Position numbers and translations under genes: made by a program. Below, piece after piece: positions 1 to 64,000 of a stretch of 64,000 nt of DNA. The stretch's first letter is position 1; the number at the start of each line of letters is the position of its first letter. The stretch is from contig NZ_KQ969550.1 in NCBI RefSeq assembly GCF_001578945.1, forward strand, positions 93,022 through 157,021. The letters are read 5' to 3'. The notes beneath the pieces were generated by a model. It had not been told where the DNA came from. It made no database searches and saw nothing but the letters and a program-made list of their open reading frames with translations. The DNA is from Streptococcus oralis. GTDB lineage: Bacteria; Bacillota; Bacilli; Lactobacillales; Streptococcaceae.

Positions 1-813
1 AGCCGTTTCCGCATTGTTCATGGTGTAGAGGTGCACTCCTGCTACATCCTGAGTCACCAGGTCCACGATTTGGTCCACCGCATAGGCAAGTCCTGCTGCT
101 TTGAGCGATTCTGGATCGTGCTCATACTTGTCTAGGATGGCTTTAAATTTACGTGGCAAATGGATATTTTCACAAGTTTTCAAGAGACGAAGCGCCTGAT
201 TGCGGTTGAGGATTGGCATAATCCCCGCATGAATCGGTACATCAATCCCAGCCAGGGTACACTTGTCTTGGAAATCATAGAAGCGCTCATTGTCAAAGAA
301 GAGTTGGGTAACTAAGCTAGAGCAGCCAGCATCCACCTTCTTTTTCAAAAACTGAATATCTGAAATCTGATTCGCTGAATCTGGATGCCCCTCTGGGTAA
401 CAAGCTCCAATCACGTCAAAGTGAGGCGCCTGCTCCTTGATAAAGGCAATCAAGTCCGTCGCATAACGAAAATCTTTTTGTGGTTCCACATCTGGGATAA
501 TGTCTCCCCGAAGGGCCAAGATTTTCTGCACCCCAACCTTGTCCAACTCTAAAACGGTTTCTGCTACCTTTTCCTTGGTCAGATAAATCGCTGGGAGATG
601 GGCGATTGTTGGAATATCCAGCTCATTTTGGATGAAATCTGCCAACCGAACCGTGGTCTCCTTGATATTAAATTTATTATTACTAGCGGTCACACTGATG
701 AAATGTGGGGCCAAACCCTGCATTTCTTTTAACGCCTGAATGATTTTTTCATTGCCTACTGCTGGATTGGGAGGAAAAACCTCAAAGGATAGACTCGGTG
801 TGTGTTGGCTCAT
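1..813 (-). CDS. metF: methylenetetrahydrofolate reductase, 3' end cut by window edge
   Basis: Reduces 5,10-methylene-THF to 5-methyl-THF, the methyl donor used by MetE. Reading minus from the ATG at 813 gives MSQHTPSLSFEVFPPNP, then LRGDIIPD, GACYPEGHPDS and TQLFFDNERFYDF, all typical of MetF TIM-barrel proteins. No stop is reached, so about 271 codons are visible and the C-terminus lies outside. It starts 78 nt after the metE stop on the same strand. The two genes supply and use the same folate and are probably co-transcribed from the metE promoter. An AAAGGA sequence about 12 nt upstream is a weak ribosome-binding site. Confidence 0.95.
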   Translation of the reverse strand, partial: MSQHTPSLSFEVFPPNPAVGNEKIIQALKEMQGLAPHFISVTASNNKFNIKETTVRLADFIQNELDIPTIAHLPAIYLTKEKVAETVLELDKVGVQKILALRGDIIPDVEPQKDFRYATDLIAFIKEQAPHFDVIGACYPEGHPDSANQISDIQFLKKKVDAGCSSLVTQLFFDNERFYDFQDKCTLAGIDVPIHAGIMPILNRNQALRLLKTCENIHLPRKFKAILDKYEHDPESLKAAGLAYAVDQIVDLVTQDVAGVHLYTMNNAETA

Positions 814-891
814 AGAGTGAATAGTCCTTTCTTTCTGACCTCAAGGGTGAGAAAATAGCCGACCAAGCCAAGTAGCCAGCTATTTACCTAC

Positions 892-3141
892 TTATAGTTC
901 TTTACGGGCTGCTTTAGCAGCTTCAACAAGCTTAATCAAGCTTTCTTTGGTTTCTTTGATACCACGTGTCTTCAAACCACAGTCAGGGTTGATCCAAACT
1001 TTCTTGCTTGGTACTTTGGCAAGGATGGCTTCGATTGTGTGGTCGATTTCGCCTTCGTTTGGCACACGAGGAGAGTGGATATCGTAAACCCCAGGTCCCA
1101 CTTCTGTTTGGAAGTTTTTCGCTTTGAGTTCGTCCAAGATTTCAAGGTTTGAACGGCTTGCTTCAAAGGAAATAACGTCCGCGTCCATGTTGTCAATAGC
1201 TGGGATGATATCTGTAAATTCTGAGTAACACATGTGAGTGTGGATTTGTGTGTCTGGCGCTACTGTTGAGTGTACCAAGCGGAAGGCAGGAATTGCCCAG
1301 TCAAGGTAGTCTTCATACCAGTCGCTACGACGGAGTGGCAATTTCTCACGGAGAGCTGCCTCGTCGATTTGGATGATCTTCACGCCTGCAGCTTCAAGAT
1401 CAAGAACTTCATCCTTGATCGCAAGAGCGATTTGAAGAGTTGAGTCCTTGATAGAGATGTCTTCACGTGGGAATGACCAGTTGAGGATGGTAACAGGGCC
1501 AGTCAACATACCCTTAACAGGTTTGTCAGTACGGCTTTGTGCGTAGCTAGACCATTTGACAGTGATTGGGTTAAGACGAGTGACGTCACCCCAGATGATT
1601 GGTGGTTTCACCCCACGCATACCGTATGATTGTACCCAACCATTCTTAGAGAAGAGGTAACCTGACAAGTTTTGACCGAAGTACTCAACCATGTCATTAC
1701 GCTCGAACTCACCGTGTACAAGCACGTCAAATCCAACTTCTTCTTGCCATTTGATCCATTCATCGATGGTTTCAGCAAGAAAGGCATCATAGTCTTCTTG
1801 AGACAATTCACCCTTACGGTAAGCCAAGCGTTTGGCACGAACTTCCTTAGTTTGAGGGAAGGAACCGATCGTTGTTGTTGGAAGAGCTGGAAGTTTAAAG
1901 GCTTCTTCTTGGATGGCTTCACGTTCTGCAAAGGCTGGCAAACGAGTGTAGTCAGCGCCTGTCAAACCAGCGATACGCGCACGAAGTTCTGCATTGACAC
2001 CCACACGTTCAGTCGCAAAGAGTTCTTTGTTTGCTGCAAGAGCTTCTGCACCTTGACCATTGCGGATAGCATCCAAGTCACGAAGTTCTTCCAATTTTTC
2101 AACTGCAAAGGCAAAGTGGTTCAAGATAGCTGGTTCAAATTCTTCATTAGCAGTTGTAAATGGCACATGAAGAAGTGAGCATGAGCTTGTCAATACGATG
2201 TTTTCAGCTGGGATTTGCTCAAGAATAGCCAAGCTCTTCTCGTAGTTGTTACGCCAGATGTTCTTACCATTGACAATACCTGCGTAGAGAGTCTTATTAG
2301 CTGGGAAACCACCTTTAACGAGTTCAAGAGTTTTCTTACCTTCAACGAAGTCCAAACCGATGGCATCTACTGGCAAGTTCACAAGGTCAGCATAAACGTC
2401 ACGCACATCACCAAAGTAAGTTTGAAGCAAGACTTCAAGACCTTTTTTGTCAGCCAAAAGTTTGTTGTAGAGGGTCAAGAAGAGAGCTTTTTCTTCAGCT
2501 GTCAAATCTTTGACAAGAGCCGCTTCGTCGAGTTGGATGCGAGTCGCACCAAGTTCAGCTAATTTAGCAAAAACTTCTTGGTAAGCAGCCACTAAGCTGT
2601 CTACGAAGTCTTCAGCTTTCACGCCTTCTTCAAAGTCTGACAATTGAAGGAAAGTGAATGGTCCGACGAGAACAGGACGAGTGTTAAGACCAAGTTCTTT
2701 GGCTTCTTGGAACTCATCAAAGATCTTGTGACCTGCAAGTTTGACTTGAGTGTCTTTTTCAAACTTAGGAACGATGTAGTGGTAGTTGGTGTTGAACCAT
2801 TTCTTCATCGGAAGGGCACGCACATCCCCTTTTTCACCTTGGTAACCACGCGCCAAGGCAAAGTAGCGCTCAAGGTCAGTCAAGTCCAAGTTTTGAACAG
2901 AAGCAGGCACCACGTTGAAAAGGAAAGCTGCATCTAGGAAGTTGTCATAGTGAGAAAAGTCATTTGATGGGATTTCAGTGATGCCTTTTTCTTTGACAAT
3001 GTTCCAGTGTTTAGCACGCAATTCTTTTGCTGCTGCCAAGAGTTCTTCTTCTGAGATTTCTTTTCTAAAGTATTTTTCAGTTGTAAATTTCAATTCGCGG
3101 AATTCGCCCAAACGAGGGAAACCGATAATTGTAGTTGACAT
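892..3141 (-). CDS. metE: cobalamin-independent methionine synthase MetE
   Basis: Transfers a methyl group from 5-methyl-THF polyglutamate to homocysteine, the last step of methionine synthesis. At 749 aa it has full family length. N-terminal MetE half ([12 protein letters not shown] start) is followed by the C-terminal catalytic half. The zinc ligands are visible as H636 and C638 in HTHMCYSEF and C721 in DCGLKTR. A strong GGAGG lies 8 nt before the ATG. An inverted-repeat MtaR/MetR operator sits 80 nt upstream, and metF follows. I infer induction under methionine limitation from the operator. Confidence 0.97.
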
Positions 3142-3220
3142 AATGTGTCCTCCAAAATATGTTGTTGAAACTATCTTAACAGAAAAGAAACTGTCTGTAT
3201 AATTGTAAATAATTAGGCTT

Positions 3221-3243
3221 TGATATAGTTTGAAACTATATCA
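3221..3243 (-). promoter_or_regulatory. MET-box: MtaR/MetR operator upstream of metE
   Basis: Perfect 11-bp arms TGATATAGTTT and AAACTATATCA separated by one G. It contains the TATAGTTT-N-AAACTATA consensus reported for the LysR-type regulator MtaR/MetR of streptococcal methionine genes. It lies 80 nt before the metE ATG. A possible extended -10 (TGTTAAGAT) lies between operator and gene, so the box is where a LysR activator would bind. Confidence 0.8.
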
Positions 3244-3254
3244 CTTTTTTGTCA

Positions 3255-3284
3255 AAAGAAAAAGACTTGAGACCAGCGTCTCAA
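3255..3284 (-). terminator. Rho-independent terminator after the 3375-3699 pseudogene
   Basis: Minus strand: TTGAGAC, loop GCTG, GTCTCAA, followed by a T-rich tract (TCTTTTTCTTTTG). It isolates the decayed gene upstream from the metE promoter. Confidence 0.7.
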
Positions 3285-3374
3285 ATCCTTTGTATTGCTA
3301 GTTTTATGGCTGTATTTTAGTTGAAATGCTCAAACGAGCTATTGACGATTGATATAAGTGACTATGGCTTGAGA

Positions 3375-3699
3375 TTATAACCTAATCCCTTTCTCTCGGA
3401 GATTATCCAGACACTCCTCATAGTATCCTGGTCATGCTCACTATAGATGGGATTGCACACCTTTTCTCAGTCAGGTCTTCATAAGGAGGCCAGGTTTTGC
3501 CACGGTAGTTCTTGTCCAGCCATTCTGGACTGACATTGTAGCCACGGTCAATCATCTCTTGAACCTGGCTCAGCTCCACCACTTCTTGCTTGAGATATTG
3601 GCGAATCTCATTGTAAATATTGCTGGAATAACTCAAAACGAGATATTTGTTTCTAGCTCAGAGTCGTTGGTACTGGGAATTTTGGTTAGTTTGTTCCAT
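3375..3699 (-). pseudogene. decayed small streptococcal protein (about 108 codons originally)
   Basis: From an ATG at 3699 with GGAG-like upstream bases the frame reads MEQTNQNSQYQRL, then a TGA at codon 14. It continues open as SYSSNIYNEIRQYLKQEVVE and later NVSPEWLDKNYRGKTWPPYE. Near TEKR the frame must shift to read NPIYSEHD, and once more to read YYEECLDNLREKGIRL ending in TAA at 3375. One nonsense mutation and two small indels therefore separate clearly continuous coding sequence. The family is not one I can name. It has its own terminator, so it was once an independent gene. Confidence 0.75.
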
Positions 3700-3823
3700 G
3701 TTTCTCCTTGCTTTCTATGAGTTTCCAGGAAATATGGAAACAAAGTTGTAACTTAAAATGAGCGAATACATTTCTTTATCCAATATATAGTAATCTGTGT
3801 GACTTGCAGAAAATGCTTTATTA

Positions 3824-3862
3824 GACTTCCTGCGAAACTAAATTATAGTTTCGCAGGAAGTC
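3824..3862. repeat. perfect 17-bp inverted repeat after rlmD (hairpin)
   Basis: GACTTCCTGCGAAACTA, loop AATTA, TAGTTTCGCAGGAAGTC. It sits 12 nt beyond the rlmD stop. The stem is strong but neither side has a clear U-tract, so it may be a terminator of unusual type, a transcript-stabilising hairpin or a small repeated element. Confidence 0.7.
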
Positions 3863-3874
3863 CAATATGACAGC

Positions 3875-5236
3875 TTATTTTTTCATTTTCTTAACTAACT
3901 TAACGATTGCTTCTGTTCGTGCGGTGTGGGGAAACATATCGACTGACTGGATGTACTGGAGGTCGTAAACTTTCACAAGCTTAACTAAATCGCGTGCCAA
4001 GGTCGAAACATTGCAGGATACATAGACCATTTTTTCTGGAACATAGGTCAGAATGGTATCCAACAGCTTATCATCTAAGCCTGTACGAGGAGGGTCGACT
4101 ATCAATGCATCTGCTCGATAACCATCTTGATACCAGCGCGGAATAATCTCTTCGGCTGTTCCCGCTTCGTAATGGGTATTGTCAAACCCCATTCTCTGAG
4201 CATTTCGCTTGGCATCATCAATGGCTTCTGGGATAATGTCCATTCCTCTGAGACTCTTGACCTTCTTTGCGAAGGCAAATCCGATTGTCCCAACACCGCA
4301 ATAGGCATCAATCAGATGATCTTCTTTACTAACCTCCAGTGCCTTAACTGCTTCACTATAGAGAATTTCTGTCTGCTCAGGATTGAGCTGGTAGAAGGCA
4401 CGGGGTGATAGAGAAAATTCATAATCGAGTACACCTTCTTGAATGCTCTCTTGCCCCCAGATAATTTCCGTCTTTTCACCATAAATTTCACTTGTTTTTG
4501 CTGTATTTGTATTAACTGCCACTGTGACGACTTCTGGAAAATCCTTGACTAGATCTTTGACTAGTTGATTCAAATTTAGCTGGCGGTTCGTGACAACAAT
4601 AATCTGGACTTGTCCCGTTTTTCTTGCTCGACGTACCATGATGGTGCGAACGCCGAGCGTTTTTCTCTCATCTGTAATTGGAATTTGGTGGTAAGTAAGA
4701 AGTTCAGCAAGGCGATTCGCAATCGCTTGGGTTTCTTTATCTTGTACCAAGCAGTCTTTTAACTCTACGAGATAATGAGAGCTTTGTGCATACAAACCTG
4801 CCTTGACCTGATTGTTAAATTTTCGAGTCTGAAATTGCAACTTAGCACGGTAGTACTTTGGTTCCTGCATTCCGATAGTTGGACGAATTTCATAGTTTTC
4901 ATATCCCGCAGGGGCAAATTTTTTCAGGGCTTGATGGAGCAGATCCGTTTTGAACTCTAACTGTTTATCATAGTGGAGGTGCATGATCTGGCACCCTCCG
5001 CATTCATTATAAATCGTACAAGCCGGTACGACTCGAAATTTCGACTTCTTATTAACCTTTAGTAATTTTGCTTCAACAAAGTTACGTTTGATAGAAGTAA
5101 TCTGACAATAGATATCTTCTCCTTTGAGGGCCCCTGGCACAAAAACGAGAGTTTTCTGGTAGAAACCGATTCCCTCACCATTGATACCCATCCGCTTGAT
5201 TTTTAAAGGTATTTTTTGTTTGACTTTCAGATTCAT
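3875..5236 (-). CDS. rlmD: 23S rRNA (uracil-5-)-methyltransferase, RumA/TrmA family
   Basis: SAM-dependent m5U methyltransferase of 453 aa. N-terminal TRAM domain ([21 protein letters not shown]) binds RNA. A cysteine cluster ([14 protein letters not shown]) is typical of the Fe-S motif of RumA. The Rossmann-like C-terminal domain carries [10 protein letters not shown] (SAM binding), DPPRTGLD and the catalytic [12 protein letters not shown]. Many streptococci have two such paralogues, so the exact rRNA position is not certain. It is divergent from recX with only 37 bp between start codons, and an extended -10 (TGATAAGAT) ends 6 nt before its ATG. Confidence 0.85.
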
Positions 5237-5242
5237 ATCCCT

Positions 5243-5267
5243 ATCTTATCACATTTTAGGGTATAAT
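5243..5267. promoter_or_regulatory. back-to-back -10 elements for rlmD (minus) and recX (plus)
   Basis: Minus strand: TGATAAGAT, an extended -10 whose hexamer (5243-5248) ends 6 nt before the rlmD ATG at 5236. Plus strand: TATAAT at 5262-5267, also ending 6 nt before the recX ATG at 5274. With usual spacing both transcripts would begin at or beside their start codons. No convincing -35 was found for recX. Confidence 0.55.
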
Positions 5268-5273
5268 AGAACT

Positions 5274-6050
5274 ATGAAAATCACAAAACTTGAAAAGAAA
5301 AAACGTCTCTACTTGATGGAGTTAGATGGACAGCAAACCTCTTATATCACGGAAGATACCATTGTCCGTTTTATGTTGTCTAAAGATAAGGTGGTTAGCA
5401 AAGAAGAATTGACCGAGATTCAGGACTTTGCTCAGTTTTCTTATGGTAAGAACCTCGCTCTCTACCATTTATCCTTCAAGGCTCGTACTGAAAAGGAAGT
5501 GAGAGAGTATCTAAAAAAGTATGATATTGATGAAAAAATCACTAGTCAAGTTATCGCTAATCTTAAAGAAGATAACTGGATTAATGATCGTCAGTATGTC
5601 TACTCTATCATCAATGCAAATCAACTTTCTGGAGATAAGGGACCTTATGTGCTAGCTCAAAAACTGTCTCAAAAAGGAATTGTCAAATCAACTATTGAAG
5701 ATGTTTTAAAGGATTTTGATTTTTCAGAGGTTGCTCAACGTGTTGCAGAAAAACTGCTTAAAAAATACAATGGAAAACTTCCCGCTCGTGCCTTGCAGGA
5801 TAAGATTATTCAAAACTTGACGAACAAAGGCTTCTCCTATTCTGATGCTAAAAATGCCTTTGATGACTTGGATAGTCAAGTTGATCAAGAAACGACTCAG
5901 GAACTCATTTTTAAAGAGTTAGATAAACAATATACTAAATACGCTCGCAAATATGAAGGTTACGAACTAAAGCAACGATTGACTCAAGTTTTAGCTAGAA
6001 AGGGCTATGATTTTTCGGATATAGCGAGCGCTCTCAGAGAATATCTATAA
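5274..6050 (+). CDS. recX: RecX, regulator of RecA
   Basis: Small helical protein (258 aa) that binds RecA filaments and restrains recombinase activity. The sequence [13 protein letters not shown], then [22 protein letters not shown] and [21 protein letters not shown], is characteristic of the RecX three-helix repeats. The ATG at 5274 was chosen over an upstream in-frame ATG at 5181, because the upstream part overlaps rlmD and does not look like RecX. There is no good Shine-Dalgarno sequence; the -10 sits 6 nt upstream, so the mRNA may be leaderless. Confidence 0.93.
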
Positions 6051-6138
6051 CATTTTCATGTAAAATTCAAAAAAATTAGATCAATTTATGATATAATAGT
6101 AGATGATAAACTTATAAATTGTAGAAAGTTGGTTAGTT

Positions 6139-6671
6139 ATGAAACTTCCAAAAGAAGGCGACTTTATTACAATTCAAAGTTATAAGCATGATGGGAGTCT
6201 CCACCGTACTTGGCGGGACACCATGGTACTAAAAACAACAGAGAACGCTATTATTGGCGTCAACGACCACACACTTGTTACCGAAAGTGACGGTCGTCGT
6301 TGGGTGACTCGAGAACCGGCTATTGTTTACTTTCACAAAAATATTGGTTTAATATCATTGCTATGATTCGTAATAATGGGATTTCCTACTATTGCAACAT
6401 GGCGAGTCCTTACTATCTCGATGAAGAAGCCCTGAAATACATTGATTATGATTTGGATGTCAAGGTCTTCACTGATGGTGAAAAGCGTCTCTTGGACGTT
6501 GAAGAGTATGAGCGCCATAAACGCAAAATGAAGTATTCTGATGATTTAGACTATATTTTGAAAGAGCATGTTAAAATCCTTGTTGATTGGATCAACAATG
6601 GACGCGGTCCTTTCTCAGAGGCCTATGTCAACATTTGGTACAAACGCTACATAGAACTAAAGAATCGGTAA
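6139..6671 (+). pseudogene. DUF402 protein (nucleoside tri-/diphosphatase NtdP type), one-base frameshift
   Basis: The first frame reads [19 protein letters not shown] to [14 protein letters not shown] and then stops early at 6366. The adjacent frame resumes at [19 protein letters not shown] and runs to [10 protein letters not shown] at 6671. Adding one A to the A5 run at 6337-6341 would restore one 177-aa protein ending at 6671. The family hydrolyses nucleoside tri- and diphosphates. A TATAAT with extended TGA lies at 6092-6097, and a terminator follows. The lesion is a single base in a short homopolymer, so it may be a true mutation or a sequencing error. Confidence 0.85.
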
Positions 6672-6679
6672 AGTTGTCA

Positions 6680-6713
6680 AAGGTCAGGAACAAAATCCTG
6701 ACCTTGTTTTTTT
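6680..6713 (+). terminator. terminator of the DUF402 gene
   Basis: AAGGTCAGGA, loop ACAAAA, TCCTGACCTT, then GTTTTTTT. Perfect 10-bp stem with U-tract. Confidence 0.9.
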
Positions 6714-6716
6714 GAT

Positions 6717-6799
6717 AGTGTAAAATAAGTTGTGTAGACACAAAAAAAGAATAAATCTATTATAGTAGAGTTACAACACATTACTAGAGAGAAATTTAT
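6717..6799. repeat. imperfect direct repeat, copy A, flanking the methyltransferase-rgg cassette
   Basis: About 80% identical by eye to 8725-8806 in the same orientation, with a one-base gap. It has promoter-like features on the plus strand (TTGTGT, later TATTATAGT) and ends GAGAGAAATTTATG, i.e. an RBS-plus-ATG arrangement followed after seven codons by a stop. This resembles the 5' end of a decayed insertion sequence, but I cannot assign a family. From 6800 to 7029 I see only AT-rich DNA with no gene. Confidence 0.6.
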
Positions 6800-7029
6800 G
6801 CAGAATTCGCTAAATATATAAAACAAATAGACATACTGATGTTTTTTAATATCTTTGTTCCTTGTAAATTTACAATAAACTTATATCGTTTAATACAAAA
6901 ATACGGAGATGATTAGTATAAAAATACAGGTCAACTTCGTATAAAATAATTTATTTTTTGTATTTCCACCTAGCATCAATCATTTAGCACAACATTTTAA
7001 AAATAATATCTTTACAGAGAAAATGCTAT

Positions 7030-7887
7030 TTAATCTACCAACTCATTTAATCGTTTTTGAAAATATAAAGCAATACTTTTAGATTCAATAAACTCAAAAT
7101 ATTTTATGACATTGTTCATCTGTTTAACTCCAGATTCTTTTGATTCAGTCAGATATATTTTATATCCTTCTACAAATTTGAATGTAGATTTTTCAAAAAC
7201 TTTTGTGTCATCTTTTAATAATTTTTTTAATTCCATTTCAAAGTAATCTGCATATATTAGATGTGAATTTTCAAGGCAACAGAACCAAAAATTTAAACAA
7301 GCTGACACAACTAAATTTCTATTCTTGCCGATTTTTTCGTAATAATGTGTACGCTCTAGTATTTCTTTTCCGACCATGTAAATATAATCTATTTCAAAAA
7401 GATGATATAAATTACCAATCAGCATTATCTCATAGAACTCCCATCGTTCCTTCTGGAATAAATAGTCATATACTAAATTTAAATCATTTCTACTAACTAC
7501 ATGATTACAATCTATCTGATTTAATAATCCCTGAACCATTATTGTATTTATTTTATAAGTTTTTTCCCCACTCTTCTCAAAAAGTTTTTGTTGCTCATTT
7601 TTTATTTCCTCCAATCCTTTAGTATTCAAACTATAAAAATTTGGAGATAAATCAACCAAAAAATCATCGAGCTCCGATCTTTTATAATGTTCTAGGTAAT
7701 TACAAAAATTCTCTATCGAAACATTGATATTTGATAATAATTTAAAGAACGTTGAAAGAGAAATTTCATTTTCTCCTCTTTCAAATCTAGAAAGTTGAGA
7801 TTTTGATATAGAATTAGCTGCAGCATACTCTAAAGAATATCCGTTTAATTTTCTAAAATATCGAAAAGCTTCTCCGTAATTTTTCAC
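7030..7887 (-). CDS. Rgg/GadR/MutR family transcriptional regulator
   Basis: 285-aa cytoplasmic regulator. Residues 1-65 form an XRE-type helix-turn-helix (GEAFRYFRKLNGYSLEYAA, then SKSQLSRFERGENEISLS). The rest is the helical repeat domain that in Rgg proteins binds short hydrophobic peptides. The start is a GTG at 7887 with AAGGGA 8 nt upstream; that RBS overlaps the stop of the methyltransferase gene 12 nt before it, so the two are translationally linked. Visibly AT-rich, unlike its neighbours. I searched both flanks for a SHP-like peptide gene and found none I would defend. Confidence 0.9.
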   Translation of the reverse strand: MKNYGEAFRYFRKLNGYSLEYAAANSISKSQLSRFERGENEISLSTFFKLLSNINVSIENFCNYLEHYKRSELDDFLVDLSPNFYSLNTKGLEEIKNEQQKLFEKSGEKTYKINTIMVQGLLNQIDCNHVVSRNDLNLVYDYLFQKERWEFYEIMLIGNLYHLFEIDYIYMVGKEILERTHYYEKIGKNRNLVVSACLNFWFCCLENSHLIYADYFEMELKKLLKDDTKVFEKSTFKFVEGYKIYLTESKESGVKQMNNVIKYFEFIESKSIALYFQKRLNELVD

Positions 7888-7899
7888 ACTTTCATTCCC

Positions 7900-8673
7900 T
7901 TAACTTTCTTTTCGAGCGATAAACATACCATATTCTTTAGGAATGATCAACATACCATTATTAAACTCACTTTCCAATCCTTTACGTATTATTTCCTCTT
8001 CTAGTGAACCTATTTCTGAAATTCCTTTAAACGATTGGATGTATTTAACCAGGTCATCTATACTAGTTACCTGTAACTCATCATCATAGAGTAATGTATC
8101 TACAGAGTTAAAATACCTACTCAGGTACCTTTTGCCATTTTGTAAAGTAAACGTTTTATTTTCTAAATCTTGATTAACCTCATCTTTAAATAAATTTGCC
8201 AAATAATTTACAACTCCATTTTCACCAAATGTAGCACAGTAAAAAATGCCTTCGTTTTTTAAGACCCTATTCACCTCAGAGAGAGCTTTAGGGATATCAT
8301 TCACATGATGTAGAAGCATATTAGCAATAACAATATCAAAAGCTTCATTCTCAAAAGAAATCTTTTGAATATCCATTATCTCATAGTTGACATTGTCTCT
8401 ATTTCCAATCACTGACTTCGTTGATTTTACCATATCTTTAGAAAAATCTGTAACAATCAACTGCTTCATTTTATCTATAGAATCACTATTACTTTTCCAC
8501 AGTTCTCCTGTACCACATCCCAATTCTAGAACCTTTACTTCATCAGTGATTTGGTAGTTAGAAAATATCCAATGATTAAATCCCAATTTATTTTTTGAAT
8601 ACTTCTTATGCAATTCTACTCGAATATCGAGATTATCATGACTTTTATATTGTTCAATTACTTTATCAATCAT
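7900..8673 (-). CDS. class I SAM-dependent methyltransferase, substrate unknown
   Basis: 257 aa. Motif I is VLELGCGTGELW, followed by the acidic strand end (IVTDFSKDM), a motif with FDIVIANMLLHHVNDIPKALSEVNRVLK and the post-motif ATFGENGVVNYL. This is the methyltransferase-11/25 fold used for small molecules, lipids or peptides; nothing shows which. It is the first gene of a two-gene operon with rgg. Its promoter has TTAACA and extended -10 TGATATAAT with an 18-nt spacer. Low GC compared with queH suggests transfer. Confidence 0.85.
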   Translation of the reverse strand: MIDKVIEQYKSHDNLDIRVELHKKYSKNKLGFNHWIFSNYQITDEVKVLELGCGTGELWKSNSDSIDKMKQLIVTDFSKDMVKSTKSVIGNRDNVNYEIMDIQKISFENEAFDIVIANMLLHHVNDIPKALSEVNRVLKNEGIFYCATFGENGVVNYLANLFKDEVNQDLENKTFTLQNGKRYLSRYFNSVDTLLYDDELQVTSIDDLVKYIQSFKGISEIGSLEEEIIRKGLESEFNNGMLIIPKEYGMFIARKES

Positions 8674-8702
8674 TTTAAACGACCCCCACTCTATAATTTG
8701 AC

Positions 8703-8732
8703 ATTATATCACAAGAATAAAGATAGTGTTAA
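8703..8732 (-). promoter_or_regulatory. promoter of the methyltransferase-rgg operon
   Basis: -35 TTAACA (8727-8732), 18-nt spacer, -10 TATAAT (8703-8708) preceded by TGA (extended -10). The -35 lies inside direct repeat copy B. Confidence 0.7.
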
Positions 8733-8806
8733 ATAAGTTGTATAAATGCAAAAAAGGAATATTCCGTTATAGCAGAGTTGTAACACATTTCTATAAAGAA
8801 ATTTAT
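8725..8806. repeat. imperfect direct repeat, copy B
   Basis: Partner of 6717-6799 in the same orientation. The matching blocks include AAATAAGTTGT, TTATAG, AGAGTT, AACACATT and AAAGAAATTTAT; the start codon of copy A is not preserved. The pair brackets the AT-rich cassette almost exactly. From 8807 to 9040 no gene is visible, only the hairpin at 8957-8991. Confidence 0.6.
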
Positions 8807-8956
8807 TCCTACGACTCAGTTTAGCATGCTTAACTTCCTAACTCAAAAACAAAGCATCGATTAATTTATCCGTTCTTCTTTTGAAACAGATTTGAACTGA
8901 TAATTGCTCGCTTTAATTTAAAAAGCTCTTTTGAGCAAAACTTCATTTTTTTAAGA

Positions 8957-8991
8957 GTCCAAGGCTTGTTGAAGACTCACAAGCCTTGGAC
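8957..8991. repeat. 13-bp perfect inverted repeat
   Basis: GTCCAAGGCTTGT, 9-nt loop, ACAAGCCTTGGAC. It could form a stable hairpin in either transcript, but it lacks a U-tract on both sides. Role unknown. Confidence 0.7.
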
Positions 8992-9043
8992 TAGAAATTC
9001 AAAGATTGGTCCAACATTTTCTGTCTATCGCTTTTCTACTAGC

Positions 9044-9069
9044 AAAAAAACTACCTTGAGGCAAGTTTT
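9044..9069 (-). terminator. terminator of queH
   Basis: Minus strand: AAAACTTGCCT, a short loop, AGGTAGTTTT, then a T-run (plus-strand A7 at 9044-9050). One mismatch in the stem. Confidence 0.6.
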
Positions 9070-9072
9070 CAT

Positions 9073-9840
9073 TTATATATCTAATTTAGTGACAGTAAAC
9101 TTGATATGAGAATAGTCTTTTTCAACATTTTTATCCAACAAGAAAGCCGTGGCATCCTTCTTAATCTGAACAAGATCAATGTTCTGGGCTTGAGCTGCAT
9201 AGACGCATCCACAATAACATTGACGATAGATATCATACTCCTCGCACATCTCCACCGAGCGCTTGTAGCCTTGATTTTTCTTGAAATCACTTGGAAGATA
9301 GTGGGTGGTGTAAATCTTTTGCACATCGATTCCGATGCTGTTGATGGTTTGAGAATTCTTATGAGGACTGATGGTCAAAGCTGAACCAAAGTAGTCAAAG
9401 CCCAAGTCCATAGCCACTTGCGCCGTTTTATCCAGACGGTAGTCAAAACAAACCTTGCAACGATCCCCACCTTCGGGTTCTTCTTCCAGTCCTCTGACTA
9501 ACTTCCGGTATTCATTTGGTTCATATGGGGCTTCTAAATACTGGACCGTATTTCCTGTTCGCTCATTGAAATCACTGACAAATTTCTTGGTGACGTAAGC
9601 TCTCTTGTGGTATTCTGCCTTAGGATGGATATTGGAATTGGCAAAATAGATGGTCACATCAGCGTACTTGGTCAGATACTCTAGGGTGTAGGTACTACAA
9701 GGAGCACAGCAAACATGCATGAGAATAGTGGGACGTTGCTCATTTTTCTCCCAAACTTGAACCATTTTTTGCATAACACGGTCATAATTAATCTTCTGAT
9801 TGGGATTCATCTTGCTCAGAATTTCTTCTACATCGATCAT
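9073..9840 (-). CDS. queH: epoxyqueuosine reductase QueH
   Basis: 255 aa, DUF208 family. Catalyses the last step of queuosine synthesis, removing the epoxide oxygen of epoxyqueuosine in tRNA, without the cobalamin enzyme QueG. Cysteine motifs typical of the Fe-S and second metal site are visible: HVCCAPCSTY near residue 41, GDRCKVCFDYRL, and CYCGCVYA. Full length with an AAGGAG-type RBS. It stands alone between terminators. Other queuosine genes are not in this window. Confidence 0.9.
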   Translation of the reverse strand: MIDVEEILSKMNPNQKINYDRVMQKMVQVWEKNEQRPTILMHVCCAPCSTYTLEYLTKYADVTIYFANSNIHPKAEYHKRAYVTKKFVSDFNERTGNTVQYLEAPYEPNEYRKLVRGLEEEPEGGDRCKVCFDYRLDKTAQVAMDLGFDYFGSALTISPHKNSQTINSIGIDVQKIYTTHYLPSDFKKNQGYKRSVEMCEEYDIYRQCYCGCVYAAQAQNIDLVQIKKDATAFLLDKNVEKDYSHIKFTVTKLDI

Positions 9841-9915
9841 GTTCTTCTCCTTCTTCTAGTCTTATTTTATCATATAAGTTAGGAGAGCTCAAATCTATTT
9901 AGAAGAGAAAACCTT

Positions 9916-9944
9916 AAAAGGAGGGATGTATGTTCCCTCCTTTT
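9916..9944 (-). terminator. terminator of groESL
   Basis: AAAAGGAGGG, 9-nt loop, CCCTCCTTTT: a 10-bp perfect stem 20 nt after groEL. It can act in both directions (T-rich on both sides). Confidence 0.85.
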
Positions 9945-9963
9945 ATGTTTTTTATAAGTGTTT

Positions 9964-11601
<1,638 letters not shown>

Positions 11602-11886
11602 TTATTCTTCCACGATTGCCAAGATGTTAGCTTCGCCTACGATGATGTACTTTTCATCGCCATCTTTGACCTCAATACCCGCATGGGCTTCCACTAAGAC
11701 ACGGTCACCAGTTTTAACACTTGGAGCAACTAAGTCACCATTCAAGGTGCGAATACCTTGTCCAGTAGCCACAACTTGGGCTGTTTTGGTTTTTTCTTGG
11801 GCTGAGCCTGCAAGGACAAAGCCTCCAACAGTTTGTTCTTTTTCTTCGATTTTCAAGACCACACGGTCTCCTAATGGTTTTAACAT
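11602..11886 (-). CDS. groES: co-chaperonin GroES (Hsp10)
   Basis: 94 aa. Starts [22 protein letters not shown] and contains the mobile loop ([13 protein letters not shown]) that contacts GroEL and a C-terminal [11 protein letters not shown] strand. A strong RBS (GGAGG) precedes the ATG. First gene of the heat-shock operon, with CIRCE in its 5' UTR. Confidence 0.98.
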
Positions 11887-11908
11887 CTTTTTTCCTCCAT
11901 TCTAATAG

Positions 11909-11935
11909 TTAGCACTCTGATACACCGAGTGCTAA
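11909..11935 (-). promoter_or_regulatory. CIRCE operator of groESL
   Basis: TTAGCACTC, 9-nt spacer, GAGTGCTAA: perfect match to the HrcA operator. It lies just downstream of the -10, where bound HrcA would block transcription. Confidence 0.97.
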
Positions 11936-11947
11936 CCAACTATTTCT

Positions 11948-11975
11948 ATTGTATCACTTGGTCAGAAATAGTCAA
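11948..11975 (-). promoter_or_regulatory. groESL promoter
   Basis: -35 TTGACT (11970-11975), 16-nt spacer, -10 TACAAT (11948-11953) with TGA in front, giving an extended -10. Confidence 0.85.
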
Positions 11976-12002
11976 GAAAAAAGTTTGACTTTCCAACACT
12001 AA

Positions 12003-12029
12003 AAAAGTCCGAGACTGACTCAGACTTTT
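12003..12029 (-). terminator. terminator of ssbB
   Basis: AAAAGTCTGAG, loop, CTCGGACTTTTTT on the minus strand, one G-U pair, directly after the ssbB stop. Confidence 0.8.
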
Positions 12030-12035
12030 CTCTTA

Positions 12036-12431
12036 TTAAAATGGCAATTCCTCCTCTTCCAAAACCAAGTCTGCCAAGTCTTGACCCGCGTTATTTTCAC
12101 GCATGGCACGTTGAGCGCGGCTTTCCAAAAGTTGGAATCCTGTAACAAGTACTTCGGTCACATAATTCATCTGGCCATTTTTCTCAAAGCGACGGGTACG
12201 AAGTTCTCCATCCACAGAGATAAGACTACCTTTAGTTGCGTAGCTTGCCAAGGTTTCAGCCAATTTTCCCCAAAGAACAAGATTGACAAAGTCAGCTTCG
12301 CGTTCACCGTTTTGGTCTTTGTAACGACGGTTCACAGCGATAGTTGCTCGCGCTACTGACTTGTCGTTGTTGGTTTTGTGCAATTCTGGTGTAGACGTCA
12401 AACGTCCGATCATGATAACTTTATTATACAT
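12036..12431 (-). CDS. ssbB: competence-type single-stranded DNA-binding protein SsbB
   Basis: 131 aa with one OB fold (MYNKVIMIGRLTSTPELHKT, then ATIAVNRRYKDQNGEREADFVNLVLWGK) and an acidic tip ending LEEEELPF, which recruits partner proteins. It is shorter than the housekeeping SsbA, lacking the long glycine/glutamine linker. In naturally competent streptococci SsbB protects incoming single strands. A SigX-type box 21 nt upstream of the start codon supports the competence assignment. RBS AGGAGGAAG. Confidence 0.92.
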   Translation of the reverse strand: MYNKVIMIGRLTSTPELHKTNNDKSVARATIAVNRRYKDQNGEREADFVNLVLWGKLAETLASYATKGSLISVDGELRTRRFEKNGQMNYVTEVLVTGFQLLESRAQRAMRENNAGQDLADLVLEEEELPF

Positions 12432-12452
12432 ATTTTCTTCCTCCTACTTATC

Positions 12453-12460
12453 TATTCGCA
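12453..12460 (-). promoter_or_regulatory. SigX (ComX) cin-box of ssbB
   Basis: Minus strand TGCGAATA, one mismatch to the late-competence consensus TACGAATA, with a T-rich stretch (TTTTTTTGA) 6-15 nt further upstream. No sigma-A promoter is evident, so ssbB is probably expressed only in competent cells. Confidence 0.8.
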
Positions 12461-12466
12461 GGAAAT

Positions 12467-12496
12467 CAAAAAAAGTTACAGAAATTTGTAACTTTT
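12467..12496 (-). terminator. terminator of the SDR/ytpR operon
   Basis: AAAAGTTACA, loop, TGTAACTTTT, then T-run on the minus strand. It overlaps the upstream part of the ssbB competence promoter. Confidence 0.85.
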
Positions 12497-12508
12497 CGAG
12501 AAAATTTT

Positions 12509-13270
12509 TTATTTTTTATGAACCATGAAACCTGTCGCTTGTTGATTGGCCATAATGGTCATATCTGTAATCTGCACACGACGAGGCTGACTGGTCACAT
12601 AGACCACTGTATCTGCAATATCCTGAGCTTGCAGGGCCTCAATTCCCTGATAGACGGTCGCAGCCCGCTCTTTATCACCGTGAAAACGAATTGTAGAGAA
12701 ATCTGTTTCGACAATTCCTGGCTGAATGGTGGTCACCTTGATATCCGTTGCGATAGTATCAATTCGCAGACCATCTGAAAAAGTCTTGACAGCAGCCTTG
12801 GTGGCTGAGTAAACAGCTGCCCCAGCATAGGCATAGATTCCTGCGGTAGAACCCATATTGATAATATATCCCTGATTGGCTACTACCATAGAAGGCAAGA
12901 AACAGCGAGTGACTGCCATCAAACCTTTGATATTGGTATCCAACATGGTCAGCATATCCAATTCTTCATAGTCTTGATAGGGAGCCAAGCCAAGAGCTAG
13001 TCCAGCATTATTGACCAAGATATCAATCTGCCCTATCGTTTCTAGAATATCGGAGCAGACAGTTTTTACCATAGCCATATCCGTGACATCCAGTGGAAAG
13101 GTCCAAACTGTTTGATTTGGGTAGGTTGCTGCAAACTCTGACTTGAGGGCCTCTAGTCTGTCTGTCCGTCGCCCTGTTAGAACGACATTCTCCCCCTGCT
13201 CCAGATAAGCACGCGCAATCGCTTCACCGATTCCTGAGGTCGCTCCTGTAATCACTACATTTTTTGCCAT
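12509..13270 (-). CDS. short-chain dehydrogenase/reductase (YdfG-like)
   Basis: 253 aa from the ATG at 13270. The nucleotide-binding motif TGATSGIG follows MAKNVVI; then DVTD, NNAGLALG, the catalytic Ser in NMGSTAGIYAYAG and the YSATK Tyr-Lys pair. The pattern resembles NADP-dependent 3-hydroxy acid dehydrogenases of the YdfG type, but the substrate cannot be read from sequence. The ATG at 13270 was chosen over one at 13297 because GAGGGAA lies 7 nt before it. It is the last gene of a four-gene operon. Confidence 0.88.
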   Translation of the reverse strand: MAKNVVITGATSGIGEAIARAYLEQGENVVLTGRRTDRLEALKSEFAATYPNQTVWTFPLDVTDMAMVKTVCSDILETIGQIDILVNNAGLALGLAPYQDYEELDMLTMLDTNIKGLMAVTRCFLPSMVVANQGYIINMGSTAGIYAYAGAAVYSATKAAVKTFSDGLRIDTIATDIKVTTIQPGIVETDFSTIRFHGDKERAATVYQGIEALQAQDIADTVVYVTSQPRRVQITDMTIMANQQATGFMVHKK

Positions 13271-13311
13271 CTTATTTCCCTCTATCTGGTCTATCAAATA
13301 CTGACAATTTC

Positions 13312-13938
13312 CTAGGCAGTCCAGTGTTTGGCTGGGTCAAATGGAGTTCCAACAACTTGGTCTTCTGATAATTCAATAACCCCACGTTTTTGCGGAGCAT
13401 TTGGCAAATGCAATTCACGAGGGCTGCACATCATGCCAAAACTCTTTTCGCCACGAAGTTCGCCTGGGAAAATAAGATTGCCTTTTGGCATCATAGCTCC
13501 AGGAAGAGCCACAATGGTTTTCAACCCGACACGCGCATTGGGAGCCCCTGCCACGATTTGCACTGTCTTGTCACTTGCGACTGCAACTTGGCAGATGTTG
13601 AGGTGGTCACTATCAGGATGAGCTACCATCTCGACAATTTCACCGACAACAAACTTAGGTTCCTTGTCATTGACAATTTCTTCTGTAAAGCCTTCCGCCC
13701 GCAATTCTTGGTTCAAACGAGCGACTTGCTCATCTGTCAAAAAGACTTGACCGCGCTCTGCAATTTCAAACAAACTTGAAACTTCGAAAATATTCCAAGC
13801 CACTGTTTCCCCATTATCTTTAAGAAAAACACGGGCTACCTTGCCTTTGCGCTCCACGTCTAGTTTGGCATCTCCGCTATTTTTCACGATGACCATAAGG
13901 ACATCGCCAACATGCTCTTTGTTATATGTAAAAATCAT
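13312..13938 (-). CDS. ytpR: YtpR family tRNA-binding domain protein
   Basis: 208 aa. The N-terminal half (DUF4479-like, MIFTYNKEHVGDVLMVIVK) precedes an EMAPII/PheT-like OB fold (FVVGEIVEMVAHPDSDHLNICQV, then QIVAGAPNARVGLKTIVALPGA). The same fold forms the N-terminus of the phenylalanyl-tRNA synthetase beta chain. The role of the free-standing protein is not settled; RNA binding is the only inference. It lies 14 nt after the thioredoxin-like gene. Confidence 0.88.
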   Translation of the reverse strand: MIFTYNKEHVGDVLMVIVKNSGDAKLDVERKGKVARVFLKDNGETVAWNIFEVSSLFEIAERGQVFLTDEQVARLNQELRAEGFTEEIVNDKEPKFVVGEIVEMVAHPDSDHLNICQVAVASDKTVQIVAGAPNARVGLKTIVALPGAMMPKGNLIFPGELRGEKSFGMMCSPRELHLPNAPQKRGVIELSEDQVVGTPFDPAKHWTA

Positions 13939-13952
13939 TCTTTCCTTTTCTC

Positions 13953-14270
13953 CTATTTCAGTCCTGATAAAAAGTCGTTAATTTCTTCCTTACTTTTACG
14001 GTCGCGATTGACAAAACGACCGATTTCCTTGTCCTTTTCTAGCACAACAAGGCTAGGAATGCCGTACACATCCCAGAGTTTGGCCAGATCCAGATACTGG
14101 TCTCGGTCCACTCGAATAAAGGTGAACTCTGGATTGGTTTCCTCAATCTCTGGCAAGAATGGATAGATATAACGACAATCACCACACCAGTCCGCCACAA
14201 AAAGGAAAACCTTCTTGCCATCTTGCTCGACAAAACCTGCGAGTTCTTCTATACTATTGGGAGTAATCAT
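13953..14270 (-). CDS. thioredoxin-like protein with CGDC active site
   Basis: 105 aa, single thioredoxin fold. The redox motif is WCGDCRY (Cys29 and Cys32), different from the usual WCGPC, and a cis-proline context is present (YGIPSLVVLEKDKEIGR). Likely a cytoplasmic disulfide reductase, partner unknown. Its start overlaps the stop of the DUF4651 gene by 4 nt, so they are co-translated. Confidence 0.88.
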   Translation of the reverse strand: MITPNSIEELAGFVEQDGKKVFLFVADWCGDCRYIYPFLPEIEETNPEFTFIRVDRDQYLDLAKLWDVYGIPSLVVLEKDKEIGRFVNRDRKSKEEINDFLSGLK

Positions 14271-14557
14271 AAGACTTCCTCCTCATAGACCAGATCTTCA
14301 TTTTCATAGACAAAAGTATAATGACGGCCATCCTCGAAAATGACTCCTCCGACGAGTCGCTCTAGGCTACTTTCGTAGACTTGAACATAGAGAGTCGCAA
14401 TCTCACCCATATCCGAGAAAAGTTCGCGCACGATAGCGGTCAACTCTTCTTGCGTCTTCATCAGTTTGTGGTTATCTGCTGCTTTTTTAGCCCCTAAAGC
14501 AAGGGCACTTAGACCAGCCACAGTCAAGCCAGTCATCCATAATTTCTTAGCTTTCAT
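14267..14557 (-). CDS. DUF4651-like small membrane-anchored protein
   Basis: 96 aa from the ATG at 14557 (MKAKKLWMTGLTVAGLSAL). One N-terminal transmembrane segment (about residues 7-23), then a soluble domain ending DLVYEEEVL. I recall a conserved pneumococcal homologue beside the same thioredoxin gene. Function unknown. An in-frame ATG at 14566 lies inside the -10 of an extended -10 promoter, so 14557, at the expected transcription start, is the better choice. There is no Shine-Dalgarno sequence. Confidence 0.8.
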   Translation of the reverse strand: MKAKKLWMTGLTVAGLSALALGAKKAADNHKLMKTQEELTAIVRELFSDMGEIATLYVQVYESSLERLVGGVIFEDGRHYTFVYENEDLVYEEEVL

Positions 14558-14564
14558 ACCATTC

Positions 14565-14593
14565 ATTGTAACACAAAAAGGGCTCTAGGACAA
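14565..14593 (-). promoter_or_regulatory. promoter of the DUF4651-thioredoxin-ytpR-SDR operon
   Basis: -35 TTGTCC (14588-14593), 17-nt spacer, extended -10 TGTTACAAT (hexamer 14565-14570). The hexamer ends 7 nt before the ATG at 14557, predicting a leaderless mRNA. Confidence 0.65.
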
Positions 14594-14704
14594 ATAGGGA
14601 AGTAGCAGAAAAACAAGTAAAACTCCTCTTCCCTCAGTGAGAAAAGGAACTTCTAATTCTTATTACCAATCGCCTGAGTTAGCAAGACTTTCCTGAATGA
14701 ATAT

Positions 14705-14734
14705 AAAAAACCTCAGAGATTCTTCTCAAAGGTT
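14705..14734 (-). terminator. terminator of pyrG
   Basis: AACCTTTGAGA, loop AGAA, TCTCTGAGGTT, T6 on the minus strand; 10 nt after the pyrG stop. Confidence 0.8.
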
Positions 14735-14743
14735 CTGATTTTG

Positions 14744-16363
<1,620 letters not shown>

Positions 16364-16448
16364 CTAAAATGCTCAAGGCCTTGTTAACTACGAGGGGAGA
16401 TTGAAAACAAGACCCTTATGAATAACGACTTTTCAAGAAAACTTCCTG

Positions 16449-16505
16449 AAAAATAAAAATAGCTCCCTAGTAACTAGGGAGCCCCGACCTCTAAAAGAGG
16501 TGCCC
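16449..16505 (-). promoter_or_regulatory. pyrG leader: GGGC transcription start and attenuator terminator
   Basis: The predicted transcript starts GGGCACCUCUUUU. After a small hairpin (ACCTC-TTTTA-GAGGT, 16487-16501) comes a strong terminator: GCTCCC TAGTTACTA GGGAGC (16462-16482), followed by TATTTTTATTTTT. In other Gram-positive pyrG genes low CTP makes RNA polymerase add extra G residues at a GGGC start, and the poly-G then pairs with the C/U-rich arm of the terminator. All parts of that arrangement are present; function here is inferred. Confidence 0.8.
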
Positions 16506-16512
16506 GAACAAT

Positions 16513-16541
16513 ATGATACCTTAAAGCAGAACATTTGTCAA
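16513..16541 (-). promoter_or_regulatory. pyrG promoter
   Basis: -35 TTGACA (16536-16541), 17-nt spacer, -10 TATCAT (16513-16518). The first G of GGGC lies 8 nt after the -10. Confidence 0.88.
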
Positions 16542-16629
16542 CCCGAATCGGTAAAACCTGAAAATAAGAAGATTACTTTCAGAAAACCAACTAAAGATCC
16601 GCATCCAAACGGACAACACGCTCAAGCAA

Positions 16630-16655
16630 CAAAAAAGGAGATCCAGCGATCTCCT
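16630..16655 (-). terminator. terminator of rpoE
   Basis: AGGAGATC, loop GCTG, GATCTCCT, T6 on the minus strand, 13 nt after the stop. Confidence 0.9.
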
Positions 16656-16667
16656 CTGTGAAGTCTT

Positions 16668-17258
16668 TTACTCTTCTTCACTCGTTTCAGCATCATCGTC
16701 AGAAAACTCGTCGTCTTCTTCGTTAAGATCCACGTCTTCACCCAAATCATCTGGAGCGATTTCGTTGATTTCTGCATCGTAAGCTTCCACTTCATTTTTC
16801 TCATCATCTGGATTTTCATCATCGTATGAAAGAGCTGGATCTGCTTCGTATGCATCTTCGTCTTCTGGATCATCCGCATTGTAGTCAATGGCATCTGAAT
16901 CACCATCCATAAAGGCATTGACACGTTTTTTCTTAGCTTTTGGAGCTACTTCATCGTCATCACTTTCTTCAAGAGCGATGATTTCTTCGTCGATTTCGTC
17001 TACGCCATACCATGAACGAAGCCCCCATTTGTTGTCCCCAAGTGAGATGAAGCTACCGTCAAAGTTCAACTCTGTGTAGAACAAAGGCAAAGCTTCGCGG
17101 ATATCGCTGTTTGATGTTCCAAGGTAGTTTTGAATTTCGTTTACAAGATCGCTAAAATGCATCTCATGATCGCGACCACGAAGTTCCAAGATAGCACGCG
17201 CTACCTCAATCATAGATAGTTCACTTTTTTCTTGCCCAGCAAATACTTCTAATTCCAA
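16668..17258 (-). CDS. rpoE: RNA polymerase delta subunit
   Basis: 196 aa. The N-terminal globular domain ([21 protein letters not shown] to [14 protein letters not shown]) binds core RNA polymerase. The C-terminal third is an extremely acidic, disordered Asp/Glu tail that increases release of RNA and recycling. The start is taken as TTG at 17258: AGGAG lies 7 nt before it. An ATG at 17273 overlaps that Shine-Dalgarno sequence and would add five unrelated residues. Single-gene unit with its own promoter and terminator. Confidence 0.95.
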
Positions 17259-17330
17259 AGCGTTTCTCCTCATTTTTACTACTATCGCCAGAGCGAACAG
17301 ACTCTGACCTCATTTTATCATGTACTCTTT

Positions 17331-17359
17331 ATTGTACGATAATTTTGCGGAATAGTCAA
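17331..17359 (-). promoter_or_regulatory. rpoE promoter
   Basis: -35 TTGACT (17354-17359), 17-nt spacer, -10 TACAAT (17331-17336). Leader of about 65 nt. Confidence 0.85.
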
Positions 17360-17400
17360 AGGTTAAATGGGAGAAAGTGACAGGACTTTTTATTTCTTTG

Positions 17401-17485
17401 CTACCCAGCCGATGGTGTCGATGGGTGGATTTTCGATATCAATCCAGATGAATTCGATGCAATGATATATGAAATTAAGCTATAG
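17401..17485 (+). pseudogene. 3' remnant of an unidentified gene
   Basis: An open frame on the plus strand reads YPADGVDGWIFDINPDEFDA then MIYEIKL and a TAG at 17483. It has no start, no upstream coding sequence and lies between the rpoE promoter and the HNH operon. It looks like the C-terminal tail of a gene lost by deletion or replaced by the neighbouring operon. Family not recognised. From 17486 to 17608 nothing else is visible. Confidence 0.45.
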
Positions 17486-17608
17486 TGCTATACTTATCAG
17501 GACAGTTCGAACTTACGGAATTTGTTATGTAGTAAGCTACTTTCTAATAACTAAAAATTTACTTAAATATATTAGTCTCAATTTGTTTTAATATCAAAAT
17601 TGATTAAA

Positions 17609-18217
17609 TTAAAATTTTGGTTTACTATTTCTAATATAATTGTCATCAATAAAATCTAATATCCTTTGAATACTACAAATTAATGATTCATTAATTTGTC
17701 CTGATTGACCAGATTTTCTTTTAATAATGTTAAGTGAAGAATAGATATAGTCTAACTTATATAATTCCTTTGATAGACCTAAAGTTTTTATATATTTCTC
17801 TGATAAATTTCTTTCTACTGCTGTTATGGTATTGTTTGGTACAATTGCACCTCTATTATTTCTATAAAATAATTTTTTATAGTCTTCCCCTAAAGGATCC
17901 AAATCAGAAGGAAGGGATTTTTTATTTTTTGTAGTATTACATATTGGGCAAGATAAAGCTAAGTTACTATATTCATCTATCAAATCTTTATTATCATTTT
18001 GACTCTTTATATGTTCAATATGAAAACTAGCTCCACCATACCTTTTACAATTCCATCCACAATATATGCACATTCCACCAAAATCCTCTACTAGATACCC
18101 TTTTAACAAATCTCTTTGACTTTTGACAGAATATTTTTCACTAACGTTTTCTCTTCTGATTGGTGGAGATTCAAAACCTCTATAATCTCGTTTGAATAGT
18201 TGTCTAATATAATTCAC
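17609..18217 (-). CDS. HNH endonuclease, putative effector of the methyltransferase/GHKL/receiver operon
   Basis: 202 aa. The zinc-binding HNH core is clear: CIYC (Cys50, Cys53), FHIEH (His66, His69), Asn85 and LSCPICNTTKNKK (Cys90, Cys93). The N-terminal 45 residues and C-terminal 100 residues are not recognised. HNH nucleases cut DNA, and this is the only nuclease-like gene in the operon. The start is a GTG whose G is shared with the TAG of the receiver gene (TAGTG), with AGGAG 7 nt upstream, so it is translationally coupled. AT-rich. Confidence 0.85.
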   Translation of the reverse strand: MNYIRQLFKRDYRGFESPPIRRENVSEKYSVKSQRDLLKGYLVEDFGGMCIYCGWNCKRYGGASFHIEHIKSQNDNKDLIDEYSNLALSCPICNTTKNKKSLPSDLDPLGEDYKKLFYRNNRGAIVPNNTITAVERNLSEKYIKTLGLSKELYKLDYIYSSLNIIKRKSGQSGQINESLICSIQRILDFIDDNYIRNSKPKF

Positions 18218-18852
18218 TACATCTCTCCTGCCTCATCAATAATTTGATAAGCTTTCGCAATTAAATCATCTAATTGATCAGCAATATCATCATTTAAAAG
18301 TCGAGGTTGTTTAATAGAAAATTGATGCTCTATTTTAATTTCGTTAATTGCTACTTCCGTAGAAAAAGTATCAGATTTCTTTAAACCTTGATTTACTCTC
18401 TCCAGTGTATTGATATTTTCTATCCCTAACTTAACTTGCTTATCAATATATTCTAACATACTATCTATTTCATCTTCCTTGGTGAATACCTCTCCATTTA
18501 GAGAATATCCATCTTTAGAAAACTTCTTCTCTATTGATGGATCAATTTGGACATCATCACTATGTGAAGTATATATACAAACAGGAAAAAATGGATTTTG
18601 CTTTTTAATGGTTTCCCACAATTCAATAGCATCACCATAAATATTACTATTTGCTAAATCATAGTCCAAAATAACTCCATATTTTTCTTTTGAATACAGA
18701 TTTTCCAAGAAATCTTCCTTTGATTTTTCATTTATTATTCCAAAAAATTCAACGCTATAGCCTTTTTTAGAAAATTTTTGCTCCAATTCTCCTAATGTAT
18801 ACATAGTATCTTCATCATCATCAATATAATAAATTATTTTTTTATCAGACAT
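18217..18852 (-). CDS. receiver-domain (response-regulator-like) protein
   Basis: 211 aa from the ATG at 18852. Residues 5-135 read as a CheY-like receiver: acidic pocket IDDDED (Asp11-13), phospho-acceptor VILDYD (Asp63), YTS (Thr95/Ser96) and conserved lysine FTK (Lys125). The C-terminal 75 residues are helical with no DNA-binding domain visible, so it is unlikely to be a transcription factor. A GGTGGAG 9 nt upstream decides the start. The gene begins 1 nt after the stop of the GHKL/kinase gene and runs into the HNH gene, suggesting a signal relay from kinase to nuclease. Confidence 0.8.
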   Translation of the reverse strand: MSDKKIIYYIDDDEDTMYTLGELEQKFSKKGYSVEFFGIINEKSKEDFLENLYSKEKYGVILDYDLANSNIYGDAIELWETIKKQNPFFPVCIYTSHSDDVQIDPSIEKKFSKDGYSLNGEVFTKEDEIDSMLEYIDKQVKLGIENINTLERVNQGLKKSDTFSTEVAINEIKIEHQFSIKQPRLLNDDIADQLDDLIAKAYQIIDEAGEM

Positions 18853-18853
18853 T

Positions 18854-21253
18854 TTATTCCACTCCACCTTTTAAAGTCATTTTAATTTTAAAGCCTCTTT
18901 CCCCAGGTTTAGATAATAACTCTTTATCTCCTTTTAAATTAGATATAACTGAGGATAAAATTGACATTCCCATTCCAGTCCCACCTTTATTATAAGATTT
19001 ATATGGTTCGAAAATAAAATTTGGGTTTTCAATTTTCTTGTTCAAACCATTACCATTATCTTCATAGGTGATCTTAATTAGTGTATCCTCCATAACTTCT
19101 AAAGAAATATTGATAATTCTATGATTGATTTTATTCGGTGATTTAAAACTTTTATAAGAATTAGTTATTAAATTTAGGAAAATACTATCTAACTGCGTTT
19201 CACTTGCATAAACATAAATATTTTTTATTGTATCAGGTAAAGCTTCTAAAGAGGATTTACCATTAATCAAATAGTCATACGAATAAAAATTATCTCTTAT
19301 TGAATTATCCCACCAAGAATAAACTTTAAAAAGATAAGAAGATAGATTAATTTTTTCTTTCTTATCCCTTGTTGGATTATTGACACTACTTTCTATAAAT
19401 CCTAATATATTGGTCGTTTTGCGTTCAACCGCTTCCGAAAAATCATATAAATTATACCTTTTCTTAATCTCATGAAAATCCGACTTAAAAAGTATTGAAT
19501 AATGGTCTCCTATATCTTTTAAATTTTGAGGAATCGTTTTAAAGAACATCTTATCATTCTTAATTTGATGTGCAAAAGTTGACATAACTATTCCTTGAGT
19601 TGCCATAGTTCGTAACGTATCACCCTCACTAACAAGTGAACTATTCTCTTCCTCAGTAGTATCCTGTAATGAATACATCTCAAATAACGATTGGGGATTA
19701 GAGACCAGTGCCTCATACTCCGGATCTTTATAAAGTCCTTGTAAATTTCCTTGGTGTTTATTAACAAGACTGTCTAACTTTTTCTTTGTCTTCTTTCCTC
19801 TTTCACTAAAAAGTGGAACATCAGCTTTCTCTTTCAAAAATTCATTATATAAAATAATAATTTCTGAACGCACAGAAGAAAAATCTTTTACAATTCTGAG
19901 AATAACACTCTCAAGATATTCAAACTCTGCACTATTTTTTAAACCTTCACGATTAGCTTGATCTTCAAACCCTCCATTTTTTTCCTTGGTGATGTTTACA
20001 TAACCACTCAACTGGTTTGCTTGCATTATGTAGCTACTACGGCCAACACCAGCTGGATTTTTAGTTCTTTCTTTTTCAATTCCAACCCAGTCAAACCCGA
20101 TAGTATCAACCTCACCATAAGGTCTAATCCTAAAACCATCTCTATATAATAAGATTCCGGGTTCAATATCAACAGTATTTGTTCCCATTGCTGGTCTCTT
20201 TAAAAAAGGATACTTATTAGAACCAGTTTTCTTTGTAAAATAGAGAACTCCATCAAAATCACCTATCGGATTATTAGGCATTTTATCAGGGATATACTCT
20301 GAAATTTTAAACTCTCTCTCAAAATGGTATCTACTTCTTTTTTTACCACTCTTTTCTTGAATATAATCTTTTAGTTTATCGAATTTCGCATTTACAAAAT
20401 CCGGCGGTAATTGACTAATATCAATTTCATCAAAATACCCCTCTAAGATTAACATATCACTGTCGTGTGAAAAAGCAAACGAAATTTCTGCATCTGTTGA
20501 AACATCAGCTAAAGAAGGCTCTATTTCTTCTTTTTCTTCAAAGTAGTCTAATATAATTTTAAATTCGCCTGATTTTTCTAATTTAAGAGGGTTTTTTAAT
20601 TTATTTAAAGTTAGCTTCAATAGAGAATAATTTGTCCCCGATTGTCCTTTATCTGATAGTAACCATTCATCTTTCAACTCACTGGCTATTAAAATTGTTC
20701 CTGAGCATTTGGGGTTTTCTAAACCTCTATTTGTATACTCTGAAATGAACTCATTCAATGATAATTGTTCAATATTTACTTTTACAGTATCTAAAGCTTC
20801 TCCCGTTATGAAGTTATTCCAATTGATACTAAATCTATATGCTTCACTACCATCTGAAGTAATAACTCGACTGACATTCCCCAGTCTCCCCAGTGATAAT
20901 CTACCGATTCCCATAGAACCATTCATTACACGTTCAGATTTTTGGTATTTTATTGAAGGAGTATGAGTTTTATCATCCGTTCCCAATGTAAAAAAGACAT
21001 TAATGATTTTATCCAAACTCATTCCTTGCCCGTAATCAATTATTTCTATAGAAGTAGCTTTTTTGTCTTTTCTTTTGTTAATAGTTATATCTTTTCCTAT
21101 TATTCGAATATTTACTTGATTCGAAAATGCATCGTAACTATTTTTTACTAATTCTAATATCGCACTTCTATAATCTAGTACATTATCTCTCCCTAAAAGG
21201 TTTACCGTTCTTGTTGTTGATTTAAAACTTACTTCTTTCACTTTTTCAGCCAT
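18854..21253 (-). CDS. double-GHKL protein: MutL/MORC-like ATPase fused to histidine-kinase core
   Basis: 799 aa, no transmembrane segment. N-terminal GHKL ATPase: ELVKNSYDA (Glu34, Asn38), IIDYGQG (Asp73-Gly77), NGSMGIG (112-117). Then an S5-like part with YRDGFRIRPYGE (370-381) and NREGL, as in MutL/MORC/Hsp90-type proteins. C-terminal half: an H-box STFAHQIKND with His562, then N-box FLNLITNS (Asn698), G1 DNGNG (732-736), F-box FIFEPY and G2 GGTGMG (757-762), a complete histidine-kinase catalytic core. It starts 10 nt after the methyltransferase stop with AGGG as RBS. GHKL ATPases of this type are known in some restriction-modification operons. The two-module architecture is unusual. Confidence 0.8.
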   Translation of the reverse strand: MAEKVKEVSFKSTTRTVNLLGRDNVLDYRSAILELVKNSYDAFSNQVNIRIIGKDITINKRKDKKATSIEIIDYGQGMSLDKIINVFFTLGTDDKTHTPSIKYQKSERVMNGSMGIGRLSLGRLGNVSRVITSDGSEAYRFSINWNNFITGEALDTVKVNIEQLSLNEFISEYTNRGLENPKCSGTILIASELKDEWLLSDKGQSGTNYSLLKLTLNKLKNPLKLEKSGEFKIILDYFEEKEEIEPSLADVSTDAEISFAFSHDSDMLILEGYFDEIDISQLPPDFVNAKFDKLKDYIQEKSGKKRSRYHFEREFKISEYIPDKMPNNPIGDFDGVLYFTKKTGSNKYPFLKRPAMGTNTVDIEPGILLYRDGFRIRPYGEVDTIGFDWVGIEKERTKNPAGVGRSSYIMQANQLSGYVNITKEKNGGFEDQANREGLKNSAEFEYLESVILRIVKDFSSVRSEIIILYNEFLKEKADVPLFSERGKKTKKKLDSLVNKHQGNLQGLYKDPEYEALVSNPQSLFEMYSLQDTTEEENSSLVSEGDTLRTMATQGIVMSTFAHQIKNDKMFFKTIPQNLKDIGDHYSILFKSDFHEIKKRYNLYDFSEAVERKTTNILGFIESSVNNPTRDKKEKINLSSYLFKVYSWWDNSIRDNFYSYDYLINGKSSLEALPDTIKNIYVYASETQLDSIFLNLITNSYKSFKSPNKINHRIINISLEVMEDTLIKITYEDNGNGLNKKIENPNFIFEPYKSYNKGGTGMGMSILSSVISNLKGDKELLSKPGERGFKIKMTLKGGVE

Positions 21254-21263
21254 TGTTCGTCCC

Positions 21264-22645
21264 TCATACTCTTATTGGATAATTTTTTACATCATTCACG
21301 GATATACGAATTGATTTTCCACTCGCATTAATTGCTCTAGTTTCTATATAATTATAGAAATCTTCTGATTCAAGTATTTTTTTTGCATAATCAAGACCTT
21401 TTTCTGCTAATGGAATAATATAAAATCCCGAATATGGTATCATTTGAGAATCTAACTCGTATACATTTACTTTCTCAGTAATTACCGATGAAATCATTAA
21501 TTTTTCCTGATTCATGAATTTCAAACCTTGTGATCGACCATACTCAAACCATTCCCCATCAGATTTTCTGTTATCTAAAACCTCTTTCCATTCTCGAAGA
21601 TATCTAGTTGTTTTAGGAAAGATTCTTTCAAACTCTTCTCTAGGATATCTTCTAAGTTCATTATTTACAAACTTATATGGGAAAATAATTTTATCTACAA
21701 TATTTTTCGATAACTTTCTTGGACTAGCCGCAGGTTTTAAAATTTCATCCTCCAAGTCCAAATCTTCTTGCTCAGGAATTAGAAATACCTTATTCGCTAA
21801 TGTAGCTACGCTATTTGAGACTTTAAATAACTCTCCAAAGGTTAACTGATTAGCTTTAAATTCGATATTTTCAGTAAAATACCATTTAGACCCTAAATCT
21901 TCTTTTCTTATAAGAAAGGACTTATTAAAATCACTATCAATATATTCTAAGTAATTACATATTCTAGAATTATCAATGACCATAATTGCTGATGATGTTA
22001 GAATTCTCCCAAAAATATGCGTATGTCTGTAATCAATTAATTGTATAATATTTTTTTTAAGATTTCTCTTAGATTTTCAGCAAAAACATTTTTAAATATG
22101 CTATTAGGGATTAGATAACACATTTTTCCTGTCGTTTTTTTCAAATCTAGTAAACTCTTTTCAATAAAAGCATAACAATAATCAAATTTGCCTTTTTTAC
22201 AAGAAGTAAAATTATTTTTCAAGAAACTTCTATCCATAGTATTAAGTTCTTGATAGGTGATATATGGAGGATTACCAACAATAAAATCAAATCTCATTTT
22301 AAGATTGTATCTTAAATAATCATCAGAAAGAATTTGCCAGTTTACCTCTCGAATTCCGTATTCCAAAGCAATATTATCTAAATTTCTTAAACAATTTTCC
22401 TTTAATTGAGGGTCAATTTCAAAAGCAACAAAGTATTTTTCTAAATCAGATTTTATGGATGAAGTGGAATATCTGTGCTTAAGTGCTACTTCAATGTATC
22501 TTTTAATTGCTACACACAAAATATTTCCTTCACCTACAGAATTCTCTAAAAAATATTTTTTAAGTATATTTTTCCCATCATATTCTACCTTATCAAGCAT
22601 AAAATGAACATATTTTTCAGGGGTAAAAACTTGGAATTTTTCCAT
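21264..22645 (-). pseudogene. N6-adenine DNA methyltransferase, interrupted by frameshift in an A8 tract
   Basis: The 5' frame (22645-22037) has FTPEKYVHFML (motif X), ENSVGEGNIL (motif I, 34-43) and GNPPY (motif IV, 125-128), typical of gamma-class N6-adenine methyltransferases of the TaqI/Eco57I type. It stops after LREILKKILYN. The other frame continues IIQLIDYRHTHIFGRILTSS into the 239-aa C-terminal part, which would hold the target-recognition domain. One extra A in the run at 22051-22058 would restore a protein of about 460 aa. Its place before the ATPase, receiver and HNH genes suggests a host-protecting or recognition subunit. The A8/A9 run may be phase-variable. Confidence 0.85.
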
Positions 22646-22682
22646 ATTTGTTATTTATAGATCGCTTTCTAACGTTTTATTT

Positions 22683-22691
22683 ATTATACCA
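22683..22691 (-). promoter_or_regulatory. extended -10 of the methyltransferase/GHKL/receiver/HNH operon
   Basis: TGGTATAAT on the minus strand, a perfect extended -10. It begins inside the U-tract of the valS terminator, so the -35 region overlaps the terminator hairpin. The leader is about 30 nt. No clear Shine-Dalgarno sequence precedes the methyltransferase ATG. Confidence 0.6.
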
Positions 22692-22716
22692 AAAAACACG
22701 GCTCATCACCGTGTTT
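22691..22716 (-). terminator. terminator of valS
   Basis: AAACACGG, loop TGATGAG, CCGTGTTT, T-run; 7 nt after the valS stop. Confidence 0.92.
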
Positions 22717-22722
22717 CTTTAT

Positions 22723-25374
22723 TTATTTCACCAACTTCTTCATCTCATCAATACGTGCGACGGTCGCGTCGTACTTAGCTTGGTAGTCGGCTTGTTTATC
22801 GCGTTCTTTTTGGACGACTTCTGGTTTGGCATTGGCTACGAAGCGTTCGTTAGAGAGTTTCTTGCCTACCATATCTAGTTCTTTTTGCCATTTAGCCAAT
22901 TCTTTGTCGAGACGAGCCAGTTCTTCTTCGACATTGAGGAGGTCTGCCAGTGGCAAGTAGATTTCTGCTCCTGTGATGACGCTTGACATTGCGAGTTCAG
23001 GTGCAGGGATGTTTGATGCGATTTCCAAGTGTTCTGGATTTGTGAAGCGTTTGATGTAGTTGACATTGCTGTTAAAGAAGGCTTCCAAGTCGCTATCGCT
23101 TGTCTTAACAAGGATAGTGATAGGCTTGCTTGGTGCTACGTTTACTTCTGCACGCGCATTCCGAACAGCACGGATCAAGTCTTTGAGACTTTCCACACCA
23201 GTGTGAGCCTCAAAGTCTTCAAAGGCTGGGTTGACAGTTGGGTATTCCGCTGTGACGATAGAGCCTTCTGAGATTTGTCCAAAGATTTCCTCGGTCACGA
23301 ATGGCATGATTGGGTGAAGGAGACGAAGGATCTTGTCCAAGGTGTAAAGGAGGACAGAACGTGTGATGACTTTCTCTTCTTCGTTATCACTATAAAGGAC
23401 TTCCTTGGTCAACTCAACGTACCAGTCCGCAAACTCATCCCAGATAAAGTTGTAGAGGATGTGTCCAGCCACACCAAACTCAAACTTGTCAAAGTTTTCA
23501 GTAACTTTTCCGATCGTTTCATTAAGGTTGTGGAGAATCCAGCGGTCTGTAACATTCCCAGCTTCCTTATTAACCACTTTTTCCACATTAGCCGTTGCTT
23601 GCTCAAGGGTCAAGCCTTCATTGTTCATGAGGATGTAGCGTGAGATGTTCCAAATCTTGTTAATGAAGTTCCATGAAGCATCCATTTTTTCGTAAGAGAA
23701 ACGCACGTCTTGGCCTGGTGCAGAACCGTTTGAAAGGAACCAACGAAGGGCATCGGCACCGTATTTCTCGATAACATCCATTGGGTCAATCCCGTTACCA
23801 AGAGATTTCGACATCTTACGTCCTTGCTCGTCACGAATCAAACCGTGGATAAGAACGTTTTGGAATGGCTGACGGCCAGTGAATTCCAGAGATTGGAAGA
23901 TCATACGAGACACCCAGAAGAAGATGATGTCGTAACCTGTTACCAAGGTTGAAGTTGGGAAGTAACGTTTGAAGTCTTCTGAGTCGACATCTGGCCAGCC
24001 CATGGTTGAGAATGGCCAAAGGGCAGAACTGAACCACGTATCCAAGACGTCTTCGTCCTGAGTCCATCCGTCACCTTCTGGCGCTTCTTCACCGACGTAC
24101 ATTTCACCCTCAGCATTGTACCAAGCAGGGATTTGGTGACCCCACCAGAGCTGACGAGAGATTACCCAGTCATGGACATTTTCCATCCATTGGAGGAAGG
24201 TATCGTTGAAACGAGGTGGGTAGAATTCTACCTTGTCGTCAGTGTCTTGGTTGGCAATGGCATTCTTGGCCAATTGGTCCATCTTGACGAACCACTGCGT
24301 AGACAAGCGTGGCTCAACCACTACACCTGTACGTTCTGAGTGACCAACACTGTGGACACGTTTTTCGATTTTAACAAGGGCACCGATTTCTTCCAACTTG
24401 GCAACAACTGCCTTACGTGCTTCAAAACGGTCCATACCTGCAAATTCGAAGGCCAAGTCATTCATCGTTCCGTCGTCGTTCATGACGTTAACTTGTGGTA
24501 AGTTGTGGCGTTGACCGACCAAGAAGTCGTTTGGATCGTGGGCAGGTGTGATTTTCACGACACCTGTACCAAACTCAGGATCTGCGTGCTCATCTCCAAC
24601 GATTGGAATCAATTTATTAGCGATTGGAAGGATGACGTTTTTACCGATCAAGTCCTTGTAGCGTGGGTCTTCTGGATTGACCGCAACCGCAACGTCCCCA
24701 AACATGGTCTCAGGACGAGTTGTCGCAACTTCAAGGGCGCGTGAGCCATCTTCCAACATATAGTTCATGTGGTAGAAGGCACCTTCGACATCCTTGTGGA
24801 TCACCTCGATATCAGAAAGGGCTGTGCGAGCTGCTGGGTCCCAGTTAATGATAAACTCACCACGGTAGATCCAGCCTTTCTTGTAAAGGTCGACAAAGAC
24901 CTTGCGAACAGCTTTTGACAAGCCTTCGTCAAGGGTGAAACGCTCACGAGAGTAATCTACAGAGAGGCCCATTTTGCCCCATTGTTCCTTGATGGTAGTC
25001 GCATATTCGTCTTTCCATTCCCAGACTTTATCTAGGAATTTCTCACGACCGAGATCATAGCGAGAAATGCCTTCACCACGCAAGCGCTCCTCAACCTTAG
25101 CCTGAGTCGCAATCCCCGCGTGGTCCATCCCTGGAAGCCAAAGCGTGTCAAAACCTTGCATGCGTTTTTGACGGATGATGATATCCTGCAAAGTCGTATC
25201 CCAAGCATGACCCAGATGCAACTTACCAGTGACATTTGGTGGTGGAATGACGATTGAATAAGGCTTAGCCTTTTGATCGCCTGAAGGCTTGAAAACATCG
25301 GCATCAAGCCATTTTTGGTAACGACCAGCCTCAACCTCGGCTGGATTGTATTTAGGTGAAAGTTCTTTAGACAT
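22723..25374 (-). CDS. valS: valyl-tRNA synthetase
   Basis: 883 aa, class Ia synthetase. HIGH motif in [15 protein letters not shown] (about 43-57), editing domain with [20 protein letters not shown] motif in [11 protein letters not shown] (around 520), anticodon-binding domain and a C-terminal coiled coil ([18 protein letters not shown]). Full length and intact. Its RBS region (AGAAAGGACAAACAC) matches that of the decayed valS copy at 27908-28093. It has no T-box directly upstream, although a complete T-box lies 3.5 kb away in front of that fragment. Confidence 0.98.
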
Positions 25375-25426
25375 GTGTTTGTCCTTTCTAGTTTATATCT
25401 TTAATTAAAATTAGCATGTGGGAGAT

Positions 25427-25511
25427 AGAGTTTGATTCAATACATCTTGTTTCTCTAAGAATTTTCTATTAGCAAAAAGAAACTGTGTGAACACGTTACA
25501 AATCAAACTCT
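25427..25511. repeat. 11-bp inverted repeat enclosing 63 bp between rhuM-like gene and valS
   Basis: AGAGTTTGATT at 25427-25437 and AATCAAACTCT at 25501-25511. The arms bracket most of the 147-bp gap before valS. It may be a weak terminator, a small mobile remnant or chance. I found no convincing consensus promoter for valS in this gap. Confidence 0.5.
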
Positions 25512-25521
25512 TAGATTTACA

Positions 25522-26523
25522 TTAACTCTCTCTCATTATCTTCAGAATATGTTTATCAAAGTCCGATATGATTTTTTGAGTTCGGTTAAATTTTTCGTAC
25601 TCCTGGATAGCTTTGGAGTCTGCTTGTTTCTTGGAAATATTTCCTTTTCCTTCTAAGATTTCGTACTCATTAAAAGATAGAAAACGATCAATACTATCTG
25701 CCAATCCTCGCATTGTAAAAGTATTACGGCGCTCAACCAAACCCTCGATATAATCAAAATAGGCTGTAACAGTTCGCTCTAGTTGTCGAATTTCTTTTTC
25801 TTGCAGATAGTTTTTAGCCACCGTTACATCTGACTTGAGCACTCGTCCATCAGGTGCATTCTTCCAAGTGGTTAATCCCATTTTATCTTTACTAGCATCG
25901 GCTTGCTGGTAGATAATTTCTGCAGCTGTATTTCCAGTAATCGCATAATGGAATTTATTTTGTACCATAGCATAGAAGTTTTTAGTAATATCAGAGTTTC
26001 TATCATAATCTATGGCACATTCGGCAAAGATATCCGTAATTTGCTGGTAGATTCGGCGCTCGCTAGAACGAATAGAGCGAATTCGTTCTAAAAGTTCACG
26101 GAAATAATCTTGTCCGAAAACCGTCTGGCCTTGTTTCAATCGTTCATCATTTAAAACAAAACCTTTGATGATAAATTCTTTCAAGGTGTTGGTTGCCCAA
26201 ATTCTAAATTGAGTAGCCTTACTGGAATTTACACGATAGCCAACTGAAATGATAGCATCCAAATTGTAATACTCAAGTTCACGCCGGACAGACCTATTTC
26301 CCTCTTGTTGAACCTGTGCAAATTTTGCACAAGTTGATATCTTATCCAACTCCCCACTATCATAAATGTTTTTCAAGTGCTTTGTAATGACACTTCGTTC
26401 AACTCCAAAGAGCTCTGCAAGACCTTTTTGAGTCAACCAAAGATTTTCATCTTGTAAAAGGATATCTAACTGAACATCGCCATTGGGTGTAGTATACAGG
26501 ATGAAATTAGAAATTTCATTCAA
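25522..26523 (-). CDS. RhuM family protein
   Basis: 333 aa from a TTG at 26523. The conserved RhuM core is present: WLTQKGLAELFGVERSVITKHL, then STCAKFAQVQQEGNRSVRRELEYYNLDAI and ISVGYRVNSSKATQFRIWA, and a Fic/DinD-like C-terminal part. The family was first named in Salmonella and is common in mobile islands; its biochemical function is unknown. An in-frame ATG at 26565 overlaps the end of the upstream gene; GGAGG stands 10 nt before the TTG. The gene is in the segment that separates valS from its T-box. Confidence 0.82.
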   Translation of the reverse strand: MNEISNFILYTTPNGDVQLDILLQDENLWLTQKGLAELFGVERSVITKHLKNIYDSGELDKISTCAKFAQVQQEGNRSVRRELEYYNLDAIISVGYRVNSSKATQFRIWATNTLKEFIIKGFVLNDERLKQGQTVFGQDYFRELLERIRSIRSSERRIYQQITDIFAECAIDYDRNSDITKNFYAMVQNKFHYAITGNTAAEIIYQQADASKDKMGLTTWKNAPDGRVLKSDVTVAKNYLQEKEIRQLERTVTAYFDYIEGLVERRNTFTMRGLADSIDRFLSFNEYEILEGKGNISKKQADSKAIQEYEKFNRTQKIISDFDKHILKIMRES

Positions 26524-26554
26524 GACAAGTCCACCTCCTCCCTTCAATAAACAA

Positions 26555-27796
26555 TTACTTCTCATTCTTAAACTTTATACCGTTTTCTTTCAGTTTTTGA
26601 ACGGTAGCGGAACCAATTCCCTTCAAAGCAAGAACTTCTTTTTCGGTCCATTTTTTAAAATCTGCAGATGTACGGATCCTGTTTTCTACAAAGATGCGAA
26701 CAAGATCCATCCGAATTCCCTTCATTTTTTCCTCGTTCATAAAGGAGTACCAGTCGTTTGCCTTGGATAAATTTCTTATCACACTGGAATGATTCGAAAA
26801 TACTGGTTCACGACAGAACTTCTTGGCCTCATTTGTTAAAAATTCTGTCAAGATAATATTTTCTTGTAAATAGTCAAGCAGAGGATATAAACTAGCTTGT
26901 AGCGATTCAACTGAGTTTGGAAAATAGAATTCTTGGTCTTCGATATCTATAACTTTGAATTGCCAATCTTCCTCGATAAAGAATTCAGCAACTTCATCAT
27001 TTATTTCTACTAATTTTGCAAATAACTGACTTGCTTTCTCAATTTTTCCTTGAGAAAAAGCAGAAATGATGGCATGAATAAGAATGGTATCATCCCGTTT
27101 TCCTTTATTTAATTCTTCACGATAGAAACGTTCAACCTTTAGTTCCTGACCAGTAATATGATACAAGGAAAGCATACAGAAGACAAAATTAGGAGGAAAA
27201 CGTTCTGGTCGCCTACTTAAGTATAAGTTAACCAATTCCAAAGCCTTATAATAAAATTTTTCTGTCATATAATATTCAATCAGAAACATAAGGGCAGTCA
27301 GAACAGGGCGTGCTTCAAAAAGATTCCAACTATTGTATCCGTTCATTTTCCATTTTTCTAAAACTAGAATTTCAAAATCCAATACTTTTTTGAAGGTTGG
27401 CAAATCAAAATCTTCAACTTCTGATAGGAATAAGTGAAAATCAGCAGCAAAATAATCTGGATTGATTTTTAAAACTTGTTTTAACAATTTCTTTCGCTTC
27501 TGTGTATTTGGAGTATGCATAGCTTCTCTAAATAAAGCATGATCCTCATGCCAGTCAAAACTTCCATTTTTTAGTTGGTAATTGATTTGCTGAACATCTG
27601 GGTACTCTCCATGTTCTTTAGTGTATTGGACCATTGCGGTGTTTTGTTCATCGAAATTTTGAATTTGTCGACGCTCTACAAAAGTTGGTTTTTTAGCCAT
27701 TATCTCTGTCCAAGCAGCCTCTTCTTCAGAAATAACTTTGATATCCAACTTTTGCTGGCGTTTTAATTCTTTTTTTCTATTTTTCTTTTTAGCCAT
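26555..27796 (-). CDS. TPR-like protein with C-terminal helix-hairpin-helix
   Basis: 413 aa. A very basic N-terminus (MAKKKNRKKELKRQQK) is followed by a long helical region that reads like tetratricopeptide or SEC-C-associated repeats (for example NPDYFAADFHLFLSEVEDF). The last 40 residues hold a helix-hairpin-helix (WTEKEVLALKGIGSATVQKL), nearly the same as the C-terminus of the 131-aa protein at 29179-29574. HhH motifs bind DNA non-specifically. Good RBS (AAAGGAG). Function unknown; nucleic-acid binding is an inference. Confidence 0.7.
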   Translation of the reverse strand: MAKKKNRKKELKRQQKLDIKVISEEEAAWTEIMAKKPTFVERRQIQNFDEQNTAMVQYTKEHGEYPDVQQINYQLKNGSFDWHEDHALFREAMHTPNTQKRKKLLKQVLKINPDYFAADFHLFLSEVEDFDLPTFKKVLDFEILVLEKWKMNGYNSWNLFEARPVLTALMFLIEYYMTEKFYYKALELVNLYLSRRPERFPPNFVFCMLSLYHITGQELKVERFYREELNKGKRDDTILIHAIISAFSQGKIEKASQLFAKLVEINDEVAEFFIEEDWQFKVIDIEDQEFYFPNSVESLQASLYPLLDYLQENIILTEFLTNEAKKFCREPVFSNHSSVIRNLSKANDWYSFMNEEKMKGIRMDLVRIFVENRIRTSADFKKWTEKEVLALKGIGSATVQKLKENGIKFKNEK

Positions 27797-27907
27797 CTCT
27801 TTTCTCCTTTAATTCAGTGTCTTCAATAGACCAGACTAAACTGCCTTAGATATCCTTACAATCTCAGATACAGACTTTAATGGGATTTTCAGCGATTCGT
27901 TGAATTT

Positions 27908-28093
27908 GAAGGTTGTACTCCAAGCGTGACCAAGGTAAAGTTTCCAAGTAACATTTGGTGGTGGAATAATGATTGAATATGGGTTAGTCTTTTGAACTCC
28001 TTGAGCCTCGAAAATGTCTTCTTCAAGCCATTTTTGGTAACGAACAACCTCAACCTAGGATGGAGTGTATTTAGGTGAAAGTTGTTTAGACAT
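27908..28093 (-). pseudogene. decayed 5' fragment of a second valS
   Basis: From ATG at 28093 it reads MSKQLSPKYTPS, a TAG, then [36 protein letters not shown] and STTF, clearly parallel to the first 60 codons of valS ([17 protein letters not shown]). The RBS region also matches. After about 27908 the similarity ends. A stop at codon 13 and changes in the HIGH motif region ([10 protein letters not shown] to [10 protein letters not shown]) show it is dead. Its ATG overlaps the stop of the membrane-protein gene. The rest of 27797-27907 is unassigned. Confidence 0.88.
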
Positions 28094-28901
28094 GTGTTTG
28101 CTCCTTTTTCTCAAGTTCCTTTAAAGTATCAATATAGTTTTCTTCTTCTTCATTGGTTTTTATAATATTTCGCTCTATACCTAATATTGGTATATATATC
28201 AACAAAGCGGGAATAAGCATATCCAATATGTCTGTGTCAGTATGAATTATCCAAAATAACATAGCACATATACTAACATACATTGATATAGTTAATACTA
28301 CAAGATATAACACTTCACGTTCATTCCATTTTTTAATCTTTGTAGTGAATTTTTTGAAGTAGAATATACTTATTATCATAACAATCGATACTATGACCAA
28401 TAAAAACTTCCACCAAAATTCTTCAATTTTAAAAAGGATTAATAAAGAATTAGATATGGATCCGATAACAAGAATAAAGTATATAAAGCTATTAAAAATA
28501 TCGAATTTTATTTCCCGCTTGGATCTCTCCCAGTCATATTTCCAGAGTAGTCGCACATAATCAGATAACCTTTCTATTTGACTAGTATTGGTTATATCAA
28601 TTGTATTAACCAAACTCCAGATATGACCCTCATGTAAATAAAAATCATCTCCATTATCAACTGTTTTACTCTTTCCGTATGGATTAATTCGTGACTTTAA
28701 ACGTTGTATAGCTTCTGCACGCTTACCTACTTTACCCAAGTCATCTAAAATAATTTGAATATCCTTTCTCCACTCTGAACGTTCTTTAGTAATATAATCA
28801 AGTTGATTTCTTTTACTATTATTAGCAAAAACTAAAATCGCACTTAATACAGCTCCTAGACCTGCTCCACTGAGCAGAGTAATAATCTGGCTTGTTTCCA
28901 A
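28086..28901 (-). CDS. multi-pass membrane protein placed behind a valine T-box
   Basis: 271 aa from a TTG at 28901, chosen because GAGGGGG lies 4-5 nt upstream; the frame is open further but that part is T-box leader. One N-terminal transmembrane segment (LSGAGLGAVLSAILVFANN), a soluble region of about 120 residues with NPYGKSK, then about four hydrophobic segments (FNSFIYFILVIGSI, FLLVIVSIVMIISIFYF, YLVVLTISMYVSICAMLFWI, LIPALLIYIPILGI). The last residues KKEQTHV are translated from what was the valS Shine-Dalgarno region. Family not recognised; the design resembles small membrane effectors of defence genes, without proof. Confidence 0.7.
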   Translation of the reverse strand: METSQIITLLSGAGLGAVLSAILVFANNSKRNQLDYITKERSEWRKDIQIILDDLGKVGKRAEAIQRLKSRINPYGKSKTVDNGDDFYLHEGHIWSLVNTIDITNTSQIERLSDYVRLLWKYDWERSKREIKFDIFNSFIYFILVIGSISNSLLILFKIEEFWWKFLLVIVSIVMIISIFYFKKFTTKIKKWNEREVLYLVVLTISMYVSICAMLFWIIHTDTDILDMLIPALLIYIPILGIERNIIKTNEEEENYIDTLKELEKKEQTHV

Positions 28902-28920
28902 TTTTCCCCCTCGCTTTCTA

Positions 28921-29130
28921 CAAAAAATCGTCCCTGCCATAACTATGACAGGGACGAATGTGTTTATCCGCGGTACCACCCAATTTCGGGCAGAGCCCGC
29001 AACTCTCGTCTTTATAATAAAAAGACAATATTATTTCATTTTTTATCCATCAGCAACCAATTTTGACACATTTGTGGACTTCTCAGCGCCGCCACTTTCT
29101 GTAAAATGTGGGATCCAAAACACCTCTAAT
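28921..29130 (-). ncRNA. T-box riboswitch, valine type
   Basis: The T-box sequence GGTGGTACCGCG (28980-28969) is followed by a terminator: CGTCCCTG, loop, CAGGGACG, T6 (28956-28924). Upstream is a long stem I region with the GCTGAGAAGTCC motif. At the base of stem I on the 3' side is TGTGTCAAAA (29070-29061), in which either GTC or GTG would be a valine specifier. T-boxes read uncharged tRNA and open transcription when the amino acid is short. The decayed valS fragment downstream supports valine as the specificity. Confidence 0.9.
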
Positions 29131-29136
29131 GGCTTT

Positions 29137-29165
29137 ATTTTAACAAGTTTTTGACAGAAATGCAA
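29137..29165 (-). promoter_or_regulatory. promoter of the T-box transcript
   Basis: -35 TTGCAT (29160-29165), 17-nt spacer, extended -10 TGTTAAAAT (hexamer 29137-29142). Start expected near 29130. It overlaps the region just after the HhH gene stop. Confidence 0.7.
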
Positions 29166-29178
29166 GGGGCAAGAAAAA

Positions 29179-29574
29179 TTACTTGAAGCTGATTCCGTGC
29201 TCTTTTAATTTCTTGATGGTAGCTGGGCCAATTCCTTTCAAGGCAAGGAGTTCTTTTTCAGTCCAGTTTTTAAAGTCAGCAGCTGACTTGATGCCTTCAT
29301 CATAGAAAGTCTTCGCACGATCTACTGAGAGGCCACCCAAAGTCGCTGCGAATTCTTCTACGGAGTTTGTAACTTTTTGAGCTTGTTCCTTGGTCGCTTC
29401 TACTGCTTGTTCCACTTTTTTAGAGACAACTTTTCCTGCTTCGCTAGCAGACTTCTCTGCATGTTTCACGACTTTTTTTGTTTCTTCGACAACCTTGGTC
29501 ACCGTATTTGAAAAGGCACCTGAACGACGAAGGCTATTTCGCAATTGTTTTTTACGTTGGAGTTTCTTTGACAT
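29179..29574 (-). CDS. Ala/Lys-rich protein with C-terminal helix-hairpin-helix
   Basis: 131 aa, basic N-terminus (MSKKLQRKKQLRNSLRRSG), a long Ala/Lys/Val-rich helix likely to form a coiled coil (KVVEETKKVVKHAEKSASEA and following), then SVDRAKTFYDEGIKSAADF and the HhH KELLALKGIGPATIKKLKEH. Likely a nucleoid- or DNA-associated protein. Single gene with RBS GAAAGGA. Its C-terminal domain is shared with the gene at 26555-27796. Confidence 0.75.
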   Translation of the reverse strand: MSKKLQRKKQLRNSLRRSGAFSNTVTKVVEETKKVVKHAEKSASEAGKVVSKKVEQAVEATKEQAQKVTNSVEEFAATLGGLSVDRAKTFYDEGIKSAADFKNWTEKELLALKGIGPATIKKLKEHGISFK

Positions 29575-29671
29575 GATAAAATCCTTTCAATAAAAAATCC
29601 CTGATCTGACAAGGATTTAATAAAGATATTCTATCAAGATTTCGATAAAAAATCAAGAAAGTATCACTATT

Positions 29672-29926
29672 TTAATAATTTCGCTCGCCAAACAATCCTT
29701 CTGGCAAATCATGAAATCCCTTGCCCGCCTTGAAATTTTCAAACTTACCAAGCAAGAACTGGTAGGCATCCAAGCGACTTTCGTAGCGAATCATGGCATC
29801 CTTGGCACGCTCGTCTTGGTCTTCTTCGTAGACTTTTTGACTTTCCTTGTGCGCCATGTCGTTGATCATGATCTGGGTATTGACCCAAGCTTCAAATTCC
29901 TTCATAAATTCCTGTTCGTAACTCAT
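29672..29926 (-). CDS. DUF1912-like small protein
   Basis: 84 aa, acidic and helical: MSYEQEFMKEFEAWVNTQIM to FENFKAGKGFHDLPEGLFGE. I recall this as the DUF1912 family of streptococci; function unknown. It lies 9 nt after the DUF438 gene and is the last gene of that operon. RBS AAGGAGAATC. Confidence 0.8.
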   Translation of the reverse strand: MSYEQEFMKEFEAWVNTQIMINDMAHKESQKVYEEDQDERAKDAMIRYESRLDAYQFLLGKFENFKAGKGFHDLPEGLFGERNY

Positions 29927-29935
29927 TGATTCTCC

Positions 29936-31270
29936 TTATTCTAATCCACGGAAGTAGTCAGTATCAATCTCTCGGTAGGGCTGGATATCCTGAACATACT
30001 CCAACACGCCTTGGAATTCCCCGTTTTCATCGTGTACTGCGGCATAGGTGATGTGGACAAACTTGCCTCGCGACTCTGACTTGAACCACATCTCATACTT
30101 GTCCTTGACCCCTTCACGAAGACCTTTCATAACGGCCTTTACCTTGTCTAGGTACTTAGGCGGATGACAGAGTTCAACATTGCGCCCAACTTGGGACGGC
30201 GTCCGTTTGAAAATCATCTCATCAGCTGGCGTATTGTCATTGTAATACTGGAAAATATCGTCTTTATTGACAAAGGTGATCTCCATAGGGAGGTGATTGA
30301 GGATGAGGTTGGCCTGCTCGACGGAGAGATAGCCATTGCCAAAAGCCTGTTGACTATGACGATCCAGCACCGCTTCCTTTTCCTTAGGGGTAAAGGTAAT
30401 AGTGAACTGGCCTTCTGGTGTATTGATAACTTGCTGAACTTGACCTTCAGCCGTGTCTAGTTGTACTGGCTCTTCTGCACTCTTTTCCTCGATAAAGCTT
30501 TGTCGTTCTGGCACCCATTTCTCTGACGGACGGATGATGGCATAGCCATAAGCATCACTCTCCTCCGCAATCTGAATCCAGTCATCCTGAGTAAAGGACT
30601 CAAGAAGAATCATGAGAAGGATAGACTCTTCCTTGAAAATCATACTTTCAAACTCTGTCGCAAAAGCTTCGAAAGTTTCCTTTACACTGCTAATCGACAC
30701 TTCTGGTAATGACTTGGCTGTCGCTAGAGCTGTATGAAAGAGTTCCCTGATCTGATCATCCACTCCCCACATGACTTTAGGGGGTGAATCGTGACCATAA
30801 CGCTCCATGATGGGGAAAAAGAGCTCTTCCTTGCGCTGGTAGTGGACATCAAATTGCCCCAAAAGTCCCATTTGACGAACCAAACCCTTGCGCATCTCCG
30901 CAAGCATTTCCTCGTCTTCCATAGACTCATAGGTATCTAACAATCTCCGAATGCGAATCAAAGCTGCACGGAGAGCCAAATTTTCATCCTTGAAGACGCG
31001 AACTGGGTGACCAGGATGCTCGGTATCTTCCACTTCGACGCCCTTAACAGCATTTTTAAAAAGATTGGCATGGACATCACAGAGTTCCATGACATCTTCA
31101 AAGGTGACACCTGAGTCTGAGTTCATCAGCTCGTGCTCCATGAGGGAAATCTCGATGGCTGAAACACCTGTAAAGGTCGCATCAAAACACTCCTGAACTG
31201 ACTCAGGAGAGGCGCCATTATGCAATTCTAACAAAATATCCCGTAGGATATGAATCCGTTCATCTGCCAT
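29936..31270 (-). CDS. DUF438 protein with hemerythrin-like and PAS domains
   Basis: 444 aa. The N-terminal DUF438 (about 1-90) is followed by a hemerythrin HHE-like four-helix region (HYQRKEELFFPIMERYGHDS and later EFESMIFKEESILLMILLES) with His/Glu residues able to bind a di-iron site, and a C-terminal PAS domain (about 310-430, LNHLPMEITFVNKDDIFQYY). Such proteins are thought to sense redox or gases. It shares one base with the stop of the DUF1858 gene upstream. Confidence 0.88.
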   Translation of the reverse strand: MADERIHILRDILLELHNGASPESVQECFDATFTGVSAIEISLMEHELMNSDSGVTFEDVMELCDVHANLFKNAVKGVEVEDTEHPGHPVRVFKDENLALRAALIRIRRLLDTYESMEDEEMLAEMRKGLVRQMGLLGQFDVHYQRKEELFFPIMERYGHDSPPKVMWGVDDQIRELFHTALATAKSLPEVSISSVKETFEAFATEFESMIFKEESILLMILLESFTQDDWIQIAEESDAYGYAIIRPSEKWVPERQSFIEEKSAEEPVQLDTAEGQVQQVINTPEGQFTITFTPKEKEAVLDRHSQQAFGNGYLSVEQANLILNHLPMEITFVNKDDIFQYYNDNTPADEMIFKRTPSQVGRNVELCHPPKYLDKVKAVMKGLREGVKDKYEMWFKSESRGKFVHITYAAVHDENGEFQGVLEYVQDIQPYREIDTDYFRGLE

Positions 31271-31503
31271 TAGTCTAATCCAATCACTTCGTAACCATTC
31301 GCTTCCAGTGTGCGGACAATCTTGTCCATAGGAGTTCCTTCGAGCTTAGAACCCTGCTTAAGCGATACCTTGCGCCCGACAGTGTTGCGCATCAAGGGAT
31401 TAGCAAGTGGTTTAAAACCGAGCTCTACTAGTATTTCCAAGACTTCTGGATGCTTGTCTACCACTTCTGCAACGGGTATTGACACATCGATGATATTATC
31501 CAT
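31270..31503 (-). CDS. DUF1858 domain protein
   Basis: 77 aa: MDNIIDVSIPVAEVVDKHPE, then LGFKPLANPLMRNTVGRKVS. DUF1858 is a small domain found alone or fused to DUF438 proteins, which fits its position directly before one. GGAGG lies 5 nt before the ATG at 31503, so that start is preferred to the ATG at 31515, which overlaps the Shine-Dalgarno sequence. Confidence 0.85.
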   Translation of the reverse strand: MDNIIDVSIPVAEVVDKHPEVLEILVELGFKPLANPLMRNTVGRKVSLKQGSKLEGTPMDKIVRTLEANGYEVIGLD

Positions 31504-31569
31504 GACGACCTCCATGTATGTTCTAAAATGATTTTACTGCTTATATTATACCATAAGGAAAGCAAGAAC

Positions 31570-31597
31570 AAAAAAACTAGCAGTTTTATGCTGCTAG
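31570..31597 (-). terminator. terminator of the SPFH operon
   Basis: CTAGCAG, loop, CTGCTAG, T7 on the minus strand, after the SPFH gene. Confidence 0.9.
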
Positions 31598-31614
31598 CGT
31601 ATTGATTGACTTTC

Positions 31615-32724
31615 TTACAAATCCATAATTTCCTTTTTCTTACGGTCAAATTCTTCTTGTGAGAGGATACCTGCATCCAGCAACGATTTTAGTTTCGTCA
31701 ACGCCTCAATTTGCTCATCTAGTGATAAGGCAGGCTTATTAGCTTTATCATCTAATTGCTGTGCCATATTCATCCCAAAAATCATCCCCGCACTATCACC
31801 TAGCCCATGCTGTTCAATACCAGAAGCGATTTTTTGTTGCGCAGCAATATTAGAAGATTTTTGAGAAACATCATCATAGGCTTTCATATTCATCTTATTT
31901 GATGAATACTGTTTAACAAGTTCCTTGGATTCAGGAGAAAATTCGATATTTGCAATGGCAACCTTGACAATCTCAAATCCAAAACGTTCTTTCCAAGTTC
32001 CAGCATATTGACCATTTCCTGCTACTTGCTCTGCCAGAACAGTTGCTTGGGACGGAAGTTGAGAAATCCGATAAGTTGTCGATAAAGAGTTAAGGGCAAC
32101 GATAAAGGACTGCAAAAACTCCGTTACTATCTGAGCCCTAGCCTGCGCACTATCAAAGGTATAATAACTGACATTAGCAGGGAGAAAATTTCTCACAAAC
32201 TGCCTAGCATCGGTAATTCTAATCGAAAACGTCCCAAAAGCACGTACTTCCAAGTCTGTCCCATAAAACAAGTCATTATACATCACCGGACCACGAGTGC
32301 CAAATTTTATATCACGGATTTCTCGTAGATTGACAAAACAAATCTGCTTTTGCTGGTCTGACTGACCACCAAAGCCCACACGATTTACAACATTGTCAAA
32401 CAATGATTTTTTTAATCCATCACCATTAAAAATACTGCTCTCACCATTTTGGTATTCATATCCACCTGGCTCTGTGATAATTTCCTCTATTCCAGACTGG
32501 CTAAAGATAAAGGCAGCCGTATTTTCAGGAATAAAAATCTTTGAGCCGTTTGAAATGACACCTATAGAACTCTTGCTATTAACTCCACGTCCATTATTGC
32601 TTTCTTGGAGGATACCTGGACTGACAGCCGTATGCTCATCAAAAAGCTGTGCAGTAATAATCTCCTTCCACTGGTCTGCAAAAGTTCCACCAATGGAGTC
32701 TGTAACTGCTTTAATTATTCCCAT
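31615..32724 (-). CDS. SPFH/Band-7 protein with C-terminal SHOCT domain (YdjI-like)
   Basis: 369 aa. The first 290 residues form the YdjI or virion-core-like SPFH domain (TAAFIFSQSGIEEIITEPGG, then DLEVRAFGTFSIRITDARQF). The C-terminal 35 residues are a SHOCT domain (LTKLKSLLDAGILSQEEFDR). YdjI-type proteins take part in cell-envelope or membrane-stress organisation. Operon partners are a lipoprotein and a zinc-ribbon protein immediately upstream (10 nt). Confidence 0.85.
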   Translation of the reverse strand: MGIIKAVTDSIGGTFADQWKEIITAQLFDEHTAVSPGILQESNNGRGVNSKSSIGVISNGSKIFIPENTAAFIFSQSGIEEIITEPGGYEYQNGESSIFNGDGLKKSLFDNVVNRVGFGGQSDQQKQICFVNLREIRDIKFGTRGPVMYNDLFYGTDLEVRAFGTFSIRITDARQFVRNFLPANVSYYTFDSAQARAQIVTEFLQSFIVALNSLSTTYRISQLPSQATVLAEQVAGNGQYAGTWKERFGFEIVKVAIANIEFSPESKELVKQYSSNKMNMKAYDDVSQKSSNIAAQQKIASGIEQHGLGDSAGMIFGMNMAQQLDDKANKPALSLDEQIEALTKLKSLLDAGILSQEEFDRKKKEIMDL

Positions 32725-32734
32725 CTTTCATCTC

Positions 32735-33292
32735 CTACAAGGTCTGTTCCATATCACAATAACTACATTTGACCGCCTGCTTCACCACTCCCGACAAAGG
32801 AGCTCCACAAAAACTGCACTTGGTGGATACTTTTTCTGGCTCTGCATCCTTGAATCCTAGCCCAGTTTTGAAAGTATCAAAGGTATCTTTTAAACTTTCT
32901 GCTAAAATATCTACTCCAAAAAGACTGCTATCCCCGATTTTTTCAAAATTTTCAGTATCTCCAGCCATCAGTTTGATGATATTATTTGCCCATTTGTCTG
33001 TATCTTTGGGATTTGAAAAACTAAAACTCGCTTGACCACCTGTATAATAAACTTCCAAGCATTTCAAGCCACTGTCCTTATTTACCAAAACTTGTGGTTT
33101 TCCTTCAAACACTTTGATTTGATTAATAGGGATTTTTAATTCTCCTTTTTTACCACCAAAAAAACCTTTTTTAATGAGAATCAAATGCAAATTGGTTAAA
33201 ATCAAATCATCCGTTGAGCCGGTTGATTTACCAAAACTGACATGGTCATCATGCATGACCATGTATTCATGAGGTAATAATTGATAGTCCAT
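32735..33292 (-). CDS. PH-like domain protein with C-terminal zinc ribbon
   Basis: 185 aa from the ATG at 33292. The N-terminal part (MDYQLLPHEYMVMHDDHVSF, then LILTNLHLILIKKGFFGG) resembles bacterial PH/GRAM domains. The C-terminus is a zinc ribbon with two CxxC pairs (CSFCGAPLSG and CSYCDMEQ). GGAAGGGAAG 6 nt before decides the start over an earlier GTG at 33310 that overlaps the lipoprotein stop. A soluble partner of the SPFH protein is likely; its ligand is unknown. Confidence 0.72.
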   Translation of the reverse strand: MDYQLLPHEYMVMHDDHVSFGKSTGSTDDLILTNLHLILIKKGFFGGKKGELKIPINQIKVFEGKPQVLVNKDSGLKCLEVYYTGGQASFSFSNPKDTDKWANNIIKLMAGDTENFEKIGDSSLFGVDILAESLKDTFDTFKTGLGFKDAEPEKVSTKCSFCGAPLSGVVKQAVKCSYCDMEQTL

Positions 33293-33309
33293 CTTGAACT
33301 TCCCTTCCA

Positions 33310-33813
33310 CTACAAACTAGCTTTCCACTGCTCCACCTGTTCATGAAGATTATCACGATAATCTTTTAGAACCTGAACAATTTCCTCTTTTCCTTGAATA
33401 GGTGCTTTCTTTAGTGGACCGTATTGTTTTTTCTGCTCTTCCATCTCTTGTTTCGTGCTATCTTTTAGCTCTTGGATAGCAGTACTATCCTCTAAAGCGG
33501 TACCTTTAAAGGCTTCATCTGCTTCTGTGTAGTAATTGTCAATGATTTTCTCATACATCGTCAGATAATCTTCATAAGTTCTAATAGATTCAATCGTTGT
33601 ATCACTAACATCTTGTGGGTTAAAATCACTTGAGCCTAGTTTTTCTTTTGCTTTAGATAGAATCCCTTTCTTTTCATAACTGCTAGCTGATACTTCTGTC
33701 TGTTCTTCACTAGACGAAGTAGTTGTTTTTTTAGATACAGACCCACATGCAACTAGAGTAGACACCGAAAGGCAAAGCAAGCCTAAGCGATAAATTTTTT
33801 TCATTTTATTCAT
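33310..33813 (-). CDS. lipoprotein of unknown function
   Basis: 167 aa. Signal peptide MNKMKKIYRLGLLCLSVSTL ends in lipobox LVAC (Cys23). After a Ser/Thr-rich linker comes a helical domain with DLFNPQD-like and TIESIRTYEDYLTMYEKIID segments. Exposed on the outer face of the membrane. First gene of the SPFH operon. RBS AAGGAG, 9 nt before the ATG at 33813. Confidence 0.85.
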   Translation of the reverse strand: MNKMKKIYRLGLLCLSVSTLVACGSVSKKTTTSSSEEQTEVSASSYEKKGILSKAKEKLGSSDFNPQDVSDTTIESIRTYEDYLTMYEKIIDNYYTEADEAFKGTALEDSTAIQELKDSTKQEMEEQKKQYGPLKKAPIQGKEEIVQVLKDYRDNLHEQVEQWKASL

Positions 33814-33962
33814 TCATAAAATCTCCTTTTTATTTCTAATTTTATCATATCATTTTTCCTATAAAAAAAAAGCATTTTCTGCTTGGATTTCATTTTAAAT
33901 AGAGAATTTCGCTTATCATGTATCTTCTTCCATTATCTTTCATGTTGATCATTTTCAGCCAC

Positions 33963-33986
33963 CAAAAAAGAGGGTCCCCCCTCTTT
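33963..33986 (-). terminator. terminator of the rimP-rbfA operon
   Basis: AAAGAGGG, loop GGGA, CCCTCTTT, T-run on the minus strand, directly after the rbfA stop. Confidence 0.92.
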
Positions 33987-34337
33987 TTACTTCTTATCCA
34001 GATTGCGTAGCATTTCGTCAATCTTGTTCCCATATTCAATGGATTCGTCCTTGACGAAGGTCAAATCTGGGATTTTGTACAATTTCAAATTGCGACCAAG
34101 TTCACGTTTGATGGTACCAGTTGCTTTTTCAAGCCCTACTTGAGCTTTTCGGTTATCCGAAGCAAGGTTACTCAAAATGGTGTAGTAAACCTTGGCAACA
34201 GACAAGTCACCCAGCATCTGAACATCTGTAATGGTCACACCTTGGACACGCGGATCACGGACTTTCTTTTGCAAAATCTCATTGACTTCACGCTTGATTT
34301 CCATGCCCACACGATCCGTACGAAAATGATTTGCCAT
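33987..34337 (-). CDS. rbfA: ribosome-binding factor A
   Basis: 116 aa, a KH-like protein needed for maturation of the 30S subunit. [20 protein letters not shown], then [20 protein letters not shown] and [15 protein letters not shown] fit the family. The start at 34337 has GGAAT before it; an earlier frame extension to 34364 is not conserved-looking. Last gene of the rimP-nusA-infB operon. Confidence 0.95.
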
Positions 34338-34503
34338 GATATTCCTTTCTCTACTTTGAATCAAAAGCTAGGCCAGCAGACCTAGCTATTTCTGTTAGAT
34401 AGAGGAACTAGAGCCATTTGAATCTAGGAAACAAGCCTTAGATAGAACTAAGGGTTCATCAAGGCACTGTTGACGACGAGTCAAATCGGCTATCGTTTCT
34501 CTA

Positions 34504-37290
34504 TTATCTCTTGATTTCTTCCATGACGTATGCCTCAATCACATCATCCATCTTGATATCATTGTAGCCATCAATCATCAATCCACCTTCACGACCGTTA
34601 GTAACTTCTTTCACGTCGTCTTTGTAGTGTTTCAAGCTTGCGAGTTCGCCGTCATAGATAACAACACCGTCACGGATAACACGGACTTTAGAGTCACGGG
34701 TAACTTTACCACTCGTAACCATGAATCCACCAATAGTTCCCACTTTAGATACCTTGAAGGTTTCACGGATGATTGCTTCACCGATAACTTTTTCTTCAAA
34801 TTCTGGGTCAAGCATCCCTTTCATGGCTTCTTCCATCTCTTCGATAACCTTGTAGATAATGCTGTGGAGACGGATTTCTACATCGTCAGCTTCAGCTTGT
34901 TGACGAGCCTGTGGTGTAGGGCGTACGTTGAAACCAACGATAAAGGCATTAGAAGCTTCAGCAAGAGTCACGTCAGATTCATTGATGGCACCGACTGCTG
35001 AGTGAACGATGGTCACTTTGACACCTTCTACATCAATCTTTTGAAGTGAGGCAGAAAGAGCTTCAACCGAACCTTGTACGTCTGCCTTGATAATGACGTT
35101 AACAGACTTAAGCTCACCAGCTTTAAGGGTATCAAAGAGGTTTTCAAGGCTGACACGTTGAGTAGCTTGGCGTTGTTTCATGAGGGCACGTTTCGCACGC
35201 TCTTCACCTGCTGCACGCGCAGATTTTTCATCTTCATAAACGGCAAAGTGGTCACCCGCCATTGGTGCTTCGTTCAAACCTGTGATAGATACTGGTGTTG
35301 ATGGTCCAGCAACCTTAACACGACGACCAAGGTCATTGGTCATGGCACGGACACGACCGAAGGTATTTCCGACAACGATTGGATCTTGGACATTCAAGGT
35401 ACCTTGTTGAACAAGAAGGGTTGCGACCGCACCTTTTCCTTTATCCAAGCGAGCCTCGATAACGGTACCGATCGCACGAACTGTTGGGTCTGCCTTGAGT
35501 TCTTGGATTTCAGCCACAAGAAGGACCGTTTCCAAGAGTTCATCGATATTTTGGTTGAATTTAGCTGAGATTTCAACAAACTCAGAATCACCACCCCAAG
35601 CTGTTGACATAACCCCATGCTCAGCCAATTCACCGATAACGCGTTCTGGGTTGGCACCTGGTTTATCAATCTTGTTGATGGCTACGATAATTGGAACGTT
35701 GGCCGCTTTTGAGTGGTTGATGGCTTCGATAGTCTGAGGCATAACCCCGTCGTCGGCCGCTACAACCAAGATGGTAATATCGGTAACAGATGCACCACGC
35801 GCACGCATTGATGTAAAGGCCGCGTGTCCTGGTGTATCAAGGAAGGTAATCTTCTTGCCATTTTCCACGATTTGGTAGGCACCGATATGCTGAGTGATAC
35901 CACCCGCTTCACCTGTCGCAACACGAGAGTTACGAAGGGTATCCAAAAGTGTTGTTTTACCATGGTCAACGTGTCCCATGATGGTTACAACTGGTGGACG
36001 CTCAACCAATTCATCTTCATTGAGATACCCATCTTCGACAAAGAAACGTTCGATGTCGGCATTATCCACTTCAACCTTTTGTTTGGCTTCGATACCATAA
36101 TCCACCATGAGGAGTTCGATGGTTTCTCCATCCAAGGATTGGTTTTGTGTGGCCATCACACCCATCATAAAGAGTTTCTTAACGATTTCAGCTGGTTCAC
36201 GTTTGATACGTTTTGCGATTTCCGCAACAGTCATACCATCTGTATATTCAAATTCTGTTGGCAATTCATGGAACTTACGCTCTGTAACAGGTTTTGGAGT
36301 CTGGTTACGGTTGTTTTGCTTGTTCCCTTTTTTATTTTTCTTGTTGTTATTCCAGTTACTATTTCTTTGATTTCTCACTTGATTTTGACTACTTCGATTC
36401 TTTTGTTGTTTTCTAGGACCATCTTCTTCGTGATCATAATCATCACGTTCTTTGTCTGGTCGAGCTTGTTTTTTACGACGTGTATCCACTGGTGCTTCTT
36501 TCGCTACAGGAGCTACTGTTACGGCTGGCTGCGTTTGTTCAGCTAGCTTAGCAGCTTCTTCAAAGATTTCCTCTGGTTCCTTGCGTTTATTAGCTTGAGC
36601 CAAGGCTTCTTTGGCAGCTTGCGATTGTTTGAAGCGCTCCTCGCTTGAGCGTGCGTATTCTGCATTTTGCTCTGCTTTTAGGGCTGCGGCACGGGCTTTA
36701 AAGTCAACACGTGGGCCAGCTTGTTTTGGCTGGAAGTCTTGTTGCTGACGGCGATCATTGCCACGATTCCCTTGATCTTGTGGTTTTTTCCCTTGGTCGT
36801 TAAATCGGCGATTGTCGCGGTTTCCTTGACCAGGTTTGCCACCATTACGGCCGTCGTTTTTCTGACGGTTACCGTTTTGTTGTTGGTCACGGTTGTTGCC
36901 CTTGTTTTGTTTGCGTCGCTCTGCCTGCTCTTTGGCACGCGCCTCACGCTCCGCCTTGAAGTTTCGACTTTGTGGTCTTGCGGCCACTACTTTTTCTTCC
37001 TTAGGAGCTACAGGTGTAGCTGGTTTGCTTTCTTCCTTTGCGGCTACTGGTTTAGCTGATGCAGGCTTTTCTGCTTTCTTTTCTACACTTGCTTTTGGTG
37101 CTTCAGGTTTTGCTTCTGCCTTAGGAGCAGGTGCAGGTTTAAAGCTAGCTGCGATTTGCTCAGCAGCAACAGCTTCCACGCTCGATGAGTGGCTTTTCAC
37201 ATCCAAGCCCAACTCTTTTGCACGCGCTACAACTTCTTTACTTTCTTTTCCAAGTTCTTTTGCGATTTCGTACAATCTTTTCTTAGACAA
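34504..37290 (-). CDS. infB: translation initiation factor IF-2
   Basis: 928 aa. The N-terminal IF2_N module ([20 protein letters not shown]) is followed by a 300-residue low-complexity linker rich in Lys, Ala, Asn and Gln, then the GTPase domain: [12 protein letters not shown] (G1), DTPGHAAF (G3), NKIDKPGAN (G4), and domains II-IV ending [10 protein letters not shown]. Places fMet-tRNA on the 30S subunit. Between infB and rbfA lies a 139-bp gap with a short hairpin (34366-34387) and no gene. Confidence 0.97.
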
Positions 37291-37306
37291 ATCATGTCCT
37301 CCTCTT

Positions 37307-37606
37307 CTATTCCATAAGAGACCTCATTTTCTTTGTAAATCCAGCATCTGTCACAGCCAAAACCTTTCTCGATTTCCCGACTGCTATGCTTAATTCCAGT
37401 GTTGAAAACACGGTTATAACTTCTACTTGATAATAGTCACTTTTATCTTGAATCTTCTTGGTCAGATTGGGACCAGCATCCTGTGCTAGAAAGACTAGCT
37501 TAGCTTTCTGATCTTGGATGGCCTTGACCACCAATTCCTCCCCTGATATAATCCGGCCTGCTCGTTGAGCAAGTCCCAAGAGATTGCTTATCTTTTGCTT
37601 ATTCAA
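37307..37606 (-). CDS. ylxQ: L7Ae-like RNA-binding protein YlxQ
   Basis: 99 aa. L7Ae/L30e fold: [20 protein letters not shown], then [18 protein letters not shown]. Binds kink-turn-like RNA; probably a ribosome-associated protein. It overlaps ylxR by 8 nt and precedes infB by 16 nt. Confidence 0.9.
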
Positions 37607-37892
37607 GTCCTAACTCTCTTCTTTTTACTTTGTGATCAACATAAGCGATCAACTCGTCATAAAAGCTTTCTTCCACTTCCATGTTAAAGCTGCGGTTAAA
37701 GACTTTCTTCTTTTTTGCCTCTAGGGCTTCTGCATTGTCTAGCTTGATATAAGCGCCTCGGCCATTGGCCTTGCCTGTCGGGTCGATAAAGACCTGTCCT
37801 TCCTTGTTCTTGACAATGCGGAGCAAATCACGCTTATCAATCACTTCGTTGGATACAACAGACTTGCGCAAAGGGATTTTTCTTGTTTTCAT
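37599..37892 (-). CDS. ylxR: YlxR/RnpM family RNA-binding protein
   Basis: 97 aa. DUF448 family: KTRKIPLRKSVVSNEVIDKR, KEGQVFIDPTGKANGRGAYI. The usual CxxC... zinc-like part is replaced here. In other Firmicutes this protein modulates RNase P. Encoded between nusA and ylxQ. Confidence 0.9.
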   Translation of the reverse strand: MKTRKIPLRKSVVSNEVIDKRDLLRIVKNKEGQVFIDPTGKANGRGAYIKLDNAEALEAKKKKVFNRSFNMEVEESFYDELIAYVDHKVKRRELGLE

Positions 37893-37913
37893 CTTTCCCT
37901 CCTCTAGCAGCTT

Positions 37914-39050
37914 TTATTCTTCTGTCAATTCGTCCGCAGCTGCGTAATCAACTTGACCTGCTTCTTCCATAGCTTCAAACTCACTTGCAGACTTGATATC
38001 GATACGGTAACCTGTCAAATGAGCTGCCAAGCGAACGTTTTGTCCACGACGACCGATGGCAAGAGAAAGCTTGTTATCAGGCACAACGACCAAGGCACGT
38101 TTGCTGTCGTTTTCATCAAAGATAACTTGGTCAACCTCTGCCGGTGCGATGGCATTGTAGATAAACTCAGCTGGATCTGCTACCCACTCGATAACGTCAA
38201 TGTTTTCTTCGACAGGAATCATACGATCACTCTTGGCATCGTAACGAGCTGGGTGGAATTTGCTAGTGATTTTCTTGATATTAGCACCACCACGTCCAAC
38301 GATTGTCCCGATAGCGTCCACGTTTGGATTGTGGCTGCGAACGGCAACCTTGGTACGGTCACCAGCTTCGCGGGCTACGCTCATGATTTCGACAGTTCCA
38401 TCGTAAACTTCTGGAATTTCTTGCTCCATCAAGCGTTTAATCATCTCTGGATGGCTACGGCTAACAAAGACGTTGACACCACGAGGGTTGTCTTCAACCT
38501 TGTAGACATAGACTTCGATACGATCGTGAGAAGCAAAGACTTCTCCAGGGATTTGGTCCTGTTTTGACAATTGGGCTTCGATGCTGCCAAGGTTGACGTA
38601 AATAAAGCGGTTGTCAAATCGTTCTACTGTACCAGACATGATTTCTTGCTCATGTTCTTTGTAAGTATTATAGGTAATAGCACGTGTTTGCTTGCGCATT
38701 TTTTCCATGATGGTTTGTTTGGCAGATTGGGCTGCAACACGACCAAACTCAGCAGGAGCTTCTTCAAACTTGATTTTGTCACCAAGCTCATAGGCTGAAT
38801 TAATGGCAAGGGCATCTTTCAAGCTGATTTCCAAACGGCTATCAAATACTTCATCAACAACTTCACGGACAGTATAGACAGTAAAGTCGCCTGTTTTTTC
38901 ATTGAAGTCGATAGCTACGCTGTCAGACTGACCATAGCGTCTGCGATAAGCGGAACGAAGCGACTCTACTACTGCCTCGATGATGTCTTCTTTTTTGATT
39001 CCCTTGTCTTCTTCCAAAATGCGGAAGGCCTCTAGCATTTCTTTACTCAT
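37914..39050 (-). CDS. nusA: transcription termination/antitermination protein NusA
   Basis: 378 aa. N-terminal RNA-polymerase-binding domain (MSKEMLEAFRILEEDKGIKK), S1 domain (EQEIMSGTVERFDNRFIYVN), KH1 and KH2 (VRSHNPNVDAIGTIVGRGGA, LAIGRRGQNVRLAAHLTGY). It lacks the C-terminal acidic repeats of E. coli NusA, as is normal in Firmicutes. Second gene of the operon. Confidence 0.97.
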   Translation of the reverse strand: MSKEMLEAFRILEEDKGIKKEDIIEAVVESLRSAYRRRYGQSDSVAIDFNEKTGDFTVYTVREVVDEVFDSRLEISLKDALAINSAYELGDKIKFEEAPAEFGRVAAQSAKQTIMEKMRKQTRAITYNTYKEHEQEIMSGTVERFDNRFIYVNLGSIEAQLSKQDQIPGEVFASHDRIEVYVYKVEDNPRGVNVFVSRSHPEMIKRLMEQEIPEVYDGTVEIMSVAREAGDRTKVAVRSHNPNVDAIGTIVGRGGANIKKITSKFHPARYDAKSDRMIPVEENIDVIEWVADPAEFIYNAIAPAEVDQVIFDENDSKRALVVVPDNKLSLAIGRRGQNVRLAAHLTGYRIDIKSASEFEAMEEAGQVDYAAADELTEE

Positions 39051-39092
39051 GTTTTCTTCACTTTTGAATCCTCAAAAGCTATCCTTTCTTTT

Positions 39093-39572
39093 CTATAGTT
39101 TTACTGCTAAACGTGCTTTTGATACTAAACTGTATGGAATTTGGACGGTTTTCTTACGTGTCTTGTCCATATACTCCATAGTCAACTCATCCTCTTCAAA
39201 GGATACCAAAGTTCCTTCAAAGACTTTTTGCTTATCAATGGCTTGGTAGAGCCCGACATGGATGTATTTCCCAACAGCTCCAGCGACAGCATCCTTGGTT
39301 TTCAAAGGACGTTCCAAGCCTGGACTGGTGATTTCTAGGAAATATTGTTCCGGGAAGGGATCAGGCTTGATGGTATCTAGGACAGGACTGATGATTTCTG
39401 TCAAGTCTGCCGTGTCGTTCAAGGTAATTCCTTCGGGTTTATCTACAAAAATACTGAGAATCATGTCACTGCCAACCTTTCCATACTCGATATCTACGAG
39501 TTCGAAAGGCGCTTGGATGACAGGTTCTACAACTTCTCTGACTAATTCTACGATTGTTGCGATTGCGTCCAC
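39093..39572 (-). CDS. rimP: ribosome maturation factor RimP
   Basis: About 159 aa: [56 protein letters not shown]. Needed for 30S assembly. The frame is open to 39620, but the extra part is not RimP-like. The conventional start is a GTG at 39572. AGGAGG ends 1-2 bases into that GTG, which is too close, and is instead 8 nt before an in-frame ATC at 39563; this is listed as a finding. First gene of the operon. Confidence 0.9.
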
Positions 39573-39698
39573 CTCCTCATAAGCAAGAGGCGAAGATATT
39601 TCCCCGCCTCTCTTTCTCATATTCTTACTATCAGTATAGCACGTTTGTCAATTTATGTAAAGCATAAGCACTCAAACGGCTGGTTTTCAAGCTATTTC

Positions 39699-40334
39699 TT
39701 AAAATTCTGCCTCAACTCGATAGATGACTTGACCTTTGCTGGAGAATTTTTGCTCATACTCTGTCATGACATTGCCTTCAAAATCACTGGCATGCAAGTC
39801 TAGCCAAACACCATTGAGTTTCATCCCATACTGAGAAAAGCTCACTAGACTGTACTCAAACAAGCCACGGTTATCTGTCTTGAAATGGATTTCCCCATTC
39901 TCAGGCAAGATGCGCTTGAAGGTATCCAAGAAACTCTTGTAAGTCAAACGACGTTTTTCATGGCGTTTTTTAGGCCAGGGATCTGAAAAGTTTAGGTAGA
40001 GACGATCAATTTCACCGTCTTCAAAGTAGTCTGTCAAATCCGAACCATCCACCCACAAGAGCTTGATGTTAGGCACTCCAACTTCAAGGACCTTGTCCAA
40101 GGCGTAACTCAAAACAGACTTTTGAATATCAATCCCGATATAGTTGATATCAGGGTTTTGTTTAGCCATACCTGAAACAAAGGCACCCTTTCCACTTCCT
40201 ACTTCCACATGAATAGGATAATCATTTTCAAACAAGTCTCGCCATTTCCCTTTAGCTTCCAAGGGATTAAGGACCACATACTGGGGATTAGCCTCTAGTA
40301 ATTCTGTCGCCCCTTTACGATTTCTAACTCTCAT
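39699..40334 (-). CDS. trmB: tRNA (guanine-N7-)-methyltransferase
   Basis: 211 aa. SAM motif [16 protein letters not shown], then [19 protein letters not shown], and the family signature [19 protein letters not shown]. Makes m7G46 in tRNA. Start overlaps the ccrZ stop by 4 nt. Confidence 0.96.
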
Positions 40335-41125
40335 CTCTTCTTTCCATACTTGTCACGGAAGACGCGCAAGGCGTAAATCTCCCGGTTTACATTGTCTAAA
40401 TCTTGATTTTCACAGTATTTGGCAATCTGGTTCAAATAAGAATACTGACCATACCAATACAATTTATCTAACACTGTCTGATTGTACTTATAGCCGTAGT
40501 CTCTCAACCATTGACGCCACTGATGATCTGGAATGTAGTGGCATAGCAAATGCGCCACATCAAACATACGATCCGTCAGACGAACCGAATCCCAATCCAC
40601 TAGATAAACGAGTCCACTCTCTGTCTCAATCCAATTACTATGACGAAGATCCCCATGCACAATCGTTGCATGGTCTTCCCTAAAACCTGGAACCGTCCTG
40701 CGCAAATCATCAATCACCGAGTTTAAGTACTGATGTCGTTTCAAGACTTCGGGTGCTTCCTGCCTCCAAGACTGCAACAAGTCTAATGGAGTCTCCATGG
40801 TATATCCCAAACGGCTCAACTGCTTCATCAAGGGACGTGAGCGGTGAAGACGTGTCAAGATATTGATGATCTGCTTGCGATTCATATCGTGCGGTGTCAA
40901 GATTTTGCCCGTCAACCATTCCTGGGCACACATATCACGACCATCTGGCAAACGACGAGTCCATAGTAATTGAGGAGCGATTTGTTCTCTGGCTAGGCCA
41001 GGTAGGATTGGAGAGGTGTTCATTTTTACAAAGACGCGCTTCCCATCAGGGTAGCTTCCCATATAAGCTTTGCCGCTCTTCCCAGGGATAGGGGTCAGCG
41101 TTAGCTCATTATCACCCAAGTCCAT
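40331..41125 (-). CDS. ccrZ: CcrZ-like cell-cycle regulator, kinase-fold
   Basis: 264 aa. Aminoglycoside-phosphotransferase/choline-kinase-like fold: [20 protein letters not shown], catalytic [11 protein letters not shown] and metal-binding [20 protein letters not shown]. In pneumococcus the homologue next to trmB (CcrZ) links division with chromosome replication through FtsZ and DnaA. The assignment rests on this neighbourhood and the motif pattern. Confidence 0.85.
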
Positions 41126-41172
41126 TTCTTTCCTCCGTATAAAGTTTCCTTACTATTCTACTAGTTTTTAGT

Positions 41173-42222
41173 CTATTCGTCAACCAATCTTTTTAGTTGG
41201 TAAGGCAAATAAAACAATTGTAGGAAGAGACTAGCCCCTACAAGAGCCAACAAGGCTATTTTCTCTTGAAAAACCACTGCTCCGACCAGCAATTCCAGCA
41301 AAAGAACTGCACTTCCCACACCAAGCACAATCTGTTTCAATCCCTTCTCTTTCTCCCCTTTTTCTAGTGGAAATAGCTGAGTCAAGTACTGGTAGTCAAA
41401 GGCATGATAGAGGGCGAGTAACTGAAAGAGCAGGAGATAGTTAAATAAAACTACTACTGCTGTCGCGATCCAAGCTTGCTCGATAAAAATCACAGCTAAC
41501 AAGGATAGGAAGAGGAGGCGGAGACTGAGGGCAAAGAGGTCTCCATTTCGCAAGTAAGAACGAAGATAGAGGTTTTGCCAAATTTTCCCAGGTACCTTCT
41601 GAACAGTCTTTAGGATAAAATCCAGATAAGCGCGACGTTTGACACTATTTGAAACGCCCTTGACCTGAGTAAAGAGAGCAAAGAAACGAAGCAAAACTTG
41701 CTTGCGCTTGCTTTCTTGGGCGATCACATAGTCCCAGTCAATTCCGTTCTCAGTAAAAAATTTACTGGCTTTTTGGCGAAAGAGGAGATATTTTCCAGCT
41801 CCCAATAAAAGCACATAGATGAGAAAGACTGGCAAGCTATAACCCATGGCTAAAAATAAGGGCGCAAATAAAAGCAAGAAAAGGGTTTGGACAAAGAGCC
41901 AAAAGACCAGTGAGCGCACTGTCTGACCTTTGAGGTGAGACTTAACCTCCTCTTCACTGACTAAGAGAAAGAGCTTGTCAGGTCCTTCCATGTAGGTCGC
42001 GATTCCTCCCCAAGCCAAAAGTAAGACAGAGACAATCCCCAAAAACAAGAGGATAGGCCAGTGATTTTCAGGAAAATGTTGCAAGAGTTGACTGTGCTGG
42101 TAAGCCAGAAAACCGATGAGAACCAGCAGGAACAAGACAAAGTGGTCATTTAGAACATAACGCAGATAACCGACACACTCCTTACGAAAAGCCTGCTTTC
42201 TCTTTAAAAACAAGTCTTTCAT
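41173..42222 (-). CDS. ABC transporter permease, EcsB-like
   Basis: 349 aa with about eight hydrophobic segments (for example VLFLLVLIGFLAYQHS and ILLFLGIVSVLLLAWGGIAT). Resembles EcsB, the membrane subunit of a transporter tied to protein secretion, proteolysis and competence. Its start overlaps the stop of the ATPase gene by 4 nt. Substrate unknown. Confidence 0.82.
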   Translation of the reverse strand: MKDLFLKRKQAFRKECVGYLRYVLNDHFVLFLLVLIGFLAYQHSQLLQHFPENHWPILLFLGIVSVLLLAWGGIATYMEGPDKLFLLVSEEEVKSHLKGQTVRSLVFWLFVQTLFLLLFAPLFLAMGYSLPVFLIYVLLLGAGKYLLFRQKASKFFTENGIDWDYVIAQESKRKQVLLRFFALFTQVKGVSNSVKRRAYLDFILKTVQKVPGKIWQNLYLRSYLRNGDLFALSLRLLFLSLLAVIFIEQAWIATAVVVLFNYLLLFQLLALYHAFDYQYLTQLFPLEKGEKEKGLKQIVLGVGSAVLLLELLVGAVVFQEKIALLALVGASLFLQLFYLPYQLKRLVDE

Positions 42223-42950
42223 AGCTCCTCCTCTTTGGTCAGAGCCAAGTAAATATCATTCAAACTCGCTTCAGGCATGTCAAAGGCTTTACGGAGTTGC
42301 TGGAGGTTCCCCTGAGCCCGCACCTCTCCCTTGTGGAGAATGACAAAGGCATCACACATCTTTTCTGCTGAGTCTAGCACGTGTGTACTCATGAGAATGG
42401 ACTTGCCTTTTTTCTTTTCTACTTCTAGAAGCTGAATCAAGTCAGAAATAGCCAGCGGATCGAGCCCAAGGAAAGGCTCATCTACGATAAAGAGGCTCGG
42501 ATCCACGACAAAGGCACAGATAATCATGACCTTCTGCTTCATCCCTTTTGAGAAATGAACTGGAAACCAGTCTAATTTTTGGTCCAAACGGAACATTTTT
42601 AACAAAGGTTCCACACGCTCAAAAGCCACTTTTTGCTCAATACCATAGGCCATGGCAACCGTCTCGATATGCTCTCTGAGGGTCAATTCCTCATACAAGC
42701 TAGGCGTTTCTGGGATATAGCCAATCTGCTTACGATAGCTGGTCGCATCTTCTCGCAGGGTTAAACCATTAATCTTGATTTTCCCACTATAAGGTGTCAG
42801 AAGACCGATAATTTCATTGATTGTCGTTGATTTCCCAGCACCATTGAGACCAATCAAACCGACCAACTGCCCACTTTCAACTGTAAAGGACACATCTTTC
42901 AAGACAGGAACGTGAACATAGCCTCCTGTCAGGTTTTTAATTTCTAACAT
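42219..42950 (-). CDS. ABC transporter ATP-binding protein, EcsA-like
   Basis: 243 aa with a full ABC domain: Walker A GLNGAGKST, Q-loop, signature HFSKGMKQK (degenerate form of LSGGQ), Walker B LFIVDEPFLGLDP and H-loop STHVLDS. Pairs with the permease downstream. Its promoter region faces that of the HIT gene. Confidence 0.88.
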   Translation of the reverse strand: MLEIKNLTGGYVHVPVLKDVSFTVESGQLVGLIGLNGAGKSTTINEIIGLLTPYSGKIKINGLTLREDATSYRKQIGYIPETPSLYEELTLREHIETVAMAYGIEQKVAFERVEPLLKMFRLDQKLDWFPVHFSKGMKQKVMIICAFVVDPSLFIVDEPFLGLDPLAISDLIQLLEVEKKKGKSILMSTHVLDSAEKMCDAFVILHKGEVRAQGNLQQLRKAFDMPEASLNDIYLALTKEEEL

Positions 42951-43017
42951 ATTTTCTCCGAATCTGGTATAATGTAGCTATATTATATCAAAATTCAATA
43001 CAGTAGAGGTGGATTTT

Positions 43018-43428
43018 ATGTCAGATTGCATTTTTTGTAAGATTATCGCAGGGGAGATTCCTGCTTCAAAAGTATACGAGGATGAGCAGGTTCTTGCCTT
43101 TCTTGATATTTCTCAAGTAACGCCTGGACACACCTTAGTCGTGCCAAAAGAGCACTATCGCAATCTTTTGGAGATGGATGCCACCAGCGCCAGCCAACTC
43201 TTTGCACAAGTGCCAACAGTGGCTCAAAAAGTCATGAAGGCTACCAAAGCTGTCGGCATGAATATCATTGCCAACTGTGAGGATGTTGCTGGTCAAACGG
43301 TCTTCCATACCCATGTGCACCTCCTACCTCGCTACGGTACAGAAGATGACCTAAAGATTGACTTTATCGCTCACGAACCTGACTTTGACAAACTTGCCCA
43401 AGTCGCTGAAAACATTAGAAACGCTTAA
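43018..43428 (+). CDS. hit: HIT family nucleotide-binding protein
   Basis: 136 aa. Zinc ligands SDCIFCKII at the N-terminus and the histidine triad HTHVHLLPRY. Hydrolyses or transfers nucleoside monophosphates from dinucleotides and adenylates. The ATG at 43018 has GAGGTGG 5 nt upstream, so the ATG at 43009 is not used. Divergent from the EcsAB genes. Confidence 0.95.
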   Translation: MSDCIFCKIIAGEIPASKVYEDEQVLAFLDISQVTPGHTLVVPKEHYRNLLEMDATSASQLFAQVPTVAQKVMKATKAVGMNIIANCEDVAGQTVFHTHVHLLPRYGTEDDLKIDFIAHEPDFDKLAQVAENIRNA

Positions 43429-43437
43429 GGGGTTGCC

Positions 43438-43716
43438 ATGAAACTATCAAATCTATTGCTATTTGCAGGAGCTGCAGCCGGAAGTTATTTTGTCGTAAAA
43501 CATCGCCAAGCCATCACAGAGGAGTTTATGGATACTAGCGACCGTGTCGAGGCTATGAAGGAGGATTTGGATGTCATTCAAAATAGCCTGCAAATCATCG
43601 ACCAACAAAAAGCCCTTATCAAGGAATACCAAAAAGATTTGACCTACAAGTTCAAAGTCTTGGAAAAGGATTTCCAAACCAGAATGGCAGTCCTCCAAGA
43701 AGAAAATCAAGGATAA
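43438..43716 (+). CDS. small membrane-anchored coiled-coil protein
   Basis: 92 aa. One N-terminal hydrophobic segment (LLLFAGAAAGSYFVV), then a heptad-like helix to the end (VEAMKEDLDVIQNSLQII, KEYQKDLTYKFKVLEKD). Similar to YtxH-type proteins but not certain. It follows the HIT gene by 9 nt with RBS AAGGGG. Confidence 0.75.
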   Translation: MKLSNLLLFAGAAAGSYFVVKHRQAITEEFMDTSDRVEAMKEDLDVIQNSLQIIDQQKALIKEYQKDLTYKFKVLEKDFQTRMAVLQEENQG

Positions 43717-43784
43717 GAGAGTCTCCAACTTTCCTTAAACTCTTTTTGGATACTAGGTTTGAACAGAAAAGGGAGGAAATGAAA

Positions 43785-44438
43785 GTGAAACAGTTTTTAA
43801 AAGTTCTAGCGAAGGTCATCGCGATCCCTTGTGGTTGCCTCTGCCTGCTTGCAGCCCTAGCATTTCTACTACTTGTGAATCTTTTCAAGGCCTCCCCGAG
43901 TGACATCCAAAAAGGGAATGACGACTTAAAACAAATCTTTACCTCCCTTGACATGCCTCCTGAGAAAGTAGAATCAAATGGGAGGTATCAATTCGAGGGT
44001 GGAGGTTTAAATTTTTATGTCACTTTCTCAGATGAGGTCATCAATAGCCACCCCGTCCTAAAAGAAAGTCCAAAACTCACCAAAAACCGACTCGAAATCT
44101 ATGTCCTACAGGCAGGAGATATCTCTTACTATAAAGTAGGAGACAACTTGTTCAATCATGGCTTATTCCAATTTTTAGAGGAGGAAAGTGAAAAGTATCT
44201 CCAAGAAAAAGGAAAGACATTTAACCCTAATTACTCACTTCTCTTTTGGAATAATCAGGAAAGTTTTAAAAAGGGAATTTCATTCTATGAAAAAGCTTTG
44301 ACCTTGGTAGATATTCAGGATAACTCGGCGATCAAACACATTGATTCTATCACAGTTAAGCCTGGCAAAGAAGCAGAAATCAAGCAACTCATTCAGGACA
44401 TGGATGCAGCTGGCTTGCTCACTCAAAAGTACAAATAG
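43785..44438 (+). CDS. membrane-anchored extracellular protein, unknown
   Basis: 217 aa from the GTG at 43785 (8 nt after GGAGG; the ATG at 43779 is only 2 nt after it). N-terminal transmembrane segment (VIAIPCGCLCLLAALAFLLL), then a globular part with FEGGGLNFYVTFSDEVINSH and INPKEAEIKQLIQDMDAAGL-like end. I do not recognise a family. It ends before a bidirectional terminator. Confidence 0.65.
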   Translation: MKQFLKVLAKVIAIPCGCLCLLAALAFLLLVNLFKASPSDIQKGNDDLKQIFTSLDMPPEKVESNGRYQFEGGGLNFYVTFSDEVINSHPVLKESPKLTKNRLEIYVLQAGDISYYKVGDNLFNHGLFQFLEEESEKYLQEKGKTFNPNYSLLFWNNQESFKKGISFYEKALTLVDIQDNSAIKHIDSITVKPGKEAEIKQLIQDMDAAGLLTQKYK

Positions 44439-44490
44439 TAGACTAACTGGAAAATGATTTTTCGACACTAAATTTTCAATGATAACAAAA

Positions 44491-44510
44491 AAAGAGCCAA
44501 TCGGCTCTTT
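44491..44510. terminator. bidirectional terminator between the plus-strand gene and dnaJ
   Basis: AAAGAGCC, loop AATC, GGCTCTTT with A/T runs on both sides, so it serves convergent genes. Confidence 0.9.
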
Positions 44511-44515
44511 TTACT

Positions 44516-45652
44516 TTATTCTCCTTCAAAGGCATCTTTTATATGGTCAAAGAAGCCTTTTTTCTTTGGATTGACTTTCAAGTCGCCTGCAGCTGCGAAC
44601 TCTTTAAGGGCTGCTTTCTGACGATCGTTCAAACCTGTCGGTGTTACAACATTGACAGTAACGTATTGGTCACCAACGGCACCGCCACGAAGGCTCGGTG
44701 CTCCCTTACCACGTAGACGGAATTTCTTGCCAGTCTGAGTTCCCTCTGGGATGACCAATTCAACATCACCATGCACGGTTGGAATTTCCACAGTATCACC
44801 AAGAGCAGCTTGGACAAAGTTGAGGTTCAGATTGTAGAAGATAGTCGTTCCTTCACGTTCAAACTTATCGCTTGCTTCTACAGAAACCACCACGTACAAG
44901 TCACCATAAGGTCCACCGTTAAAGCCTGCTTCACCTTGACCCGCTAAGCGGATTTGTTGGCCTGTTTCCACACCAGCAGGGATTTTTACATGTACGCTAT
45001 GAGCCTGTTTTTCATGACCTGTACCGTGACAAGTTGTACATGGATCTTTGATTTCTTTTCCACGACCATGACAGACATCACAGGTTACTTGACGACGCAT
45101 CATACCTAGTGGTGTCTGAGTATCAACGTTAATGACACCAGCGCCATGACAGCGTCCACAAGTGACTGGACTTGTTCCTGGCTTAGCACCAGATCCGTTA
45201 CATGTACGACAGCTGGCTTCACGATTGTACTTAACTTCCTTTTCTGTTCCGAAGATAGCTTCTTCAAAGGTCAAATTCACACGGTACTGGAGGTCATCCC
45301 CTTGACGAGGAGCGTTTGGATTGCGCGAAGCTCCGCCTCCGCCAAAGAAACTTGAGAAGATATCTTCAAAACCACCAAAACCACCTGCTCCGTCAAAGCC
45401 ACCGAAACCGCCAGCACCACCAAAGCCACCGTTGGCACCCGCAGCCCCATATTGGTCGTAGGCTGCACGTTTTTGGTCGTCACTCAAAGTTTCATAGGCT
45501 TCTTGAACTTCCTTGTACTTTTCCTCAGCACCAGGCTCCTTGTTGATATCTGGGTGGTATTTTTTCGAAAGCTTACGATAAGCCTTTTTGATCTCGTCTG
45601 CCGAAGCGTTTTTTGACACCCCCAGACGATCATAAAATTCAGTATTGTTCAT
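44516..45652 (-). CDS. dnaJ: co-chaperone DnaJ (Hsp40)
   Basis: 378 aa. J-domain with HPD ([10 protein letters not shown]), Gly/Phe-rich region ([16 protein letters not shown]), four CxxCxGxG zinc repeats ([32 protein letters not shown]), and a C-terminal substrate domain. Stimulates DnaK ATPase. A terminator precedes it (45889-45916), so it may be transcribed partly by readthrough. The 230 bp before it hold no gene. Confidence 0.97.
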
Positions 45653-45888
45653 ACAAGATACTAAGAGCGAACAGAAAGCGACTGAAATTTAGGAAACCGA
45701 CAAGAAATCCTGATTTCTTAGGAGGTTTATCTAATTTCCAAGCTTTCCGCTCGAGTTCAATTACGAACACCCTTATTCCTTTCTGTTAATATTGCGGAAT
45801 GAAACCACGATTTAGGTCGGATTCAATTCCTTTCTTTTATATTGATAAGACAAATCCCAAACAAATTAGGTTTCATCCCTTTTTATCG

Positions 45889-45916
45889 AAAAACAGAGGC
45901 TGGGTTGCAACCTCTG
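45889..45916 (-). terminator. terminator after the dnaK-linked gene
   Basis: CAGAGG, loop, CCTCTG, T5 on the minus strand, 7 nt after the stop at 45923. Confidence 0.8.
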
Positions 45917-45922
45917 GATATT

Positions 45923-46371
45923 TCAATTTATTTCAAAGTTTTCTAAAAACACAATTGCTTTATTTTGGTTTATAATCTGCTTCCTTCGTTTTGAATTAAA
46001 CTTATGATAATTTTGTAAATACATTATTACCAATACTATCGTTAAAGCTCCTGCAACATACGATATTATCGATGGAATAATTGAACTATTCTCTTGAAGT
46101 CTTGGAAAAATGCTAATTGTTAACAATGATATTAAGGAAGGGAAGAAAATTCCCCAGAATATATTATTTATAATTCCAATATCATTTTCCTTATACGCAT
46201 GCTCTGCAAGAATATTGACTTTATACTCTCGTAATCCCTCTTCTTGACCGAGTTGAAAATGATTTTTTATTTGATTTTCGAGCTCAGTATAATCCTCAGT
46301 TGCCAGTTTTATAAACTTATCATACTGTTCTTTAGAATCTATGACTGCAAAAAGATTAATATTTGTGTTCA

Positions 46372-46372
<1 letters not shown>
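45923..46372 (-). CDS. two-TM membrane protein between dnaK and dnaJ
   Basis: 149 aa. A soluble N-terminal half (NLFAVIDSKEQYDKFIKLAT) and two transmembrane helices (IFWGIFFPSLISLLTISIF, SYVAGALTIVLVIMYLQ). Its ATG overlaps the dnaK stop (TAATG), so translation is coupled. I recall a gene of unknown function at this place in pneumococcus. Family not recognised. Confidence 0.75.
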
Positions 46373-48216
<1,844 letters not shown>

Positions 48217-48238
48217 TTAATATTATTAACTATAATTA

Positions 48239-48502
48239 TTATGGTTGCCAATAGCGGAATGATTCTGGGAAATCTGGATTTCCTTCCTCGTATTCATAAT
48301 CAGATGGCACTCCAACTTCATCTAATTTCTCATAAATATTTTCTGTGTTAAAATCAATTCCTAACTCATCTAACACTTCCTCCCCATGTTCAGTTCTAAA
48401 ACTGTCCCAATCAATATAATTTCCATATACGAAGTCATCATTTCCTACATTAGTATAAACGTAGTCCGCAATAATTTCTTTCCAATTTTCAAAATTAAAC
48501 AT
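48239..48502 (-). CDS. small acidic protein between grpE and dnaK
   Basis: 87 aa: MFNFENWKEIIADYVYTNVG to NPDFPESFRYWQP. Acidic with a high share of aromatic residues and no membrane segment. It has a good RBS (GAGAGGAT) and sits 16 nt after grpE, so it is part of the operon. I know of no family for it. Confidence 0.65.
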   Translation of the reverse strand: MFNFENWKEIIADYVYTNVGNDDFVYGNYIDWDSFRTEHGEEVLDELGIDFNTENIYEKLDEVGVPSDYEYEEGNPDFPESFRYWQP

Positions 48503-48518
48503 AACCCTTTTATCCTCT

Positions 48519-49034
48519 CTAGTTATACACCACTACCATGGCTGGGCGTAGGATGCGGTCATGAAGTTTGTAGCCTTTTTGGAAGACTTGGGCGATGGTA
48601 TCCGCTGGATGTTCGTCATCTGCTGGAAGAGTCTGGATGGCCATATGGTAGTTATGGTCAAATGCTCCGTCCGCTGCTATTTCTTCAATTCCTTCTTCTT
48701 TCAAAGCATGAATCAAGCTCTCTTGCACCATTTCCAAGCCCTTCTTCACATCATCTGTCAAACCTTCAACTGCTAATGCACGTTCTAGATTGTCGAGCGA
48801 TGGTAAGATTGCTTTTGCCAAGTCCTGACTACGATAACGTTGCAAGTTTTGACGTTCTTCATTGGCACGGCGTTGAATATTTTGCATCTCCGCATGAGCG
48901 CGAAGGTATTTATTTTCAAACTCGTCCGCACGTTCATTTGCCAAGTCTAGCTCTGACTTTTCAGGAGTTGTTTCTTCAGTCGTTTCAACAACTTCCTCTT
49001 CTTTTACTTCTTCGTTTTTTGTTTCCTCAGACAT
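48519..49034 (-). CDS. grpE: nucleotide exchange factor GrpE
   Basis: 171 aa from the ATG at 49034 (AAGGAGG just upstream; a longer frame to 49076 is not used). Long N-terminal helix rich in Glu, then [20 protein letters not shown] and the signature [20 protein letters not shown]. Releases ADP from DnaK. Confidence 0.95.
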
Positions 49035-49072
49035 TTTTCGCCTCCTTTTTAGGAATTTATGTAATTTCATGT

Positions 49073-50107
49073 TCAACTCACCTCATAGTGATTACTACTC
49101 AAATAGCGGTAGAAATCTGTGAGTTTCATAGTTAGGACTCGATTGACAACATTGAGTTGATTGACCAATTGCTGGTAATCCAGATTGATCGGACCGATAA
49201 TCGCTAGAATTCCAAAACCTCGATAAGGAATGAGGAACTTACTGCTAATCACTGCTAGGTCTGCCAAACAAGACTCTTGACTATCTGCAACACGGACGCT
49301 TTGCATCTGATCTTCATGCAGACCTTCACGAATCTCCAGAGCTACCTTTTGCAGTTGGTCAAAGAACTGATAGGCTGCTAGATTAGCAAAATTCAAGAGA
49401 TTGACCTTGCCCGATACCACAATGTTTTCGTTGAACATTTCCTTAAAGATGTGTTCAAAGAGATCCATGACATTGTCCGTTGTTGTAAAGTAACGCTGGA
49501 TAATCTGTGGAATCTCCGTCCGAATCTTGTAGTGAATATCTAGAACTGTGTGCCCCAGGAAGCGTTCCTGAATGATTGCCTTAAGCTTCAGCAAATCCTC
49601 CTGCAAGAAGTTCCTTGGAATCAGAAACTGACTGGTAACCGTTCGAGACTCATCAAGTGTAAAAACTGCAAGAGCAGTATGTTGTCCCAAAACAACGATA
49701 TCAAAGGCTGTCAAACGTTGCCTACTGGGCTCAACATCTAGCGCTACAACTGTGCAGCCACTCAAGTCTGTCAAGACATTAGCAGCTTCTTGTAGAATAT
49801 CCTCCAGTTTGAAGAATTCCTGATCAAAGGCTTTGACAATCTCATAGACCTCATTTTCAGCTAGTCTGTCAAAATCCAGCGAGTGTTTCACATAGTACTG
49901 AAAACCAGCAACACTTGGCATCCGACCACTGGAAGTATGAGCCTTCTCAAGCAAACCTTGCTTTTCGAGAGCCGCCATATCATTACGAATGGTTGCACTG
50001 CTAGAGTTGATAGACTCTTGCAAGGCTTTGGATCCGACAGGTTCGTGCGTTTTGGTAAAGATGTCAATAATCAGATTTAAAATATCCTGCTGACGCTCTG
50101 TAACCAT
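49073..50107 (-). CDS. hrcA: heat-inducible transcription repressor HrcA
   Basis: 344 aa from the ATG at 50107, with GAGAGGAG upstream. N-terminal winged helix ([20 protein letters not shown]), then a GAF-like middle. Binds CIRCE sites at groESL and the dnaK operon, and is stabilised by GroEL. First gene of the operon. Confidence 0.97.
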
Positions 50108-50133
50108 CTCATCACTCCTCTCTGTCTGATCGA

Positions 50134-50160
50134 TTAGCACTTTGTATGTCCAAGTGCTAA
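50134..50160 (-). promoter_or_regulatory. CIRCE operator 1 of the hrcA operon
   Basis: TTAGCACTT, 9-nt spacer, AAGTGCTAA; downstream of the -10. Confidence 0.97.
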
Positions 50161-50171
50161 CTCATGATTCT

Positions 50172-50199
50172 ATTATACACCCTTAGAAGAGAATGTCAA
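50172..50199 (-). promoter_or_regulatory. hrcA-grpE-dnaK promoter
   Basis: -35 TTGACA (50194-50199), 16-nt spacer, -10 TATAAT (50172-50177): both hexamers are consensus. Confidence 0.92.
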
Positions 50200-50216
50200 G
50201 ACAAAAACTCAAAAAA

Positions 50217-50243
50217 TTAGCACTCTTTTATTAAGAGTGCTAA
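50217..50243 (-). promoter_or_regulatory. CIRCE operator 2, upstream of the hrcA promoter
   Basis: TTAGCACTC, 9-nt spacer, GAGTGCTAA, starting 17 bp upstream of the -35. Perfect inverted repeat, like that of groESL. Confidence 0.95.
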
Positions 50244-50267
50244 AAATCAGTCTAAAGACCTAGAAAC

Positions 50268-50779
50268 TTACTTTTCATCAATTTGGTATTTCCTTTTAAG
50301 TCTGAAAAAACCATAGATTAGATAAGAAATTAAGCAAGCATATAACAAGAAAATAATAAAGAAAGACTGAGACAAGTTTTCTCGATACAAACTCATGCAA
50401 ACAACAAGACCACCTAAGAAAGTAGCTGTACATGAACGAAGTCTAGACCGCATAACTTCCCATCTGAGCCCCTTATTCATATAGACTTGCTCTTCCGGAA
50501 GTAAATCAGAAGATGATTTACGAAGAATTGAACAAAAAACTGTTTCTATCGATTCCCAACCTCTATTTCTAAAATCTTGCAGTTCATGCTTACACTTTTT
50601 AAGATTGCGAGAATCATAGATATGATAGATGACATCATCTGGTTGGCATTGTTCAAAATAAAAAAACCAAAACGGTTAGTTCTATACCTCCAGCCTTTCA
50701 AGTGCATCTCACGCAAATACTCTTCTTCCTTGTCCAAATCAATAATGGTGAAAATCCGAAATTGTACTTTGCTATTCAT
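50268..50779 (-). pseudogene. DUF2812 membrane protein, one-base frameshift
   Basis: The first frame reads MNSKVQFRIFTIIDLDKEEE, MHLKGWRYRTNRFGFFI, then breaks. The other frame carries on EQCQPDDVIYHIYDSRNLK, DFRNRGWESIETVFCSILRK and two transmembrane helices to FRLKRKYQIDEK. One T lost from the run that is A4 on the plus strand at 50655-50658 explains the break. DUF2812 proteins follow PadR-type regulators in many Firmicutes; function unknown. Confidence 0.85.
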
Positions 50780-50813
50780 TGTCCGACCTCCAAATCAGAA
50801 AACATACATGGTT

Positions 50814-51389
50814 TTATTTGTCAGATATTTCTTTCCATTTTTGAAACAATTTCCAAAAAATATAAGAAATCTGAATCGCATGAACTATCAATAAAACACC
50901 ATTTATTATAACAATCAAAAATACTTCCCAACTGAAAGAACTACCTCCAGTGACAGACTTTGAGAAAACCGGTAGTAGAGCTAAAAAGAGAAGCAAAATA
51001 GGAAGCATCCGCCTCGTTAAAATCCGTTTGACCATAGCTAACTTCCCGGTCGCGTCATTATAAATTTCAAACTCAGTACCCGACTCAATTTGAGAATAAG
51101 GTTTTCTAAAGTAGGAAAAACTATTAAAGTCTGTAATATGCTCCCAGCCACAGTCTTTAAACAGTTGTAAATAGGAGGCTCTCTCTGATTTTTTCATGGG
51201 ATAAAAGTCCAACTGATAAGACACCTGCTCTGGTTGGCACTTTTCAAAAGTATACTTAACCGCAACTACTAAGTTAGAGTAGGTTACTTCCTTGAGTTTC
51301 CAGCCCTCAGCATGCATTTCCCCAAAGTATAAAGCCTCTCAATCATAATCTGCAATTGTAGATATCCGATATACAACCTTCTTTTCCAT
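50814..51389 (-). pseudogene. DUF2812 membrane protein, early nonsense codon
   Basis: Starts MEKKVVYRISTIADYD at an ATG at 51389 that overlaps the padR stop. A TGA follows at codon 17 (51341-51339), then the frame continues without loss: EALYFGEMHAEGWKLKE to FWKLFQKWKEISDK with two transmembrane helices. Only one base change (for instance CGA to TGA) is needed. An internal start at the later Met (51317) could give an N-truncated protein, but the DUF2812 N-terminus would be missing. Confidence 0.85.
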
Positions 51390-51709
51390 CATCCTTCCTC
51401 CTGACTGTTTCTATAGAGCCGTTCGATTCGTTTCAATTCTATCTCCAAAACCTTGCGTCCCAAGTCTGTGATCTGATAGATTTTACGCTTCTCCTCTTCT
51501 CGGACAAAGGAAATCAAACCATCCTTTTCCATTTTTGACAAGGTTCCATACATAGTTCCAGGACTGATCGAAACTTGCGAATCTGTCATCTCCTTGACCT
51601 TTTGCGTAATACTGTAACCATGACCTTTCTTTTGCAAACAGAATAAGATATAAAATCCTGTTTCCGTCATGGGAATATAAACTCGACGAATCTTATCCGT
51701 TAATTCCAT
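51389..51709 (-). CDS. PadR family transcriptional regulator
   Basis: 106 aa, winged helix: FYILFCLQKKGHGYSITQKV, then SISPGTMYGTLSKMEKDGLI and KRKIYQITDLGRKVLE. It probably represses its own operon with the two DUF2812 genes, since dyads overlap the promoter. RBS AGAAGGTGG. Confidence 0.93.
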   Translation of the reverse strand: MELTDKIRRVYIPMTETGFYILFCLQKKGHGYSITQKVKEMTDSQVSISPGTMYGTLSKMEKDGLISFVREEEKRKIYQITDLGRKVLEIELKRIERLYRNSQEEG

Positions 51710-51732
51710 TTATAACCACCTTCTATTTAGTT

Positions 51733-51777
51733 CGATATATCGCATCTCGTTATATATAATATATCACACCTCGATAT
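51733..51777 (-). promoter_or_regulatory. padR promoter/operator region
   Basis: Minus strand: ATATCGAGGTGTGATAT (arms ATATC and GATAT, 51761-51777), then AT-rich -10 region, then CGAGATGCGATATATCG with the palindrome CGATATATCG (51733-51742). The two copies share CGAG-TG-GATATAT. They fit PadR-type autoregulatory sites. Confidence 0.55.
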
Positions 51778-51784
51778 AAAACAT

Positions 51785-51814
51785 AAGAAAAAAGATCACC
51801 CTCAGGCAATCTTT
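51785..51814 (-). terminator. terminator of glnA
   Basis: AAAGATTGCC, loop TGAG, GGTGATCTTT, T-run on the minus strand, one or two G-U pairs. Confidence 0.85.
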
Positions 51815-51822
51815 ATTCTTTA

Positions 51823-53169
51823 TTAGTAAAGATCCAAATAGTTATCAATTTCCCATTGGGAGACAAAGGTTGCGTAGCTTGCCCATTCGATTCGTTTGGC
51901 TTCAAGGAAGCTTGTGTAGATGTGTTCACCTAGAGCAGCCTTAACAACTTCGTCTTCTGTGAGAGCTTTGAGGGCATTGTGGAGAGTTGATGGTAGATCA
52001 GTAATCCCTGCTTCTTTGCGCTCTTCTGCTGTCATGATGTAGATATTTTCTTCGATCGGAGCTGGAGCTTCGATTTTATTTTCAATTCCACTTAATCCAA
52101 CTTCTAGAAGGACAGCCATAGCGATATAAGGGTTCGCCATTGGGTCTACTGAACGCAATTCCAAACGAGTTCCCATACCACGTGAAGCTGGCACTCGCAC
52201 AAGTGGCGAACGGTTACGACCTGCCCAAGCGATATAAACAGGAGCTTCATAGCCTGGAACCAAGCGTTTGTAAGAGTTAACCGTTGGGTTCATGATGGCA
52301 GTATAGTTGTAAGCATGCTTGATCAAACCACCAAGGAAGTGGTAGGCCGTTTCTGACAACTGCATGCCTTTTGGATCATTTGGATCAAAGAAGGCATTGT
52401 TTCCTTCTGCATCAAATAAGGACATGTTGCAGTGCATACCGGATCCAGCAATACCAAATTTTGGTTTAGCCATAAAGGTTGCGTAAAGCCCATGTTTGCG
52501 AGCAATGGTTTTCACAACAAGTTTAAAGATTTGAATCTTATCGCAGGCACGGAGAACTTCATCATACTTGAAGTCAATTTCGTGTTGTCCAACCGCAACC
52601 TCGTGGTGACTCGCTTCTACTTCAAATCCCATTTTGGTCAAGACATTGACAATCTCACGACGCGTATTGTCCGCAAGGTCCGTAGGCGCCAAATCAAAGT
52701 AGCCACCCTTGTCATTTACTTCAAGGGTTGGGTCCCCATTTTCATCCAATTTAAATAGGAAGAATTCTGGCTCTGGACCAAGGTTGAAAGATTTGAATCC
52801 CGCTTCTTCCATGTGACGAAGCGCACGCTTCAGATTGCCACGAGGATCACCTGCAAAGGGTTCGCCTTCTGTTGTATAGACATCACAGATCAAACCTGCA
52901 ACACTTCCATTTTCATCCCCCCAAGGGAATACTGTCCATGTATCCAAGTCTGGATACAAGTACATATCTGACTCATTGATACGTACAAAACCTTCAATAG
53001 AAGATCCATCAAACATAGCCTTGTTTGACAAGACTTTATCTAACTGTTCATCTGTAGCAGGAATTTCGACGTTCTTCATGGTTCCCAAGATATCTGAAAA
53101 CATGAGACGGATAAAGGTAACATTTTTTTCCTTGACTTCACGACGAATATCTGCAGCTGTGATTGGCAT
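51823..53169 (-). CDS. glnA: glutamine synthetase type I
   Basis: 448 aa: [66 protein letters not shown]. Makes glutamine from glutamate and ammonia. It is the GlnR-controlled Gram-positive type (I-alpha), without the adenylylation site. 36 nt after glnR in one operon. Confidence 0.98.
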
Positions 53170-53205
53170 GGGTTTTCTCCTTAATATCTGACTACTTGCG
53201 ATTGC

Positions 53206-53562
53206 CTAACCGCGACCAAAAGGTGACTGCGCTGAAGCAAAGCGCCCCTGCTGGAGGAGTTCATTGTGAAGTGCACGACGCACTTCCGTCTGACTCACGG
53301 CTTTCTTGGACTTCGCCTCACGTTCAGCATATTTCTTCTTAATGGCAGCGATATTAAAACCTTCAGAGATATAATCTTTGATTTCAAGCAAACGATCCAT
53401 GTCATTCAATGAATACATGCGACGGTTTCCTTCGTTTCGATCAGGTTTAATCAACTCTTGATCTTCATAATAACGAATCTGACGCGCCGAGAGATCGGTC
53501 AATTTCATAACACTGCCGATAGGAAAAACAGCCATATTTCGGCGAAATTCTCTTTCCTTCAT
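53206..53562 (-). CDS. glnR: MerR-family nitrogen regulator GlnR
   Basis: 118 aa. N-terminal MerR-type helix-turn-helix (SVMKLTDLSARQIRYYEDQE, LIKPDRNEGNRRMYSLNDMD) and the short C-terminal tail that contacts glutamine synthetase. Represses glnRA when nitrogen is plentiful. RBS GGAAATTG. Confidence 0.96.
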   Translation of the reverse strand: MKEREFRRNMAVFPIGSVMKLTDLSARQIRYYEDQELIKPDRNEGNRRMYSLNDMDRLLEIKDYISEGFNIAAIKKKYAEREAKSKKAVSQTEVRRALHNELLQQGRFASAQSPFGRG

Positions 53563-53585
53563 TTACAATTTCCTTCTTTCTGTCT

Positions 53586-53614
53586 ATTATAGTCTAAAAA
53601 AAGACAAACGTCAA
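53586..53614 (-). promoter_or_regulatory. glnRA promoter
   Basis: -35 TTGACG (53609-53614), 17-nt spacer, -10 TATAAT (53586-53591). Confidence 0.88.
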
Positions 53615-53621
53615 CGAATAA

Positions 53622-53638
53622 TGTCATAAAATGTAACA
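53622..53638 (-). promoter_or_regulatory. GlnR box
   Basis: TGTTACATTTTATGACA, match to TGTNA-N7-TNACA, 7 nt upstream of the -35. It abuts the stop of the gene upstream. Confidence 0.9.
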
Positions 53639-54166
53639 TTATTTTCTTTTTTTCTCCCAAAAGAGTTTCAGTTGCTCAATATCATAATTCACAAGGATTG
53701 CGACAAAAACTCCCATAAATGTTTCAAATACGCGCGCAAACACGTACAAAAATGTTTCTCCGCTTGGTATTGATAGGGTAATAATCAACATAGCCGCTAC
53801 ACCACCAATAACTCCTGCCTTGTTGTTCATGGCAACATTTGTCATAATGGTTAACATGGTGCAAATTGGAACAACTAGTAAGGTTACCCAAAAGGCTCCA
53901 TGAAATAAAGTGTTTAAGAGGAAAAAGACAAGGGCGTAAAAACCGCCAATACTGTTTCCTAAGATACGCGAAGTTCCAAAATGGACGCTCTTATCAAAGC
54001 TTTCTCGTAGACTGAAGACCGCTGTTAACGCTCCAATTTGAAGCCCCTTCCAGCCAAAAAATCCGAAAAGAAGGAGCACCAAAAAAACAGCAATACCTGT
54101 TTTAAAAGTTCGCATGCCCAGTTTAAACTGTGACTTATCAAATTTATATTTTTTAAAATAACTCAT
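53639..54166 (-). CDS. FUSC/aromatic acid exporter family membrane protein
   Basis: 175 aa. About four transmembrane helices: GIAVFLVLLLFGFFGWK, IGGFYALVFFLLNTLFHGAFW, VTLLVVPICTMLTIMTNVAM, GVIGGVAAMLIITLSIPSG. Short version of the FUSC/ArAE fold, lacking a soluble C-terminal domain. Substrate unknown. Directly upstream of glnR; it ends at the GlnR box. Confidence 0.8.
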   Translation of the reverse strand: MSYFKKYKFDKSQFKLGMRTFKTGIAVFLVLLLFGFFGWKGLQIGALTAVFSLRESFDKSVHFGTSRILGNSIGGFYALVFFLLNTLFHGAFWVTLLVVPICTMLTIMTNVAMNNKAGVIGGVAAMLIITLSIPSGETFLYVFARVFETFMGVFVAILVNYDIEQLKLFWEKKRK

Positions 54167-54250
54167 AATCTCAACTTTCTATTTCCATTTTATCATAAAT
54201 CGGTGATTTTTATGAGCAATAGTTGAGAGGAAGCGTTTTTATTTCGAGTA

Positions 54251-54284
54251 AAAGAAAAGAGGAACTTTCATCCCTCTCTTCTTT
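54251..54284 (-). terminator. terminator of pgk
   Basis: AAAGAAGAGAGG, loop, CCTCTTTTCTT on the minus strand, imperfect stem, 20 nt after pgk. Confidence 0.65.
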
Positions 54285-54301
54285 GATTTGGTTATAAAAT
54301 C

Positions 54302-55501
54302 TTATTTTTCTGTAAGCGCTGCAAGTCCTGGAAGAACTTTACCTTCAAGAAGTTCCATTGATGCTCCACCACCAGTAGAGATCCATGAGAACTTGTCTGC
54401 ACGTCCGAGGTTGATGGCTGCCGCAGCTGAGTCACCACCACCGATGATTGATTTCACACCTGGTTGTTTCACGATTGCGTCCATGACACCGATTGTACCA
54501 GCTTGGAAGTCAGGGTTTTCAAATACACCCATAGGTCCGTTCCATACAACTGTTTTTGCACCAGTCAAGGCTTCATCAAATTTAGCAATAGATTTTGGAC
54601 CGATATCCAAACCAAGGAATCCAGGATCTACTGCTTCACCTTCAGTGTCTTTTACTTCAGTGTAGCCTGCAAAAGCATTCGCTTCTTTTGAGTCAACTGG
54701 TAAGATCAATTTGCCGTTTGATTTTTCAAGAAGAGCTTTCGCCACATCCAATTTATCTTCTTCTACAAGTGAGTTACCGATTTCGATACCTTGTGCTTTG
54801 TAGAATGTGTAAGTCATCCCACCACCGATCAAAACTTTATCAGCTTTTTCAAGCAAGTTTTCGATAACACCAATCTTATCAGAAACTTTTGAACCACCAA
54901 GGATGGCTACGAATGGACGTTCTGGAGCTTCAACTGCTTCTTGGATGTAAGCAATTTCGTTTTCAAGAAGGAAACCAGCAACTGCTTTTTCAACGTTTGC
55001 TGAGATACCAACGTTAGATGCGTGTGCACGGTGAGCTGTACCGAATGCATCGTTTACGAAGATACCATCTCCAAGTGATGCCCAGTATTTACCAAGCTCA
55101 GGATCATTTTTAGATTCTTTTTTGCCGTCAACATCTTCGAAACGAGTGTTTTCAACCAAGAGAACTTGTCCGTCTTCAAGAGCGTTAACAGCTGCTTCCA
55201 ATTCAGCACCACGAGTCACACCTGGGATGAAGACAACGTCTTGACCCAATTTAGCAGCCAAGTCAGCCGCTACAGGAGCAAGGGATTTGCCTTCTTTATC
55301 CGCTTCTTCTTTTACACGTCCAAGGTGAGAGAAGAGGATTGCACGTCCGCCTTGTTCAAGGATGTACTTAATCGTTGGAAGGGCAGCAGTGATACGGTTA
55401 TCGTTAGTGATCACGCCATCTTTTACAGGTACGTTGAAGTCAACACGAACGAGAACTTTTTTCCCTTTCAATTCAACGTCTTTAACAGTCAATTTTGCCA
55501 T
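54302..55501 (-). CDS. pgk: phosphoglycerate kinase
   Basis: 399 aa. N-terminal substrate half ([21 protein letters not shown]) and C-terminal ATP half ([28 protein letters not shown]). Glycolytic step from 1,3-bisphosphoglycerate to 3-phosphoglycerate, yielding ATP. Good RBS AGAAGGAG. Confidence 0.98.
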
Positions 55502-55534
55502 TTGGAAAGACTCCTTCTTTTTTTATACGTGTTA

Positions 55535-55543
55535 ATTATATCA
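55535..55543 (-). promoter_or_regulatory. pgk extended -10
   Basis: TGATATAAT on the minus strand (hexamer 55535-55540) with no clear -35. Leader of about 28 nt. The remaining 55547-55707 holds nothing I can name. Confidence 0.65.
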
Positions 55544-55707
55544 CAAAATCAACAAAAGAGATAGCAAAACCCTAAACTTTTCTAGTTCTTTCTTATAATT
55601 GAAACTAGCATTTTTTAAAATAAAAACTAGAAAAACCTTGTTAAATAACTGATTATTGAAAGGAAGACTAGCTCATTTACTCATTCTTTCACTGATTTCT
55701 ACTAGTT

Positions 55708-55746
55708 AAAACAAGGTCTGACTGATTTGCCGTCAAACCTTGTTTT
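55708..55746. terminator. terminator of endoD
   Basis: AAAACAAGGT and ACCTTGTTTT, 10-bp arms with a 19-nt loop, 39 nt after the endoD stop; T-runs on both sides. Confidence 0.75.
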
Positions 55747-55784
55747 TTAGTTTTTATGAGAAAATTCAAGATTCGTAAATTCGA

Positions 55785-58700
55785 TTAATCTTCTCTCTTC
55801 TTCCTAGCAAGCAAACCGTAGCCACTCATTACTCCGAGAAGTCCCAGTGCTACCAGACTGACATCTGTTTCTACACCAGTATTTGGCAGTTGGTTGCTTG
55901 CTGCTTCACCTTTTGCTGATACTGCTAAAGGCGCTTGATCCCTTGTTTGTGAGACTTGCTCTTCTTTCGTTCCAACTTCGGTGATTTCTGGAATTGCTTC
56001 CTTGAGAACTTCGGTCGAACGGAGAGTCCGTTTGCCTTGGGCATCCACTTCTATAAAGTGACGAACTTGGCCTTCAACTCCAGCTTGTACAACACGGCGT
56101 TGGCCTTTGAGAAGCTCGGCATTTGGTCGTTCTTGGCGTTCAAAGGCTGTTGTTTCAGTTTCAACAACTAGTTCAGGGAGAGCTTCAACTGTTGGGGCCA
56201 CTTCATTTGGATCCATGCTTCCAACATGATGACTTTCTTCTGCGGGGGCTAGTTTCTTATTCAACTTTTCTTTCATTTCCGCAAAAGCTTGTGGAGTTGG
56301 CATCTCTGAAGCCAACAAAGTTTCTGCTTGTTCAATCAAGTCAGCTTTAGAATCTTTTTCACGGACGGATTCAAGCAAGCCTTCTAATTCTTCTCTAGCA
56401 GTTTGATAACGTTGATTTCCATCCAAGTCTGCGCCTGCTTGTTTCAACTCATTCAAAGCCCGGTTGACTTCTTCTTGGTTAGCATTATGATTTTCTACTA
56501 CAGCTTTCGCTGCATTGAGCTTCTCTACTAGTGCTACTTGTTTATCCTCACTTGAGAAGGTGTAGGTAAGAGTTGACTGACGACCTTGGGCAGCAGTGAT
56601 TTCTTGTTTGAGGTACTCATCGTTGACAGCTGCTTTTGGAGAAACCAAAACATCAAACTCAGCGGTGTGCCCCTTGTAATGCAAGGTCAAAGTCTGACGA
56701 CCAGTCTTTTGAGCATCGTAGCCCGTAATTTCAACACCTTGGTCTGTGAAAGTGTGCGTTTCTTCTGTCTCGTCATCATAGAGAACGCCGAAGCGACCTT
56801 CTGCAAGATCCAGTTGCTCTCCTACTAGATAGTCTGTTTTCGGTTTCTGAGTAATGTACAATCCTGCTACTTCTTTTGATTTTCCTTCATCTTGACCTGT
56901 CACTTGTACCTTCAAGTCACCAGTAACTGGAAGTCCAAGATAGCTGACTGTGAGCTTTTGTTCCCCTTTTTGTCGAGCGTCGTAGCCAGATACCGTCACA
57001 CCTGAGTGAGTGAGGTTAATCAGCTCATCGGCTTGTCCCCCTTCGTATTGAACACGGAGAGTGCCACCTCTAAGGTCAAGTTTTTCTCCCTCTTTGTAAA
57101 CCGTCTTCTTAGGTCCTTTTTCAAGGCTAACCGCAGCAATTTTTCTCTCATCCTGCGGAATCGCTACTGCCAAGGTGTTACTGATTTCTTTGCCAGGTAG
57201 TTGGGTACGATAGTAGAGGAGAGTTGGTTGTTTAGCAAAAGCTAATGGTGCTGTTGCCATATCGCCACCATTTTCAGACTTCAAGGTTGCAATTGGCGTT
57301 TGAGAATCTGCCTTGTCATAAACGGTGATAGTTGCACCTGCTGGAACATCTGAGAAACCAAGTTGAACTTGATGGTTTCCAAGTGAACGTGCTGCGACCT
57401 TAGCCATCGGAATATTTTGGCTCTCAGTATCTAGACTTTCGTACATTCTCCAGTTATAGATACGAATGGCTTTCCAAGGAGTTCCGTTATCAGAAGTGAG
57501 GATATTTAAGCGCCACTCTTGAGCTGTAATTGGTTTATCTAGGGTCACATCGGTTACATGGGCTTTGTTTCCACGAATTTCCTTTGCTAGTTTCCATTCG
57601 CCGTCTGTATCCTTATAATAAAGATCAAAATCCTTGGTATTCATCAAGCCGTCATTAACCGACTCACCACCTGCTCCTGCGTGATCCATCGCCCATCTCA
57701 CAATGCGTCGAGGTTGGGTCAAACGAATATCGACACTACCGCTCAATTGTCCAGAAGACCACTTGTCTGATAGACTCGTGATAGTGCCATTTAGCATGCC
57801 TTCAATTCCTTCTCCGCCGTCCGATTGTGGGAAAGTACTACCGGTAACGGTTGCTCCTGGAACGATATTTTCAGCCAATGGTCTTGGAAGAGTTGTGTCC
57901 TGAACCGTCATGCCCCAGTTAAAGAATGTCGTCGCCACTTCAGAACGAAGTCCATTTTTACCAACTGCAACAACTTTCAATTCCTGAGTCGTACCAGTCG
58001 CATTAGCAGAGCGGCTAACTTTTGGCAAGTAGATAGTGGAAGCAGATGATCCTGTCAACAAACGCCAGTTATCTCCATCTTTTTCGTAGACTTCATAGAA
58101 ATCTGCATCTTGGTTACCCGCAAACTGGACCACTGCTTCAGCTTCTTGGGCATTCTTAAGGGATTGTTTCACTACAGAGAAGCCTGTTGGTGCTTGGGGT
58201 GATTGGTGATTGTCCGAAATTGTTAATTGACCTAGGTTGAACCGATAATCTTTTACAGCTCCTTCATGCTCAAAGAAGAGTTTAGCCGCATAGATGGTTT
58301 TACCTGCTAGTGAGCCAAGGGCAATTTCTTCATTTGTCCAGTTATCAGATAAAGTCAGTTCTTTCCATGCATCTGCATCATCAAATTTGTAGTCTGGTGT
58401 TGTAGAGAAAGCCATATAAACTTTAGAGCCTTTTCCTCCCTTGTGAGCAACACGAAGTTTAGTGTTTTCGGTCACTTCTAGCTTGGTAGAATACAAATTC
58501 ACATCCTGATCCGTCTTACCAGTTACATCACCTGAGAATTTAAGGGAGTTTCCACCATTGTAGGCGTCTGTAAAGTCATACTCTGCACGGAGTTTCTCAC
58601 CTGTTGAAGTTTGCCACCAACGCCAAGTTGGCAAGACACCTGAAACAGAACGGTAGTTCCACTCAGAATCCTTAGAAACTTTGCCGTCGACAAACCACTT

Positions 58701-60236
58701 TCTACCATGACCTGTATTAAAGGAAGTAGTGAATGTCCGGCCTACTGCTGGCGTGCGGTCAGCGACCAAGTTGGCAATCCCATACCACTCTTTGTCGTCT
58801 GGTTTTTGAGCAGTTGGATCACCTTGATAACCTGTGAAAAAGATATCTTCATTTTTGTGGTAGTCTTCACCAGTTTTTCCTAAACTAGTAATGGTATCTG
58901 GAGCAAAAAGACCAAGAGAAAGACGTAATTTCCCTCGCTCATCAAAGAGGGCATCCCAGTTAACCTTTGTTCTATAAGATCCTCCTTGTTGCAACTCTAA
59001 TCCTGCAAAAACATCATATTGACTCCGTTCAATCCATTTAGCCATGGCAACCGTATAGTCATTTTTTTCTTTATCCCAGTTAAAGTTGGCAAAAAATTGG
59101 TCAGCGGGAACCTTATCACCTTCTTTTTGCATGAATTGGTAATTGTTATCATCTAATCCATCATAGTGCCAACGACCGTATTTGTAGGTCATGGCATCGT
59201 ACCAAGCATACTTGATAGGGTGATTGACTTTAGCTGCGTATTCTTTTGTATAGAGCATGAATTGGCGCATTTTTTCACCAAGAGGTTCTACCAATTCACC
59301 CGTTGTTTCTTGGTTGATAAAATACCCATCATAACCATAGTATTTTGCTAAGTCAACGAGTTTTCGAGCGATTGGGAACGTTCCATCTGCATCCTGTTTT
59401 AAGGCTTCCGCAAACCGTTCTTGGTCTGCAATGCTATTAGACCAATTGAAAAAGAGGGTACCATAAACGGGAACTCCGTTGCGGTGACCGGCATCAATGA
59501 CATCTGGAGTTGGAACTAAGCCTTCCCAGAAAACCATCGAATCCAAGTATTGCCAGTAGTCAAAAGCGTAGGCCTTGAATTCTTCTCCGCCGACAGATGC
59601 ATGGTCTTTAGCCTTTGAGTTGGTGTTTGCTAGTGCTTGAACTTTGGCTCTTCTACTAGCTTTTTCATTAACCAACTGGCCTCTATGGCGCTTGGCGAGT
59701 TCAACTGAGGAACGGTTGATGGCATCATCCTCACGCGCACCCGGTTCCCATTTGAGCAAATCCTCCCAAGTATCAAATTTGATTTCTTTAGGTCGGAGAC
59801 TCTTTTCTTCATTTTTAGGAACATCTGCTAGAGTCGGTTTGTCGGCTTTCTTCTCAACCACTTGAGGAGCTTCCTCTGGTTTGACTTCTTCTTTTTCAGT
59901 TGGTTGAGCAGTTTTTTCAGCTTTATCTGTCGGAGTTGGCTTCGCTTCTTCTTTTTCATTAACCAGATCCGTTATTGTTGGAGTGTTTTCTGAAATTGGT
60001 TGCTCAGCTACTTTATTTTCCGTTTTCTCTAATTGTTCTCCGATAGTAGGAGTATCCGCAGTTTCATTGATATTTGTAACAGGAGCACTCATATTTGCAG
60101 TTGCTTCAGGAGCAGAAACTTGTTCGGCAAGAGCTGGACTCGCAAATAAAGCTGAACCAATCATCAAAGAACAAGCTCCGATTGATAGCTTACGAATACT
60201 GTAACGACAACGTTTTTCATAGAATAGATTTTTCAT
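55785..60236 (-). CDS. endoD: cell-wall anchored endo-beta-N-acetylglucosaminidase D (GH85)
   Basis: 1483 aa surface enzyme. YSIRK-type signal peptide (YSIRKLSIGACSLMIGSALF, cleavage after ALA near 37), acidic/Pro-rich region to 150, GH85 catalytic domain (about 215-560) with KAYAFDYWQYLDSMVFWEG and the catalytic Asn308 and Glu310 in FINQETTG. Then carbohydrate-binding and Fn3-like modules, two bacterial Ig-like repeats (VYKEGEKLDLRGGTLRVQY, YLVGEQLDLAEGRFGVLYD), a FIVAR-like helical region and LPNTG (1450-1454) with membrane anchor. It releases N-glycans from host glycoproteins, feeding and altering host defence proteins. Confidence 0.95.
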   Translation of the reverse strand: MKNLFYEKRCRYSIRKLSIGACSLMIGSALFASPALAEQVSAPEATANMSAPVTNINETADTPTIGEQLEKTENKVAEQPISENTPTITDLVNEKEEAKPTPTDKAEKTAQPTEKEEVKPEEAPQVVEKKADKPTLADVPKNEEKSLRPKEIKFDTWEDLLKWEPGAREDDAINRSSVELAKRHRGQLVNEKASRRAKVQALANTNSKAKDHASVGGEEFKAYAFDYWQYLDSMVFWEGLVPTPDVIDAGHRNGVPVYGTLFFNWSNSIADQERFAEALKQDADGTFPIARKLVDLAKYYGYDGYFINQETTGELVEPLGEKMRQFMLYTKEYAAKVNHPIKYAWYDAMTYKYGRWHYDGLDDNNYQFMQKEGDKVPADQFFANFNWDKEKNDYTVAMAKWIERSQYDVFAGLELQQGGSYRTKVNWDALFDERGKLRLSLGLFAPDTITSLGKTGEDYHKNEDIFFTGYQGDPTAQKPDDKEWYGIANLVADRTPAVGRTFTTSFNTGHGRKWFVDGKVSKDSEWNYRSVSGVLPTWRWWQTSTGEKLRAEYDFTDAYNGGNSLKFSGDVTGKTDQDVNLYSTKLEVTENTKLRVAHKGGKGSKVYMAFSTTPDYKFDDADAWKELTLSDNWTNEEIALGSLAGKTIYAAKLFFEHEGAVKDYRFNLGQLTISDNHQSPQAPTGFSVVKQSLKNAQEAEAVVQFAGNQDADFYEVYEKDGDNWRLLTGSSASTIYLPKVSRSANATGTTQELKVVAVGKNGLRSEVATTFFNWGMTVQDTTLPRPLAENIVPGATVTGSTFPQSDGGEGIEGMLNGTITSLSDKWSSGQLSGSVDIRLTQPRRIVRWAMDHAGAGGESVNDGLMNTKDFDLYYKDTDGEWKLAKEIRGNKAHVTDVTLDKPITAQEWRLNILTSDNGTPWKAIRIYNWRMYESLDTESQNIPMAKVAARSLGNHQVQLGFSDVPAGATITVYDKADSQTPIATLKSENGGDMATAPLAFAKQPTLLYYRTQLPGKEISNTLAVAIPQDERKIAAVSLEKGPKKTVYKEGEKLDLRGGTLRVQYEGGQADELINLTHSGVTVSGYDARQKGEQKLTVSYLGLPVTGDLKVQVTGQDEGKSKEVAGLYITQKPKTDYLVGEQLDLAEGRFGVLYDDETEETHTFTDQGVEITGYDAQKTGRQTLTLHYKGHTAEFDVLVSPKAAVNDEYLKQEITAAQGRQSTLTYTFSSEDKQVALVEKLNAAKAVVENHNANQEEVNRALNELKQAGADLDGNQRYQTAREELEGLLESVREKDSKADLIEQAETLLASEMPTPQAFAEMKEKLNKKLAPAEESHHVGSMDPNEVAPTVEALPELVVETETTAFERQERPNAELLKGQRRVVQAGVEGQVRHFIEVDAQGKRTLRSTEVLKEAIPEITEVGTKEEQVSQTRDQAPLAVSAKGEAASNQLPNTGVETDVSLVALGLLGVMSGYGLLARKKRED

Positions 60237-60269
60237 CTTTTCCTCCTAATAAGATTGAAAGTAAGCGTT

Positions 60270-60318
60270 TTACTTTTTGATAAAAAGTAACTGTTCTCAT
60301 GCCAAGACATCAGAACAG
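60270..60318 (-). other. two adjacent hairpins in the endoD 5' UTR
   Basis: TTACTTTTT, loop, AAAAAGTAA (60270-60290), and CTGTTCT, 14-nt loop, AGAACAG (60291-60318). Both lie between the promoter and the RBS. Neither has a terminator U-tract in the minus transcript; they may stabilise the mRNA. Confidence 0.55.
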
Positions 60319-60328
60319 GATCATCTTC

Positions 60329-60356
60329 ATTTTATCTCATATGAAAGCGATGTCAA
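60329..60356 (-). promoter_or_regulatory. endoD promoter with overlapping cre site (CcpA)
   Basis: -35 TTGACA (60351-60356), 16-nt spacer, -10 TAAAAT (60329-60334). The cre site TGACATCGCTTTCA (60342-60355) matches TGWNANCGNTNWCA and covers the -35, so CcpA binding would repress. From 60357 to 60576 I see AT-rich DNA and the start region of the next gene only. Confidence 0.85.
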
Positions 60357-60576
60357 TCTATTTAATATAAAAACTATAACTAGGATAAAAAACAGTTAAA
60401 TTTGGATACAATTTATTTAGGCATCTATATTTGAGGTAGAATCTCCCTTTTGACAAAATTTTTAAAAAAGTTAGTTATTTCTTACTAAAATAACGGAAAA
60501 ACACTTGTGAGATTTCCTATTATCCTTTAAAATATAATAGGAGAAATTCCGCGATTATTTTTCGGAGGAAAAAGAA

Positions 60577-62208
60577 ATGTCCATTAATTGGCAGGAAATT
60601 TTATTTCACTTTTTAGGAGGTCTAGGACTGTTTTTATACAGTATCAAGACCATGGGAGACGGTTTGCAACAAGCTGCTGGAGATCGCCTTCGGTTTTACA
60701 TTGACAAGTACACTAGCAATCCCTTTTTAGGTGTTCTAGTTGGAATTGTCGTGACTGCCCTCATTCAGTCCAGTACAGGGGTTACAGTTATCACGGTCGG
60801 GCTGGTCAGCGCTAGTCTTCTCACTCTTCGACAGGCTATCGGAATTATCATGGGAGCCAATATTGGAACCACCGTTACTTCCTTTATCATCGGTTTCAAA
60901 CTGGGCGAATATGCTTTACCCTTGATTTTCCTTGGAACCATGTTGCTCTTCTTTACAAAAAACAGAACAGCAAATAATATCGGGCGCATCCTGTTTGGTG
61001 TCGGGGGAATCTTCTACGCTCTCAACCTCATCAGTGCCGGTATGAGTCCGCTTAAAGATTTACCACAATTCAAGGAATATATGGTAACCTTGGGACAAAA
61101 TCCTATTTTGGGAGTAGTAGCCGGTGCAGTGATTACCGTCCTCATCCAGGCTTCCTCGGCTACAATCGGGATTTTGCAAGGCCTTTATGCAGGTGGGTTC
61201 CTTGACCTTAAAGGTTCACTACCAGTTCTCTTCGGGGATAATATCGGGACAACCCTAACCGTTATCATTGCGGCAGCTGGAGCCAACATCTCCGCTAAAC
61301 GTGTTGCGGCAACCCATGTTACCTTTAACGTTTTAGGAACCATCCTTTGCTTAATTTTATTAGGCCCCTTCACTGCGATGATCGAGTATTTCCAAGCTTT
61401 ACTTCATCTCTCACCTGAGATGACCATCGCCTTCTCTCACGGTGCCTTTAACGTAAGTAATACCATTGTACAATTTCCATTCATCGGAGCCTTGGCCTAC
61501 TTTGTAACCAAGCTCATCCCTGGTGAAGATGAAGTTGTTAAGTACGAGCCCCTTTATCTGGACGAACAACTTATCCAGCAATCTCCTTCTATCGCTCTCG
61601 GAAATGCCAAAAAGGAACTCTTGCACTTGGGGAACTATGCAGCCAAAGCTTTTGACCTTTCTTATACCTATATCATCGGTTTGGATGAAAAGGTAGCTGA
61701 AAAAGGGCACAAAACAGAGGAAGCCATCAATACCATCGATGAAAAACTCACTCGTTACCTCATCAGACTCTCAAGCGAATCCTTGAGTCAAAAGGAAAGT
61801 GAAGTCTTGACTAACATTCTGGATTCATCCCGTGATTTGGAACGGATTGGGGACCACGCAGAAGGCTTGCTCAACCTAACAGACTACCTCCAACGTAAGA
61901 ATGTTCAATTTTCTGAAGCTGCTTTAGAGGAATTAGCTGAGATTTATCAAGCAACAACTGCATTTATCAAAGATGCCCTTGATAGTGTGGAAAACAATGA
62001 TATTGAAAAAGCTCAAAGTCTGATTGAACGCCATAAAGAAATCAACAATATGGAACGCGTCCTCAGAAAGACCCACATCAAACGCCTTAACAGGGGTGAG
62101 TGTTCTACACAAGCTGGGGTCAACTTCATCGACATCATTTCCCACTACACTCGTGTGTCTGACCATGCCATGAACCTAGCTGAAAAGGTCATCGCTGAAC
62201 AAATTTAA
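60577..62208 (+). CDS. Na/Pi cotransporter family protein
   Basis: 543 aa. Two inverted NptA/PNaS repeats with QSSTGVTVITVGLVSASLLT and the matching QASSATIGILQGLYAGGF, about eight or nine helices in all. A C-terminal PhoU-like helical domain (about 350-543, SSRDLERIGDHAEGLLNL). Sodium-coupled phosphate uptake or export is the family role; direction is not shown. RBS GGAGGAAAAAGAA. Confidence 0.9.
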   Translation: MSINWQEILFHFLGGLGLFLYSIKTMGDGLQQAAGDRLRFYIDKYTSNPFLGVLVGIVVTALIQSSTGVTVITVGLVSASLLTLRQAIGIIMGANIGTTVTSFIIGFKLGEYALPLIFLGTMLLFFTKNRTANNIGRILFGVGGIFYALNLISAGMSPLKDLPQFKEYMVTLGQNPILGVVAGAVITVLIQASSATIGILQGLYAGGFLDLKGSLPVLFGDNIGTTLTVIIAAAGANISAKRVAATHVTFNVLGTILCLILLGPFTAMIEYFQALLHLSPEMTIAFSHGAFNVSNTIVQFPFIGALAYFVTKLIPGEDEVVKYEPLYLDEQLIQQSPSIALGNAKKELLHLGNYAAKAFDLSYTYIIGLDEKVAEKGHKTEEAINTIDEKLTRYLIRLSSESLSQKESEVLTNILDSSRDLERIGDHAEGLLNLTDYLQRKNVQFSEAALEELAEIYQATTAFIKDALDSVENNDIEKAQSLIERHKEINNMERVLRKTHIKRLNRGECSTQAGVNFIDIISHYTRVSDHAMNLAEKVIAEQI

Positions 62209-62215
62209 GTACCTA

Positions 62216-62244
62216 AAAGCTATCCTGAATGGGATGGCTTTTTC
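62216..62244 (+). terminator. terminator of the Na/Pi gene
   Basis: AAAGCTATCC, loop, GGGATGGCTTTTT with G-U pairs, 7 nt after the stop. Confidence 0.75.
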
Positions 62245-62275
62245 GTCTCCTCATCAAGAATTTCTTTTCTAGCAT

Positions 62276-62316
62276 ATAGAAAAATGCTTTGATTCGCAGT
62301 GGAATCAAAGCATTTT
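62276..62316 (-). terminator. terminator of the immunity gene, overlapping its 3' end
   Basis: AAAATGCTTTGATTC and GAATCAAAGCATTTT, 15-bp perfect arms with a 6-nt loop. The first arm contains the last codons and stop of the CDS. Confidence 0.88.
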
Positions 62317-62601
62317 AAAGAGTTCTCCAAACATAATAGCAGAAGCTGCAGTGCCTCTGTACTTGGCTTCTTCTCTTTTGATAAAGCGAGCCAAGTTGAT
62401 CAATTCAGGTGCTGGGTGTTTGGGATTTTTGAACAGCTCACGATTAACCAGTCCCGAGAGACGAACTGTTAGTAATTGCTCATTTGTAGTAGGCAGTTTT
62501 TTAGCAGTCTCTAGGAGAGCAGCGACTAAATCTTCACTCAAGCCCTGACGGGCATGGTTGTAGAGATCTTTTATAAGACTTTCTAGATTTTCTTCTGCCA
62601 T
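62305..62601 (-). CDS. bacteriocin immunity protein (EntA_Immun type)
   Basis: 98 aa from ATG at 62601. Four-helix bundle proteins of this family (ENLESLIKDLYNHARQGLSE, ALLETAKKLPTTNEQL, LINLARFIKREEAKYRGTAA) protect against class IIa bacteriocins such as enterocin A. No bacteriocin gene is next to it, so it may guard against bacteriocins of neighbours. The GTG at 62610 is less likely since GGAAGG is placed better for 62601. Confidence 0.85.
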   Translation of the reverse strand: MAEENLESLIKDLYNHARQGLSEDLVAALLETAKKLPTTNEQLLTVRLSGLVNRELFKNPKHPAPELINLARFIKREEAKYRGTAASAIMFGELFKML

Positions 62602-62622
62602 CCTGACCACCTTCCCTTATAT

Positions 62623-63687
62623 TTAATAATGTTTAATCAAATCAACCGTTGAACGATCCAATTTTTTCACCAAGGCTTGCAAGAAAGCTTGGGCTTCTAG
62701 GAAATCATCCATCGCATAGAGGGTTTGATGAGAATGGATATAACGAGCGCAGACACCGATAGTTGTAGATGGGACACCGCCATTTTTCAGATGAGCTGCT
62801 CCAGCGTCTGTTCCACCTTTTCCACAGTAGTATTGGTACTTGATGCCAGCTTCTTCAGCCGTTGTCAAAAGGAAATCTTTCATGCCCGGGAGAAGCAAGT
62901 GACCTGGATCGTAGAAGCGAATCAAGGTTCCATCCCCAATCTTGCCTTGGCCACCATAAACATCACCTGCTGGCGAGCAGTCAACTGCGAGGAAGACTTC
63001 TGGGTCAAACTTAGTTGTAGAAGTATGAGCGCCACGAAGACCAACCTCTTCTTGGACGTTCGAGCCAAGATAGAGCTCATTTCCGAGTTTTTGACCTGAC
63101 AAGGCTTCTGCAAGCTCGCTTACCATGAGGACACCGTAGCGATTGTCCCAAGCTTTTGAGATGATATTTTTTTCATTGGCTGTAAGGATTGCGCTACTAT
63201 CAGGGACAATAGTATCACCAGGACGAATGCCAAAGCTTTCTGCCTCAACCTTATCCGCAAACCCACCATCAAAAATGATATCAGAGATAGCTGGCATGGT
63301 TGGTCCACCTGTACCACGCGTCAAATGTGGAGGGACAGAACCTGAAATCACTGGGATTTCACGACCGTCACGAGTAAAGAGTTTAAAGCGTTGACTGCTG
63401 ACCACCATAGGGTTCCAGCCACCAATTTCAACCACACGGAAGGTTCCGTCTGGCTTAATCTCACTGACCATAAAACCAACTTCATCCATGTGAGAAGCGA
63501 CCAAAACACGCGGTGCATCCGCAGCTTCTGAATGTTTAATTCCGAAAATACCACCCAAGCCATCTGTCACTACTTCATCCACATGCGGTGTCAACTTTTC
63601 ACGAAGATAAGCACGGACGGGTGCTTCATGACCTGAGATCGCAGCAAGTTCTGTTACTTCTTTGATTTTTGAAAATAATGTTGTCAT
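62623..63687 (-). CDS. pepA: glutamyl aminopeptidase, M42 family
   Basis: 354 aa. Metal-binding motif LVASHMDEVGFMV (His67, Asp69), then EEVGLRGA and AVDCSPAGDV, and HSHQTLY near the end. Removes N-terminal acidic residues from peptides. A large metal-dependent cytoplasmic oligomer in relatives. Confidence 0.95.
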   Translation of the reverse strand: MTTLFSKIKEVTELAAISGHEAPVRAYLREKLTPHVDEVVTDGLGGIFGIKHSEAADAPRVLVASHMDEVGFMVSEIKPDGTFRVVEIGGWNPMVVSSQRFKLFTRDGREIPVISGSVPPHLTRGTGGPTMPAISDIIFDGGFADKVEAESFGIRPGDTIVPDSSAILTANEKNIISKAWDNRYGVLMVSELAEALSGQKLGNELYLGSNVQEEVGLRGAHTSTTKFDPEVFLAVDCSPAGDVYGGQGKIGDGTLIRFYDPGHLLLPGMKDFLLTTAEEAGIKYQYYCGKGGTDAGAAHLKNGGVPSTTIGVCARYIHSHQTLYAMDDFLEAQAFLQALVKKLDRSTVDLIKHY

Positions 63688-63722
63688 TTCAGTTCCTTCT
63701 TTCTGTCCTCCATTTTACCACT

Positions 63723-63781
63723 TTTTATAGGAGAAGGATAGTGAGAAGGTAGATTGGCTTTCACTAGCTTATCCTATAAAA
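63723..63781. repeat. long imperfect inverted repeat between pepA and the permease gene
   Basis: TTTTATAGGAGAAG at 63723-63736 pairs with CTTATCCTATAAAA at 63768-63781 (13 of 14), and GATAGTGA pairs with TCACTAGC (7 of 8). The arms are about 22 nt around a short loop. It lies between two divergent start codons, so it is not an ordinary terminator. Confidence 0.65.
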
Positions 63782-63830
63782 GATAAGTTAAGGAGTTTTC
63801 TTTCTTTTTATTAAATTGTCAGAAAATTTA

Positions 63831-63859
63831 TTGACAGATTAAAGAAATCGTGTTACATT
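63831..63859 (+). promoter_or_regulatory. promoter of the permease gene
   Basis: -35 TTGACA (63831-63836), 17-nt spacer, extended -10 TGTTACATT (hexamer 63854-63859). Confidence 0.85.
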
Positions 63860-63868
63860 ATCTCCAAG

Positions 63869-63882
63869 GGTATTTTTATACC
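63869..63882 (+). promoter_or_regulatory. small palindrome at the predicted transcription start
   Basis: GGTAT-TTTT-ATACC, immediately downstream of the promoter. It might be an operator for a metal- or iron-responsive repressor, given the gene that follows; it matches no site I am sure of. Confidence 0.4.
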
Positions 63883-63905
63883 AAATATACATGAAAGGAC
63901 GGGAT

Positions 63906-64000
63906 ATGAAACTTTCTCATTATTTAACTGGCTTACTTCTACTCCTGATCTTTCTCTCTATCAGCATTGGAACCAGTGATTTTTCTTGGGAAAAATTCTT
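63906..64000 (+). CDS. FecCD-type iron/siderophore ABC transporter permease, 5' part only
   Basis: 31 codons are visible: MKLSHYLTGLLLLLIFLSIS then IGTSDFSWEKF. The first transmembrane helix followed by IGTSDFSWEKF resembles the opening of FecCD permeases (Ser-rich helix end, then SW). RBS AAAGGACGGG upstream. The gene runs out of the window at 64000, so the assignment is provisional. Confidence 0.6.
   Translation, partial: MKLSHYLTGLLLLLIFLSISIGTSDFSWEKF

Follow-up and report, generated by a model that had tools for sequence, protein, structure and literature searches.

A double-GHKL ATPase protein encoded with a receiver, an HNH nuclease and an adenine methylase in Streptococcus oralis: a candidate component of a receiver-gated restriction-modification-like system

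The window analysed here, a 64,000-nucleotide stretch of a Streptococcus oralis contig (NZ_KQ969550.1, positions 93,022 to 157,021), bears the following on its minus strand, flanked by valS (22723-25374) and a presumed rpoE (ORF 16668-17273): the two halves of an adenine methyltransferase gene, a gene for a protein with two GHKL modules (the double-GHKL protein), a receiver gene and an HNH endonuclease gene, in that order (Table 1). There is an overlap of 14 bases between the double-GHKL and receiver genes and of one base between the receiver and HNH genes, and for this reason the genes likely form a single translationally coupled operon. Since these genes overlap or touch and their order recurs in other bacteria, the idea that the double-GHKL protein works alone, without partners, was discarded.

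Table 1. Features of the operon in the window
Feature	Position	Strand	Basis
Double-GHKL protein	18854..21253	-	799-aa ORF, ATG start; Pfam; AlphaFold2 model
N-terminal MORC/Hsp90-like ATPase module, including the S5-type second domain (residues about 10-466)	19856..21226	-	MORC3 structure match; HATPase_c_3
Predicted phosphotransfer helices, with His562 and Gln563 (residues about 520-655)	19289..19696	-	Secondary structure of the model
Histidine-kinase-type ATP-binding domain, HATPase_c	18869..19201	-	Pfam; WalK structure match
Receiver protein (Response_reg_2, PF19192), 216 aa	18217..18867	-	Pfam, 28.4 bits (cut-off 27); model
HNH endonuclease, 202 aa	17609..18217	-	Pfam HNH, 40.6 bits (cut-off 21.4)
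Eco57I-type adenine methyltransferase, N-terminal catalytic half (NPPY), frame broken at its end	22037..22645	-	Pfam Eco57I, E 7.4e-22
Same methyltransferase, C-terminal TaqI_C-like specificity half, other frame	21264..21983	-	TaqI_C, 21 bits, below the cut-off of 26.5

Pfam placed HATPase_c_3 near the N-terminus of the double-GHKL protein (residues 28-149; E 9.9e-15, 55.2 bits against a cut-off of 25) and HATPase_c at its C-terminus (residues 684-794; E 5.5e-16, 59.4 bits against 26.4), both scores being more than twice their own cut-off and far above chance. These residue numbers, like those of the structure model, refer to a query of 798 residues, one less than the full protein. The N-terminal module contains the motifs ELVKN at 34 (E34, N38), DYGQG at 73 and GSMGIG at 112. 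In the C-terminal module the ATP-site boxes are intact (NLITN at 694, DNGNG at 732, FIFEPY at 746 and GGTGMG at 757), and ahead of it the motif FAHQIKN lies at 560 (His562). A sequence-only reading of this DNA had proposed two GHKL modules in one protein; the two Pfam families, together with the MORC3-like and kinase-type folds of the model described below, bear this out, and all the ATP-binding motifs that it listed, as well as His562, were found at the positions it gave. It had also reported no membrane segment, in agreement with a simple hydropathy scan, which detected none (best 19-residue mean, 1.22). It did not mention the receiver, HNH and methylase genes that accompany this one. No phosphotransfer-helix or HisKA-type family, and none of the HWE/HisKA_2 type, matched the window protein in Pfam at an E-value of 1. 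In PADLOC-DB 2.0.0 (2023), a library that may predate the relevant systems, the only match was REase_II, in the N-terminal part (28.7 bits); this part gave weak matches to the BbrUII/HgiDII family as well as to REase_II.

The AlphaFold2 model of the protein (mean pLDDT 81.7, pTM 0.63; 76 sequences in the alignment; the structure alignment, A3, omitted locus L132) was compared with known structures using VIA-align. The N-terminal half (residues about 10-465) aligned to MORC3 with a Z of 23.1 and an rmsd of 3.6 over 315 residues, and its fold matched DNA-bound MORC2 too. The model thus predicts a GHKL fold followed by an S5-type second domain, the S5-like arm that had been anticipated after the first module, although Hsp90/TRAP1 scored nearly as high as MORC3 (Z about 19-22), so that by its fold the module may be kin to either MORC or Hsp90. 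Residues 632-797 aligned to the catalytic domain of WalK (Z 18.5, rmsd 2.1, 144 residues); taken together, the WalK and HK853 catalytic domains gave a Z of about 18.4 and an rmsd of 2.1-2.3. Between the modules the model contains helices at 519-587, 601-622 and 636-654. The earlier reading had made its kinase assignment depend on a dimerisation and phosphotransfer helix pair in this region. Long helices that could form such a pair are indeed predicted, while their packing as a bundle is not established, since pLDDT falls below 50 around the histidine (residues 557-566) and those kinase structures whose match reaches into the helix region align with a large rmsd (15.9 for ZraS and 17.1 for a LOV-kinase).

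The receiver protein of the window retains D16, D17, D68, T100 and K118. Its model (pLDDT 83.7) shows a receiver fold followed by C-terminal helices, the C-terminal part consisting of short helices only; Foldseek matched it to receiver domains and, with weak E-values, to unrelated structures. No output or DNA-binding domain was recognised in it by Pfam at an E-value of 1, and none of the families of PADLOC-DB 2.0.0 (2023), which may predate the relevant systems, matched it at that threshold. Its HNH partner retains H69, N85 and N94, and in PADLOC it comes closest to HNH proteins of the PtuB type. Among the receivers of related loci analysed with Pfam (61 of 71, plus that of the window, 62 in all; set A4), 29 matched Response_reg and four Response_reg_2 (PF19192), and no DNA-binding family recurred. 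The HNH set (A5) comprised 60 of 61 HNH proteins plus that of the window, and 59 of these 61 proteins of the branch matched Pfam HNH; the methylase set (A6) covered 58 of 60 methylases, without the broken one of the window, and 57 of the 58 matched Eco57I.

The methyltransferase gene is in two frames in the window, and an intact type II restriction-modification methyltransferase was not found there. In the 99% identical relative (L033/L053) it is one intact ORF of 460 aa, the C-terminal part in the window corresponding to residues 222-460 of this homologue. The frame break of the window gene falls within the longest run of A in this stretch. Inactivation has several alternatives here: an assembly error, slippage, phase variation or a split enzyme. 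The double-GHKL, receiver and HNH genes of the window are all open, with their catalytic residues kept. The reverse was seen at L034/L055, in which the HNH gene is a 26-residue remnant, as against a broken methylase beside an open nuclease gene in the window.

To place the operon among bacteria, 84,980 species genomes were scanned with a pattern made from the E34 stretch of the double-GHKL protein, yielding at least 588 pattern matches and at least 553 relatives, of which the best 80 loci were analysed; since these are the best matches, the counts favour window-like systems. The receiver was the next gene after the double-GHKL gene in 71 of these 80 loci, and the double-GHKL, receiver and HNH genes were consecutive in 61 of them. 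An Eco57I-type methylase adjoined the trio in 55 of the 61, directly upstream in 23 and directly downstream of the HNH gene in 32. Of the six loci without it, four had an upstream ORF matching Pfam N6_Mtase (clearly over the cut-off at L107, at the cut-off, by 0.1 bit, at L109, and below it in the two others), and the remaining two (L111 and L117) lie on short contigs. The 19 of the 80 loci that lack the full order had the receiver only (6), the receiver and an upstream methylase (4), an upstream methylase only (1) or no partner detected (8); several are cut by contig ends or contain broken genes. Some distant loci (L103, L113, L126-L128 and L132) have longer receivers instead of the usual ones, and some lack the HNH gene; in the long receivers of distant relatives (343-433 aa) only receiver-like domains were recognised, and no fused nuclease. 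Neither a receiver-HNH nor a double-GHKL-receiver fusion was seen among the classified neighbours of the best 80 loci. The neighbours of the most distant Bacilli relatives (e.g. L043, L044, L047 and L049) resemble C5-cytosine methylases, as judged by eye from their N-terminal sequence; this is the setting that a 2021 survey emphasises (PMC8011034).

Close copies (85-99%) were found in three genomes besides that of the window among the 284 of the genus that were searched. One of these, at valS like the window's, is the Streptococcus mitis ColumbLawn locus (L033/L053), with a 99% identical double-GHKL protein; L034 and L035 occupy other chromosomal places. Other relatives were found beside or near valS (L038, L039, L044, L045, L049 and L050); the list of valS-rpoE gaps covers 26 of 118 genomes, chosen by eye. 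A 179-base direct repeat (94%) of the valS 3-prime end brackets the system at L039, and no such repeat was found around the copies of the window, L038 or L053. A plasmid of Bacteroides finegoldii carries the genes in the same order, annotated as sensor histidine kinase, hypothetical protein, HNH and N-6 DNA methylase. A tblastn search retrieved 82 plasmid records and one phage record. In four of the plasmid records a single place spanned 80% or more of the query, always below 60% identity, and the phage record covered 24% of it; no relative was found in viral contigs with a single-protein query that reaches close relatives only. These results point to a system that is mainly chromosomal and is carried by plasmids as well, and on this basis a phage or plasmid origin was rejected.

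Conservation of the catalytic residues was followed in 77 full-length double-GHKL proteins, i.e. that of the window and those of 76 of the best 80 loci (from at least 553 relatives), after dropping the fragments L101, L111, L112 and L120. Glu34/Asn38, of hydrolase type, in the first module and Asn694/Asn698, of kinase type, in the second were present in all 77, the invariance of E34 being partly built in because its stretch served as the retrieval pattern. That pattern did not select for His562 or the C-terminal residues, and His562 was kept in 77 of 77; its loss among homologues, which the sequence-only reading had named as grounds for abandoning the kinase assignment, was therefore not observed. 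The residue that follows it is Glu in 61 proteins, Asp in 11 and Gln in five, including Gln563 of the window. The five with Gln are the window protein and those of L053 (S. mitis), L054 (S. anginosus), L055 (a Streptococcus MAG) and L056 (Enterococcus, 54.7% identical to the window protein), none of the other 72 having Gln, and they form a single clade on a long branch (SH-aLRT 100) in a tree of 91 rows built by a quick method with SH-aLRT as its only support measure. Only one HEF_HK protein (L138, without L139) was included in that tree; it stands apart from the group on a long branch, and its placement is unsure. Asn at position +4 from the histidine (Asn566 in the window) is likewise found in all five members of the HQ clade, and N or T occurs there in 11 of the 72 others. 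The window protein thus lacks the HisKA-type acidic residue at +1 and has the phosphatase-type Thr/Asn at +4.

Published work on such residues bears on how this site might function. In CrdS of Myxococcus, E372Q or E372A abolished kinase activity and retained phosphatase activity, while the +4 Asn was needed for phosphatase activity only; Glu-to-Ala changes acted alike in HK853, HK1190 and HK4262, and the kinase activity of CrdS, HK853 and NtrB depended on the acidic residue next to the histidine (PMC3510030). In CpxA the acidic residue is described as the general base (PMC3904827). As the change that abolishes the kinase activity of CrdS is the one present here, autophosphorylation at His562 appears doubtful in the HQ clade and less likely than in the wider family, and the plain histidine kinase autophosphorylating at His562 that had been proposed from the sequence becomes questionable for this protein. 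A firm 'kinase-dead' assignment is weakened by the HWE/HisKA_2 kinases, which have the motif HRxxN with no acidic residue after the histidine and are active (PMC5898713); they share with the HQxxN site both the non-acidic +1 residue and the +4 Asn (PMC5898713), but the window protein has no Pfam match to that family at an E-value of 1. By analogy, the HQxxN site may be either phosphatase-biased or HisKA_2-like.

We propose that the operon encodes a four-gene restriction-modification-like system in which a DNA-sensing ATPase controls whether the receiver is phosphorylated and the receiver in turn gates the HNH nuclease, a model we regard as about as likely to be right as wrong. The double-GHKL protein would be its sensor and ATPase component beside the adenine methylase, the stand-alone receiver and the nuclease. 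Its MORC/Hsp90-like module would be a clamp that ATP drives shut around DNA, or around a complex of DNA with the methylase or of foreign DNA, and the closed clamp would report unmethylated or invading DNA; DNA as the signal is a first guess, by analogy with MORC and MutL. The state of the clamp would set the kinase-type module, changing the phosphorylation of the receiver, which, having no recognised DNA-binding domain, would act by protein contact and switch the HNH nuclease. For the streptococcal and enterococcal clade, the main task of the C-terminal module may be to dephosphorylate the receiver or to serve as its phosphotransfer partner, not to act as an autokinase. This model builds on the domain content, the predicted folds, the conservation of both active-site sets, and an operon that is itself conserved; from these we infer the binding of DNA, the direction of phosphate flow, the contact between receiver and nuclease, and a defence purpose. 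It is favoured by the retention of His562 (77/77) and of receiver Asp68 (73/73) and by the class residues kept in both GHKL modules; the other receiver residues are also well conserved among the 73 receivers, with a second acidic residue (D or E) in all, T in 68 and S in two at Thr100, and K in 56 and R in nine at Lys118. The recurrence of the double-GHKL/receiver/HNH order with a methylase alongside, including the Bacteroides finegoldii plasmid copy, also favours it, as do the receiver without a Pfam output domain and the resemblance of the N-terminal fold to those of MORC3 and DNA-bound MORC2. Because the receiver gene is always seen beside the nuclease gene in this branch, the nuclease would be the natural target of the receiver. 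Against the model stand the Gln after His562, the missing Pfam phosphotransfer family and the poor model around the histidine, the 19 of 80 loci without the full order, and the broken methylase next to an intact nuclease, a combination that would be lethal under a simple restriction model. The last of these would be tolerable under our proposal since the nuclease would be off unless signalled. A more specific version seems unlikely to be right in all its parts: the MORC-like clamp, fused to the kinase core, would license the nuclease to cut through the receiver, and in streptococci and enterococci the HQxxN protein would be a receiver phosphatase that has lost autokinase activity, restriction there being held off by active dephosphorylation and released when foreign DNA fills the clamp.

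The Gln in all five clade members would also suit a double-GHKL protein, receiver and HNH nuclease that form one ATP-driven restriction complex, as in MORC/paraMORC-linked nucleases, with the kinase module and receiver serving as docking or dimer-switch parts and no phosphate being transferred in the clade. GHKL modules fused directly to restriction enzymes elsewhere (the weak BbrUII/HgiDII and REase_II matches, and VcSduA, PMC12137116) speak for this, but the invariance of His562 and of receiver Asp68 is hard to explain without phosphate chemistry, and the C-terminal ATP-site boxes are intact in the window; we consider such a scaffold somewhat unlikely. The broken methylase, in two frames here and in one ORF in the 99% relative, could instead mark decaying cargo, inactive in the window genome and with its other genes persisting only for now, as the 26-residue HNH remnant at L034/L055 also suggests. 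Decay is, however, quite unlikely given that the three other genes are open with their catalytic residues kept, and the A run that holds the break could reflect an assembly error, slippage or phase variation instead. A classical two-component pair that senses stress and controls the expression of the restriction genes would agree with the 71 loci in which a receiver gene follows directly, all of them showing the kinase-receiver pairing, and the authors of the 2021 survey speculate that signalling cascades control restriction-modification systems, directly or indirectly (PMC8011034). Yet the window receiver has no Pfam output domain, its C-terminal part is predicted as short helices only and no DNA-binding family recurs among the 62 receivers, so that a classical transcriptional response regulator is not favoured and this account appears improbable.

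If the receiver does gate the nuclease, restriction would be controlled through phosphotransfer between two-component proteins and not by transcription or DNA methylation alone, and a MORC-type ATPase would be the sensor. What MORC clamps sense could then be tested in a bacterium. Gating would also make it understandable that a cell carries the nuclease although its methylase is broken, and the HQxxN clade would provide a natural experiment on kinase versus phosphatase function.

The combination of modules is not a curiosity of one protein, nor is the architecture the first of its kind. Proteins with HATPase_c_3, HEF_HK and HATPase_c have been published as group 1 of the HEF_HK proteins (174 of 222; Bellieny-Rabelo et al. 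2021, PMC8011034), with a receiver-GHKL gene linkage of 91.6% in 644 regions and an enrichment of restriction-modification genes, the N-terminal domain being suggested as the sensor (PMC8011034). Those elements resemble the present one in their N-terminal HATPase_c_3, middle histidine helix, C-terminal HATPase_c and solubility, and in the neighbouring receiver gene and restriction-modification surroundings (PMC8011034). Because this architecture has already been reported, together with its ties to receivers and restriction-modification, the present system is a variant, not a new kind. It differs in several respects. The HEF_HK paper stresses C5-cytosine methylases, Vsr and HNH_2 (PMC8011034), in contrast to the Eco57I-type adenine methylase and PtuB-like HNH protein found here in a fixed order, and the window clade is further distinguished by the Gln after the histidine. 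HEF_HK (PF19191) did not match the window protein at an E-value of 1, nor any protein of its own genome over the cut-off, and among 57 proteins (set A7: 45 of 76 relatives, the window protein and 11 other Bacilli proteins) it matched one, weakly (E 0.0074), while HATPase_c_3 and HATPase_c were both present in all 57; true HEF_HK proteins of the same class are longer (1038-1050 aa).

Prokaryotic MORC and paraMORC ATPases share with the present protein an N-terminal GHKL module with an S5 domain and an occurrence in restriction-modification operons with methylases and nucleases, some with HNH (paraMORC1), and DNA looping has been proposed for them (Iyer et al. 2008, PMC2292703); in the part of that source seen, their C-terminal domains are described as nuclease, TIR or uncharacterised (PMC2292703), unlike the kinase core with a receiver partner found here. 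In the Shedu-type VcSduA an N-terminal GHKL ATPase controls a nuclease and an ATPase mutant loses phage defence (PMC12137116), but that nuclease is a PD-(D/E)xK domain fused in the same protein, with no kinase core or receiver (PMC12137116). The HNH protein matches models of PtuB, the type of HNH effector found in retron Ec78 and Septu, although the operon partners differ and its NCBIfam score is below the cut-off (43.3 against 150 bits). The legend of Fig. 6F in the DefensePredictor paper names a predicted HATPase and receiver defence system, which may or may not be the present one (PMC13092281). Apart from that legend and PMC8011034, no description of such a four-gene system was found in open PubMed Central, which is no proof of absence. 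What seems additional is the adenine-methylase/HNH branch itself, with its fixed gene order and proteins that mostly escape the HEF_HK model, and, within it, the HQxxN clade.

The interval between valS and rpoE, which in the window holds the operon for the double-GHKL protein (an N-terminal MORC/Hsp90-like ATPase module joined to a C-terminal histidine-kinase-type module), ranges in length from 918 to 12,860 bases among 26 genomes of the genus, chosen by eye from 118. In several genomes, double-GHKL systems from different branches lie near or beside valS. The region has the appearance of a hotspot of exchange within the genus. At one locus in another genome (L039), a direct repeat of the valS 3′-end (179 bases, 94%) stands on both sides of the valS-adjoining system, as if the latter had entered with target duplication; its double-GHKL gene, too, occupies two ORFs. 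Another protein encoded near valS (in L051) has the same N-terminal GHKL module as the double-GHKL protein, while its C-terminal half gave no kinase-type alignment and lacks the phospho-acceptor histidine; this product is perhaps a GHKL-nuclease fusion. Upstream of valS in the window lies a 347-aa ORF, whose product may be a RhuM/virulence-type protein.

Coordinates of the features discussed (window positions unless a locus is given)
Feature	Locus	Positions
rpoE-to-valS interval		16668-25374
Adenine methyltransferase of the operon, two frames		22037-22645 (N-terminal part) + 21264-21983
347-aa ORF		25522-26565
Region with the HNH remnant	L034	10259-11215
Double-GHKL system with flanking valS repeat	L039	6811-7026 and 12046-14697
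Protein with N-terminal GHKL module	L051	8362-10392

The methylase occupies two frames in the window, as against a single 460-aa ORF in the S. mitis locus whose double-GHKL protein is 99% identical (L033/L053). The break lies in the N-terminal part, within its longest run of A bases (8); phase variation, slippage, decay and assembly error are all possible causes. The methylase of L105, another relative, likewise occupies two ORFs.

Distant relatives without HNH (L103, L113, L128 and L132) have long receivers (343-433 aa); these have in common, as judged by eye, a domain at the C-terminus that carries a P-x-C-D-L/M-like motif. Scans of the receivers from L103, L113 and L128 matched this domain to no Pfam family. 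In the 85% relative L034, only a remnant of HNH is left (26 matching residues); the methylase, double-GHKL and receiver genes, unlike that for HNH, are all still open.
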